Positions 1 to 44,150 of a DNA stretch of 44,150 bases are shown here, in pieces (within the stretch, counting starts at the first letter, position 1; each line of letters opens with the position of its first letter). The stretch lies in assembly GCA_017620255.1 (NCBI GenBank), contig JAFZQU010000013.1, positions 1-44,150 on the forward strand, read 5' to 3'. A program made the position numbers and the translations under genes. The stretch is from Lachnospiraceae bacterium (GTDB taxonomy: Bacteria; Bacillota; Clostridia; Lachnospirales; Lachnospiraceae). The notes under the pieces were generated by a model, which worked only from the letters and a program-made list of their open reading frames with translations, made no database searches and was not told the DNA's origin.

Positions 1-34
1 GGAGCTTCCAGATGGATTATTTCCGATAGATTTC

Positions 35-108
35 GGACCTTTAGCTCAGTTGGTTAGAGCAACCGGCTCATAACCGGTCGGTCCTGGGTTCGAGTCCCCG
101 AAGGTCCA
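35..108 (+). tRNA. tRNA with CAU anticodon, probably tRNA-Ile2 (lysidine type), otherwise tRNA-Met
   Basis: The acceptor stem GGACCTT/AAGGTCC (35-41 with 101-107), discriminator A108, D-arm AGCTCAGTTGGTTAGAGC and T-arm GGTTCGAGTCC are all present. The anticodon stem ACCGG/CCGGT encloses loop CTCATAA with CAT at 69-71. CCA is not encoded. A CAU anticodon can read Met, or read AUA when TilS converts C34 to lysidine. The acceptor has C4-G69 and C5-G68, the pairs known to favour TilS recognition in tRNA-Ile2, so Ile2 is preferred. The tRNA call is firm; the Ile/Met choice is inference. Confidence 0.93.
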
Positions 109-164
109 CTATATGAGAACGGGCGAACCCTAGGATTTTAAGATCAGGGATTATCCGGAAGATA

Positions 165-202
165 CAAAAAACGGTTAGATGTAAGCTCTAACCGTTTTTT
201 TA
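165..202. terminator. bidirectional intrinsic terminator
   Basis: A perfect 10-bp stem AACGGTTAGA/TCTAACCGTT (170-179 with 187-196) has a seven-base loop, an A-run on its left and a T-run at 195-201. It can end both the rightward tRNA transcript and the leftward AraC-type gene whose stop codon lies at 217. Confidence 0.85.
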
Positions 203-216
203 TGTTACAGATCATA

Positions 217-1047
217 TCAGGCATTGGCGCTGCGGTACTCGGAAGGTGATTTTCCAAAGTGTCTTTTAAAGGCCTTGGAGAATGTAAAGGTGTCTTTGTA
301 TCCGACGTTTAAGGCAACCTGACTGACACTGATCGAATTGTTTGCCAGCATTTTAACGGCCATTTTCATCCTGTAGGTCAGGAGATAATCCTGCAGGGAG
401 TAACCGGTGGCATCTTTGAACAGACGTGTCAGATAACTCCTGTTGAGTCCGAGAGAAAAAGCGATATTATCGATCTTAACGGGTTCTGAATATTTCAACT
501 GGATGTAGGAGATGACATTTTTCACATACAGAAGGGAATTACTGATCGCCGCTTCTTCTTTACCGGCAGAGTTTTCGATCATGTAATCGCACAATTTATA
601 GAGCGTACCGACGCAATAATACTGCCTTGTATAGTGTTTCAGAATGTCCATGGCCAGTTCCTCGATCTCTTTGGAACTGGAAAGAGGCGTGTATACCGGG
701 TGTTCGGAGGTAAGTCCTGCCTCTTTCAGGATCATGGGGATCTTGGGGCCGCCGATATGAAACCAGATGTACTCCCAGGGCTCATCCTTGTCGGCCTGGT
801 AGAATGCGCGCGTATTATCCGGGATCAGGAATGCCTGGTGGGCATGGATGTTATACTGGCGGTTGTTGATCTTGAGGATCCCTTTTCCTTTGACGATAAA
901 ATGCAGGATGATCCTGTTTTTTACAAAGTGCTCATAGGAATACAGCGGTTCGCATTTGTTCCGGCCTACTTCATATAGGTAAAAATCATCCGAATCTTCG
1001 TAATTGACAAATTTACAAAAATCACATCCCTCTAATACCTGTGCCAT
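217..1047 (-). CDS. AraC family transcriptional regulator of the alpha-galactoside locus (MsmR/RafR-like)
   Basis: This 276-residue protein has an N-terminal cupin-type sugar-sensing domain (about residues 20-140, with IILHFIVKGKGIL and WEYIWFHIGG) and a C-terminal double helix-turn-helix (about 175-272, containing IAFSLGLNRSYLTRLFKD and VALNVGYKDTFTFSKAFKR). AraC proteins with this layout are usually sugar-responsive activators. I chose the ATG at 1047 because AGGAGGGAC lies just upstream; the frame stays open to 1143 but has no ribosome site there and would overlap the promoter. It is divergent from the alpha-galactosidase gene, with 177 bp between them holding a good promoter for itself and paired TGACAT sites. 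That position makes it the likely regulator of the galactosidase/ABC genes. The specific inducer cannot be read from sequence. Confidence 0.9.
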   Translation of the reverse strand: MAQVLEGCDFCKFVNYEDSDDFYLYEVGRNKCEPLYSYEHFVKNRIILHFIVKGKGILKINNRQYNIHAHQAFLIPDNTRAFYQADKDEPWEYIWFHIGGPKIPMILKEAGLTSEHPVYTPLSSSKEIEELAMDILKHYTRQYYCVGTLYKLCDYMIENSAGKEEAAISNSLLYVKNVISYIQLKYSEPVKIDNIAFSLGLNRSYLTRLFKDATGYSLQDYLLTYRMKMAVKMLANNSISVSQVALNVGYKDTFTFSKAFKRHFGKSPSEYRSANA

Positions 1048-1071
1048 TTTTGTCCCTCCTGTTCCAATCTG

Positions 1072-1100
1072 ACTATACAATAAATCTATCAAACAGACAA
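1072..1100 (-). promoter_or_regulatory. sigma-A promoter of the AraC gene
   Basis: On the minus strand TTGTCT (1095-1100) and TATAGT (1072-1077) are 17 bases apart, about 25 bases ahead of the start codon at 1047. Confidence 0.65.
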
Positions 1101-1116
1101 TACACAGGTCACATTT

Positions 1117-1143
1117 TGACATGTATTTCTCAAAAAATGACAT
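1117..1143 (+). promoter_or_regulatory. direct-repeat operator (TGACAT x2, 21 bp apart), putative AraC site
   Basis: TGACATGTATTTCT (from 1117) and TGACATTTCTTTTC (from 1138) form an imperfect direct repeat exactly 21 bp apart, the two-helical-turn spacing of AraC-type half-sites. They lie upstream of a possible -10 (TATACT, 1166-1171) that lacks a good -35, as expected for an activated promoter. The same hexamer recurs twice before the sugar-binding-protein gene. Binding by the adjacent AraC protein is inferred. Confidence 0.55.
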
Positions 1144-1224
1144 TTCTTTTCACATCTTTTGAGCATATACTGAACATACCCTATCCCGATCATATCATTT
1201 ACTATTCACTGAAAGGTTTTACGA

Positions 1225-3423
1225 ATGAACATTATTTGGCACGAACAATCCAAACAGTATCATTTGTATAACGAGAAGATCAGTTATATCATGTGCGTTA
1301 CGCCCGTTGGCGAGATCGGCGGCATTTATTTCGGGAAACGCATCCATGATAAAGACGACATGTCCTATGTCATCAATCGCTTCGGATTACCAAATGTAAC
1401 GTTAGATCCCGATACGGAGAGTTATTCCATGGAGCTCAACCGCCAGGAATACCCGTCTTTCGGCACGACAGATTTCGGAACGCAGGCCTATGAAGTGGAG
1501 CTGCCAAACGGATCGGGAGTCAGTGCGTTTGTCTATCGTGATCATAAGATCTACAAAGGGAAACCGGGCATCAAGGGACTTCCCGCAACGTATGCGAACG
1601 ATGATGAGGCCATGACACTGGAGATCACCCTTGCGGATGAACTCGCCAAAATGACACTTACGCTTTTCTATACCATTTTTAAAGACTATCCGGTCATTGC
1701 CAGACATGCGCAGTTCAGGAATGAGGGAAGCTCCGGCGTAAAGCTGATCAGGGCACTCAGCGCGTGTGTGGATCTGCCGGATCAGGATTATGAGTGGATG
1801 CAGTTTTCCGGCGCATGGGCGAGAGAGAGGATCCCGGAGGTGAAGAAACTTTCGACGGGCTCCGTATCCATTGAGAGTAAACGCGGTGCCTCCAGTGCAA
1901 ACCAGAATCCGTTTGTGATCGTAAAAAGACCGAATACGGATGATTTTTCCGGTGAAGCGTTCGGCTTCTCGTTCGTATACAGTGGTAACTTTATAGCACA
2001 GGCAGAATGCGACAGTTTCGGACGGTTAAGGATCCTGATGGGGATCCATCCCGACAGATTCACATGGCTGCTTAAAGGGGGAGATTCATTTGAAACTCCC
2101 GAAGTTGTAATGGCAGTGACAGACTGCGGACTCAACGATTTAAGCCGTACCTATCATGAACTGTATAACGATCATCTCGTCAGAGGAAAATGGAAGAATA
2201 CACCAAGACCGATCCTGATCAACAACTGGGAAGCGACGTTCATGGATTTCGATGAAGAGAGGATCCTTGCGATCGCCAAAACCGCGAAAGAAGCGGGCGT
2301 GGAGCTCTTCGTTCTCGATGACGGATGGTTTGGCGAACGTAATGATGATTATGCGGGACTTGGTGACTGGATCGAGAATCCGGCAAAACTTCCGCAGGGA
2401 ATGGCGGGGCTCTCCAGCAAGATCAATGCGCTCGGAATGAAGTTCGGATTCTGGATCGAGCCTGAGATGGTGAACCCTGACAGCAATCTGTTCAGAAGAC
2501 ACCCGGAATGGGTACTGTCGATCCCGGGACGAAAATCATCACTCGGAAGACATCAGCTGGTCCTTGATTTTTCCAGAGAAGAAGTAGTCGATCATATTTA
2601 TAACATGCTGAAAAAAGTGATCGGCGGGGCAGAGATCAGTTATATCAAATGGGATATGAACCGTTCCCTTACGGAGGTCTTCAGCGCGGAGCTGAACGCG
2701 GATGAACAGGGCATGGTATATCACAAGTATGTGCTTGGCGTATACAGTCTTTATGAACGCCTGACACAGGAATTCCCGGATATCCTGTTTGAGTCCTGCT
2801 CTTCCGGCGGCAACCGGTATGATGCGGGAATGCTCTATTACGCACCCCAGGCATGGTGCTCGGATAATACGGATGCGATCGACCGGATCCGGATCCAGTA
2901 CGGGACATCTTACGGATACCCGATCTCCTCCATAGGAGCGCATGTTTCCGCCGTTCCGAACCAGCAGACAGGCCGCAGCGTTCCTATTGCAACACGGGCG
3001 AATGTTGCCTTTTTCGGGACATTCGGTTACGAGCTGGATCTGAATAAGATCAGTGCGGAAGAGCTTGAGCAGGTCAGGGAACAGATCCGGTTCATGAAAG
3101 AACACCGCGCGCTGCTTCAATTTGGCACATTTATCAGACTGCGTTCGCCGTTTGAAAAGGATCAGGCCGCATGGATCGTGGTATCCAAGGACAGAAAAGA
3201 AGCGATCTTCGCGCTCTATTGCATGCGTTCCAACGTTAATATGCTTCCGGGCCACTTAAAACTTGCGGGCCTGGATCCGGAGCAGGTTTATGTAATGGAT
3301 GATGCGGAATACTACGGGGATGAACTGATGAATCTGGGTGTGACGCTGACAAAACTGAGCCAGAGCGGACTGACAACGGGCATGGATTACGTATCTTATG
3401 TGAAGGTTCTGAAGGCCCGTTAG
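1225..3423 (+). CDS. alpha-galactosidase, GH36
   Basis: This 732-residue cytoplasmic enzyme, with no signal peptide, releases terminal alpha-1,6-galactose from melibiose, raffinose or stachyose. An N-terminal beta-sandwich precedes the (beta/alpha)8 barrel. Signatures are FVLDDGWFGERNDDYAGLGDW, FGFWIEPEMVNPDS, the nucleophile motif YIKWDMNR (Asp477), the substrate-binding motif SCSSGGNRYD (524-533) and the acid/base motif WCSDNTDAIDR (Asp547). Their spacing matches well-studied tetrameric bacterial GH36 enzymes of about 730 residues. The ATG at 1225 follows AAAGG. It is the first structural gene right of the divergent AraC regulator and is followed by a sugar ABC importer. The family call is firm; the exact natural substrate is not determined. 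Confidence 0.95.
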   Translation: MNIIWHEQSKQYHLYNEKISYIMCVTPVGEIGGIYFGKRIHDKDDMSYVINRFGLPNVTLDPDTESYSMELNRQEYPSFGTTDFGTQAYEVELPNGSGVSAFVYRDHKIYKGKPGIKGLPATYANDDEAMTLEITLADELAKMTLTLFYTIFKDYPVIARHAQFRNEGSSGVKLIRALSACVDLPDQDYEWMQFSGAWARERIPEVKKLSTGSVSIESKRGASSANQNPFVIVKRPNTDDFSGEAFGFSFVYSGNFIAQAECDSFGRLRILMGIHPDRFTWLLKGGDSFETPEVVMAVTDCGLNDLSRTYHELYNDHLVRGKWKNTPRPILINNWEATFMDFDEERILAIAKTAKEAGVELFVLDDGWFGERNDDYAGLGDWIENPAKLPQGMAGLSSKINALGMKFGFWIEPEMVNPDSNLFRRHPEWVLSIPGRKSSLGRHQLVLDFSREEVVDHIYNMLKKVIGGAEISYIKWDMNRSLTEVFSAELNADEQGMVYHKYVLGVYSLYERLTQEFPDILFESCSSGGNRYDAGMLYYAPQAWCSDNTDAIDRIRIQYGTSYGYPISSIGAHVSAVPNQQTGRSVPIATRANVAFFGTFGYELDLNKISAEELEQVREQIRFMKEHRALLQFGTFIRLRSPFEKDQAAWIVVSKDRKEAIFALYCMRSNVNMLPGHLKLAGLDPEQVYVMDDAEYYGDELMNLGVTLTKLSQSGLTTGMDYVSYVKVLKAR

Positions 3424-3437
3424 ACGATATCACAAAT

Positions 3438-3491
3438 TGACATCAAGACAGCACGAAATACCATACCAAATGACATGGGATTTGTTATGAT
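3438..3491 (+). promoter_or_regulatory. promoter region of the sugar ABC operon with two TGACAT sites
   Basis: TGACAT occurs at 3438-3443 and 3471-3476, 33 bp (three helical turns) apart. TATGAT at 3486-3491 can be a -10, and no -35 hexamer stands at the right distance, so activation is likely. The hexamer matches the repeat in front of the alpha-galactosidase gene. A leader of about 75 bases then precedes the SD at 3561-3567. Function is inferred. Confidence 0.5.
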
Positions 3492-3576
3492 GAGTATGTA
3501 CTCGTGATTGGGATAGGGAGAAGGTTAATTACGTTTACAGGAGAATTCGTTCTCAAAAAAAGGAGGGTATGATTTT

Positions 3577-4935
3577 ATGAAGAAGAAAGTAATCGCCATT
3601 TTAATGAGCGCCGTTACTGTAATGTCTCTGATCGGCTGCGGCAGTGCGGCAGCACCGGCAGCAGAGGCTCCTGCAGCAACAGAAGAAGCAGCACCGGCAG
3701 CAACCGAGGAAGCTGCACCTGCAGCGGAAGCCGAAGAGCCCACAAGCATCGGTGAAAGCGTAGAAGGTGAGCTTTCCGTTACGATCTGGGACGAAGGACA
3801 GAGACCGGGACTGCAGCAGATCGTTGATGAGTGGAGCGCACAGTCCGGTGTTAAGGCTACGATCCAGGTCGTTGACTGGAATAACTACTGGACACTGCTG
3901 GAAGCAGGCGCTACAGGCGGAGAACTTCCGGATGTATTCTGGATGCACTCCAACGTTGCACAGAAGTACATGGAAAACGATCAGCTGATGGATCTGACCG
4001 ACAAGATCGCAGGAAGCGACACGATCGACCTGAACAACTACTACGAGGGTATTGTGAAGCTGTACCAATCTGATGGCAAGCAGTATGCGGTCCCGAAGGA
4101 TATCGATACGATCGCTCTGTGGTACAACAAGACTATCTTTGATGAGATGGGCGTGGCATATCCGGATGACACATGGACATGGGATGATTTTGCCGCTGCT
4201 GCAGCAAAACTGACAAATGACGATCATTGGGGATATGCGATCGCTCCGGGTAACAACCAGGAAGGTTATTACAACACGATCTACTCCATGGGCGGCTATG
4301 TGATCAGCGACGACAAGAAGACTTCCGGTATGGATGATCCGAATTCCATTAAAGCTATGAAACTGTTTACAGACATGATCGCAGCAGGTTCCTGCCCGGA
4401 TCTGGCAACTGTATCCGAAACAGCTCCCAATGAGCTGCTGTGCGCAGGCAAGGTTGCAATGTCCATCAACGGTTCCTGGATGCTTGCAGGCTATCGTGAC
4501 AATGAATACGCAGCAGCAAACTGTGATGTAGCGGTTCTTCCTTTCACAAATTCCCCGGACGACCGGGTATCCATCTACAACGGACTTGGCTGGGCAGCAG
4601 CTGCCAACACCAAGAATCCGGATGCGGCATGGAGCCTGATCGAGTACCTCGGTTCCAAGGAAGCACAGTTAAAGCAGGCTGAACTCGGTGTTACGATGTC
4701 CGCATACATGGGAACATCCGATGCATGGGTTAACAGCGTTGACTGCTTCGACTTAAACGGTCATATGAAGATGCTGGATGCAAAGCTTGTGTTCAGACCT
4801 TACTCCAGAGACACGACAGTATGGGAAGACATGATGATCGAGAAACTGCAGGATGCATGGACAGGCGAGAAGCCGGTTGATGAAGTATGCAAAGACATCG
4901 CTGCGGAAATGAACGAGGATCTGGCTGAAGAATAA
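3577..4935 (+). CDS. sugar ABC transporter substrate-binding lipoprotein (raffinose/multiple-sugar type, MsmE-like)
   Basis: This 452-residue extracellular lipoprotein binds oligosaccharide and hands it to the two permeases that follow. The signal peptide ends in the lipobox LIGC (Cys about residue 21). An Ala/Glu/Pro/Thr linker (about 22-58, repeats of APAATEEA) tethers the SBP_bac_1 fold, which begins at about ELSVTIWDEG and includes YAVPKDIDTIALWYNK and GKVAMSINGSW. Length fits family 1 solute-binding proteins. AGGAGGG at 3561-3567 sets the ATG. Codon choice looks more biased than in its neighbours, as expected for a protein made in excess over its permeases. Alpha-galactosides are the likely ligands because two GH36 enzymes flank the importer; this is context, not proof. 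Confidence 0.93.
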   Translation: MKKKVIAILMSAVTVMSLIGCGSAAAPAAEAPAATEEAAPAATEEAAPAAEAEEPTSIGESVEGELSVTIWDEGQRPGLQQIVDEWSAQSGVKATIQVVDWNNYWTLLEAGATGGELPDVFWMHSNVAQKYMENDQLMDLTDKIAGSDTIDLNNYYEGIVKLYQSDGKQYAVPKDIDTIALWYNKTIFDEMGVAYPDDTWTWDDFAAAAAKLTNDDHWGYAIAPGNNQEGYYNTIYSMGGYVISDDKKTSGMDDPNSIKAMKLFTDMIAAGSCPDLATVSETAPNELLCAGKVAMSINGSWMLAGYRDNEYAAANCDVAVLPFTNSPDDRVSIYNGLGWAAAANTKNPDAAWSLIEYLGSKEAQLKQAELGVTMSAYMGTSDAWVNSVDCFDLNGHMKMLDAKLVFRPYSRDTTVWEDMMIEKLQDAWTGEKPVDEVCKDIAAEMNEDLAEE

Positions 4936-4975
4936 GCAATAATCCTTAAAGCATTCAGACTGATGTGATAAAATG

Positions 4976-5011
4976 AGGGTGTACTGCGGGGGATGTCCCT
5001 CAGTACACCCT
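4976..5011 (+). promoter_or_regulatory. intercistronic stem-loop between binding protein and permease
   Basis: A perfect 11-bp stem AGGGTGTACTG/CAGTACACCCT (4976-4986 with 5001-5011) encloses a 14-base loop that can partly pair with itself. No T-run follows, so it is not a normal terminator. Its place, about 40 bases after the binding-protein stop, suits mRNA 3'-end protection or partial read-through that keeps binding protein above permease. Confidence 0.7.
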
Positions 5012-5047
5012 ATATTTATAAATCGCAGGATTGACAAGGAGAAATCT

Positions 5048-5935
5048 GTGAAAAAGAAGATGTCAGCAAGACAAAAAAGCGAATTTTTCTGGGGATGGAT
5101 CTTTATCCTTCCTACCATGCTGGGATTGATCGTGTTGAATATTTATCCGATGATCAATACGGTCTTTCAAAGCTTTTACAAGACGGGAGACTTCGGAAAG
5201 GGAAACGTGTTTGTCGGTCTTAAGAACTATGAGAAAGTTCTGGGCGACACAGAGGTATGGCAGGCCCTGTGGAACACGGTAAAATACGCGATCGTGGAGG
5301 TACCGGTTTCGGTAGTCATTGCTTTGCTGCTTGCGGTGCTGCTGAACAAAAAGCTGAAGGGAAGGAGTGCGTTTCGGACGATCTTTTTCCTTCCGATGGT
5401 AGTTGCGCCTGCAGCGATCGCCATGGTCTGGAAGTGGCTGTACAATTCAAATTTCGGCCTGATCAACAACGTTTTCCATATCAAAGTCAACTGGATATCC
5501 AATCCGAGCCTGTCGATCTTCTCGATCGCGATCATCGGTATCTGGTCAGTTCTCGGTTATAACATGGTTCTGTTTCTTGCGGGTCTGCAGGAGGTGCCGC
5601 GGGATTATTACGAGGCGGCCGAGATAGACGGCGCGAACGGATTAAACAAGCTGCTTCATATCACGATACCGCTGATCTCACCAACGATCTTTTTCGTGAT
5701 CGTAACCAGGATCATCGGCGCCATGCAGGTGTTTGACCTGATCTATATGATGATCGACCTGAACAATCCCGCGTGGAAGAAGACGGAATCCCTGGTATTT
5801 CTGTTCTACAAGTATTCCTTTGAACAGAGCAAAAAAGGATACGGCGCGACCGTTGTTGTTGTGTTGCTTGTTGTGATCCTGATCCTGACGGTCATTCAGC
5901 TGATCGGCCAGAAGAAATGGGTTCATTACGAATAG
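5048..5935 (+). CDS. sugar ABC transporter permease 1 (MsmF/UgpA-like)
   Basis: This 295-residue inner-membrane subunit pairs with the next gene product to form the channel. It has about six membrane helices, beginning with FFWGWIFILPTMLGLIVLNIYPM, and the EAA loop EAAEIDGANGLNKLLHITIPL that docks the ATPase. I chose the GTG at 5048, since AAGGAG ends six bases upstream and the 295 residues fit the family. The frame is open back to 4973, but that part would translate the stem-loop at 4976-5011, and the ATG at 5060 is too far from the SD. It forms an operon with the binding protein and second permease. No ATPase gene is present, so a shared MsmK/MsmX-type ATPase encoded elsewhere must drive it. 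Confidence 0.92.
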   Translation: MKKKMSARQKSEFFWGWIFILPTMLGLIVLNIYPMINTVFQSFYKTGDFGKGNVFVGLKNYEKVLGDTEVWQALWNTVKYAIVEVPVSVVIALLLAVLLNKKLKGRSAFRTIFFLPMVVAPAAIAMVWKWLYNSNFGLINNVFHIKVNWISNPSLSIFSIAIIGIWSVLGYNMVLFLAGLQEVPRDYYEAAEIDGANGLNKLLHITIPLISPTIFFVIVTRIIGAMQVFDLIYMMIDLNNPAWKKTESLVFLFYKYSFEQSKKGYGATVVVVLLVVILILTVIQLIGQKKWVHYE

Positions 5936-5951
5936 AACAGGAGGGAAAGAT

Positions 5952-6782
5952 ATGAATACGAAAAAAATGATCAGTCTGACATTCATATATCTGATCCTGG
6001 GCCTGGTTTCGATCACAATGCTTGTGCCGTTCTTATGGATGTTTCTGACTGCTTTTAAGACAACGGCAGAAACCATGCAGGTGGACCCGTTCGTGATCAT
6101 TCCCAAGGTGTGGCAGACGCAGAACTTCCAAAATGTCATCAAAGCCATGGATTTTGTCAGGCTGTATGCCAATACGCTGGGCATGGTAGCCCTTCGTATC
6201 CTGTGCGCCGTCCTGACGGCAACCTTAAGCGGCTATGCTTTTGCAAGACTGGAGTTCAAGGGGAAAAAGTTCATGTTCGCCCTTGTGCTTTTGCAGATGA
6301 TGATACCGGTGCAGATCTTTATCATTCCGCAGTATGTCATGGTCAGCAAACTGCATCTTACCAATACGCTCCTCGGGCTTGTGTTCCCGGGTATCGTTTC
6401 CGCATTTGGAACCTTCCTGCTGCGCCAGGCATATATGCAGCTTCCAAAAGATCTGGAAGAGGCCGCGAGACTTGACGGATGCAGCATTCCGCAGACGTTC
6501 CTGTTTGTCATGGCGCCCCTTACCAAGTCGGCCATGGTGGCACTTGGTATTTTTACCGCGGTATTTGCATACAAGGATCTGATGTGGCCGATGATCGTAT
6601 GCCCGGATAACAGGGCGACGACACTGGCCAGCGCGCTCGCAAAGATGAACGGACAGTATCAGCAGAAGTATCCGGAACTCATGATGGCAGCACTTATATC
6701 CTGTGTTCCTATGATCATTCTCTACATCATTTTCCAGAAGCAGTTTATTGAAGGTATCGCAACGTCGGGAAGCAAACTTTGA
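5952..6782 (+). CDS. sugar ABC transporter permease 2 (MsmG-like)
   Basis: This 276-residue membrane protein with about six helices is the partner of the preceding permease in a heterodimeric sugar channel of the MalG/CUT1 group. The first helix is FIYLILGLVSITMLVPFLWMFLTAF; the ATPase-docking EAA loop is EEAARLDGCSIPQTFLFVMAPL; the C-terminus FIEGIATSGSKL is typical for MalG-type subunits. AGGAGGG at 5939-5945 precedes the ATG, 16 bases after the first permease stops. Next downstream, 26 bases on, is the second GH36-like gene, so import and hydrolysis lie on one transcript. Confidence 0.93.
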   Translation: MNTKKMISLTFIYLILGLVSITMLVPFLWMFLTAFKTTAETMQVDPFVIIPKVWQTQNFQNVIKAMDFVRLYANTLGMVALRILCAVLTATLSGYAFARLEFKGKKFMFALVLLQMMIPVQIFIIPQYVMVSKLHLTNTLLGLVFPGIVSAFGTFLLRQAYMQLPKDLEEAARLDGCSIPQTFLFVMAPLTKSAMVALGIFTAVFAYKDLMWPMIVCPDNRATTLASALAKMNGQYQQKYPELMMAALISCVPMIILYIIFQKQFIEGIATSGSKL

Positions 6783-6808
6783 CAGGCTTACCTGGCGGAT
6801 GGAGGTAT

Positions 6809-8896
6809 ATGGGAAAAGACAGGATCATCAAAATGCCGTTTGGAGACATGATTGGTGTTTACCGGATAGATGAAAACGCGCGGGCTTCTTTTGCGCTGGT
6901 TCCGTCCGGTATGCAGGATGGCTTTTTCGATAAAGGCAGGGTCGATCCGATGGTGCAGATCTCGTGCACGGGCGATGCCACCTCGATCGGATTCTGTGCG
7001 GGAGAGACCAGGCATAACAGCGCGCTGACCTCTTCCCTGCAATTTGATTCACAAAGCGTTTCCGGGACAGAAACGCAAAAGACCGTTACCACGGTGTTAA
7101 GATCCCCGGAGGGGATCAGGGCAGAACATATCGTGACTGCAGCGAAAGATTGCCGCAGTATCCGTGTCTGTACAAAAATCATAAACGAAACAGGCGCAGA
7201 ACTGACTATAGAGGCGCTCTCGTCCGTCAACGTAAGCGGGATCACACCGTTTACGGATGACGCGGCGCAGGGGCGTCTTTTTTTGCATAGATTCAGAAGC
7301 CGCTGGAGTGCGGAAGGCCGTCATGAACGCCGGTCGATCGAAGAGCTGTTACTGGAACCGTCGTGGGCAGATTTCGGAGTCCGTGTCGAAAAATTCGGCG
7401 CGCTCGGTTCCATGCCGGTCAGGGGATTTTTCCCCTTTGCGGCAATAGAAGATGAGATGGCGGGCGTGATCTGGGCACTTTCCTGCGTCTGCGATGCTTC
7501 CTGGCAGATCGAAGCGGTCAGGATCGACAGAAATCTGAGTCTCAGTGCAGGGCTTGCCGACTATGAGTACGGACACTGGAGAAAAACACTGCAGCATGGG
7601 GAAACCTTTATGTCACCGGAAGTCTATGTTACGGCTGCCACCTGCGATCTTGCAACAGCCTGCGACAGGCTTCTGGATATGCAAAGAGAAAGACTTCTGC
7701 CTTCGCAGCGGACGGAGACACTGCCTGCCATTCTCAACGAATACTGTACGACATGGGGAGAGCCGGGAGAAGAGATCATCGCCAAAATGCTGCCCGTCAT
7801 TTCCGGATGGGGATTTGAGTATTTTGTCATCGATGCAGGGTGGTACGCGGATGACGGCGGCAACTGGCAGGATAACATGGGCGACTGGCGTGTATCTCCC
7901 AAACTGTTTCCAAACGGCATGAAAAGCGTTGTTGAAAAGATCAACGAGGCCGGGATGAAGGCAGGGATCTGGTTTGAACTGGAAGTGGTCGGAAAGGATG
8001 CAGATGCACGTTCAGAAACCGCACATTTACTGACAAGAGACGGAAAGATCATCGTTTCCGGGACCAGAAGATTCTGGGATATGCGCAGTGAGTGGGTACA
8101 GACATATCTTACGGAAAAAGTGATCGCTTTTCTGAAGGAAAACGGTTTTCAATATATCAAGATCGATTACAACGATACGATCGGCATCGGCTGCGACGGC
8201 GCCGAAAGCATCGGGGAAGCGCTCAGGGAATGTATCCTTGCAACGAAAGCTTTTTTCAAAAAGATCCGCAGGGAGATTCCGGATATCGCCATTGAGGTCT
8301 GCGCTTCCGGCGGACACAGGCTGGAGCCCGGGTTTATGGAACTGGCGGATTACCTGTCCTTTTCCGATGCGCATGAAGAAAAAGAGATCCCTGTCATAGC
8401 CGCCGATCTGCAGCAGCTGGTTCTTGCGCAAAAATCACAGATCTGGGCAGTGCTTCGCAAAACGGACCCGCTAAAGAGGATCGCCTATTCCGTCTGTGCC
8501 GGTATGTACGGTGTCCTTTGTATCTCGGGAGACGTGTTTGATCTTTCCATAGAACAGGCGCGGCTTGCAAAGGAAGGTGTGGCTTTCTATAAAAAAGTCT
8601 CTCCTCTTATCGTGAACGGTTTCACAAAACGCTTCGGCAGGTTCCAGGATTCCAACAGAAACCTGATAGGATACCAGGCCGGTGTACGATACGGAACAGA
8701 TGGCAGGGCGCTTCTGATCGTCCACTTTTTCACACCGGATGACGGAGAAAAGATCAATGTCCCGCTTGAGGGGGATTACCGTATTGTAGAAACATACGAA
8801 GCCGGCGACCATCATGCAATGATCACCGGCCGTACATTCCATATTCAGTTTGATGAGCCGCATGATGCGGCCGCCTTTCTGCTAACGAAGATCTGA
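6809..8896 (+). CDS. GH36-like alpha-galactosidase paralogue
   Basis: This 695-residue cytoplasmic glycosidase belongs to clan GH-D but to a group different from the first enzyme. The barrel has YFVIDAGWYADDGGNWQDNMGDW, AGIWFELEVVG, a nucleophile motif YIKIDYND (Asp453), EVCASGGHRLEPG, and SFSDAHEE (Asp520) where the first enzyme has SDNTDA. GGAGG at 6801-6805 sits three bases before the chosen ATG, closer than usual. A TTG at 6779 overlapping the permease stop would add ten residues but has no ribosome site. It ends the import operon, so it probably attacks imported alpha-galactosides or products the first enzyme handles poorly. GH36 is likely; substrate is open, and other alpha-linked sugars are possible because of the changed acid/base loop. 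Confidence 0.82.
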   Translation: MGKDRIIKMPFGDMIGVYRIDENARASFALVPSGMQDGFFDKGRVDPMVQISCTGDATSIGFCAGETRHNSALTSSLQFDSQSVSGTETQKTVTTVLRSPEGIRAEHIVTAAKDCRSIRVCTKIINETGAELTIEALSSVNVSGITPFTDDAAQGRLFLHRFRSRWSAEGRHERRSIEELLLEPSWADFGVRVEKFGALGSMPVRGFFPFAAIEDEMAGVIWALSCVCDASWQIEAVRIDRNLSLSAGLADYEYGHWRKTLQHGETFMSPEVYVTAATCDLATACDRLLDMQRERLLPSQRTETLPAILNEYCTTWGEPGEEIIAKMLPVISGWGFEYFVIDAGWYADDGGNWQDNMGDWRVSPKLFPNGMKSVVEKINEAGMKAGIWFELEVVGKDADARSETAHLLTRDGKIIVSGTRRFWDMRSEWVQTYLTEKVIAFLKENGFQYIKIDYNDTIGIGCDGAESIGEALRECILATKAFFKKIRREIPDIAIEVCASGGHRLEPGFMELADYLSFSDAHEEKEIPVIAADLQQLVLAQKSQIWAVLRKTDPLKRIAYSVCAGMYGVLCISGDVFDLSIEQARLAKEGVAFYKKVSPLIVNGFTKRFGRFQDSNRNLIGYQAGVRYGTDGRALLIVHFFTPDDGEKINVPLEGDYRIVETYEAGDHHAMITGRTFHIQFDEPHDAAAFLLTKI

Positions 8897-8902
8897 AGAA
8901 CC

Positions 8903-9343
8903 TTACTCCGTGACCACGCCTTTTTGCAGCATGATGTTGGCATACAGTGCCGATTCGCCGGTAACGACGATCGCGTATGCTTTGGCAGCTTCCTCATAGA
9001 AAGCGAACCGTTCGATCTGCCCGATCATCCCTTCGCCTCTCTTATCATGTTTTTTCAGGATCGTTTTGTAGGTATCCCAGATCGGGGTTTCCACCGGATC
9101 CCCTTTCATGACCTCCATGAGATTTACCGGGTGTTCCACATAGGTATCCAGCGGAAACACCTGTAATACGGCGTCCAGAACTTCCGGGACACCGTGGCCG
9201 TCCAGACGGACGACCACAGCATTTTTGCCGACAGATTCCGCAGGAAAATTCCCGTCGGAGATCACGATCCTGTCCGCATGTCCCATTTCACAGAGTACCT
9301 TCAGTAATTGCGGTGATAATATTTTCGGTATACCGGTCAGCAT
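8903..9343 (-). CDS. fucU: RbsD/FucU family sugar mutarotase (L-fucose mutarotase-like)
   Basis: This 146-residue cytoplasmic enzyme interconverts alpha and beta anomers of a free sugar. The family signature is clear: MLTGIPKILSPQLLKVLCEMGHADRIVISDGNFP at the N-terminus, with His22 and Asp30 in the expected places, and FAFYEEAAKAYAIVVTGESALYANIMLQKGV at the C-terminus, which resembles FucU more than RbsD. AAGGAG seven bases upstream selects the ATG at 9343; the open frame extends to 9445 without support. It is last in a dehydrogenase/aldo-keto reductase/fucU operon, 16 bases after the reductase. FucU normally works with fucose isomerase and kinase, neither of which is present, so here it may serve an oxidoreductive sugar route. 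Confidence 0.88.
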   Translation of the reverse strand: MLTGIPKILSPQLLKVLCEMGHADRIVISDGNFPAESVGKNAVVVRLDGHGVPEVLDAVLQVFPLDTYVEHPVNLMEVMKGDPVETPIWDTYKTILKKHDKRGEGMIGQIERFAFYEEAAKAYAIVVTGESALYANIMLQKGVVTE

Positions 9344-9359
9344 GATCTTCTCCTTATTT

Positions 9360-10340
9360 CTATTCCCATAATTGCTTCCAATCCGTGGCGCCGGGCCATA
9401 GGAACACCTGTCCCTTGACCAGCCGGCAGTTACGCTCCGCGCCATCCAACGATCTCATTTCCGATTCTGTCAGCGGATCTTCCGTTGTGCATTTGAGATT
9501 GGATATATACTGTGCCTCTTTGACAGAAAACGGGATCGTGCAAAGGCCCCGTTGTACTGCCCATTTGATGCAGACGAGAGCCGGGTGGATGTTGTGCGCG
9601 TTGGCAACACTGATCACTTCCGGGAGCTGCATGTCGACCACATCATCTTCGCACCGGTCTCTCTCCGGTCTGCTCGGCGAGCCGATGGGGCAGAATCCGA
9701 TGGGTACGATATTCCGTTTTTGCGCGTATTCGCACAGTTCCTGCTGCTGGAAGGACGGATGGCACTCCAGTTCGAGTGCGGCCGGCCGGATCTTGCAGAG
9801 CGGAAGAACCTGCTCGAGTTTGGAGACAGTCATATTGGACATTCCGATCGCTTTTACAAGGCCCAGATCGACCAGTTCCTCACACTGACGCCAGGTATCC
9901 ATAAACTCATCCACGGAAAACGGTTTGGAATCCGGATTCCTGGAATCACCGTCACAGCCGGGAGCATGGTAGTTCGGGAACGGCCAGTGCACAAAATAGA
10001 GATCGATATAGGAAAGTTTCAGGTCATCCAGGCTCTTCAGGCAGGCCTTTTTCACCTCCCGGTGCTGATCGTTCCAGACTTTGGATGTGATGAAGAGATC
10101 TTCCCGTTTTACAGCGCCTTCCGCAAAGAGCGCGGACAGGACTTCCCCGATCTGATCCTCATTCTGGTATACAGAAGCACAGTCGAGCATCCGATAGCCT
10201 GCTTTGATGGCACCTGCAACTGCCGCAGAGATCTGTTCCGGGGTATATTTGTCGGAACCGAAGGTGCCAAGGCCTATTGCCGGCATGACAGCCCCTGTAT
10301 TCAGCTTACGTACAGGAACATGGGTAATGCATTCGCTCAT
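9360..10340 (-). CDS. aldo/keto reductase
   Basis: This 326-residue NAD(P)H-dependent reductase reduces or oxidises a sugar or small carbonyl compound. The catalytic tetrad is visible as Asp53 and Tyr58 (MLDCASVYQNE), Lys87 (ITSKVWN) and His118 (LYFVHWPFP). The N-terminal motif IGLGTFGSD and the later GMSNMTVSKLEQVL are typical of the superfamily. GGAGGAG directly precedes the ATG at 10340. It lies 14 bases after the dehydrogenase and 16 bases before fucU, so all three are one leftward operon. The physiological substrate cannot be deduced; an aldose or keto-sugar presented by the mutarotase is the contextual guess. Confidence 0.93.
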   Translation of the reverse strand: MSECITHVPVRKLNTGAVMPAIGLGTFGSDKYTPEQISAAVAGAIKAGYRMLDCASVYQNEDQIGEVLSALFAEGAVKREDLFITSKVWNDQHREVKKACLKSLDDLKLSYIDLYFVHWPFPNYHAPGCDGDSRNPDSKPFSVDEFMDTWRQCEELVDLGLVKAIGMSNMTVSKLEQVLPLCKIRPAALELECHPSFQQQELCEYAQKRNIVPIGFCPIGSPSRPERDRCEDDVVDMQLPEVISVANAHNIHPALVCIKWAVQRGLCTIPFSVKEAQYISNLKCTTEDPLTESEMRSLDGAERNCRLVKGQVFLWPGATDWKQLWE

Positions 10341-10354
10341 AGTCTCCTCCGTTC

Positions 10355-11419
10355 CTATTTCTCATCCTGATCGCCGAAAACAACCGCCACCTTACCGCAT
10401 TGTCCGGAAGCCATCAGTGCATAAGCCTCGGGAGCCTGCGCCAGATCAAACTCATGTGTGATGAGCCGGTCGGGGTGGATATTCCAGCGTACAAGCCTGT
10501 CCACGAGTTCCTCCATCTTCCAAAGAGATGTTACCCAGGAACCGTAGATCGTCTTCTGGCCGTGGATGATATCGGGGCTTGGATTGAACGTGCAGGTGCC
10601 GCCCTCGCCCACGAAAGCGATCTTGCCGTACGCATGTGTGGCACGGATCGCAAGCTGCCTGCCCGGGTCGGAAGCGGAACAGTCAATGGCTTTTTCCACA
10701 CCGCGGCCGCCTGTGACTTTTAAGATCTCATCCAACGTATCCTCGCCCGGCTTAAATACCTGATCCACAAGACCGAGTTTCTTAGCGAGATCGATCCGGT
10801 AATCATTCATTTCCACACCGATCAGCTGATTGGCACCGAGTGCTTTGCAGAGCATCAGCGCAGCCAGACCGACAGGACCGAGACCGGTTATGAGCACTGC
10901 ATCGTTTCCGCTGATCCCGATCTTTTCGATGGCTTCGTACACGGTACCGAATCCGCAGGCTACCTGTGCACCGTCTTTGTAGGTCAGTTCATCCGGCAGA
11001 GCGATCAGATCCTTTTCATCCGCAAGGATATATTCGCCCATTCCGCCGTTTCTCTGCCAGCCGTACGCAGCACGGAATTTGCTTGTACAGGAAATGTAGT
11101 AACCCCTTCTGCAATCATTGCAGACACCGCACCCGGAGATGTGGTAGACGATGACTCTGTCGCCTTTTTGAAACCGCTTCAGTCCTTCGCCTTCCTCGAC
11201 GATGATCCCGCAGGGCTCATGTCCGGCGATCATGCCCGGAATGTATCCTTCCGCGCCTTTGCCGGTATGTTCCCTGTAGATACACCGGATGTCACTGCCA
11301 CAGATCGTTGTGGCTTTGGTTTTGATCAGAACCTGTCCGAAACCGGGTTTCGGGACATCAAATTCCCTGAATTCGACGGTGGAATTGCCGGGCAGGATCG
11401 CGCCTCTCATTTTTACCAT
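10355..11419 (-). CDS. zinc-dependent medium-chain dehydrogenase (sorbitol/threonine dehydrogenase type)
   Basis: This 354-residue cytoplasmic NAD(P)-dependent alcohol dehydrogenase carries the catalytic zinc ligands Cys40 and His67-Glu68 (TTICGSDIR; IAGHEPCG), the structural-zinc cysteines Cys97, Cys100, Cys103 and Cys111, and the nucleotide-binding motif GLGPVGLAALML. AAGGAG nine bases upstream supports the ATG at 11419; a second ATG lies three codons in. It is the first gene of the leftward dehydrogenase/reductase/mutarotase operon and faces an AraC regulator 130 bases away. Family relatives oxidise polyols or sugar alcohols such as sorbitol, galactitol or threonine. With the FucU partner, I infer a role in oxidising or isomerising a deoxy- or aldo-sugar; substrate unknown. 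Confidence 0.92.
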   Translation of the reverse strand: MVKMRGAILPGNSTVEFREFDVPKPGFGQVLIKTKATTICGSDIRCIYREHTGKGAEGYIPGMIAGHEPCGIIVEEGEGLKRFQKGDRVIVYHISGCGVCNDCRRGYYISCTSKFRAAYGWQRNGGMGEYILADEKDLIALPDELTYKDGAQVACGFGTVYEAIEKIGISGNDAVLITGLGPVGLAALMLCKALGANQLIGVEMNDYRIDLAKKLGLVDQVFKPGEDTLDEILKVTGGRGVEKAIDCSASDPGRQLAIRATHAYGKIAFVGEGGTCTFNPSPDIIHGQKTIYGSWVTSLWKMEELVDRLVRWNIHPDRLITHEFDLAQAPEAYALMASGQCGKVAVVFGDQDEK

Positions 11420-11441
11420 AATACACTTCTCCTTTCAGATC

Positions 11442-11470
11442 CTTGATACTAAAATTGTACGAAAAACCGC
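11442..11470 (-). promoter_or_regulatory. weak promoter candidate of the dehydrogenase operon
   Basis: Reading the minus strand about 35 bases before the dehydrogenase gene, TACAAT is preceded at 17 bases by the poor -35 TTATGA. A weak -35 would fit dependence on the divergent AraC activator. Low certainty. Confidence 0.3.
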
Positions 11471-11549
11471 TGGAGATCATAAGAGAATTAGATGACAGGA
11501 TGCAGAGCCTGATGTCGCATTCGCGCAGGTTTTGTGGTATGATCTTTAT

Positions 11550-12500
11550 ATGGGAAACCCTGATGCAAAAATCACGCAAAAAGATGGCGAAAAGATCACA
11601 TATAAGGACCGGAATATTTCGTTCGTGATGGAGAACGAACCGGTCTATGTCGGCAATATCGTCTTTGAATGTTTTCACAGATCCATTCCGATGCATGCCC
11701 ACTCGGACAACAGTTATGAGATCCATTACATTTCCGGCGGCCACGGACAGGTGACGGTGGAGGGCAGGGAGTATGAGGTGGTGCCAAATACACTGTATAT
11801 CACGGGGCCGCACATACAGCATTCCATGATCCCCGATGCGTCCGATCCGCTCTCGGAATACTGTGTGTATTTAAAACTGACAGACAGGCGCAAATATGCG
11901 GGGAAACCGTCCTCGCTGATGCAGCGTTTTCGTGATACGGTCGTGTGGTACGGAAACGACAGGCACAGGATCCATGCGCTGATGCGTATGCTGTTTGAAG
12001 AACTGGAAGGGAAGAATCTGGGCTACAGAACACAGGTGGAATCTCTGTTGAAACAGCTGATCATTGCCTGTGTCAGGAACTATTCCGTTGAAACGACAGA
12101 CCGGGATCCAAAAGGGCAGCAGTCGATGGACTATCAGTATCTGACCATCGAGGAAGCGTTCCTGTATGAATACGGAACGCTGACACTGACGGATCTTGCA
12201 GGCCGTCTGAACCTGAGCACAAGGCAGACACAGAGACTGCTTTTGGATCATTACGGCATGAACTTCCAAAGGAAAAAGACAGAGGCCAGAATGTCCGCAG
12301 CTGCGCTGATGCTGCGCTCGCCCGGGATAGGGATCACACAGATCGCTGACGCCGTCGGCTATTCTTCCGTCGAGCATTTTTCATCGGCATTTCGCCGTTA
12401 TTACGGAGAGAGCGCCAGCCGGTACCGTTTAAAGATGCAGGAACGGATCCGGAAACAGGATGCAGGACAAATAGCGGAAGCAGATGAGAAAGATACTTGA
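11550..12500 (+). CDS. AraC family transcriptional regulator of the dehydrogenase/reductase/fucU operon
   Basis: The protein has 316 residues from the ATG at 11550. The N-terminal cupin (about 25-120, with IPMHAHSDNSYEIHYISGGHG and ITGPHIQHSMIPD) is followed by two helix-turn-helices near the C-terminus (LTLTDLAGRLNLSTRQTQRLLLDHYG and ITQIADAVGYSSVEHFSSAFRRYYG). The start is uncertain: no clear SD is visible, TATGAT at 11538-11543 with an extended TG looks like a -10, which would make the 11550 transcript nearly leaderless, and a TTG at 11532 is also in frame. Its divergent position points to control of the leftward operon. The C-terminus runs into the promoter of the tRNA-Asp cluster. Confidence 0.9.
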   Translation: MGNPDAKITQKDGEKITYKDRNISFVMENEPVYVGNIVFECFHRSIPMHAHSDNSYEIHYISGGHGQVTVEGREYEVVPNTLYITGPHIQHSMIPDASDPLSEYCVYLKLTDRRKYAGKPSSLMQRFRDTVVWYGNDRHRIHALMRMLFEELEGKNLGYRTQVESLLKQLIIACVRNYSVETTDRDPKGQQSMDYQYLTIEEAFLYEYGTLTLTDLAGRLNLSTRQTQRLLLDHYGMNFQRKKTEARMSAAALMLRSPGIGITQIADAVGYSSVEHFSSAFRRYYGESASRYRLKMQERIRKQDAGQIAEADEKDT

Positions 12501-12525
12501 AATTTTGCCTGATTAGGTGTATGTT
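12497..12525 (+). promoter_or_regulatory. promoter of the tRNA-Asp/Val/Leu cluster
   Basis: TTGAAA (12497-12502) and TATGTT (12520-12525) stand 17 bases apart, 21 bases before tRNA-Asp. The -35 overlaps the end of the AraC gene. Confidence 0.6.
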
Positions 12526-12546
12526 AATAAATGATTTTGCACGTTT

Positions 12547-12620
12547 GGCCCAGTGGCTCAGTTGGTTAGAGCGCCGCCCTGTCACGGCGGAGGTCACGGG
12601 TTCGAGTCCCGTCTGGGTCG
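12547..12620 (+). tRNA. tRNA-Asp (GTC)
   Basis: The acceptor GGCCCAG/CTGGGTC (one G-T pair), discriminator G12620, D-arm GCTCAGTTGGTTAGAGC, anticodon loop CTGTCAC with GTC at 12581-12583 and T-arm ACGGGTTCGAGTCCCGT form a complete cloverleaf. The G73 discriminator is an Asp identity base. CCA is not encoded. Confidence 0.96.
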
Positions 12621-12626
12621 TATGTG

Positions 12627-12733
12627 CCATATCCGCTAAAGCGGATGTGGCGCCAAGAAATTGCGAAGCAATTTCAGAATTTGCGAATCATCTGCAGTGC
12701 AGATGTGAGCAAAGTAACTGCGGAGCAGTTACT
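12627..12733. repeat. array of four short perfect hairpins between tRNA-Asp and tRNA-Val
   Basis: Four independent stem-loops follow each other: 12627-12650 (10-bp stem, TAAA loop, one T-G pair), 12657-12675 (GAAATTGC/GCAATTTC, GAA loop), 12689-12705 (CATCTGC/GCAGATG, AGT loop) and 12713-12733 (AGTAACTGC/GCAGTTACT, GGA loop). Stems differ in sequence but share the design of 7-10 bp closed by three or four bases. GCGAAGC and GCGGAGC are GNA triloops, a class known for unusual stability in single-stranded DNA. No T-runs follow, so they are not terminators. They could guide tRNA processing or be remnants of a repeat family. Confidence 0.8.
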
Positions 12734-12748
12734 AATTAAGAAACATAA

Positions 12749-12821
12749 GGGCTCTTAGCTCAGCTGGGAGAGCATCTGCCTTACAAGCAGAGGGTCATAG
12801 GTTCGAGCCCTATAGGGCCCA
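12749..12821 (+). tRNA. tRNA-Val (TAC)
   Basis: Acceptor GGGCTCT/AGGGCCC (one T-G pair), D-arm AGCTCAGCTGGGAGAGC, anticodon stem TCTGC/GCAGA with loop CTTACAA (TAC at 12782-12784), T-arm ATAGGTTCGAGCCCTAT and discriminator A12821 are all seen. Confidence 0.96.
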
Positions 12822-12829
12822 CTAATTAT

Positions 12830-12873
12830 GAAATCGCTTTGCGATTTCCAGGCACAGCATCCTATGGATGCTG
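12830..12873. repeat. two further short hairpins between tRNA-Val and tRNA-Leu
   Basis: GAAATCGC/GCGATTTC with loop TTT (12830-12848) and CAGCATCC/GGATGCTG with loop TAT (12855-12873) are perfect 8-bp stems with three-base loops. They continue the same design as the array before tRNA-Val. Confidence 0.78.
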
Positions 12874-12880
12874 CACAAAT

Positions 12881-12966
12881 GCCGCAGTGGCGGAACTGGC
12901 AGACGCACAGGACTTAAAATCCTGCGAGGGTTAAACTTCGTACCGGTTCGATTCCGGTCTGCGGCA
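12881..12966 (+). tRNA. tRNA-Leu (TAA)
   Basis: This 86-base class II tRNA has acceptor GCCGCAG/CTGCGGC, anticodon stem CAGGA/TCCTG with loop CTTAAAA (TAA at 12915-12917), a long variable arm, T-arm CCGGTTCGATTCCGG and discriminator A12966. Confidence 0.96.
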
Positions 12967-13033
12967 CTTCTAAAGCCTTGATTTTACTGTAGGTTGTGTA
13001 AAGTCCGGGCTTTTTCATTTGCAGGTAAAAGAC

Positions 13034-13822
13034 ATGGTCATTGCGAATTATCATACACATACAACGCGCTGCAACCATGCAAAGGGCAGTGAAAGAGATT
13101 ATATTGAGACGGCGATCGAAAAAGGATTTGAGGTCATCGGGTTTTCCGACCATACACCGCAGCCTTATCCGCCGGATGTCCGTTCCAGGATCCGCATGGA
13201 TATGTCGCAGTTGCCGGATTATGTGGAAACGCTTCTGAAACTGCGGGACGAATATAAGGAAGAGATCCGTGTTCTGATCGGATATGAAGTCGAGTATTCA
13301 ACGGCATATTTTGAGAAGCTGCTTACGGAACTCGGAAAATATCCGTACGACTATCTGATCATGGGACAGCATTTTGTGCCGGACGAAGTGACCGGATTTT
13401 ACACGGGGGCTGCAACGGATGAAGAAGAAAAGCTCGCGGTCTACACGGACCTTGTGATCGAAGGGATGGAAACGGGAAAATTCCTGTATCTGGCGCACCC
13501 GGACCTCATCCGGTTCACGGGGGATCCGGAAGTATATACAAATCATATGCGGCGTATCATCGCGCATTCCGTGCAAAATCACTATCCGCTGGAGGTGAAC
13601 ATGTACGGGTTTACCGATTACAGATGGTATCCGAATGACCTGTTTTTCTCTCTGGCATCCGAAATGGGGGCCTCGTTTGTGTTTGCCTGTGATGCGCATG
13701 ACCCGGAACTGGTCAGACAGCCGGAAGAATCCGTGGAATTTATGGAGTTTTTAAACAGAAACAATATTAAAGCATTTGAGAATGAGAATCTTCTGCAAAA
13801 GTTACAGACACTGCAGAAATAA
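13034..13822 (+). CDS. PHP-domain histidinol-phosphatase family protein
   Basis: This 262-residue cytoplasmic metal-dependent phosphatase resembles HisJ/HisK, which removes phosphate from L-histidinol phosphate. Metal-binding motifs appear in the expected order: HTHTTRCNHA (His7, His9), GFSDHTP, GYEVEYS, MGQHFV, AHPDLIRF and CDAHDP. The ATG at 13034 has AGGT eight bases upstream; a TTG at 13019 is unsupported. It lies alone between the tRNA-Leu gene and an ABC exporter operon, 17 bases before the latter, so the two may be co-transcribed. No other his gene is near. Histidinol-phosphatase is the best name, although related PHP proteins act on other phosphates. Confidence 0.85.
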   Translation: MVIANYHTHTTRCNHAKGSERDYIETAIEKGFEVIGFSDHTPQPYPPDVRSRIRMDMSQLPDYVETLLKLRDEYKEEIRVLIGYEVEYSTAYFEKLLTELGKYPYDYLIMGQHFVPDEVTGFYTGAATDEEEKLAVYTDLVIEGMETGKFLYLAHPDLIRFTGDPEVYTNHMRRIIAHSVQNHYPLEVNMYGFTDYRWYPNDLFFSLASEMGASFVFACDAHDPELVRQPEESVEFMEFLNRNNIKAFENENLLQKLQTLQK

Positions 13823-13839
13823 CGAATACAAAGGAGTAC

Positions 13840-14850
13840 ATGACAACAATGGAACCGGTGATCCAGATCAAAAACGTTACCAAGGAATTTAAGGTCTTAA
13901 ACCGCAGAGAGGGGATCAAAGGCAGTCTGCTCGATCTTTTTTCGAGAGATTACCGGATCGTCCGTGCGGTGGATGACATCACCATGGATGTAGAGCAGGG
14001 AGAGATCGTGGGATACCTCGGCCCAAACGGTGCCGGCAAGTCCACAACGATCAAAATGATGACGGGAGTATTGGAACCGACCAACGGTCAGATAATCGTC
14101 AACGGCGTTGTTCCCTATAAGAACCGTGCAAAGAATGCAAAGGAGATCGGGGTTGTCTTCGGACAGCGCTCGCAGCTTTGGTGGGCCCTGCCGCTGATCG
14201 AATCCCTGAAACTCTTAAAAGATATCTATCAGATCCCGGATGCGCAGTATGACGAGATGCTTTCTTTCTATGCAGGCATTGCGGACATGGAGGAACTGCT
14301 GCACAAACCCGTACGGCAGATGTCTTTGGGGCAGCGGACGCTGAGCGATATCCTGGCTGCGTTCCTGCATAATCCGAAGATCGTGTTCTTAGACGAACCG
14401 ACCATCGGTCTGGATGTTTCGATGAAGGCCAAGATTCGCGAACTCATTCTTTCCCTGAATGAAAAGAAGCATACGACGGTCATCCTGACGACACATGACA
14501 TGGGGGATGTGGATGCACTCTGCCGCAGGATCGTCATCATCGACCACGGCAAGATGCTTTACGATAATGACATTGATCATCTGAAGAGTTTCTTTGGCTC
14601 TTACCGTACGCTCAAACTGCGGATCAGCGGCGACGTGCAGGAAAAGGAAAAAGAGATCCATGCAATGCTTAAGGACATGGAGACATCGGTCAGTGAAGGC
14701 TGGCTGTCCGTGCTTGTCGATGAGGAAAAGACCAGCGTTGTGAAGGTGCTGAACACGCTTCAGCAGTCCGTGAAGATCCGCGATATGCAGATCGAGGAAA
14801 TCTCGACGGAGGATGTCATCAGGAAGATCTATGAAGGGGATATGAAATGA
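13840..14850 (+). CDS. ABC-2 type exporter ATPase (COG4586-like)
   Basis: This 336-residue ATPase powers the two membrane proteins that follow. Walker A is GPNGAGKST (61-69), the signature is MSLGQRT rather than LSGGQ, Walker B is IVFLDEPTIGLD, and the switch histidine lies in ILTTHDMGD. A C-terminal extension of about 85 residues follows the ATPase core. The SLG-type signature and the insert before the first strand (REGIKGSLLDLFSRDYRIVRAV) are typical of an uncharacterised transporter family always paired with two ABC-2 permeases. AAGGAG lies upstream of the ATG at 13840 at short spacing. The stop overlaps the next start by four bases. Cargo unknown. Confidence 0.9.
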   Translation: MTTMEPVIQIKNVTKEFKVLNRREGIKGSLLDLFSRDYRIVRAVDDITMDVEQGEIVGYLGPNGAGKSTTIKMMTGVLEPTNGQIIVNGVVPYKNRAKNAKEIGVVFGQRSQLWWALPLIESLKLLKDIYQIPDAQYDEMLSFYAGIADMEELLHKPVRQMSLGQRTLSDILAAFLHNPKIVFLDEPTIGLDVSMKAKIRELILSLNEKKHTTVILTTHDMGDVDALCRRIVIIDHGKMLYDNDIDHLKSFFGSYRTLKLRISGDVQEKEKEIHAMLKDMETSVSEGWLSVLVDEEKTSVVKVLNTLQQSVKIRDMQIEEISTEDVIRKIYEGDMK

Positions 14851-15650
14851 ATCTGAGAAAATATGTGACGCTGGTGCGGGCGGGGATCATGGAATCACTG
14901 CATTTCCGCATGTCAGCCCTGATCCTGTTTTTCGGGAATCTGGTTTATATCGCGATCATCTTTTTCCTTTGGAGGGCGATCTATGCATCCTCCCCGACAG
15001 ATGTTGTCAACGGGATGACTTTTCATGATACGCTGATCTATGTGGTGCTTGCATCGGCCCTGTTCTCCTTTATGGAAATGTATTTTGTCTGGGAGATCGG
15101 CCGCAGCATCCAGTCAGGGAAGATCGTGCTTGACCTGCTCAAACCGATGGGATACAGGCATTATCTGTTCTGGTCCTATTCGGGATCGTTTGTTTCCAAC
15201 TTCTTTACGGTCTTTTTACCGACTTTTATCGTGATCGAAGTGGTTACAAAGGGAGCGGTCGCGTTCGGCATGAACCTGTTCTGGTTCGTCCTTGCCGTTA
15301 TCATGGGCGTTGTGATCAACTACAATATCGACCTGTTTGTGGGGACGATCTGTCTGTACACGGAATCCATCTGGGGGATCAATATCATGAAACAGGTGAT
15401 CGTGCTGCTTTTCTCGGGCGCAACGATCCCGCTTGCGTTTTTCCCCAAGCAGCTGCAAAAGATCGCTTACTGCATGCCCTTCCAGTCCATATACAACACA
15501 CCGCTGACGCTGCTTCTGATGAAGTCGCCGGCCTTATCCGACGTGCTTCCGATGCTGCTTCTGCAGTTGTTCTGGTGTGTGATCTTAACTGCTGTGACCA
15601 GCCTGTTCTGGCATGTTTCGATCCGGCAGATCACGGTAAACGGAGGTTGA
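14847..15650 (+). CDS. ABC-2 type permease (COG4587-like)
   Basis: This 267-residue membrane protein has about six helices, among them ALILFFGNLVYIAIIFFLW, FFTVFLPTFIVIEVVT and WCVILTAVTSLFWHV. ESLHFRMSALILFF before the first helix and GATIPLAFFPKQLQKIAYCMPFQS before the last are characteristic of the ABC-2 permeases found with the SLG-type ATPase. It starts within the ATPase stop codon (ATGA overlap), so the two are translationally coupled. It should form a heterodimer with the next protein in the cytoplasmic membrane; the exported substrate is unknown. Confidence 0.88.
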   Translation: MNLRKYVTLVRAGIMESLHFRMSALILFFGNLVYIAIIFFLWRAIYASSPTDVVNGMTFHDTLIYVVLASALFSFMEMYFVWEIGRSIQSGKIVLDLLKPMGYRHYLFWSYSGSFVSNFFTVFLPTFIVIEVVTKGAVAFGMNLFWFVLAVIMGVVINYNIDLFVGTICLYTESIWGINIMKQVIVLLFSGATIPLAFFPKQLQKIAYCMPFQSIYNTPLTLLLMKSPALSDVLPMLLLQLFWCVILTAVTSLFWHVSIRQITVNGG

Positions 15651-15654
15651 GCGC

Positions 15655-16458
15655 ATGGAAAAGAGAGGATTACTGTTTTATCTCAGGATCTACCGCAAGA
15701 TCCTTGCGCAGGATATCAAAAGCAAAATGAGTTACCGCGCGGATTTCATCATCTCGACGCTCGGGATGATCTTAACGAACGTGGCGGGATTTGTCAGTTT
15801 CTGGGTATTGTTCCGGAACTTTTCGTCCATCAACGGGTGGGACTACTATGAGATGCTGTTTTTATACGGCTTTTCGCTGGTGTCCATCACGCCGGTGCAG
15901 TGCTTCTTTGACAACAACTGGAGCCTGCGCATGTATGTGCGGGACGGTGATTTTATCAAGTACTGTTTCCGGCCGATCAACATGTTTTTCTATTTCCAGT
16001 CGGAAGTGTTTGACATCAAGGGGCTTGGCCAGCTGGCATTCGGGATCGGCACGATCGTCTATGCCTGGCATAAACTTGCCATTCCCGTGACTTTTACGGC
16101 CGTAGCGCTTTGCATCGTCTTCCTGTTCTCGGCCTCGCTTGTCATGATCGCCCTGCAGAATGCGGCCGCGGCGAGCTGCTTCTGGCTGACCAACTCGTTC
16201 TTCATCCTTGATTTTTTCTTCAAGCTGAAGGACTACGCGAAATATCCGATCACGATCTTCAATCCCGTGTTCCGGTTCATTTTCACGTTTGTGCTGCCGA
16301 TCGCGTTCATCGCTTACTATCCGAGCATGGTGATCCTGCGCCCGGATGCGATCCCGCTTTTGTCGTGGCTTTCGCCGCTTGTCGGGATCCTGATGTTTTT
16401 CTTAAGTTACAAATTCTGGATGTACGGGGCTTCCAAGTACTCGGGGACAGGCTCGTAA
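15655..16458 (+). CDS. ABC-2 type permease (COG3694-like)
   Basis: This second 267-residue permease has about six helices and the N-terminal pattern YRKILAQDIKSKMSYRADFIISTLGMI that marks the partner subunit of this family. GGAGG lies about ten bases before the ATG at 15655, four bases after the preceding stop. It completes a three-gene ATPase/permease/permease operon. Right after its stop begins the promoter of the tryptophan T-box leader, with no terminator visible between them. Confidence 0.88.
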   Translation: MEKRGLLFYLRIYRKILAQDIKSKMSYRADFIISTLGMILTNVAGFVSFWVLFRNFSSINGWDYYEMLFLYGFSLVSITPVQCFFDNNWSLRMYVRDGDFIKYCFRPINMFFYFQSEVFDIKGLGQLAFGIGTIVYAWHKLAIPVTFTAVALCIVFLFSASLVMIALQNAAAASCFWLTNSFFILDFFFKLKDYAKYPITIFNPVFRFIFTFVLPIAFIAYYPSMVILRPDAIPLLSWLSPLVGILMFFLSYKFWMYGASKYSGTGS

Positions 16459-16475
16459 AAAAATCAAAAAAACAC

Positions 16476-16505
16476 TTGACTGTGGTAACGCGGTCGTGTT
16501 ATACA
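16476..16505 (+). promoter_or_regulatory. promoter of the T-box transcript
   Basis: TTGACT (16476-16481) and TATACA (16500-16505) are separated by 18 bases (17 if TTATAC is used), just upstream of stem I of the T-box leader. Confidence 0.7.
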
Positions 16506-16521
16506 TGAATAAACCGTTGAT

Positions 16522-16790
16522 GGAGAGTGAGTAGGTTTTGCCTCTTTCCCTTACAGAGAGCCGCAGATGCTGAGAATGCGGCGGGCAATGCGAAACCGAA
16601 TGGACTCCTGAGGGCAAGGGGAAACGGAAGATTCCGAAGTATCCGCGCCGGGGTAAGATTCCCCGTTAAGAAAAATCAGCATATGTCAGTATGCGTGAGT
16701 GGGTATGTGATCATACCAAGCCGGGTGGCACCGCAGGTGAATTATCAACCTGTCCCAGCAGTAACTACTGTCAGGGACAGGTTTTTTGTT
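16522..16790 (+). promoter_or_regulatory. T-box riboswitch, tRNA-Trp specific
   Basis: Stem I closes with GGAG/CTCC (16522-16525 with 16605-16608) and GGTTT/AAACC (16534-16538 with 16593-16597). Between them is the specifier loop, with a left-side AGTA loop-E motif and right-side GAA-TGG-A, giving the Trp codon TGG at 16601-16603. The T-box itself (GGGTGGCACCGC, 16723-16734) reads TGGC in the bulge, so N is C and calls for a tRNA with G73, as bacterial tRNA-Trp has. The terminator stem AACCTGTCCC/GGGACAGGTT (16747-16756 with 16774-16783) ends in a T-run. Uncharged tRNA-Trp should favour the antiterminator and switch on trpB. Confidence 0.93.
16747..16790 (+). terminator. T-box regulated terminator
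   Basis: The 10-bp stem with inner hairpin CAGTA/TACTG is followed by six T residues from 16782. It is the off-state structure of the T-box leader and competes with the antiterminator containing GGTGGCACC. Confidence 0.88.
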
Positions 16791-16870
16791 TCTCCCGCAC
16801 AGGGCAGGACACCGGTCCCAAACACGCGACCAGGCCCACGAGGCCGAAACAAAACAAGGAGGATACAAAG

Positions 16871-18244
16871 ATGTCAGAACAGAAAGTGCCGTACAAGATT
16901 TACCTGCAGGAAAATGAGATGCCCACATCCTGGTACAACATGAGAGCGGACATGAAGAACAAACCCGCACCGCTCATGCATCCGGGAACCCATCAGGCCT
17001 TAAAGGCCGAGGAGTTGACGCCGATCTTCTGCGAAGAACTCGTAGCCCAGGAACTGGATGAAACAACCCCGTATATCGAGATCCCCGAGGAGATCCGCAA
17101 TTTCTACAAGATGTACAGACCTTCCCCGCTTGTAAGAGCTTACTGTCTGGAAGAAAAACTGCAGACACCGGCCAAGATCTACTACAAGTTCGAGGGTAAT
17201 AATACCAGCGGCAGCCACAAGCTGAATTCCGCGATCGCGCAGGCATATTACGCAAAGAAGCAGGGCTTAAAAGGCGTAACGACAGAGACCGGTGCAGGAC
17301 AGTGGGGCACAGCCCTTTCCATGGCTTGTTCGTACTTTGACCTGGACTGCAAGGTATACATGGTAAAAGTATCTTACGAACAGAAGCCTTTCCGCAGAGA
17401 GGTTATGCGCACCTATGGCGCATCCGTTGTTCCGTCTCCCTCGATGACAACGGAAGTCGGCAAGAAGATCCTGGAAGAGTTCCCGGGCACGACCGGCAGC
17501 CTTGGCTGTGCGATCTCGGAAGCGGTTGAAGTTGCCACAAAGAATCCCGGTTACAGATATGTACTCGGCAGCGTGCTGAACCAGGTACTGCTGCATCAGT
17601 CGGTGATCGGTCTGGAGACCAAGGCAGCGCTTGATAAATACGGGATCAAACCGGATATCATCATCGGATGTGCCGGCGGCGGCTCCAATCTGGGCGGCCT
17701 GATCGCTCCGTTCATGGGTGAAAAGTTAAGAGGCGAAGCAGACTACAGGATCATCGCGGTAGAGCCCGCATCCTGCCCGAGCTTCACACGCGGAACCTTT
17801 GCGTATGATTTTTGCGATACCGGCATGATCTGCCCGTTGGCAAAGATGTACACACTGGGCAGCAGCTTCATTCCTTCCGCAAACCATGCGGGCGGCTTGA
17901 GATTCCACGGCATGAGCACAACGCTCTCCCAGCTGTATCATGACGGATATATGGAAGCGACCAGTGTTGAGCAGACTTCCGTATTCCAGGCGGCTGAAGA
18001 GTTCGCAAGGATCGAAGGTATCCTGCCTGCACCGGAAAGCTCACATGCGATCCGTGTAGCGATCGACGAGGCATTAAAGTGCAAGGAAACAGGCGAGGAG
18101 AAGACGATCGTCTTCGGTCTGACAGGAACCGGTTATTTCGATCTCGTTGCATACGAGCAGTTCCATAACGGCACGATGACAGACGTGATCCCGACCGATG
18201 AAGACATCGCCGCTTCTGTTGCAAAACTGCCGAAAGTAGAGTAA
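16871..18244 (+). CDS. trpB: tryptophan synthase beta chain-like PLP enzyme (TrpB2 type)
   Basis: This 457-residue PLP enzyme condenses indole with serine to tryptophan. The PLP lysine is Lys117 in GSHKLNSA; the phosphate-binding glycine loop is CAGGGSNLGG; TGAGQWGTALS carries the catalytic Glu region. Length above 440 and the N-terminus MPTSWYNMRADM mark the TrpB2 group rather than the usual 390-residue TrpB1. AAGGAGG eight bases upstream fixes the ATG at 16871; the frame opens earlier inside the T-box. No trpA or other trp gene is adjacent. TrpB2 proteins usually do not pair with TrpA, so this one may salvage free indole or use another indole donor. The upstream Trp T-box shows that the cell uses it for tryptophan supply. 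Confidence 0.93.
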   Translation: MSEQKVPYKIYLQENEMPTSWYNMRADMKNKPAPLMHPGTHQALKAEELTPIFCEELVAQELDETTPYIEIPEEIRNFYKMYRPSPLVRAYCLEEKLQTPAKIYYKFEGNNTSGSHKLNSAIAQAYYAKKQGLKGVTTETGAGQWGTALSMACSYFDLDCKVYMVKVSYEQKPFRREVMRTYGASVVPSPSMTTEVGKKILEEFPGTTGSLGCAISEAVEVATKNPGYRYVLGSVLNQVLLHQSVIGLETKAALDKYGIKPDIIIGCAGGGSNLGGLIAPFMGEKLRGEADYRIIAVEPASCPSFTRGTFAYDFCDTGMICPLAKMYTLGSSFIPSANHAGGLRFHGMSTTLSQLYHDGYMEATSVEQTSVFQAAEEFARIEGILPAPESSHAIRVAIDEALKCKETGEEKTIVFGLTGTGYFDLVAYEQFHNGTMTDVIPTDEDIAASVAKLPKVE

Positions 18245-18253
18245 GATGAACGA

Positions 18254-19528
18254 ATGAGAGATCATTCGAAGAAAAAATACTGGACGCTGCGTTATACGTT
18301 GCTCAATGCAACGTATTTCGCGGCGTTTTGTGCATTACATGCCTATGCGGCAGTCTACCTTCTCGCACACGGTTTTTCCAATACGGAAGTGGGGATCCTG
18401 CTCGCTGTGGCAAACATCACATCGGCGTTCCTGCAGCCGCTTGTCGCAGGCATCATCGACAAGCAGGGATGGCTTACCAACCGGCGCTTCATCCTGATCG
18501 CGGTCCTGAGCATCATCGCGGGCGCGTTGCTCCTGCTGTTTATCCCGGATATCAAAGCGGCGATCTTTGTGATCTATGCGTTTATCTATATGGTACAGTT
18601 TGTCTACCAGCCCATCATGATCGCGCTCTGTTTTGAATACCAGAGGGCGGGCTGCGACATCTATTTCGGACTTGCGAGGGGACTTGGTTCGGCAGGCTTT
18701 GCCGTAACATCTGCGCTGATCGGCAGTGCGATCGAGAAAAACGGGGTCAGTGTGCTTTTGTTTGTGACGATCGCGATGATGGTGATCTCGGCGGTCGTGA
18801 TCCTTACGTTTGTAAAACCCGGGCAGTCCGGGGAGAATGCTTTGCCGGATGAGAACGCTTCGGAAATGGCGGATGAAGGAGCAAAGAAGGATGCGGCAGG
18901 ACCTGAGAAAACAGCCGGTGAAGACAAGGCACATAACAATATCGTGGATTTTGCAAAGACCTATCCGGCCTTTATGCTCTTTATGGTAGCGACGGTCTTT
19001 TTCTTCTTTTCGCACAACATGATCAATGATTTTATGATCCAGATCGTGCGCTCGCTCGGTGGCGCGGAGACCGTGCTCGGATATGCGGGCTTTCTGCAGG
19101 CGATTTTGGAACTGCCTGTCATGGCCCTCATCGGGTTCCTCTATAAAAAGATCAGCGTCAATAAGATGCTCGTCTTCTCGGGCGCTTCGTTTTTCATTAA
19201 GATCCTGATCCTGGTCTTTGCCGTGCATCTGTCGGGACTGTTTATAAGCCAGTTCTGCCAGCTTTTCGCCTATGCGCTGTTTGTCCCGGCTTCCGCTTAC
19301 TATGTCAGCACGACCATGGGAGAATATGACCAGGTCAAGGGCCAGGCGTACATCAACAGCGCGATCACGGTGGGAGGCGTGTTCTCCAACCTGATCAGCG
19401 GCGTCATTCTGGACCGCCTGGGCGTAAAAGACATGCTGATCGCCGGCAGTATCGTATGTTTTGTCGGCGTGATCATCGGTTTTGTCGCGATGACACGTCT
19501 GTCGCACCGCAAAGCGGAAGGAGCTTAA
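18254..19528 (+). CDS. MFS transporter in the Trp T-box transcript
   Basis: This 424-residue membrane protein has 12 predicted helices in two halves separated by a charged cytoplasmic loop (about 190-230, rich in Asp, Glu and Lys). N-terminal YTLLNATYFAAFCALHAYAAVYLLAHGFSNTEVG resembles the MFS branch of phenylpropionate/nucleoside-type permeases. The start is nine bases after the trpB stop, with only a weak SD, and no terminator lies between, so it should be read from the T-box promoter. That placement suggests transport of tryptophan, indole or a related aromatic compound; this is inference, as the sequence gives no ligand. Its 3' end converges with the GH13 gene, leaving eight bases. Confidence 0.88.
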   Translation: MRDHSKKKYWTLRYTLLNATYFAAFCALHAYAAVYLLAHGFSNTEVGILLAVANITSAFLQPLVAGIIDKQGWLTNRRFILIAVLSIIAGALLLLFIPDIKAAIFVIYAFIYMVQFVYQPIMIALCFEYQRAGCDIYFGLARGLGSAGFAVTSALIGSAIEKNGVSVLLFVTIAMMVISAVVILTFVKPGQSGENALPDENASEMADEGAKKDAAGPEKTAGEDKAHNNIVDFAKTYPAFMLFMVATVFFFFSHNMINDFMIQIVRSLGGAETVLGYAGFLQAILELPVMALIGFLYKKISVNKMLVFSGASFFIKILILVFAVHLSGLFISQFCQLFAYALFVPASAYYVSTTMGEYDQVKGQAYINSAITVGGVFSNLISGVILDRLGVKDMLIAGSIVCFVGVIIGFVAMTRLSHRKAEGA

Positions 19529-19536
19529 GCTCTGCT

Positions 19537-20844
19537 TTAGAAGGGCTCCAAAAGATAGGCGGTATAACCGGGCAGATCCAGTCCGCCGCCAAAGTCGATC
19601 TCTTCTCCGGAAATGAGGTCGCGCGCACGTCCCGCTCTTGCGTCAAAGTGGGCGGTGAAAGGATTTTCATCGGCATTGATCGCAACGAGTACACGTCCCC
19701 TGTCACATTCCCGTTCAAACACACATTGCCTGTTGGTTAAGACCAGGGATTTGAAAGCGCCGTACTGCAGGGCAGCGCTGTTTTGTCTTGCTTTTACCAT
19801 GGCCGCGATCTTTTCCGTCAGTTCCGTCCATTCCGGGCCGTCAAAGCACGGACGCAGGGCGGGATCCCCCTGGGATTTATCGCCGCGTACGCCCCATTCG
19901 CTGCCGTAGTAGATCGTCGGGATCCCCGGCATACCAAAGAGCATCGCATAGATCAGGGGCAGGTGGTTTTGATTTTGCAGCACACTTGCGATCCGGCTCA
20001 CGTCGTGGTTGTCAACGAAGGAAAGCAGGTGGCGGCCCTTGTAGAGCGTCCACGGTTCGGGCCCGTACTGGCGCATCAGCGAATGCACGATCTCGAAGAG
20101 GTTCATGGAATTAAAGGCGGAATGCATGCCTTTGTAGCATTCGTAGTTGGTCGTGCTGTGGCAGAGATCATCGGCAAGGAGCCGGTTGTAGTCGCCGTGG
20201 ATCATTTCGCCCATCAGGAAAAAATCACTCTTCCAGGCACTCGTGGCACCGCGCAGGCGTCTTATGAAATTCGGATCGAGGCAGTAGGCGACATCCAGTC
20301 TTAATCCGTCGATGTCAAAATCATCGATCCACATTTTTACGCTGTCGAGCAGGTAATTCACGACATTCTCGTTCTGCAGGTTGAGTTTGACCAGGTCGAA
20401 ATTGCCTTCCCAGCCTTCATACCAGAAACCGTCGTTGTAGTTGCTGTTGCCGTCAAAACTTAAATGGAACCAGTCTTTATAGGAAGAATCCCACTTCTTT
20501 TCCTGTACATCCGTAAAGCCGAAAAAGCCGCGTCCCGCGTGGTTGAACACACCGTCGAGCACGATCTTTATGCCGGCAGCATGCAGTGCATCGCAGACCT
20601 TTTTAAAGTCCTCATTGGTACCGAGCCGCACATCCAGTTTGCGGTAATCCCTTGTATTGTAGCCGTGCGTATCCGACTCAAAGAGCGGGTTGAACAGAAC
20701 GGTTTTGACGCCGAGTTTCTGAAGATGGGGAACCCAGTCCAAAACCTTTAGGATCCTGTGCGTCAGAACGCCGTCGTTTTCGTACGGTGCTCCGCAAAAT
20801 CCCAATGTATAGATCTGATAAAACACACTTTCATAAGCCCACAT
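19537..20844 (-). CDS. intracellular GH13 alpha-amylase family enzyme
   Basis: This 435-residue cytoplasmic enzyme, without signal peptide, acts on alpha-1,4-linked glucans or malto-oligosaccharides. All GH13 regions are seen: GVFNHAG (region I), GLRLDVA with nucleophile Asp184, LMGEMI with acid/base Glu213, and FVDNHD with Asp281. PLFESDTHGYNTRDYRKLD places it near cyclomaltodextrinase/neopullulanase-type enzymes lacking the N-terminal domain. AAAGGAG eight bases before the ATG sets the start. It stands alone on the minus strand, divergent from the NHLP exporter. The exact specificity (maltodextrin, cyclodextrin, or transfer) is open. Confidence 0.92.
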   Translation of the reverse strand: MWAYESVFYQIYTLGFCGAPYENDGVLTHRILKVLDWVPHLQKLGVKTVLFNPLFESDTHGYNTRDYRKLDVRLGTNEDFKKVCDALHAAGIKIVLDGVFNHAGRGFFGFTDVQEKKWDSSYKDWFHLSFDGNSNYNDGFWYEGWEGNFDLVKLNLQNENVVNYLLDSVKMWIDDFDIDGLRLDVAYCLDPNFIRRLRGATSAWKSDFFLMGEMIHGDYNRLLADDLCHSTTNYECYKGMHSAFNSMNLFEIVHSLMRQYGPEPWTLYKGRHLLSFVDNHDVSRIASVLQNQNHLPLIYAMLFGMPGIPTIYYGSEWGVRGDKSQGDPALRPCFDGPEWTELTEKIAAMVKARQNSAALQYGAFKSLVLTNRQCVFERECDRGRVLVAINADENPFTAHFDARAGRARDLISGEEIDFGGGLDLPGYTAYLLEPF

Positions 20845-20888
20845 GCGATGTCTCCTTTAAAAAATGATTTTGAAAACCTTGCAGAATT

Positions 20889-20919
20889 TTGTCACGTTCG
20901 CATGAAAATATATTATAAT
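20889..20919 (+). promoter_or_regulatory. promoter of the NHLP export operon
   Basis: A consensus TATAAT (20914-20919, within ATATTATAATA) follows TTGTCA (20889-20894) at a long 19-base spacing. Transcripts would start near 20926, 50 bases before the adaptor gene. The divergent GH13 gene may use GTGACA and CAAAAT on the opposite strand of the same stretch (weak). Confidence 0.55.
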
Positions 20920-20975
20920 AAGAGAGCAACAGTGTCAAAAAGGCTGAAAGTAAGCCAAACGAAAGGAAGCACACG

Positions 20976-21482
20976 ATGGCTCAGAATGAAAAAAGACCGT
21001 TGTTTCGGGAAAAAAGCCTGGAAAAGATCCAGAGTCCGGAACAACTGAACACATATATCAAAGTCTCCAACGCAGGTGTCTGGATGATGATGTGCGCCAT
21101 GATCTTATTCCTGGTCGGCGCGCTTGTATGGGGCATTCTCGGGCGGATCGCCACATACGGTCCCGCCATTGCAAGAGTGGAGAATAAAGAAGTTACAGTC
21201 TACCTGCCTTATAAGGAACTGGAAAATCAGCAGGTGCCGAGTACTCTGCGTTTTGAGATCGGCGATGCGCGCTTTTCCATCGATCTGCCGGAGGGCGTGG
21301 AACCTTCCGAGATCACGGATGGCGACATCAACCGGATGGATTCGCTGACCGCCTATAAGGGCAATTTCCAGTCCGGTGACTGGATCTACCAGTTCAGCGG
21401 GCCGATCGATTATCCGGACGGCGTCTATGACTGCAGGGTGATCACGCGGGAATACGCGCCGATCTCGTTCATTACGAATTAA
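20976..21482 (+). CDS. short NHLP-type (NHLM system) secretion adaptor
   Basis: This 168-residue membrane protein has one helix (about 33-56, WMMMCAMILFLVGALVWGILG) and an external domain of about 110 residues. The stretch LFREKSLEKIQSPEQLNTYIKV before the helix matches my memory of the N-terminus of NHLM bacteriocin system secretion proteins (HlyD-like, normally about 400 residues). The lipoyl halves, coiled-coil hairpin and membrane-proximal barrel of HlyD are missing. The coding frame is intact with a proper stop, and the next gene follows after 21 bases, so this looks like a natural minimal form rather than a broken gene. GAAAGGA lies upstream of the ATG. It probably joins the two ABC proteins in export. 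Confidence 0.75.
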   Translation: MAQNEKRPLFREKSLEKIQSPEQLNTYIKVSNAGVWMMMCAMILFLVGALVWGILGRIATYGPAIARVENKEVTVYLPYKELENQQVPSTLRFEIGDARFSIDLPEGVEPSEITDGDINRMDSLTAYKGNFQSGDWIYQFSGPIDYPDGVYDCRVITREYAPISFITN

Positions 21483-21503
21483 AGCAGGTTTATGGGATAG
21501 AGC

Positions 21504-23687
21504 ATGAGCAGAAACGTAAAGATCAGAAAACCGGTTGAAAAAGGCGTTGCCAGGGTCCCCGTCGTCATGCAGATGGAGGCGCTGGAGTGTGGTGCTGCGT
21601 GCCTGACCATGGTGCTTGCCTACTACCGGAAGTGGATCCCCTTAGAGCAGGTGCGCCTGGACTGTGGCGTATCGAGAGACGGTTCCAATGCGAAAAACGT
21701 GCTGCTTGCGGCCAGGAATTACGGGCTTGAGGCAGCAGGCTACCGGCTGGAGCCGGAAATGCTGAAGGAACAGGGGCAGTTCCCCTGCATCGTCCACTGG
21801 GAATTCGATCACTTCGTGGTCGTAAACGGATTTAAGAATAACAAAGTCTATATCAACGATCCCGCGCGCGGAAACTGCGTTCTGACAATGGAAGCTTTTG
21901 ATGCGGGTTTCACGGGGATCGCCCTGATGTTTGAGCCGGGAGAGAACTTTACGCCGAGCGGACACCGCAAGTCCATGGTGTCTTACGCCAAAAAACGGCT
22001 GGAGGGAGCCGGCGGTGCGGTCGCTTTTATGGCTGTGACCACGCTGCTCGCTTCGCTGCTCGGGATCATGAATCCCGGATTCGGACGTGTATTTCTTGAT
22101 TTTCTCTTAACACAGAAAGCACCTTCCTGGGTGCCCTACTTCTTTGCGGGGCTGGCAGCGTTAACGACCCTGCAGCTTGTGACAGCCTACTTGCAGGCGA
22201 TCTACAGCCTGCGGATCGACGGCAAACTCGCCGTGGTCGGCAACACGACTTATCTGTGGAAAGTACTGCATCTGCCGATGGAATTCTTCGGGCAGCGCTT
22301 ATCCGGTGATATCCAGATGCGCCAGGCCGGCAACGCCAAGATCGCCTCGTCCCTGGTGAACATTTTCGCACCGCTCCTGATCAAGAGTTTTATGATGATC
22401 TTCTATCTGGTCGTGATGCTGCGTTATAACGTCATGCTCAGCATGATCGGTATCATCGCCATTCTGATCAATATCGCGGCTTCCAATTTCGTCAGCGCCA
22501 AACGTGTCAATATCTCGCGCGTCAAGATGCGGGATATGGGGAAACTGGCCGGTACGACGATCTCCGGGATCGAGATGATCGAGACGATCAAATCCAGCGG
22601 TGCCGAGAACGGTTACTTTGAAAAATGGGCCGGCTATCAGGCCAATGTGAATGCCCAGGATGTCCGGTTCACGGCGATGAACCAGACGATCGGCATGATC
22701 CCGACTTTTATCTCATCCATTGCAAATATGCTGATCCTTTTTATCGGCGTGTACCTGACAACACGCGGCGAGTTCACGATCGGTAAGATCATGGCTTTCC
22801 AGGGACTGCTCGCAACCTTCACGGAACCCGCGATGTCCCTGATCTCCGCGGGACAGGGCCTGCAGGAAATGCAGACGGATATGGAGAGGATCGAGGACGT
22901 GATGTCCTATCCGGAAGATCCGATGGTGACGGCCTCGGAGTTAAAAGAGGACGAATCCTATCAGAAACTGACGGGTGAAGTGGAAATGCGGAACGTGACG
23001 TTCGGTTATTCGAAACTGTCACCGCCGCTGATCACGGATTTCAATCTCACCCTGCACCCGGGACAGTCGGTCGCGTTTGTGGGTGCGTCGGGTTGCGGAA
23101 AATCAACCCTTGCCAAGCTCTTATCCGGGCTGAACCGGCCCTGGAGCGGTGAGGTCCTCTTTGACGGACAGCCGATCGGCGAGATCAACCGGCGTGTATT
23201 CACGGGTTCGGTTTCGGTCGTGGATCAGGATATCACGATGTTCGAGGATACGATCTCCAACAACATCAAGATGTGGGACCGTTCCATTGAAGATTTTGAA
23301 ATGATCATGGCGGCCAAAGACGCGCAGATCCACGATGTGATCGCGTTAAGAGAGGGCGGATACGACCATGTGATCTTAGAGGGCGGCAAGGACTTTTCCG
23401 GCGGCGAGCGGCAGCGTATGGAACTGGCAAGGGTACTGGCACAGGATCCGACGATCATCATCCTGGACGAGGCCACGTCGGCGCTGGATGCAAGAACGGA
23501 AGCGGAAGTGGTCCGCTCGATCAAAGACCGCGGGATCACCTGCATCGTGATCGCGCACAGACTGTCAACGATCCGCGACTGTGACGAGATCATCGTGATG
23601 GACCACGGAAAAGTCGTGGAACGCGGCAAACATAAGGAACTTTTCGAAAAAGGCGGACTTTACGCGGAACTGATCGCCACAGAGTGA
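21504..23687 (+). CDS. NHLP-type peptidase-containing ABC transporter (C39 peptidase, membrane domain, ATPase)
   Basis: This 727-residue inner-membrane protein cleaves a leader peptide, probably after a double-glycine type site, and exports the core peptide. The C39 peptidase (about 15-145) is complete: Gln23 and Cys29 in VMQMEALECGAACL, His103 in HWEFDHFVVV, and Asp119 in INDPARG. The membrane domain (about 165-460) precedes the ATPase with Walker A GASGCGKST (about 526-534), signature FSGGERQRME, Walker B IIILDEATSALD and switch IVIAHRLSTI. It resembles the first of the paired NHLM/NHLP ABC proteins. The start ATG has only a poor SD (GGGATAGAGC). No leader-bearing substrate gene is found in the window. 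Confidence 0.93.
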   Translation: MSRNVKIRKPVEKGVARVPVVMQMEALECGAACLTMVLAYYRKWIPLEQVRLDCGVSRDGSNAKNVLLAARNYGLEAAGYRLEPEMLKEQGQFPCIVHWEFDHFVVVNGFKNNKVYINDPARGNCVLTMEAFDAGFTGIALMFEPGENFTPSGHRKSMVSYAKKRLEGAGGAVAFMAVTTLLASLLGIMNPGFGRVFLDFLLTQKAPSWVPYFFAGLAALTTLQLVTAYLQAIYSLRIDGKLAVVGNTTYLWKVLHLPMEFFGQRLSGDIQMRQAGNAKIASSLVNIFAPLLIKSFMMIFYLVVMLRYNVMLSMIGIIAILINIAASNFVSAKRVNISRVKMRDMGKLAGTTISGIEMIETIKSSGAENGYFEKWAGYQANVNAQDVRFTAMNQTIGMIPTFISSIANMLILFIGVYLTTRGEFTIGKIMAFQGLLATFTEPAMSLISAGQGLQEMQTDMERIEDVMSYPEDPMVTASELKEDESYQKLTGEVEMRNVTFGYSKLSPPLITDFNLTLHPGQSVAFVGASGCGKSTLAKLLSGLNRPWSGEVLFDGQPIGEINRRVFTGSVSVVDQDITMFEDTISNNIKMWDRSIEDFEMIMAAKDAQIHDVIALREGGYDHVILEGGKDFSGGERQRMELARVLAQDPTIIILDEATSALDARTEAEVVRSIKDRGITCIVIAHRLSTIRDCDEIIVMDHGKVVERGKHKELFEKGGLYAELIATE

Positions 23688-23712
23688 TCCGTATCCGGAA
23701 AGAGGAAGATAG

Positions 23713-25878
23713 ATGGGTTGGTTTGATACACAGCTGCGCGACAGAGAGCGGCTGGATCAGGAAAACTTCACAGAGGCTTTTATGCACATGGCGGGCGCCG
23801 TTCTGGGGTCCAAGGATTATGAGCGTTTCCGCAATGAAAAAGAGCAGGCGGAAACAGCCATCGCGGAGATCCTGAAATACTACAGGATCAAAGCACCGCA
23901 GATGCCGGATTCCATACAGACATTGAGCGATGCGCTGGAATATATGATGCGTCCGGCCGGGATCATGTACAGGCCGGTCAAACTGACGGAAGGATGGCCC
24001 CGTGATGCGATCGGTCCGATGCTTGCAAAGCGCAGGGCTGACGGTGCCTATATCGCACTGATCCCGAACCATATGGGTGATTTTCGCCATATGCGCGGAC
24101 ACGAAGAGGACTATGAACAGGATGCGTTCTGTTTCTACAAGCCGTTCCCGCTCAGGGCCATGAATGTGCGCGATCTCTTAAGTTACATGGGTTCGTGCCT
24201 GTCCGTTGCGGATGTTACGCTGATGGTGATCACAACGCTGGTGATCACGACACTCGGCATGCTTTTGCCGAAACTGACCAACATGCTGTTATCCGGCGGG
24301 AATGAAAACAAGAGCCAGACATTCCTGCTGACGCTGTTCATCTTCTTTGCCTGCACGAGTATCAGTTCGCTGCTGTTTTCGGCGGCCAAGAACATGGCGC
24401 TCAGCCGGATCAACAGCAAGATGAGCATTTCGGTGGGAGCGGCGACGATGATGCGTATCCTTTCCCTGCCGACGTCGTTTTTCAAAAAATACAGTGCGGG
24501 CGAACTGGCGGAACGTGCGGACTACGTGAACCAGTTATGCTCCCTGATCCTTGGCGTGCTGTTCTCCACGGGTCTGACGGCCGTGTTCTCACTGGCCTAT
24601 ATCGGACAGATCTTTGTCTATGCGCCGGCACTGGTAACGCCTGCGATCACGATCATCCTGATCACGCTGATCTTTATGATCGCGACAACCTTCGTGCAGG
24701 CGGACACGGACAGGATCGTGATGGAGGAAGAAGCAAAGGAGCGGGGTCTCGTGTACGCCCTGATCTGCGGGGTACAGAAGATCCGCTTATCCGGTGCGGA
24801 AAAGCGTGCATTCTCCAAATGGGCAAAAAGTTATGCGCATACCGCGAACCGCATCTACAATCCGCACATTTTCCTGAAACTCAACAGTGTGATCTCGCTC
24901 GCGATCACCCTGATCGGTACGATGGTGATCTACGCGATGTCGATCAAAAGCCGGATCAGTGTGGCGGATTATTATTCGTTTAACGTGGCGTACAGTATGG
25001 TGAGCGGCGCCTTCCTGGCACTTGCGGGGATCGCTTCATCGATGGCGCAGATCCGCACCGTACTCGAACTGGTCGATCCGATCCTTACTTCGGAACCGGA
25101 GGTATCCTCGCGCAGGAACGTTGTCACACGGCTTTCGGGTGCGATCGAACTGAACCAGGTTTCATTCCGCTACGAGGATGAAGGTCCGCTGATCTTACAT
25201 GACCTGTCCCTGCGTATCAGACCCGGCGAGTACTTGGCAGTCGTCGGAAAGACAGGGTGCGGAAAATCAACGCTTTTACGTCTGCTTCTCGGGTTTGAGA
25301 TGCCGACGAGGGGCTCGATCTATTATGACCAGAAGGATATCAGGGCACTCGACCTGAAATCCCTGCGTCAGAATATCGGCGTGGTCATGCAGAACGGGAA
25401 ACTCTTCCAGGGCGACATCTATTCCAATATCGTGGTGTCCGCACCACAGCTTGGCCTGGAGGACGCATGGGAAGCCGCAAGGATCGCGGGGATCGATGAG
25501 GATATCCGCGAACTGCCGATGGGTATGTTCACCATGATCAGTGAAGGAAGCGGCGGAATCTCCGGCGGACAGAAACAGCGCCTGATGATCGCACGCGCCG
25601 TGGCACCGCGGCCGAAGATCCTGTTCCTTGACGAGGCGACCAGTGCGCTTGACAACATCACGCAGAAACATGTCTCGGAGGCACTGGATCAGTTAGACTG
25701 CACGAGGATCGTGATCGCGCACCGCCTGTCCACGATCAGGCAGTGTGACCGGATCATCGTTCTTGACCAGGGCAACATCGTGGAAGAAGGCACCTACGAA
25801 GAACTGATCGGTAAAAACGGGTTCTTTGCGGACCTTGTGAAGCGCCAGCGCGTGGACGAAGATGCGGAAGACACATAA
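23713..25878 (+). CDS. NHLP-type ABC transporter, second subunit (no peptidase)
   Basis: This 721-residue inner-membrane ABC protein probably forms a heterodimer with the preceding one. Residues 1-160 form a soluble N-terminal region without the C39 triad, followed by membrane helices from about 165 (VADVTLMVITTLVITTLGMLLP), and an ATPase with Walker A GKTGCGKST, signature ISGGQKQRL, Walker B ILFLDEATSALD and switch IVIAHRLSTI. The lack of a peptidase, the extended N-terminal region and the gene order match the second ABC protein of NHLM systems. AGAGGAAG lies upstream of the ATG. The operon probably ends here, since a new promoter starts 20 bases after the stop. Confidence 0.9.
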   Translation: MGWFDTQLRDRERLDQENFTEAFMHMAGAVLGSKDYERFRNEKEQAETAIAEILKYYRIKAPQMPDSIQTLSDALEYMMRPAGIMYRPVKLTEGWPRDAIGPMLAKRRADGAYIALIPNHMGDFRHMRGHEEDYEQDAFCFYKPFPLRAMNVRDLLSYMGSCLSVADVTLMVITTLVITTLGMLLPKLTNMLLSGGNENKSQTFLLTLFIFFACTSISSLLFSAAKNMALSRINSKMSISVGAATMMRILSLPTSFFKKYSAGELAERADYVNQLCSLILGVLFSTGLTAVFSLAYIGQIFVYAPALVTPAITIILITLIFMIATTFVQADTDRIVMEEEAKERGLVYALICGVQKIRLSGAEKRAFSKWAKSYAHTANRIYNPHIFLKLNSVISLAITLIGTMVIYAMSIKSRISVADYYSFNVAYSMVSGAFLALAGIASSMAQIRTVLELVDPILTSEPEVSSRRNVVTRLSGAIELNQVSFRYEDEGPLILHDLSLRIRPGEYLAVVGKTGCGKSTLLRLLLGFEMPTRGSIYYDQKDIRALDLKSLRQNIGVVMQNGKLFQGDIYSNIVVSAPQLGLEDAWEAARIAGIDEDIRELPMGMFTMISEGSGGISGGQKQRLMIARAVAPRPKILFLDEATSALDNITQKHVSEALDQLDCTRIVIAHRLSTIRQCDRIIVLDQGNIVEEGTYEELIGKNGFFADLVKRQRVDEDAEDT

Positions 25879-25898
25879 ACGGCAGACGGAAGCATCCA

Positions 25899-25928
25899 TT
25901 GGACAGAAGAGGGACGGAATGATATAAT
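25899..25928 (+). promoter_or_regulatory. promoter of the sigma factor / bactofilin-like unit
   Basis: TTGGAC (25899-25904) and TATAAT (25923-25928) are 18 bases apart. The predicted transcript start near 25935 falls just before an ATG at 25940 and supports use of the ATG at 25955. Confidence 0.65.
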
Positions 25929-25954
25929 CATTCATTGTTATGTTGGGACAGAGT

Positions 25955-26452
25955 ATGGAACATCCGCAGATGGAAAGACAGGAAGAAATATACCGTGATT
26001 ATCACGACAAAGTCTACCGTCTGATCCTTGGCAAGGTTTGCAACGAAACACTTGCGCAGGATCTGACGGCTGATGTTTTTGTGAAGGTTTTTTCCAAACT
26101 GGATACGTTTGACGAGGGAAAAGCCTCTGTTTCCACGTGGATCTACCGGATCGCGCAGAATACGGTGATCGATTTTTTCCGGACACGCAAAGTGCATTCC
26201 GAAGTACCGGAAACGCTGGCAGTCAGCGGGGAGATCGATGATGAGCTCCTAAATGACGAAATGCTTGGGGAACTCGCCGATGCGCTGAACAAACTTCCGG
26301 AAAGAGACAGGGATCTTCTGATCCTGCATTACTATCATGATCTGACGCTGAAGGAAGCGGCCGCAAAGCTCGGTATGTCCTACAGCAACGCAAAACTGGT
26401 ACATAACAGGTCTTTGGTCACACTGAAAGATCTCCTTTCGGACAAACTGTAA
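25955..26452 (+). CDS. ECF-type RNA polymerase sigma factor
   Basis: This 165-residue sigma-70 family factor contains region 2 (about 9-80: YRDYHDKVYRLILGKVCNETLAQDLTADVFVKVF and STWIYRIAQNTVIDFFRTRK) and region 4 (about 108-160: LNKLPERDRDLLILHYYHDLTLKEAAAKLGMSYSNAKLVHNR), with no region 3, the ECF layout. The start at 25955 is preferred because 25940 would be almost at the 5' end of the transcript; the SD is weak (GGGA). No zinc-finger anti-sigma gene follows, which is unusual. Instead an exported bactofilin-like membrane protein lies 54 bases downstream and could act as the membrane partner or the target; this is inference. Confidence 0.9.
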   Translation: MEHPQMERQEEIYRDYHDKVYRLILGKVCNETLAQDLTADVFVKVFSKLDTFDEGKASVSTWIYRIAQNTVIDFFRTRKVHSEVPETLAVSGEIDDELLNDEMLGELADALNKLPERDRDLLILHYYHDLTLKEAAAKLGMSYSNAKLVHNRSLVTLKDLLSDKL

Positions 26453-26506
26453 GATCTGTATGCAAATAAGGGATCCCAAGCGGGATCGGAATAAGGAGTG
26501 AGAATT

Positions 26507-27709
26507 ATGAAAAAGAAGAAACTGATGACATTGCTGCTTGCGGGCTTACTGACAGTCTGCATGTGTGTTCCCGCCCTGGCCGCGGAGCCGGACAGCGCGG
26601 GAAATATCATGGACGCGGGAAACATGGTATCGCTGCCGTCCACTCCCTTCTTTGGGGCGATCGTTGCAGGCCAGAGCGTAAACATGACAAACGCAACGGC
26701 AAAAGGCAGTGTGTTCGCAGCAGGACAGGATGTGAGCGTACAGAACAGTGAGATCGGCGAGAGCGTATACCTGGCCGGTAACAGTCTTTCCCTGCACGAC
26801 ACAAAAGTAAACGGTAATATTTACGGAGCCGGCAACAGTCTGACCATTTCCGGTGACACATCGGGAAACGGTGTTTACGCAGTAGGTAACCTCATCAAGT
26901 TTGACGGTACGGCTAACGGCTTTTATGCAAGCGGCTCGCAGATCACGCTGTCGGGTACAGTCAACGGCGATGCCATCCTCGAGGGTGAAAACATTGAGAT
27001 CACCGATGACGCAGTCGTTACAGGTAAACTGAAGATCGTGAGCTCCGCACAGCCCGAGGTTGATGCCGATGCGGAGGTCGGAGACTATTCTTTTGAACAG
27101 GTCACGAAAGATACGGAAGAAGATGCAGGAAAAGCCGCAATGGCAGGCATGTTCGGCATTATCCTGAGGAAGATCGGAAAATGCATCTACTGGATCATCG
27201 CCATGGTTGCATTCGGCATGCTTTTATGCTGGCTGTTTGACGAGCATCTGACAAGAGCCACCGTCTTTATCAAAGAACGCGCAGCAGCTACGATCGTAAG
27301 CGGTCTGGTTGCCTGGATGTGCATTCCGTTAGCTGCGATCATTCTCTGCTGCACTTATTTCCTTGCACCGATCGCCGGTATGCTGGCGCTCGCATATGTG
27401 CTGCTCTTATGTGCAGGACTTGCATTTGCAGGTGCATCCCTTTCGCGTCTGGTATTCCCGAACATGAATGTGTTCTTATCGGCGCTGATCGGCATCGCCG
27501 TTCTGGAAGTTGTCGGGATGATCCCGATACTCGGCGGACTGGTCGGGATCGCGGCAGATATGTATCTGCTCGGCTATGTGATCCAGAACATCTGGGACCA
27601 CAGGCTGCAGAAGAAAGTTCCGGCAGCACCCGTTGCTCCCGCAGCAGCACCTGTCAGTGCACCTGTTGAGACAGCAGCACCTGCCGAAAGTGGGAAGACG
27701 ACAGAATAA
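26507..27709 (+). CDS. exported bactofilin-like beta-helix protein with C-terminal membrane domain
   Basis: This 400-residue protein begins with a clear signal peptide (MKKKKLMTLLLAGLLTVCMCVPALAA). Residues about 45-185 form repeats of roughly 18-20 residues such as GSVFAAGQDVSVQNSEIG and GNIYGAGNSLTISGD, the pattern of polymer-forming (bactofilin-type) beta-helices. About four membrane helices follow (about 220-360), then an Ala/Pro/Val tail. The beta-helix should therefore face outward, unlike classic cytoplasmic bactofilins. AAGGAG eight bases before the ATG at 26507 fixes the start; an in-frame GTG at 26498 overlaps that SD. It follows the ECF sigma gene and is one base from the next gene. 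An envelope-stress or surface-scaffold role is plausible, not shown. Confidence 0.8.
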   Translation: MKKKKLMTLLLAGLLTVCMCVPALAAEPDSAGNIMDAGNMVSLPSTPFFGAIVAGQSVNMTNATAKGSVFAAGQDVSVQNSEIGESVYLAGNSLSLHDTKVNGNIYGAGNSLTISGDTSGNGVYAVGNLIKFDGTANGFYASGSQITLSGTVNGDAILEGENIEITDDAVVTGKLKIVSSAQPEVDADAEVGDYSFEQVTKDTEEDAGKAAMAGMFGIILRKIGKCIYWIIAMVAFGMLLCWLFDEHLTRATVFIKERAAATIVSGLVAWMCIPLAAIILCCTYFLAPIAGMLALAYVLLLCAGLAFAGASLSRLVFPNMNVFLSALIGIAVLEVVGMIPILGGLVGIAADMYLLGYVIQNIWDHRLQKKVPAAPVAPAAAPVSAPVETAAPAESGKTTE

Positions 27710-27710
27710 G

Positions 27711-28148
27711 ATGGCCGGAAAGAAACAGATTGAAGGACAAATGTCGTTTGCGGATTTCCTGACGGGACAGGCAGGCGTCGGTCCGGCGCCCAAGCAGCCG
27801 GAAAACGATACGGCACACGCTCAGCCGGACACCGCGCATGCCATGAAGCAGGAACCTGCCAAGGTGCAGGAACAGCAGATGTCGGAAGAGGATGCGCGCT
27901 TCGAAGAGGAGTTTGCAAAACTGACGGAGCTGTTTGCACGTGTGCGTACGGATGATTTTGACGCGATGCAGTATCTTGTACCGATCGCAAATGCCGTTAA
28001 AACGTCGATCGCAGAAGAGATATCTTTTGCGGAAGCGTTGGAAGGCCACTGCGCGAAACGGAGCGCGGAAAAGATCTTAGCGGCGTTTGATCCCAAAAAA
28101 CAGGCGGAACTGATCTCGCTCATCGGCGGTATGCACGACGAGATCTGA
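27711..28148 (+). CDS. small acidic protein of unknown function
   Basis: I do not recognise this 145-residue protein. It starts one base after the bactofilin-like gene stops, so translation is probably coupled; no separate SD is evident. The N-terminus MAGKKQIEGQMSFADFLTG is followed by a Gln/Pro/Asp/Ala-rich flexible stretch (about 20-60), then a helical, charged part (about 62-145: EEDARFEEEFAKLTELFARVRTDDFDAMQYLVPIANAVKTSIAEE to LISLIGGMHDEI). There is no signal peptide, membrane helix or cysteine pair. A strong terminator follows, so it is the last gene of the sigma/bactofilin-like unit. A cytoplasmic regulatory or adaptor role is possible. Confidence 0.72.
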   Translation: MAGKKQIEGQMSFADFLTGQAGVGPAPKQPENDTAHAQPDTAHAMKQEPAKVQEQQMSEEDARFEEEFAKLTELFARVRTDDFDAMQYLVPIANAVKTSIAEEISFAEALEGHCAKRSAEKILAAFDPKKQAELISLIGGMHDEI

Positions 28149-28168
28149 CCGGAATTTACAGGAAAATG

Positions 28169-28210
28169 AATCCCTTTACCCGTGACCTGAACGGGTAGAG
28201 GGATTTTTTT
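28169..28210 (+). terminator. strong intrinsic terminator
   Basis: The stem AATCCCTTTACCCGT/ACGGGTAGAGGGATT (28169-28183 with 28191-28205, one mismatch) has a seven-base loop and a run of seven T from 28204. It closes the sigma factor / bactofilin-like / small protein unit. Confidence 0.92.
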
Positions 28211-28234
28211 CGTCAGCCACTAAATATAGTAGAT

Positions 28235-28263
28235 TTTAGCCCGATTTTGTGATAGGATATACA
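28235..28263 (+). promoter_or_regulatory. candidate promoter of the MacAB-like operon
   Basis: TTTAGC (28235-28240) and TATACA (28258-28263) are 17 bases apart in the gap after the terminator. The match is moderate; nothing else is seen in this short gap. Confidence 0.4.
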
Positions 28264-28327
28264 AGATAGGGCTTTTATTGAATTCACTTCAACTATCATA
28301 TCGGTCCGATCAGTGGGAGGAACCCGG

Positions 28328-30247
28328 GTGGATAACAGGGAACAGCAAAACATGCAGAACGAAGCAGAGACCATAAACAAAGCAGCCTCTGAAGGCGGCA
28401 GCATGCCCGGACAGACCGGGGCAGCAAAGGATCAGCCCGTGAATGCTGAAAGTGCACCGGAGAAAAGCGCTACACCGCAGAATATGCCGGAACTGGACGA
28501 TTCGGATGAAGATCTGGTCACGGTCGATCTGAACCGGTCGGATCTGCCGCAGAACAAGCCGGAACAGTCAAACGCCAATGCCGCAAAGAATACAAACGGC
28601 AGCAGGCAGCACGCCCGCACGAACACAGCGGGAGCGGAAGGCCGTCCGGTACGTGTCAGAGAGAAAAAACCGGTGGATCCGTACAAGCAGAAACGCATGA
28701 AAAAGCGGATCATCTGGCTCGTCGTTCTGGCAGTGCTCATCGCAGCCGGACTCCTTGTCTATTTCAAGATCATCAAACCGGCAAGATCAGTCGCGGAAGC
28801 GATCATGAACCAGCAGAATGAAACAACAGATACGATCGAAGAGCGTGACATCGTGCATGCGATCTCGACGACGGGATTGTTTGAAGCAGGCGAGGTTAGG
28901 ACCATATCGAGAATTGCACAGGATTCGATGGTGGATTCTGTCCTTGTGGATGTTGGCGATCATGTTGATAAAGGTGATACACTGGTTCTTTTCTCAACAG
29001 ATTCGATCAACAGATCCATAGAGCAGTTACAGGAAGACCTTGGGCGTCAAAAAAAGAAGGACGCGATCGATGCGAAGGCAGAGGAAAGAAGTTATCTGTA
29101 TACATATACATCTGAGGCTAATGATCTGTATGGATTATCCGAGGATGTTGAAAATGCACTGAAGGCTTTGTATGAAGCATGCGATGGATATGGAGATGCA
29201 AAAAGAGCTCTGCAGGCTGCAAAAGATGAAGGGAAAGATGAAGCAACTATAGCAGCATTGGAGAGCGCTGTTAATTCTGCATACCAGACAGAACAGAGTG
29301 CACAGGCCAGTTACGATAGTGCTGTTCGCAGACAGGCGAATACTATTGCATCCGTTGGTAATACACTGACTTCCGCTGACGAAAGCCATCAGAAATCGGC
29401 ATTGAATTCCGGAGATACAGCGCGTGACTATGCGAGAAGGATTGAGGATTATCAGGAAAAACTCGAAAACTGTGTCATTTCGGCGCCTATTAGTGGAACT
29501 GTTACAGCAGTTTATCTGGAGGAAGGAAACGACTTTGGTACCGGTGGCAAAATGATAGTGATCCAAAATACGGATACTATGAAGATTGTCGGTCGTGTAG
29601 ACGAATACGATGTTCCGGATATCAAACTCGGTCAGAGGGTTGTGATCCGGTCAGATGCAACAAAAGAAGAAGAGATGTATGGCTATGTCTCTTTTATCGA
29701 GCCGACATCAACGACGACCACATCCGGGGAATTGCGTCCGGGAGATGATCCGTTGCTGACCAAGGCCACAGATGCAGTCTACAACGTTACAGTGACGGTA
29801 CAAGACGTTGACCCGCGTATCAAGATCGGCATGTTTGCAAAACTGAATATCATTGTGGATCAGGTCGCACATGTGCTGACGGTGCCCTATGATGCGATCC
29901 AGACGAATGCGCAGGGGCAGTATTACGTTACAGTGCTTGATGAAGATGCATCGGCCGGTGGAAATGCGGCAGGAAATCCGACGGATAAAAGCATGCCTGT
30001 TTTGCAGATCAACGGAGAAAATGCAGGTTCCGGCAAGGCGCCCGGCGGAAAGGGCGGAAAGATGCCACTCGGCAAAGGTGGCGAAGAGATATCGCAGAAC
30101 CGCCGGGATATCATCGTTGAGATCGGTATGGAAGGCGATTATTATACACAGGTTATTTCGAACGAACTTAAACCCGGCATGACGGTTGTCGTTCCGGATG
30201 ATGGCAAGTTTGATATGTCGGATATGAGTATGATGTTCGGGTTCTAG
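28328..30247 (+). CDS. HlyD/MacA family (YknX-like) efflux adaptor
   Basis: This 639-residue adaptor starts at GTG 28328, seven bases after GGGAGG; the same frame reaches 28313 without support. Residues 1-125 are a hydrophilic, probably disordered cytoplasmic region, followed by one helix (about 127-147, IIWLVVLAVLIAAGLLVYF), a first lipoyl half (VRTISRIAQDSMVDSVLVDVGDHVDKGDTLVLF), a helical hairpin (about 235-370), the second lipoyl half (APISGTVTAVYLEEGNDF) and a beta-barrel domain. A Gly/Lys-rich insert near the C-terminus (GSGKAPGGKGGKMPLGKGG) is unusual. With the next two genes it forms a MacAB/YknXYZ-type exporter. The hairpin segment is visibly more AT-rich than the rest of the gene, hinting at a mosaic origin. 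Confidence 0.88.
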   Translation: MDNREQQNMQNEAETINKAASEGGSMPGQTGAAKDQPVNAESAPEKSATPQNMPELDDSDEDLVTVDLNRSDLPQNKPEQSNANAAKNTNGSRQHARTNTAGAEGRPVRVREKKPVDPYKQKRMKKRIIWLVVLAVLIAAGLLVYFKIIKPARSVAEAIMNQQNETTDTIEERDIVHAISTTGLFEAGEVRTISRIAQDSMVDSVLVDVGDHVDKGDTLVLFSTDSINRSIEQLQEDLGRQKKKDAIDAKAEERSYLYTYTSEANDLYGLSEDVENALKALYEACDGYGDAKRALQAAKDEGKDEATIAALESAVNSAYQTEQSAQASYDSAVRRQANTIASVGNTLTSADESHQKSALNSGDTARDYARRIEDYQEKLENCVISAPISGTVTAVYLEEGNDFGTGGKMIVIQNTDTMKIVGRVDEYDVPDIKLGQRVVIRSDATKEEEMYGYVSFIEPTSTTTTSGELRPGDDPLLTKATDAVYNVTVTVQDVDPRIKIGMFAKLNIIVDQVAHVLTVPYDAIQTNAQGQYYVTVLDEDASAGGNAAGNPTDKSMPVLQINGENAGSGKAPGGKGGKMPLGKGGEEISQNRRDIIVEIGMEGDYYTQVISNELKPGMTVVVPDDGKFDMSDMSMMFGF

Positions 30248-30259
30248 GCAGGAGATAAA

Positions 30260-30973
30260 ATGGCGGAAGTGATCATTGATATGAAAAATATCATAAAGCG
30301 CTATTTCATCGGCCAGCCGAATGAATTAGAGGTGCTTCACGGCATCGATCTACAGGTTTGTAAAGGGGAGTTTGTGGCGATCGTCGGACAATCAGGTTCT
30401 GGCAAGTCTACCCTGATGAACATGATCGGCGCGCTGGATCGCCCTACAGAGGGTGAGTATTCCTTGAACGGCGTTGATATGTTCAGGGCGGATGACCGGG
30501 ATCTGTCCGCGATCCGTTGCAATGAGATCGGTTTCGTGTTTCAGACATATAATCTGGTGGCGAGGACCACGGCGCTGAAGAACGTAGAATTACCCATGCT
30601 GTATGCAGGTAAATCAAGAAGCGTCCGCAGGTCGCGCGCAATCGAACTTTTGCGCATGATGGATATGGAAGAGCGCATGAAGCATACTTCGGACGAATTG
30701 TCGGGCGGACAAAAACAGCGTGTGGCAATCGCAAGGGCGATGGCCAACGATCCTGCGATCATTCTGGCGGATGAACCGACAGGTGCGTTGGATTCCGCGA
30801 CCGGACGCCTGATCATGGACATTTTCCACAAGCTGAATAAAGAGCAGGGAAAAACGATCATCCTGATCACACACTCGCCGGAACTCGCCGAAGAGACGCA
30901 GCGGATCCTGACTTTGAAGGACGGACGGATCACGGGATGCCGGAAAGGAAGTGGCAAACGTGCTGATACTTGA
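30260..30973 (+). CDS. MacB/YknY/LolD-type ABC ATPase
   Basis: This 237-residue ATPase has Walker A GQSGSGKST, Q-loop FVFQTYNLVART, signature LSGGQKQRVAIARAM, Walker B AIILADEPTGALD and switch IILITHSPELAEET, the usual set for MacB-type ATPases that drive mechanotransmission rather than direct transport. GGAG lies upstream of the ATG at 30260, 12 bases after the adaptor stop. It overlaps the permease gene, so adaptor, ATPase and permease are one operon. Substrates of relatives include peptides, toxins and antibiotics; here it is unknown. Confidence 0.93.
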   Translation: MAEVIIDMKNIIKRYFIGQPNELEVLHGIDLQVCKGEFVAIVGQSGSGKSTLMNMIGALDRPTEGEYSLNGVDMFRADDRDLSAIRCNEIGFVFQTYNLVARTTALKNVELPMLYAGKSRSVRRSRAIELLRMMDMEERMKHTSDELSGGQKQRVAIARAMANDPAIILADEPTGALDSATGRLIMDIFHKLNKEQGKTIILITHSPELAEETQRILTLKDGRITGCRKGSGKRADT

Positions 30974-32243
30974 GAATATCGCGCTTGCTTTTACGGCGCT
31001 CATCTCCAATAAAATGCGTTCACTGCTGACGATGCTCGGTATCATCATCGGGATCGGCTCCGTGATCGCGATCGTAACGGTCGGTAATTCCTTATCTAAT
31101 TCCATTTCTTCCTCCATGGAATCCATGGGCGCCAACAATATCATGGTCGGATTGCAGCAGAAAACGGCAGAAGAGGAAACAACGGAATCGGGTATGACTT
31201 TCCGAGGACCTGACGGATACCGGGAACCGGAAGAAGAGGACTATTTCACAAGAGAGATGCTGCAGGCTTATGTGGAGAATTTCCCGGATCAGGTCAAAAC
31301 ACTTTCCATCTCGCAGTCGCTCGGACAGGGACAGGTCACACGCGGCACTGCCTATGCGAATGTTTCGCTGACGGGCGTCAACGGCGGATATTTCATGGGG
31401 ACGGATATCGAAATGGTGGACGGAAATCAACTGTCAGCCAAAGCGCTCAGTGGCGGAAATGCTGTTGCCATGGTATCTGATTACTTTGTCAATAACCTTT
31501 ATGCGGGCGATACGAAGGAAGCACTCGGTAAGGAGTTTGAGGTGCTCATCGGCCGTGATTTTTATACACTGACGATCGTAGGGGTCTATAAATACCAGCA
31601 GACCATGATGTCTTTTACATCTGCAAAGGACACGCAGACGGTTGTTTATGTACCGCTCGGTTATGTGCAGGAGAAGAACCATCTGGTTGGAAAGTACAGC
31701 GATTTTACGGTTGTGACGCAGACGGGAACGGATACGGACAGTTTCATCACAGATACAAAACGGTTCTTCGACCGCTGGTATCACAACAACAAAAACATGG
31801 AAGTAGGCGCGTTCAGTATGGAATCGATGGTTTCCGCACTGACCGACATGATGGACAAAGTTTCGATCGCGATCTCCGTCATCGCCGGCATCTCACTGCT
31901 GGTCGGCGGCATCGGCGTTATGAACATCATGATGGTTTCCATTTCGGAAAGGACCAGGGAGATCGGTACCAGAAAAGCGCTTGGCGCAACCAACGGTTCG
32001 ATCCGCCTGCAGTTCATTGTGGAAGCGATGGTACTCTGTCTGGTCGGCGGGATCTTCGGGATCCTCCTGGGGATCGGCGGTGGTGCACTGGGTGCCAAAC
32101 TGCTTGGCTATGAGGCTTCCCCGACGGTCACGAGTATCCTGGTATCGCTGCTGTTCTCGCTTGCGATCGGCGTATTCTTCGGTTTCTACCCTGCCAACAC
32201 GGCAGCGCAGATGAACCCGATCGATGCACTGAGATACGAGTAG
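30960..32243 (+). CDS. MacB/YknZ-type ABC transporter permease
   Basis: This 427-residue membrane protein has the N-terminal helix after NKMRSLLTMLGIIIGIGSVIAIVTVG, a large extracellular MacB_PCD domain (about 45-280) and three C-terminal FtsX helices (ISVIAGISLLVGGIGVMNIMMVSISERTREIGTRKALGA onward). The start is GTG at 30960, where AAGGA upstream gives a ten-base spacing; GTG at 30951 is also in frame but lies on top of the SD. The gene overlaps the ATPase gene by 14 bases. After its stop at 32243 the hairpin-rich leader of the GH3 gene begins with no classic terminator between them. Confidence 0.9.
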   Translation: MLILENIALAFTALISNKMRSLLTMLGIIIGIGSVIAIVTVGNSLSNSISSSMESMGANNIMVGLQQKTAEEETTESGMTFRGPDGYREPEEEDYFTREMLQAYVENFPDQVKTLSISQSLGQGQVTRGTAYANVSLTGVNGGYFMGTDIEMVDGNQLSAKALSGGNAVAMVSDYFVNNLYAGDTKEALGKEFEVLIGRDFYTLTIVGVYKYQQTMMSFTSAKDTQTVVYVPLGYVQEKNHLVGKYSDFTVVTQTGTDTDSFITDTKRFFDRWYHNNKNMEVGAFSMESMVSALTDMMDKVSIAISVIAGISLLVGGIGVMNIMMVSISERTREIGTRKALGATNGSIRLQFIVEAMVLCLVGGIFGILLGIGGGALGAKLLGYEASPTVTSILVSLLFSLAIGVFFGFYPANTAAQMNPIDALRYE

Positions 32244-32247
32244 CGCA

Positions 32248-32405
32248 GCAAATGCATCAGGCATTTGCGGAGCGAATCCGGCAACTTCCGCAGGAAGTTG
32301 TCCTGCGAAGCAGGATTGTGCAGCAGACCACAAGTCTGCGCACAACCCAACAAGAAGGAGATAATGACTTCCGCAGGAAGTTGTCCTGCGAAGCAGGATT
32401 GTGCA
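32248..32405. repeat. hairpin-rich duplicated leader before the GH3 gene
   Basis: Hairpins occur at 32248-32268 (GCAAATGC stem), 32282-32300 (CAACTTCC/GGAAGTTG, GCA loop), 32301-32315 (TCCTGC/GCAGGA, GAA loop) and 32316-32345 (TTGTGC plus GCAGAC stem with one bulged A). A 39-base segment at 32284-32322 is repeated without change at 32367-32405. Each copy is then followed by nearly the same 25 bases, CAACCCAACAAGAAGG and onward through the SD and ATG, except that the first copy carries an extra hairpin of about 20 bases. The loops resemble those in the tRNA hairpin array. Confidence 0.8.
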
Positions 32406-32429
32406 AACAACCTAACAAGAAGGAGATAA
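32364..32429 (+). CDS. 21-codon upstream ORF of the GH3 gene
   Basis: ATG at 32364 follows GAAGGAG with a three-base gap and opens a 21-residue peptide, MTSAGSCPAKQDCANNLTRRR, ending at TAA 32427-32429. The stop shares its last A with an ATG at 32429 (TAATG), so ribosomes ending here would land on the GH3 start. The uORF was created by duplication of the GH3 ribosome site. It contains both hairpin copies of the second repeat and a closely spaced LTRRR end. Translation is not proven; it could be a by-product of the duplication or a leader that tunes GH3 expression. Confidence 0.45.
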   Translation: MTSAGSCPAKQDCANNLTRRR

Positions 32430-32431
32430 TG

Positions 32432-34894
32432 ATGCAACTCACAGAACATGAAGAAAAGCACAACCAATTCCTGCGGGAGAACGGAGCGGGCTGCGCACTG
32501 TTTCTGAAGCGGGATGATACCTTCCCCCTGCAGGCACCGGAAAAGGTCGCACTGTACGGAAGCGGTGCAAGGCGCACGATCAAGGGCGGTACCGGCTCCG
32601 GGGAAGTGAATTCGCGCTTTGCCGTGACGGTGGAAGACGGGCTGGAGGCAGCAGGCTTCACGGTCACCACGAAGGACTGGCTGGACGGCTATGACAAGGT
32701 CAGGGCGGAAGCCTATCAGCGTTTTGTAAAGCAGGTCAGGGTTGACGCCAGAAAGCATCATGTGCTTGCGATCGTGGAAGGTATGGGAAAAGTCATGCGT
32801 GAACCCGCCTATGCATTGCCCTTAAGCGGTGAAGGCGAGACGGCGGTCTATGTTCTGTCCCGTATCTCCGGCGAGGGCTCGGACAGAGAGCCGGCAGACG
32901 GCGACGTGAAGCTCACGCCCACCGAGATCCGCGATATCCTTGCTTCCAATGTGAAATACAAGAGATTCCTGCTCGTTCTGAACACCGGCGGTCCGGTGGA
33001 TCTGACGCCGGTCCTGAAAGATGTCAAAAACATTCTGGTCCTGTCCCAGCTCGGCGTTGAGACCGGTGACATTCTGGCAGACATCGTGCTTGGAAAGGCA
33101 GACCCGTCCGGAAAACTGACCACCACCTGGACAAAGTGGGAAGACTATCCGAAGATCGGCGGGTTCGGCGATAAGAATGATACATACTATAAAGAAGGGA
33201 TCTATGTCGGTTACCGCTATTTTGACAGCATGTTCGTAAAGCCTGATTTTCCTTTCGGGTTCGGTTTATCCTATACGGATTTCACACTTTCGGATGCCAC
33301 GGCAACTGTGGACGGGTCAAAGATCACGGTCACCGTCAACGTGGCCAATACAGGACATCATGCGGGAAGGGAAGTGGTACAGGCCTATCTTTCCGCACCG
33401 AGAGGGAAACTGGACAAGCCCTATCAGGAACTGTGCGCGTTTGTAAAGACGCCGGTCCTTTCGGCAGGTGCGATGCGGGCGACTTCGCTCTCCTTTGACC
33501 TGAAAGACATGGCAAGTTACGATACGGAGAATGCATGCTATGTACTGGAAGCAGGCGACTATATTGTCAGGATCGGCAATTCGTCGGCCAATACGCAGCC
33601 GGCAGCCATTCTGCATCTTGAAACGGATGTAACGGTGCGCAAAGTCAGATCCTGCTTTGAGAATTCCGGCGTTACGGACTACGTGCCACTGCCGATCGAA
33701 AGAGAAGAGGATCTGAACGGTGTGGAAACCATTGAGGTGGATGCCGGTGCTTTCAAGACGGAAGAAATAAGCTACGACAGTGAGCCTGAGATCGCAGAAG
33801 AGATCGCAAAACTGACCGACGAGCAGCTGGCAGCATTTAACATCGGTGAATACGGCAAAGGCGGTCTGCTCGGCAGTGTGATCGGCGAGGCTTCCGTACA
33901 TGTGGCGGGCGCAGCCGGCGAAACGACGAATATCCTGGAGAACGAGGGTTATCCGGTACTTGTGATGTCAGACGGACCTGCGGGACTGCGTCTGAGCAGG
34001 CAGTACTATATCGATCAGGAAGGTCATGCGAGAAGCTACGGCGAAACGATGATCGAGACCATGGTTGATTTCATGCCCAAGCCGCTGCTGTTTCTGATGG
34101 ATAAGATGGCAAAGAAGCAGCAGAAGGAGGTCACCGGTCCCCTTCATGAGCAGTATGCAACGGCGATCCCGATCGGTACGGCGATCGCGCAGAGCTTCGA
34201 TCCTGATTTTGCCTATGCGTGCGGAGACATTGTGGGTGCGGAAATGGAACTGTTCGGTGTGGACTTATGGCTCGCACCGGCCTTAAACATACACCGCAGC
34301 ATTCTTTGCGGGCGCAACTTTGAATACTATTCGGAAGATCCGCTTGTGAGCGGGATCTTTGCGGCGGCGGTCACAAACGGCGTGCAGTCGCACCCGGGCA
34401 GAGGCGTTACGATCAAGCATTATGCCGCCAATAACCAGGAGACCAACCGCTACAACAGCAACAGCCATGTCAGTGAGCGTGCGATGCGCGAGATCTATCT
34501 GAAGGGTTTCGGGATCTGTGTCCGTGAAAGTCATCCGAAAACGGTCATGACTTCCTACAACCTGCTCAATGGCGTACATACGGCAGAGCGGCGCGACCTG
34601 ATCGAGGATGTGCTGCGTGCGGAATTCGGGTTTGACGGTGTTGTGATGACAGACTGGGTGGTCAACGGGGGAACGATGGATAAATCGTCCAAATATCCCG
34701 CACCGACGCCCTATAAAGTGGCCAAGGCCGGAAATGATCTCTATATGCCCGGCAGCAAAAAGGATTACGAGAACCTGCTGAAAGCATTGACGGACGGCAA
34801 GATCAGCCGCGAACAGGTCATGCTCAATGCAAGCCGGATCTACCGCCTGGCCGTCTCGATGAAAGAAGAACAGTCACAGAAAGAGGAAGCATAA
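32432..34894 (+). CDS. beta-glucosidase, GH3, with inverted domain order
   Basis: This 820-residue enzyme, without signal peptide, hydrolyses beta-linked glucose (or xylose) from oligosaccharides. Domain order is reversed compared with usual GH3: the alpha/beta sandwich comes first (KVALYGSGARRTIKGGTGSGEVN), then a fibronectin-III-like part (EVVQAYLSAPRGKLDKPYQELCAFVKT), and the TIM barrel last (LVMSDGPAGLRLSR, FEYYSEDPLVSG, TIKHYAANNQETNR), with nucleophile Asp741 in GVVMTDWVVNGG. This permuted order is known for some ruminal Butyrivibrio/Ruminococcus enzymes. AAGGAG at 32420-32425 favours ATG 32432; ATG 32429 is an alternative, and the frame open to 32252 is leader sequence. A cellobiose phosphorylase lies next door. 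Confidence 0.93.
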   Translation: MQLTEHEEKHNQFLRENGAGCALFLKRDDTFPLQAPEKVALYGSGARRTIKGGTGSGEVNSRFAVTVEDGLEAAGFTVTTKDWLDGYDKVRAEAYQRFVKQVRVDARKHHVLAIVEGMGKVMREPAYALPLSGEGETAVYVLSRISGEGSDREPADGDVKLTPTEIRDILASNVKYKRFLLVLNTGGPVDLTPVLKDVKNILVLSQLGVETGDILADIVLGKADPSGKLTTTWTKWEDYPKIGGFGDKNDTYYKEGIYVGYRYFDSMFVKPDFPFGFGLSYTDFTLSDATATVDGSKITVTVNVANTGHHAGREVVQAYLSAPRGKLDKPYQELCAFVKTPVLSAGAMRATSLSFDLKDMASYDTENACYVLEAGDYIVRIGNSSANTQPAAILHLETDVTVRKVRSCFENSGVTDYVPLPIEREEDLNGVETIEVDAGAFKTEEISYDSEPEIAEEIAKLTDEQLAAFNIGEYGKGGLLGSVIGEASVHVAGAAGETTNILENEGYPVLVMSDGPAGLRLSRQYYIDQEGHARSYGETMIETMVDFMPKPLLFLMDKMAKKQQKEVTGPLHEQYATAIPIGTAIAQSFDPDFAYACGDIVGAEMELFGVDLWLAPALNIHRSILCGRNFEYYSEDPLVSGIFAAAVTNGVQSHPGRGVTIKHYAANNQETNRYNSNSHVSERAMREIYLKGFGICVRESHPKTVMTSYNLLNGVHTAERRDLIEDVLRAEFGFDGVVMTDWVVNGGTMDKSSKYPAPTPYKVAKAGNDLYMPGSKKDYENLLKALTDGKISREQVMLNASRIYRLAVSMKEEQSQKEEA

Positions 34895-34895
34895 C

Positions 34896-34923
34896 AAAAG
34901 CCGCCCGGCAGGGCGGCTTTTTT
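34896..34923. terminator. bidirectional intrinsic terminator between GH3 and GH94 genes
   Basis: A perfect stem AAGCCGCCC/GGGCGGCTT (34898-34906 with 34911-34919) with loop GGCA is flanked by A-run and T-run, and sits between two converging genes, ending both. Confidence 0.92.
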
Positions 34924-34942
34924 GTATGTCATATCGGATTCT

Positions 34943-37378
34943 TTATCCCATCACAACTTCAACCGTATAGGTATCTTTGCCTTCCACGAACGGGATCACA
35001 TTGCCTTCTACGGCCTGTCCGTCCACTGTCATGGATGCAACACCTTTTTCCACATGGTTCGGGTTCTTGACCGTGATGTTGTATGTGCCGCCGCGGTATT
35101 TCCTGGTCAGTGTGAAATCACCGAAATCCTTCGGTGTGCACGGATCGATGGAAAGACCCTTGAGCGTCGGGTAAACACCCAGAATGTACTGGGAAACGTT
35201 TACGAACGTCCATGCTGCGGTACCGGTCAGCCAGCTGTTCTTGGCCTCACCGTGGAATTTCGCATCGGCACCTGCGACCATCTGCGAGTAGCAGTACGGC
35301 TCGGTGCGGTGGATCTCGGAGAACTCTTCGGTGTAAGCCGGGCAGGTCTTCCTGTAGATCTCGAAGGCTCTGTCGCCTCTGCCGATGACGGTTTCCGCGA
35401 TCGAAACCCAGGGATTGTTGTGGCAGAAGATACCTGCGTTCTCTTTGTACCCGGGCGGATAGGAACTGATCTCGCCAAGTTCCAGATGATATTCCGTGTA
35501 AGCCGGCTGCAGGATCATGATACCGTACTTGCTGTCCAGTTTCTCTTTGACGGAATCGAGAGCCTTCTTAGCAAGGCCTTCCTTCACGCCGATACCGGCC
35601 AGGGAGCAGAAGCCCTGCGGCTCGATGTAGATCTGGCCCTCTTTGCATTCTTTCGAACCGACTTTGTTACCGTTTGCATCATAGGCACGTACGAACCAGT
35701 CGCCGTCCCAGCCTGCATCCAGCACTGCCGCATACATCTTTTCCACTTCCGCATAGGCGCGTTTTGCTTCGTCGTCCTTGCCGAGCGCTTCGCAAAGCTG
35801 CGCATATTCCGTACCGTATTTTACAAACATGCCTGCGATGAACACGGATTCCGCAACCGGTCCCTCGGAAGGACCAAAGGTCTGGAAGGATTCGCCGGGA
35901 TGCTTCGAGAAGCAGTTTAAGTTCAGACAGTCGTTCCAGTCCGCTCTGCCGATCAGCGGCAGGTTGTGCGGACCCTTGTGATTGACGGTATAGTCAAATG
36001 AACGGGTCAGATGTTCAAACAGGGTGGTTGATTTTGACTCATCGTTATCATAAGGCGTCATGACGTCCAGGATGGAAAAATCACCCGTCTCGCGGATATA
36101 TGCGCTCGTACCGGCAATGAGCCAGAGCGGATCGTCATTGAAGCCCGAACCGATGTCGGAGTTACCCTTCTTGGTCAGCGGCTGATACTGGTGATAAGCG
36201 CTGCCGTCTTCAAACTGTGTGGACGCGATATCGATGATACGCTCCCTTGCGCGTTCCGGGATCAGATGCACGAAACCGAGCAGATCCTGACAGGAATCGC
36301 GGAAGCCCATGCCGCGGCCGATCCCCGACTCGTAGTAGGAAGCGGAACGGGACATGTTAAAGGTAACCATGCACTGGTACTGGTTCCAGATGTTGACCAT
36401 GCGGTTGACTTTGTCGTTGTCCGACTCCACATGATACTTCGCAAGCAGGTTCTTCCAGTAATCCTTCAGTGCTGCAAACGCTTTATCCACATCCGCATCC
36501 GTTGCATATCTTGCCAGCATTGCCTCGGCGCGCTTCTTGTTGATGATGCCGTGGCTTTCCCATTTCTCATCTTCCGGATTCTCAACGTAACCGAGCACGA
36601 ATACGAGCGAAACCTTCTCGCCGGGCTTAAGCGTTAAGTTGATCTGGTGGGAAGCGATCGGTGCCCAGCCGCTTGCCATCGTGTTCAGGCATTTGCCGTT
36701 CTTTACGACAGCCGGTGCTTCGGGGGAACCGTAAGCGCCGAGAAAATCATCCCGGATCGTATCGAAACCGTCGATCGCATGATTGACGGAATAAACTGCA
36801 TAATGGTTTCTGCGTTCTCTGTATTCACTCTTGTGATAGATCGTCGAGCCGACCACCTCAAGCTCTGCCAGAGAGTAGTTACGCTGGAAGTTGGTCATGT
36901 CATCCATCGCGTTCCATAAGCAGAACTCCACATAGGAGAACAGGGAGATCGTCTTGGGAGCGGAAGAAGTGTTCTCAAGCGTTACCTGATTGATCTCGCA
37001 GGTGTCGTCCATCGGTACAAAAGCCAGTTCGGAAGCGCGGATGCCGTCCTTCTCGCCGGTGAAGCGGCTGTAGCCGATCCCGTGTCTGCATTCGTAAAAA
37101 TCAAGATCCGTCTTGGAAGGCTGCCAGCCGATGTTCCAGATCGTATCGCCGTCCTTGATGTAGTAGTATTTACCGTTGATATCCGCGGGCACGCAGTTGT
37201 AGCGATAGCGCGTTAAACGCAGGAGTTTTGCGTCCTTATAGAACGAATACCCGCCGCAGGTATTAGAGATCAGTGTGAAAAAATCATTGCATCCCAGATA
37301 GTTGATCCAGGGGAGCGGTGTTTTCGGCGTCTGAATGACGTATTCCGCATTCGCATCATCAAAAAAGCCGTATTTCAT
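34943..37378 (-). CDS. cellobiose phosphorylase, GH94
   Basis: This 811-residue cytoplasmic enzyme splits cellobiose with phosphate into glucose 1-phosphate and glucose, saving ATP. Length equals that of known clostridial cellobiose phosphorylases. The N-terminal beta-sandwich begins [29 protein letters not shown]; the (alpha/alpha)6 barrel holds [16 protein letters not shown] and the catalytic motif [13 protein letters not shown] with Asp483 as the likely general acid. AGGAGG before the ATG at 37378 fixes the start; the frame open to 37417 is the leader. It has its own promoter, faces the LacI regulator and converges with the GH3 gene, so together they form a cello-oligosaccharide module. 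Confidence 0.95.
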
Positions 37379-37402
37379 GTGAATCCTCCTTCGAAAATAA
37401 TA

Positions 37403-37436
37403 CGAAATCTTACACAAAAATTGAGCACGGATTTCG
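37403..37436. promoter_or_regulatory. inverted repeat in the GH94 leader, possible operator
   Basis: CGAAATC (37403-37409) and GATTTCG (37430-37436) form a perfect 7-base inverted repeat with a 20-base gap just downstream of the predicted GH94 transcript start. It may be a regulator site; it does not look like the AAACGTTT site near lacI. Confidence 0.35.
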
Positions 37437-37449
37437 CGCTTGTATGGAA

Positions 37450-37478
37450 AGTATAGCCCTTTTTTTGGCTAAAATCAA
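37450..37478 (-). promoter_or_regulatory. sigma-A promoter of the cellobiose phosphorylase gene
   Basis: On the minus strand TTGATT (37473-37478) and TATACT (37450-37455) are 17 bases apart, giving a start near 37443 and a 65-base leader. The spacer holds an AGCC/GGGCT inverted repeat around an A-run. Confidence 0.7.
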
Positions 37479-37498
37479 CATATATTCTAAATCCGCTG

Positions 37499-37527
37499 TT
37501 GAATTCATTAGCGATATTTCATATAAT
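37499..37527 (+). promoter_or_regulatory. sigma-A promoter of the LacI-type gene
   Basis: TTGAAT (37499-37504) and TATAAT (37522-37527) are 17 bases apart. The predicted start near 37534 lies 25 bases before the ATG at 37559. Confidence 0.72.
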
Positions 37528-37536
37528 CAGTGTAAC

Positions 37537-37548
37537 GAAAACGTTTAA
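37537..37548. promoter_or_regulatory. putative LacI-family operator
   Basis: The palindrome AAACGTTT (37539-37546) with its central CG is the common core of LacI-family operators. It lies just after the transcript start of the regulator gene, where binding would repress it. Inferred autoregulation. Confidence 0.5.
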
Positions 37549-37558
37549 GATATGTCAT

Positions 37559-38605
37559 ATGGTTAGATTAGTAGATGTAGCAAAGCGCTGCGGCGTGTCC
37601 GTAGCCACAGTCAGCAAAGCGCTGTCGGACAAAAAGGATATCGGAGAAGAGACCAAGGAAAAGATCCGCAAGGTCTGCGAGGAGATGGGCTATTTCCCCA
37701 ATTCTTCCGCAAGGACGCTGAAGATCAAACGTTCCTATAACCTTGGTGTGCTTTTTGTGGCGGAAGATGACAGCGGTCTGACGCATGATTATTTTTCGCA
37801 TGTTCTGGAATCGTTCCGTATGGAAGCCGAGGCGTCCGGATATGATATCACGTTCATCTATTCGGGGCAGTCGCCGGACGGGGAATCGCTCAACGCACCT
37901 GTTGCCCTGCGGTCGATGAGCTATCTGGAACGCGCCGAGTACAGGGGCGTGGACGGTGTATTGGTCGCATGTGCGAACTACTACCAGCCGGAAGTGATGG
38001 AACTGATCAGCTCCAACCTGCCGGTCGTGACCATCGACCATTCTTTTGACCACTGCAGCTCGGTCGTCAGTGACAATGTCCGCGGTATGAGCGATCTGAT
38101 CGAATTCATTTATGACAGGGGTCATCGCAAGATCGCATTTATATACGGAAACAATACCAGCGTTACACAGAACCGGATCGCGTCTTATTACAGAAGTCTC
38201 GAGGAGAGAGGGATCGATCCGCCGGACCAGTATGTGCGTTCAGCGGTATACCGCAATCCGAAGCCGTCCTATGACATCACGCTTGAACTGCTGGATCTGA
38301 AAAACAGCCCGACCTGCATCATCTATCCGGACGATTATGCCTGCATCGGCGGCCTGAATGCGATCAAGGAACGCGGATACCGAATCCCCGAAGACATTTC
38401 CGTTGCCGGCTATGACGGCGTTTATATTTCACAGATCCTGGAACCGCGGTTGACGACGCTCCGGCAGAACACCGAAGAGATCGGCAGAAAAGCCGCAAGA
38501 AAACTGATCAGTCAGGTGGAGAACCCGAAGACGGCGATCATCGAAAAGATCATTGTTCCCGGCAGACTGCTGGAGGGCGGCTCCGTCGGGATCCTGAGAT
38601 CCTAG
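37559..38605 (+). CDS. LacI family transcriptional regulator
   Basis: The N-terminal helix-turn-helix of this 348-residue repressor is LVDVAKRCGVSVATVSKALSDKKDI, with the hinge helix at PNSSARTLK, followed by a periplasmic-binding-protein-like sugar sensor (YNLGVLFVAE, GVLVACANYY, VVTIDHSFDHCSSVVSDN, HRKIAFIYG and SVAGYDGVYISQILEPRLTTLRQ). The ATG at 37559 is chosen since the frame open to 37499 runs through the promoter; the SD is weak. Divergent position from the cellobiose phosphorylase gene suggests control of that gene and itself, perhaps in answer to cellobiose or another glucoside. The effector is not deducible from sequence. Confidence 0.93.
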   Translation: MVRLVDVAKRCGVSVATVSKALSDKKDIGEETKEKIRKVCEEMGYFPNSSARTLKIKRSYNLGVLFVAEDDSGLTHDYFSHVLESFRMEAEASGYDITFIYSGQSPDGESLNAPVALRSMSYLERAEYRGVDGVLVACANYYQPEVMELISSNLPVVTIDHSFDHCSSVVSDNVRGMSDLIEFIYDRGHRKIAFIYGNNTSVTQNRIASYYRSLEERGIDPPDQYVRSAVYRNPKPSYDITLELLDLKNSPTCIIYPDDYACIGGLNAIKERGYRIPEDISVAGYDGVYISQILEPRLTTLRQNTEEIGRKAARKLISQVENPKTAIIEKIIVPGRLLEGGSVGILRS

Positions 38606-38615
38606 TGGTTAGGAT
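38599..38615. other. hairpin containing both stop codons of converging genes
   Basis: ATCCTA/TAGGAT with a five-base loop holds the LacI stop (TAG) and the TetR stop (TAA on the minus strand), which are only three bases apart. There is no T-run, so at best it is a weak terminator. Confidence 0.4.
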
Positions 38616-39214
38616 GCGGCCAGAAACTGGTCAATGATCCCGTTAATCGTTTGATAGAGAGTGGGTTTCAGTTCAGAGATGGGAACAGGCTGGTCGTAGA
38701 GGATCGAAGAGTAAATGCTGCTCCCGGTCAGTTCGATGATCAGGTAGAGCATGAGTTTCGGATCGCTGATCGAATCACCGATCTCATCCACAAATTCCTG
38801 ATAGGCTTCATGGATCGACGGATATTCCACGATCCCGGCGCTCTCCATGGTAAAGCGGAAAAAGCCGAGCCCCAGATTTTTGGAAATGAACATGAGAAGC
38901 AGTTTGTTATCTGTCAGCGCATCAATGATGTCGTCAATGACAAACAGCAGTTTGGCGCGATAATCGGGCAGATCCTGCGCGCGCATCTTTTCCATCGCGG
39001 CATCGAATAAACTCGTTGCGCGGTGGGCGACCAGTTTGTTGTTGATATCATATTTATCTTTAAAATATAAGTAGAAAGTGCCTTTTGCCACGCCGGCCTG
39101 TTCAACGATGTCCGATATGGACGTGTTGTGCAGGCCTTTTGTTGTGAAAAGATGAAAGGCTGTATTTAGGAGCGCTTCCCGTTTCTGCTGCTTGTTATCT
39201 GCTGCTTTTCCCAT
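38609..39214 (-). CDS. TetR family repressor of the MMPL operon
   Basis: This 201-residue regulator has an N-terminal helix-turn-helix (about 12-58: REALLNTAFHLFTTKGLHNTSISDIVEQAGVAKGTFYLYFKDK) and an all-helical ligand-binding C-terminal part. AGAGGTGG precedes the ATG at 39214. It is divergent from the MMPL transporter gene, with 143 bases between holding two near-identical palindromes, one covering the -35 of the transporter promoter. Repression of the transporter and of itself, relieved by a hydrophobic ligand, is the usual mode in such pairs. Confidence 0.93.
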   Translation of the reverse strand: MGKAADNKQQKREALLNTAFHLFTTKGLHNTSISDIVEQAGVAKGTFYLYFKDKYDINNKLVAHRATSLFDAAMEKMRAQDLPDYRAKLLFVIDDIIDALTDNKLLLMFISKNLGLGFFRFTMESAGIVEYPSIHEAYQEFVDEIGDSISDPKLMLYLIIELTGSSIYSSILYDQPVPISELKPTLYQTINGIIDQFLAAS

Positions 39215-39272
39215 GATCTTGCCACCTCTATCCGTATTTTCTCATGCCTTTTATAAAAAATCAATAAAAATA

Positions 39273-39301
39273 TTGACTAATGGTCATTTTTGTTGTATAA
39301 C
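39273..39301 (+). promoter_or_regulatory. promoter of the MMPL operon
   Basis: TTGACT (39273-39278) and TATAAC (39296-39301) are 17 bases apart; the -35 lies inside the first TetR-type operator. Confidence 0.78.
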
Positions 39302-39332
39302 ATGTTTTGGAAAGAAAAATGACCAATGGTCA
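39274..39332. promoter_or_regulatory. two TetR-type operators (TGACyAATGGTCA)
   Basis: TGACTAATGGTCA (39274-39286) and TGACCAATGGTCA (39320-39332) are 5-3-5 inverted repeats differing at one base, 46 bp from start to start. The first masks the -35 and the second lies downstream of the transcript start, a strong arrangement for repression. They are the obvious targets of the adjacent TetR protein. Confidence 0.82.
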
Positions 39333-39357
39333 TAAATGAGAAAGAGGATGGATAAGG

Positions 39358-41478
39358 ATGAAGAAATTCGGACAAATGATCGTAAAATCCAGAGTTGTGA
39401 TCGTACTTCTGTCGATCCTGCTACTGATCCCGTCCGTGATCGGCTATCTGAAGACGAAAGTCAATTATGATATCCTGTATTATCTGCCGGATGAGATCGA
39501 GACCATGAAGGGACAGGACATTCTGGTCGACCAGTTCGGGACCGGTGCGTTTTCCTTCCTGATCGTGGAAGGTATGGAAGAGCAGGACGTGGCGGCGCTG
39601 AAGGAACAGATCCGTAAAGTCGATGGTGTTTCGGACGTGCTCTGGTACGACAGTTTTGCGGATCTGTCCATTCCGATGACGATGCTGCCGGACAAACTCT
39701 ATGACGCGTTCAACAACGGTGACTGTACGATGATGGCAGTGCTTTTCAGTGATACGACTTCTGCCGACAGCACCATGCAGGCGATCGGGGAGATCCGTAA
39801 GATCGCGGATCATCAGTGCTTCTTAAGCGGGATGTCCGCTGTCGTGGTGGACACCAAGAACCTTTCGGATCAGGAGACACCGGTCTATGTGCTGATCGCC
39901 GTAATCCTGTCGACGCTGGTGCTGGGACTGACGATGGACTCCTATCTGGCACCTGTCTTTTTCCTGATCGGCATCGGTTTATCCATTATCTATAATCTCG
40001 GAAGCAACATCGTGCTTGGCGAGATCTCCTATATCACACAGGCCCTGACCGCGGTACTGCAACTTGGCGTGACCATGGACTACTCGATCTTTTTGTGGCA
40101 CAGCTACGAGGAGAATCTGGAGAAGACAAACGGGCAGCGTGAGGAAGCGATGGCCGGTGCGATCGCCGATACGATCACTTCGGTGGCAGGTAGTTCCATA
40201 ACCACGATCGCAGGCTTTGTGGCACTGTGTTTCATGAGTTTCAAACTCGGCATGGATCTAGGGATCGTCATGGCAAAAGGCGTACTGATCGGTGTTATTT
40301 CCTGTGTCACCATCCTGCCGTCGATGCTCCTGCTCTTTGACAGGATCATCCGCAAAACGCATCACAAACCGCTGCTCCCGGATCTGCCGAAGGTGTCGGA
40401 ATTCATCGTCAGCCACACCCGGTTGTTTGCAGTCCTCTTCGTGATCCTGCTGATCCCGGCATTCTTCGGATATAAACATACATCGGTTTACTACAATCTC
40501 GATTCGACACTGCCGAAGGATCTGCCGAGTATCGTGGCAAACGAGAAACTGGATCAGAATTTTGACATGAACTGCACGCACATGCTGCTTTGCAATGTGA
40601 ACCTGCCGTCCGATCAGATGACACAGATGATCGGGGACCTGAAGAAAGTTGCGGGCGTAAAAGAGATCCTGGGTCTTGACTCGCTCATCGGCCCGTCTGT
40701 TCCAAAAGACATGATCCCCGATGATGTCCGGGAAATGCTGGAGAGCGATGAATATACGATGATGCTCATCGTTTCGGAATACAAAGTGGCTTCCGACGAG
40801 GTCAATGAACAGTGCGATACGCTGGATAGGATTGCAAAGACCTACGATCCGAAGGCCATGCTGGTTGGCGAGGCACCCTGTACAAGGGATCTGATCCGCA
40901 TCACGGATCATGATTTTGCCACCGTCAGTGAAGTCTCAATCGGCGCGATCTTTGTGATCATCCTGATCGTGTTCCGCTCGCTGTCGCTGCCGGTCATTCT
41001 GGTTGGCGTGATCGAGCTTGCGATCTTCATCAACATGGGCGTGCCTTATTACACGGGAACAGTGATCCCGTTTGTGGCTTCGATCGTCATCGGCACGATC
41101 CAGCTCGGGTCTACAGTAGACTACGCGATCCTGATGACAACAAGATACAAGCAGGAACGCCAGAGTGGGAAAGACAAGAAGGAAGCGATCCTGATCGCGC
41201 ACGAAGCCAGCATGAAATCGATCATCGTCAGTGCGTTGAGTTTCTTTGCGGCGACGTTTGGCGTGGGACTTGTCAGCAACATCGATATGATCGGATCGCT
41301 CTGTACGCTGATGGCAAGAGGCGCGCTGATCAGTATGTGCATTGTGCTCACGATGTTGCCGACCATGCTGCTTCTGTTTGACAGACTGATCTGTGTGACG
41401 TCCCGGAAATTTGCGCCGCGCGGGAAACGGAAAGATGCGGCGGATCCGCCCGGGAAACTGAAGCCGGGAACGCTGTAG
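39358..41478 (+). CDS. MMPL/RND family transporter
   Basis: This 706-residue membrane protein has two repeats, each with one helix, an outer loop domain and five more helices, 12 helices in all. The first starts VVIVLLSILLLIPSVIGYLKTKVNYDILYYLPDE; the second at TRLFAVLFVILLIPAFFGYKHTSVYYNLD. Conserved segments LTAVLQLGVTMDYSIFLWHSYEE and IVIGTIQLGSTVDYAILMTTRYKQE carry the proton-relay Asp-Tyr pairs. AGAGGA lies upstream of the ATG. It exports or flips hydrophobic compounds or lipids using the proton gradient. It shares an operon with the heptad-repeat lipoprotein 71 bases downstream and is controlled by the divergent TetR protein. Cargo unknown. Confidence 0.93.
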   Translation: MKKFGQMIVKSRVVIVLLSILLLIPSVIGYLKTKVNYDILYYLPDEIETMKGQDILVDQFGTGAFSFLIVEGMEEQDVAALKEQIRKVDGVSDVLWYDSFADLSIPMTMLPDKLYDAFNNGDCTMMAVLFSDTTSADSTMQAIGEIRKIADHQCFLSGMSAVVVDTKNLSDQETPVYVLIAVILSTLVLGLTMDSYLAPVFFLIGIGLSIIYNLGSNIVLGEISYITQALTAVLQLGVTMDYSIFLWHSYEENLEKTNGQREEAMAGAIADTITSVAGSSITTIAGFVALCFMSFKLGMDLGIVMAKGVLIGVISCVTILPSMLLLFDRIIRKTHHKPLLPDLPKVSEFIVSHTRLFAVLFVILLIPAFFGYKHTSVYYNLDSTLPKDLPSIVANEKLDQNFDMNCTHMLLCNVNLPSDQMTQMIGDLKKVAGVKEILGLDSLIGPSVPKDMIPDDVREMLESDEYTMMLIVSEYKVASDEVNEQCDTLDRIAKTYDPKAMLVGEAPCTRDLIRITDHDFATVSEVSIGAIFVIILIVFRSLSLPVILVGVIELAIFINMGVPYYTGTVIPFVASIVIGTIQLGSTVDYAILMTTRYKQERQSGKDKKEAILIAHEASMKSIIVSALSFFAATFGVGLVSNIDMIGSLCTLMARGALISMCIVLTMLPTMLLLFDRLICVTSRKFAPRGKRKDAADPPGKLKPGTL

Positions 41479-41549
41479 ACAGAATGAAGATCAGGAAATA
41501 AACCGGACACAGCCCGGAAACGTATAGAGAACGCAAGGAGGAAAGAACA

Positions 41550-43991
41550 ATGCGTAAGAAGAACAGTATGATCATGATCTTAACAGCAGCAATGATTGCC
41601 ACATCGCTTACAGGATGCGGCTCGCAGGCTGAAGTACCTGTAGAAGACAGAGCTGTTGCAGATGAAAACACAAGCGATGAAGACGTGCTGATGCAGGCCA
41701 TGACAGCATCAACCGTTGGTGCCGGAATGGCACAGAAACAGGAAACCGTCTATGTCAAAACAAATGCGAGCGGAGGTGTGGATTCCGTCGTTGTCAGCGA
41801 CTGGCTGAAAAACGAAGGAAGATCGCAGGAACTGATCGACAGTTCGGACCTCAAAGATATCAAAAACCTGAAAGGGAAGCAGGGCTATACGGAAAACGGA
41901 AACAGTCTGGTCTGGGACGCCTCCGGCGAGGACATCTATTATCAGGGCACGACAGATAAAACACTTCCGGTGGATGTGAAGATTTCCTATAAACTGGACG
42001 GCAAGTCCGTTACGCCGGAAGAGCTGGCCGGCAAGAGCGGACATGTGGAGATCTGCATGAACTATACGAACCATGAAAAGCAGAAGGTCGAGATCGGCGG
42101 CGAAGAGGAAACCATTTATACACCGTTCGCAGTCATGAGCGGTATGATCTTAGATGATGCAAAATTCACCAACGTATCAGTTACAAACGGAACCGTGATA
42201 TCAGACGGTAACAGGGACATTGTGGTCGGTATGGCTTTTCCGGGGCTGGTAGACAGTTTGAATGGTGCAAGCGTATCGGATGAGGCATTGCTTGATAAGA
42301 TCGAAGAGCAGATCAATATACCGAGTGAAGTGACCGTGAGCGCTGATACGAAGGATTTTGAACTGGGAATGACCATGACGATGGTCAGCTCCGATGTCAT
42401 GGGTGCGCTGGGGCTGGATGATGTCAATACAGAAGACATGCGTCTGCCGGATCTGCGTGAATCCATGGAGGAATTTAAAAACGCAGGGAGTAAGCTGGTA
42501 AACGGCACGGGAAAACTGCGTACGGGTGCAGGAGAACTTTCAGACGGTGCCGCGCAGTTGTCCGATGGCAGCGGGGACCTGTACGATGGCGTTGTAAAAT
42601 ACACGAACGGAGTGGATGAACTTTCAAGTGGTGCAAGACAGCTGAACGATGGTGCCGGAAGGCTGGATGACGGTGTCGGTACACTGAAGGACGGAATCGA
42701 TCAGGTGGATGCCGGGGCCGGTGCGCTCAATGACGGGATCGGCAACGCAACAAGCGGTGCTGACCAGGTCAAAGACGGGATCGGAGAAGTGAATGCAGGT
42801 GCAGCTGGGCTGAAAGACGGTGCCGCACAGGTATCCGAGGGGATCAAGGGATTACAGTCACAGGTAAGTTCCCTTGGCGCCTTAAAAGACGGCCTGGGAC
42901 AGGCGGCAGCAGGTGCCGGACAGATCCGTGACGGCCTGAATGCATTGGCTGATAAACTGAATGCAGCTGCTTTTTCCGAGGTTGGCGAAGCCTCACCCGT
43001 CAGTGCGGAAGGGATCGCCATCCCGGATGCACCGACGGCCGGTACGGTTGGACATGTCTCTGTTTCCGTATCGACGGACGGACTGTCTGAAGAAGCGGCA
43101 AATGCGGTCGCCTCGGCGGTTGCGGAAGCGGAATCGCAGGCAAATGCCCAGATCGATGCAGCAAACGGGCAGATTGAAGCGGCTAACGGGACTATTGGAA
43201 ATCTGGCAGCGGCACTGAACGGTGCAAACGCCCAGATCAGTGCGGTAACCGATGCGGCCAACGCGCAGATCGGTACGGCAAATGCAAGTATACAGGCAGC
43301 AAATGCCCAGATCGGTGCGGCAAGAGAAGCAATCGGCACGGCAGCAGGGGCTGTTTCACAATTGGCAGGTGCTGCAGGAAATCTGGCGGACAGCCTTTCC
43401 GGTATGCAGGCGGCATTGGATGTGGATGCTTTAAGCGCAGGGATCGGTCAGCTCTCTGCCGGTGCGAGCAGCGTGGCAGACGGTGCGTCCAGACTGTCCC
43501 TTGGAACCGAGAAACTGAACGGTGGCGCGGATGCTTTGAGTGCGGGCATGCACAAACTGCTCGGCGGGGCTTCGGAACTGAAATCCGGTACGTCAAGACT
43601 TGCAAGCGGCGCGTCGGAATTAAAGTCAGGCACATCCGAATTACGAAACGGTACCGGCAGGCTTGCAAACGGTACACAGGAACTCGCGTCCAATTCGGGT
43701 GCACTCGTGGACGGCTCGAAGAAACTTGCCGATGGTGCCGGAGAACTGGCAAACGGCGCGGATGCGCTGTATGCAGGCGTTCAGCAGCTGGATGACGGCA
43801 TGGTACGTTTTGATGCGGAAGGCATTCAGAAACTGAGCGATTTATTCGACACGGATCTGAACAGCATGGAAGAGCGGATCAAAGCGATCAGCGATGCCGG
43901 TAAGGCCTACAAGTCCTTTGGCGGAAGCAACGCTGCAGAAGACGGATCCGTCAGATTTGTGATCGAGTCCGCGGCAGTAAAACCGCTATAA
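41550..43991 (+). CDS. heptad-repeat lipoprotein (YhgE/Pip-like X3-Leu-X2-Gly repeats)
   Basis: This 813-residue surface lipoprotein has a signal peptide ending in the lipobox SLTGC (Cys about residue 23). A beta-rich domain (about 60-290) is followed by Leu/Gly heptads such as GAGELSDGAAQLSDG (about 311-437), an Ala/Asn/Gln coiled coil (about 527-597, AANAQIGTANASIQ), and a second heptad block (about 629-751), ending in a short domain without membrane helices. Such heptads occur in YhgE/phage-infection-protein relatives, which normally carry C-terminal membrane helices missing here. AAGGAGG sets the ATG. The MMPL transporter lies just upstream, so it probably extends the pump across the wall as a long coiled rod; inference. 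Confidence 0.85.
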   Translation: MRKKNSMIMILTAAMIATSLTGCGSQAEVPVEDRAVADENTSDEDVLMQAMTASTVGAGMAQKQETVYVKTNASGGVDSVVVSDWLKNEGRSQELIDSSDLKDIKNLKGKQGYTENGNSLVWDASGEDIYYQGTTDKTLPVDVKISYKLDGKSVTPEELAGKSGHVEICMNYTNHEKQKVEIGGEEETIYTPFAVMSGMILDDAKFTNVSVTNGTVISDGNRDIVVGMAFPGLVDSLNGASVSDEALLDKIEEQINIPSEVTVSADTKDFELGMTMTMVSSDVMGALGLDDVNTEDMRLPDLRESMEEFKNAGSKLVNGTGKLRTGAGELSDGAAQLSDGSGDLYDGVVKYTNGVDELSSGARQLNDGAGRLDDGVGTLKDGIDQVDAGAGALNDGIGNATSGADQVKDGIGEVNAGAAGLKDGAAQVSEGIKGLQSQVSSLGALKDGLGQAAAGAGQIRDGLNALADKLNAAAFSEVGEASPVSAEGIAIPDAPTAGTVGHVSVSVSTDGLSEEAANAVASAVAEAESQANAQIDAANGQIEAANGTIGNLAAALNGANAQISAVTDAANAQIGTANASIQAANAQIGAAREAIGTAAGAVSQLAGAAGNLADSLSGMQAALDVDALSAGIGQLSAGASSVADGASRLSLGTEKLNGGADALSAGMHKLLGGASELKSGTSRLASGASELKSGTSELRNGTGRLANGTQELASNSGALVDGSKKLADGAGELANGADALYAGVQQLDDGMVRFDAEGIQKLSDLFDTDLNSMEERIKAISDAGKAYKSFGGSNAAEDGSVRFVIESAAVKPL

Positions 43992-44032
43992 AAGAATATC
44001 ATCAAACAGACGCTATAAGAGCCACCTCCGGT

Positions 44033-44060
44033 TGACAGGAAGAACCTAAAACGATAATAT
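44033..44060 (+). promoter_or_regulatory. promoter of tRNA-Pro
   Basis: A consensus TTGACA (44033-44038) and TAATAT (44055-44060) at 16 bases lie 14 bases before tRNA-Pro. The short gap from 43992 shows no convincing terminator for the lipoprotein gene. Confidence 0.65.
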
Positions 44061-44074
44061 GTTCATGTGTCTTT

Positions 44075-44149
44075 CGGGGTGTGGCTCAGTTTGGCTAGAG
44101 CGCCTGGTTTGGGACCAGGAGGTCGCAGGTTCGAATCCTGTCACCCCGA
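44075..44149 (+). tRNA. tRNA-Pro (TGG)
   Basis: Acceptor CGGGGTG/CACCCCG, D-arm GGCTCAGTTTGGCTAGAGC, anticodon stem CCTGG/CCAGG with loop TTTGGGA (TGG at 44110-44112), T-arm GCAGGTTCGAATCCTGT and discriminator A44149 are complete one base before the window ends. Confidence 0.96.
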
Positions 44150-44150
44150 C

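Follow-up and report, generated by a model that had tools for sequence, protein, structure and literature searches.

Judged from the sequence, the six hairpins threaded between three neighboring tRNA genes of a Lachnospiraceae bacterium are three copies of one two-hairpin DNA repeat in two orientations, not six independent hairpins. They lie in a contig stretch of 44,150 nucleotides, the whole of which we refer to as the window. We name the repeat module A, and we consider it about an even bet (probability near 0.5) that the array consists of three copies of a dispersed, non-autonomous structured repeat, a variant of REP- and MITE-like elements, whose arms probably stay complementary through DNA copying templated by the hairpins, together with selection.

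All six stem-loops reported in an earlier note on this DNA are present (Table 1), including five perfect triloops with the loop sequences given there. Its stem length of 7 to 10 bp holds for these five, which measure 7 to 9 bp, but not for the first hairpin, which is longer and not fully Watson-Crick paired. The two spacers (185 bases) thus contain five perfect stems of at least 7 bp. Among 5,000 dinucleotide shuffles of the same spacers, 4707 contained no such stem, 286 contained one and 7 contained two, the maximum, so that the comparison with shuffled spacers proposed in the note came out in favor of the hairpins. RNA folding of positions 12622-12880, a stretch that includes tRNA-Val, gave a z of -9.4, and 0 of 200 shuffles scored as low. 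In a 409-kb sample of the same genome, comprising the window and 20 further stretches with coding DNA assigned by simple ORF calls, hairpins numbered 15 in 700 nt of tRNA spacer (21.4/kb), 36 in 25.6 kb of intergenic DNA elsewhere (1.4/kb), where many resemble terminators by eye, and 96 in 382 kb of DNA called coding (0.25/kb). Termination had been discounted in the note, and rightly so: no stem of the array is followed by the T-run of an intrinsic terminator, and the single terminator-like site found lies upstream of the hairpins, at 12345. A promoter-like site at 12497 was no better than chance. At gathering score, Rfam returned tRNA matches alone in the window, and the spacers had no match at E <= 1; identity of module A with an Rfam family was therefore set aside.

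Table 1. Genes, repeat copies and hairpins of the Asp-Val-Leu tRNA region (window 12,546-12,967)
Feature	Position	Strand	Description	Basis
tRNA-Asp (gtc)	12546..12621	+	A1 head abuts, distance 0 nt	ARAGORN, Rfam
tRNA-Val (tac)	12749..12822	+		ARAGORN, Rfam
tRNA-Leu (taa)	12881..12967	+	5' end faced by A3 head, distance 2 nt	ARAGORN, Rfam
A1, module A copy 1	12622..12679	+	head, H1 12624-12653, linker, H2 12657-12675, tail	R1 75.5 bits; used to build R1; folds
A2, module A copy 2	12681..12736	+	diverged, tandem to A1; hairpins 12689-12705 and 12713-12733	R1 32.4 bits, E 4.9e-4 (genome); not used to build R1; folds
A3, module A copy 3	12826..12878	-	inverted; H2 12830-12848, short-form H1 12855-12873	R1 67.2 bits; used to build R1
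First hairpin (H1 of A1)	12624-12653		13-bp stem, two G-T pairs, TAAA loop	sequence, RNA folds
Perfect triloop stem	12657-12675		GAA loop	
Perfect triloop stem	12689-12705		AGT loop	
Perfect triloop stem	12713-12733		GGA loop	
Perfect triloop stem	12830-12848		TTT loop	
Perfect triloop stem	12855-12873		TAT loop	

The two-hairpin unit with fixed linkers emerged from comparison with the spacers of relatives. Module A is about 57 nt long and runs from a head (TTGTGCC) through a first hairpin of 11-13 bp (H1), a linker near GGYGCC and a second hairpin, H2, typically GTAAnnGC-GNA-GCnnTTAC, to a tail (AGAA). The stems do differ in sequence, as the note had stated, but its picture of separate hairpins did not hold, since they are paired with conserved linkers as copies of one unit. 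The covariance model used for searches, R1, was built from nine copies in a MAFFT alignment, with rows and structure chosen by eye, and favors well-paired copies. The Val-Leu spacer consists of A3 with 3-4 nt on either side and nothing else, and A3 recurs at 96% identity on contig C2, between tRNA-Glu and tRNA-Cys. Between A3 and the nearly identical copy at L003 113-165, each loop shows a C-to-T difference when read on the tRNA strand (TTC/TTT, TAC/TAT), which may be a trace of deamination in an exposed loop, though only two events are involved. In a DNA search of the same genome, the first two hairpins turned up again at 87% identity close to the ends of contigs C33 and C46. The emphasis of the note on GNA loops suits the family, in which most loops are of this type, better than the array, where they account for only two of the five triloops. 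GNA or its complement formed 39 of 52 triloops in the tRNA spacers of 27 genus genomes and 11 of 47 triloops outside tRNA genes and spacers in the own-genome sample.

Module A is a repeat family, found mainly in tRNA and rRNA spacers in the genus and right after stop codons in some relatives. In its own genome, R1 located it at eight places, all beside tRNA or rRNA genes: three in the window, one each at tRNA-Glu/Cys and tRNA-Val/Met, one that has lost H1 and stands 4 nt off the 23S 3' end, and one at the end of each of C33 and C46. At neither of these two contig ends was rRNA detected; their designation as 16S leaders rests on alignment to the leader of genome G032, where 16S follows. Within the genus, R1 matched 8 of 37 genomes at E <= 0.01, the own genome included, with 13 copies in G015 and 9 in G032; G007 has two weak matches that do not resemble the other copies. 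In G213, which belongs to another genus, 15 matches were found, partly in tandem and partly right after stop codons, and its single available congener (84% complete) has none. Under a stricter filter, matches were found in 5 of 299 genomes sampled from the family, 3 of them outside the genus, and in 3 of 392 sampled from the order, 1 of them outside the genus. All copy numbers are lower bounds, as many assemblies are incomplete and a number of contigs break off at tRNA or rRNA genes. Both ends of the contig studied here fall within or next to tRNA genes (window 35-109 and 44075-44150), as if assembly had broken at repeated tRNA regions.

A pattern scan of named genomes yielded 13 stretches, 11 of them from Lachnospiraceae (the rumen assemblies RGIG6995 and RGIG10225, RUG12462, AD3010, AC2012 and one metagenome bin). 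Stretches from Saccharibacteria and Aegiribacteria were judged to be chance matches, if not with full certainty; neither has H1 or the linker, and the stem is imperfect in the first and perfect in the second. In AD3010, module A stands in tandem after 23S and after tRNA-Asn. Together with the tandem copies of G213 and the tandem and inverted copies in the window, this bears out the suggestion of the note that a small repeat family grows by copying hairpins. Module A also occurs in mRNA operons: G032 has a copy between nusG and rplK, 1 of 29 spacers compared by eye, and G032 and G015 share one at the same place before thyA, where the own genome has no module A and G012 has different hairpins. 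Neither locus yielded a clean empty site or a duplicated target; nusG-rplK and thyA spacers without module A exist but differ beyond the insert. A plasmid search matched 386 records; among the matches listed (best 20 of 386), none covers 80% of the query, and they look like tRNA matches.

Relatives gave a divided answer to the check, proposed in the note, for tRNA clusters that lack both hairpins and covariation. In 27 of the 37 genus genomes, namely those whose fetched loci hold tRNA spacers of 12-400 nt free of N, the sampled spacers contained no such hairpin in 9 genomes and one in 7, but covariation is strong where module A occurs. Two-sided changes affect 17 of 21 base pairs among 58 distinct matches; cells with two-sided change number 210 against 52 +/- 8 in shuffles, and 96.6% of cells are paired, compared to 26-49% with the arms slid against each other. 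This alignment was fitted to R1, and its counts lean towards structure. The nine-sequence MAFFT alignment gave 10 of 21 pairs changed on both sides, 25 cells against 8 +/- 2.4 and 96.2% pairing, the number of further pair types not exceeding that in shuffles. Both alignments agree with the observation in the note that shape is conserved under changing sequence.

Paired changes in an alignment usually count as a strong sign of functional RNA. Here the signal arises in a repeat that occurs in both orientations and shows little wobble in its upper stems, and it may instead stem from copying of DNA hairpins. If true, module A would be a naturally occurring case in which selection on RNA structure could be distinguished from a mutational process, and in which the entry of repeats into tRNA and rRNA operons could be studied. 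In H2 and the six loop-proximal pairs of H1, 616 of 630 cells from 45 copies are Watson-Crick, 2 are GU, 3 are AC and 9 are other; for the stem tallies, 9 of the 58 distinct copies were dropped as shorter than 50 nt, and for the 45-copy count 4 more off-family matches. GU makes up 6.2% (173/2784) of pairs in the tRNA stems of the fetched loci, a control in which AC cannot appear as ARAGORN brackets hold standard pairs only. A second control of 24 terminator-like stems, allowed at most one non-standard pair each, gave 8 GU, 2 AC and 272 Watson-Crick pairs. C-G closes H2 in 54 of 54 cases. Between copies that differ at a single stem pair, the difference is two-sided 99 times out of 110 in H2 and 121 times out of 127 in H1, compared to 54 out of 69 in tRNA. 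This excess does not by itself prove DNA copying, as tRNAs share the tendency.

H1 as a whole has 79 GU and 18 AC cells, and G-T pairs are frequent at its base. The sequences on either side of H1 are GTGCC-like and form a short direct repeat able to pair with itself, which accounts for the G-T pairs of the lower stem; however, such pairs are also as expected from selection on a folded strand, and they count against the DNA-copying reading. Beside 23S, one copy lacks exactly H1, a loss that looks like slippage. In two rrn leaders of G032, the 40 nt before and the 35 nt after a changed part of H1 are identical, and 11 positions differ inside; of the seven changed H1 pairs, read by hand, four carry changes in both arms and three in one arm only, to or from G-T. 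The one-arm changes count against the DNA-copying reading; the mixture as a whole is compatible with copying plus ordinary mutation, and may also reflect selection.

Relative to the nearest stable-RNA gene, 25 rows have the same orientation and 22 the opposite one, and for 20 no such gene was found nearby (three duplicate loci dropped, weak overlapping rows kept). Before 16S, module A is forward in seven genus genomes and reversed in G136, which belongs to another genus. Its head lies 0-3 nt from a tRNA in 14 of 21 copies that have one on the head side, nine times at 5' ends and five times at 3' ends, whereas the tail is equally close in 3 of 27; the count covers copies with a tRNA within 300 nt, after removal of duplicates and of seven weak or overlapping rows. 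Without two 58-nt spacers, in which both ends must abut, 12 heads stand against 1 tail (binomial P 0.0017, the related copies not being independent). In five of the seven exceptions, another copy in the same spacer is nearer to the gene. The polarity of module A seems to be set by gene boundaries, not by transcription.

This placement of the head counts against the DNA-copying repeat, which gives no account of it, and speaks for the main rival explanation, in which the hairpins are RNA bookends: formed in the transcript, they would fence off a tRNA, rRNA or ORF from exonucleases, Rho or misfolding with neighbors, so that stability alone matters and sequence and orientation are free. We regard bookends as a serious but tentative possibility. 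Heads close to both 5' and 3' ends of tRNAs, copies directly after stop codons, hairpin-dense tRNA spacers and stable RNA folds all agree with it. The hairpin-free spacers of a third of the surveyed genomes and the scarce wobble of the upper stems do not, and reversed copies retain the mispairing of the H1 base in the transcript. According to folds, the transcript strand of A3 loses three pairs at the H1 base that its own strand forms; that the sequence of A3 is kept all the same counts for the repeat reading.

We favor a DNA-copying repeat on account of its two orientations, the H1-base pairs lost in A3, the scarce wobble of the upper stems and the slippage-like loss of H1. tRNA and rRNA operons are generally heavily transcribed. 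One DNA strand would fold into stable hairpins in such probably heavily transcribed stretches, and replication or repair would copy one arm from the other by quasipalindrome template switching, whereby stems would become perfect and drift as matched pairs. Slippage between the short repeats on both sides of H1 might remove hairpins, and module A may have spread by recombination between spacers or through a putative transposase acting in trans. The hairpins in transcripts are probably neutral to mildly useful spacers. Template switching is reported to render imperfect inverted repeats more perfect in Escherichia coli (PMC7202029) and was observed in yeast under high transcription only (PMC3820800). 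A more far-reaching reading is a polarized hairpin element that docks its H1 end on gene boundaries, forward after tRNA 3' ends and stop codons and mirror-reversed before tRNA 5' ends and, in one genome, 16S, its fold being kept across genera by arm-to-arm DNA copying in highly transcribed operons, with structure but not sequence inherited; we consider this fuller picture doubtful.

Plain duplication of spacers, in which module A spread only by recombination between tRNA and rRNA clusters without mobility or function of its own, is unlikely. It fits the confinement of all eight own-genome places to the neighborhood of tRNA and rRNA genes and the near identity of the Val-Leu and Glu-Cys spacers, but not the copies in nusG-rplK and before thyA or the dispersed copies of G213. 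A dedicated guide for tRNA processing, one of the roles proposed in the note, was also judged unlikely, as module A stands in leaders of rRNA, next to 23S and within mRNA operons as well, and does so in either orientation. That the hairpins arose by chance in short spacers has a negligible probability: stems of at least 7 bp are not rare window-wide (22 against 4-18 in ten shuffles), but the spacer shuffles, folding z, spacer density, related copies and paired changes refute this idea.

Among known systems, REP sequences, including the GTAG- and CGTC-tagged palindromic repeats, come closest in form: PMC3733652 describes short intergenic hairpins with alternative complementary stem residues that occur singly, paired or grouped. 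Module A shares these features and can be classed with small extragenic palindromes. However, no GTAG or CGTC tag was seen by eye at its palindrome ends, H2 mostly starting with GTAA or ATAA and heads being TTGTGCC- or ATGCGAC-like; its upper stems have scarce GT pairs, which the same text calls frequent in REPs; and, unlike REPs, it is concentrated beside stable-RNA genes in the genus. REPs usually exceed 100 copies per genome according to PMC2817692, compared to 8-15 for module A, lower bounds from fragmented assemblies. The REP-associated Y1 transposase domain PF01797 had no match in the own genome; it matched in 4 of 9 other carriers, but neither in G213 (15 copies, 100% complete) nor in G015 (79% complete). 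On the tag, transposase and copy-number findings, REP/RAYT identity was set aside.

IS200/IS605-type and MITE-like elements are likewise short, non-coding and dispersed, with hairpins towards their ends. The terminal inverted repeats of MITEs were not seen in module A, whose head TTGTGCC and tail AGAA are non-complementary by eye. Quasipalindrome hotspots of template switching (PMC7202029, PMC3820800) also gain arm complementarity in one event, with a link to high transcription in yeast; in those papers they are single sites or reporters, whereas module A is a dispersed family for which the process is inferred. The palindromic candidate structured RNAs of human microbiomes resemble module A in forming structures on both strands, some without terminators, but the passages of PMC8040213 consulted name none beside Lachnospiraceae tRNA clusters, and the word Lachnospiraceae occurs 0 times in its main text. 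Among the open-licence papers listed, none was recognized as describing the module A repeat, which we class with the small dispersed structured repeats as a further variant.

Several further structures were seen near or apart from module A. In G032, one copy (L091 1412-1494) lies a few nucleotides from a GA-cis RNA (Rfam RF02987). In G213, module A is nested in another repeated framework (TAGCGAGGAAGGAAA..CCGAGCGTACAA; L118, L121 and L123), which suggests insertion of one repeat into another. Within the window, two adjacent C(GNA)G hairpins (32282-32300, GCA; 32301-32315, GAA) directly follow the stop codon of an ABC-permease-like ORF; a unit of about 83 nt within 32246-32398, made up of both hairpins and a AAGGAGATAATG sequence, is repeated at 32367-32398. 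These hairpins had no R1 match and form the sole other cluster of triloop hairpins outside tRNA spacers in the 409-kb own-genome sample. Finally, a second unit, module B (L002 1372-1500, L019, L087 and L090), begins a few nucleotides after the 3' ends of tRNAs or 23S. An outer stem resembling GTCATAAGG/CCTTATGAC encloses a hairpin and is followed by ACGGCG and a hairpin ACATC..GATGT; the orientation of module B follows transcription in the copies seen.
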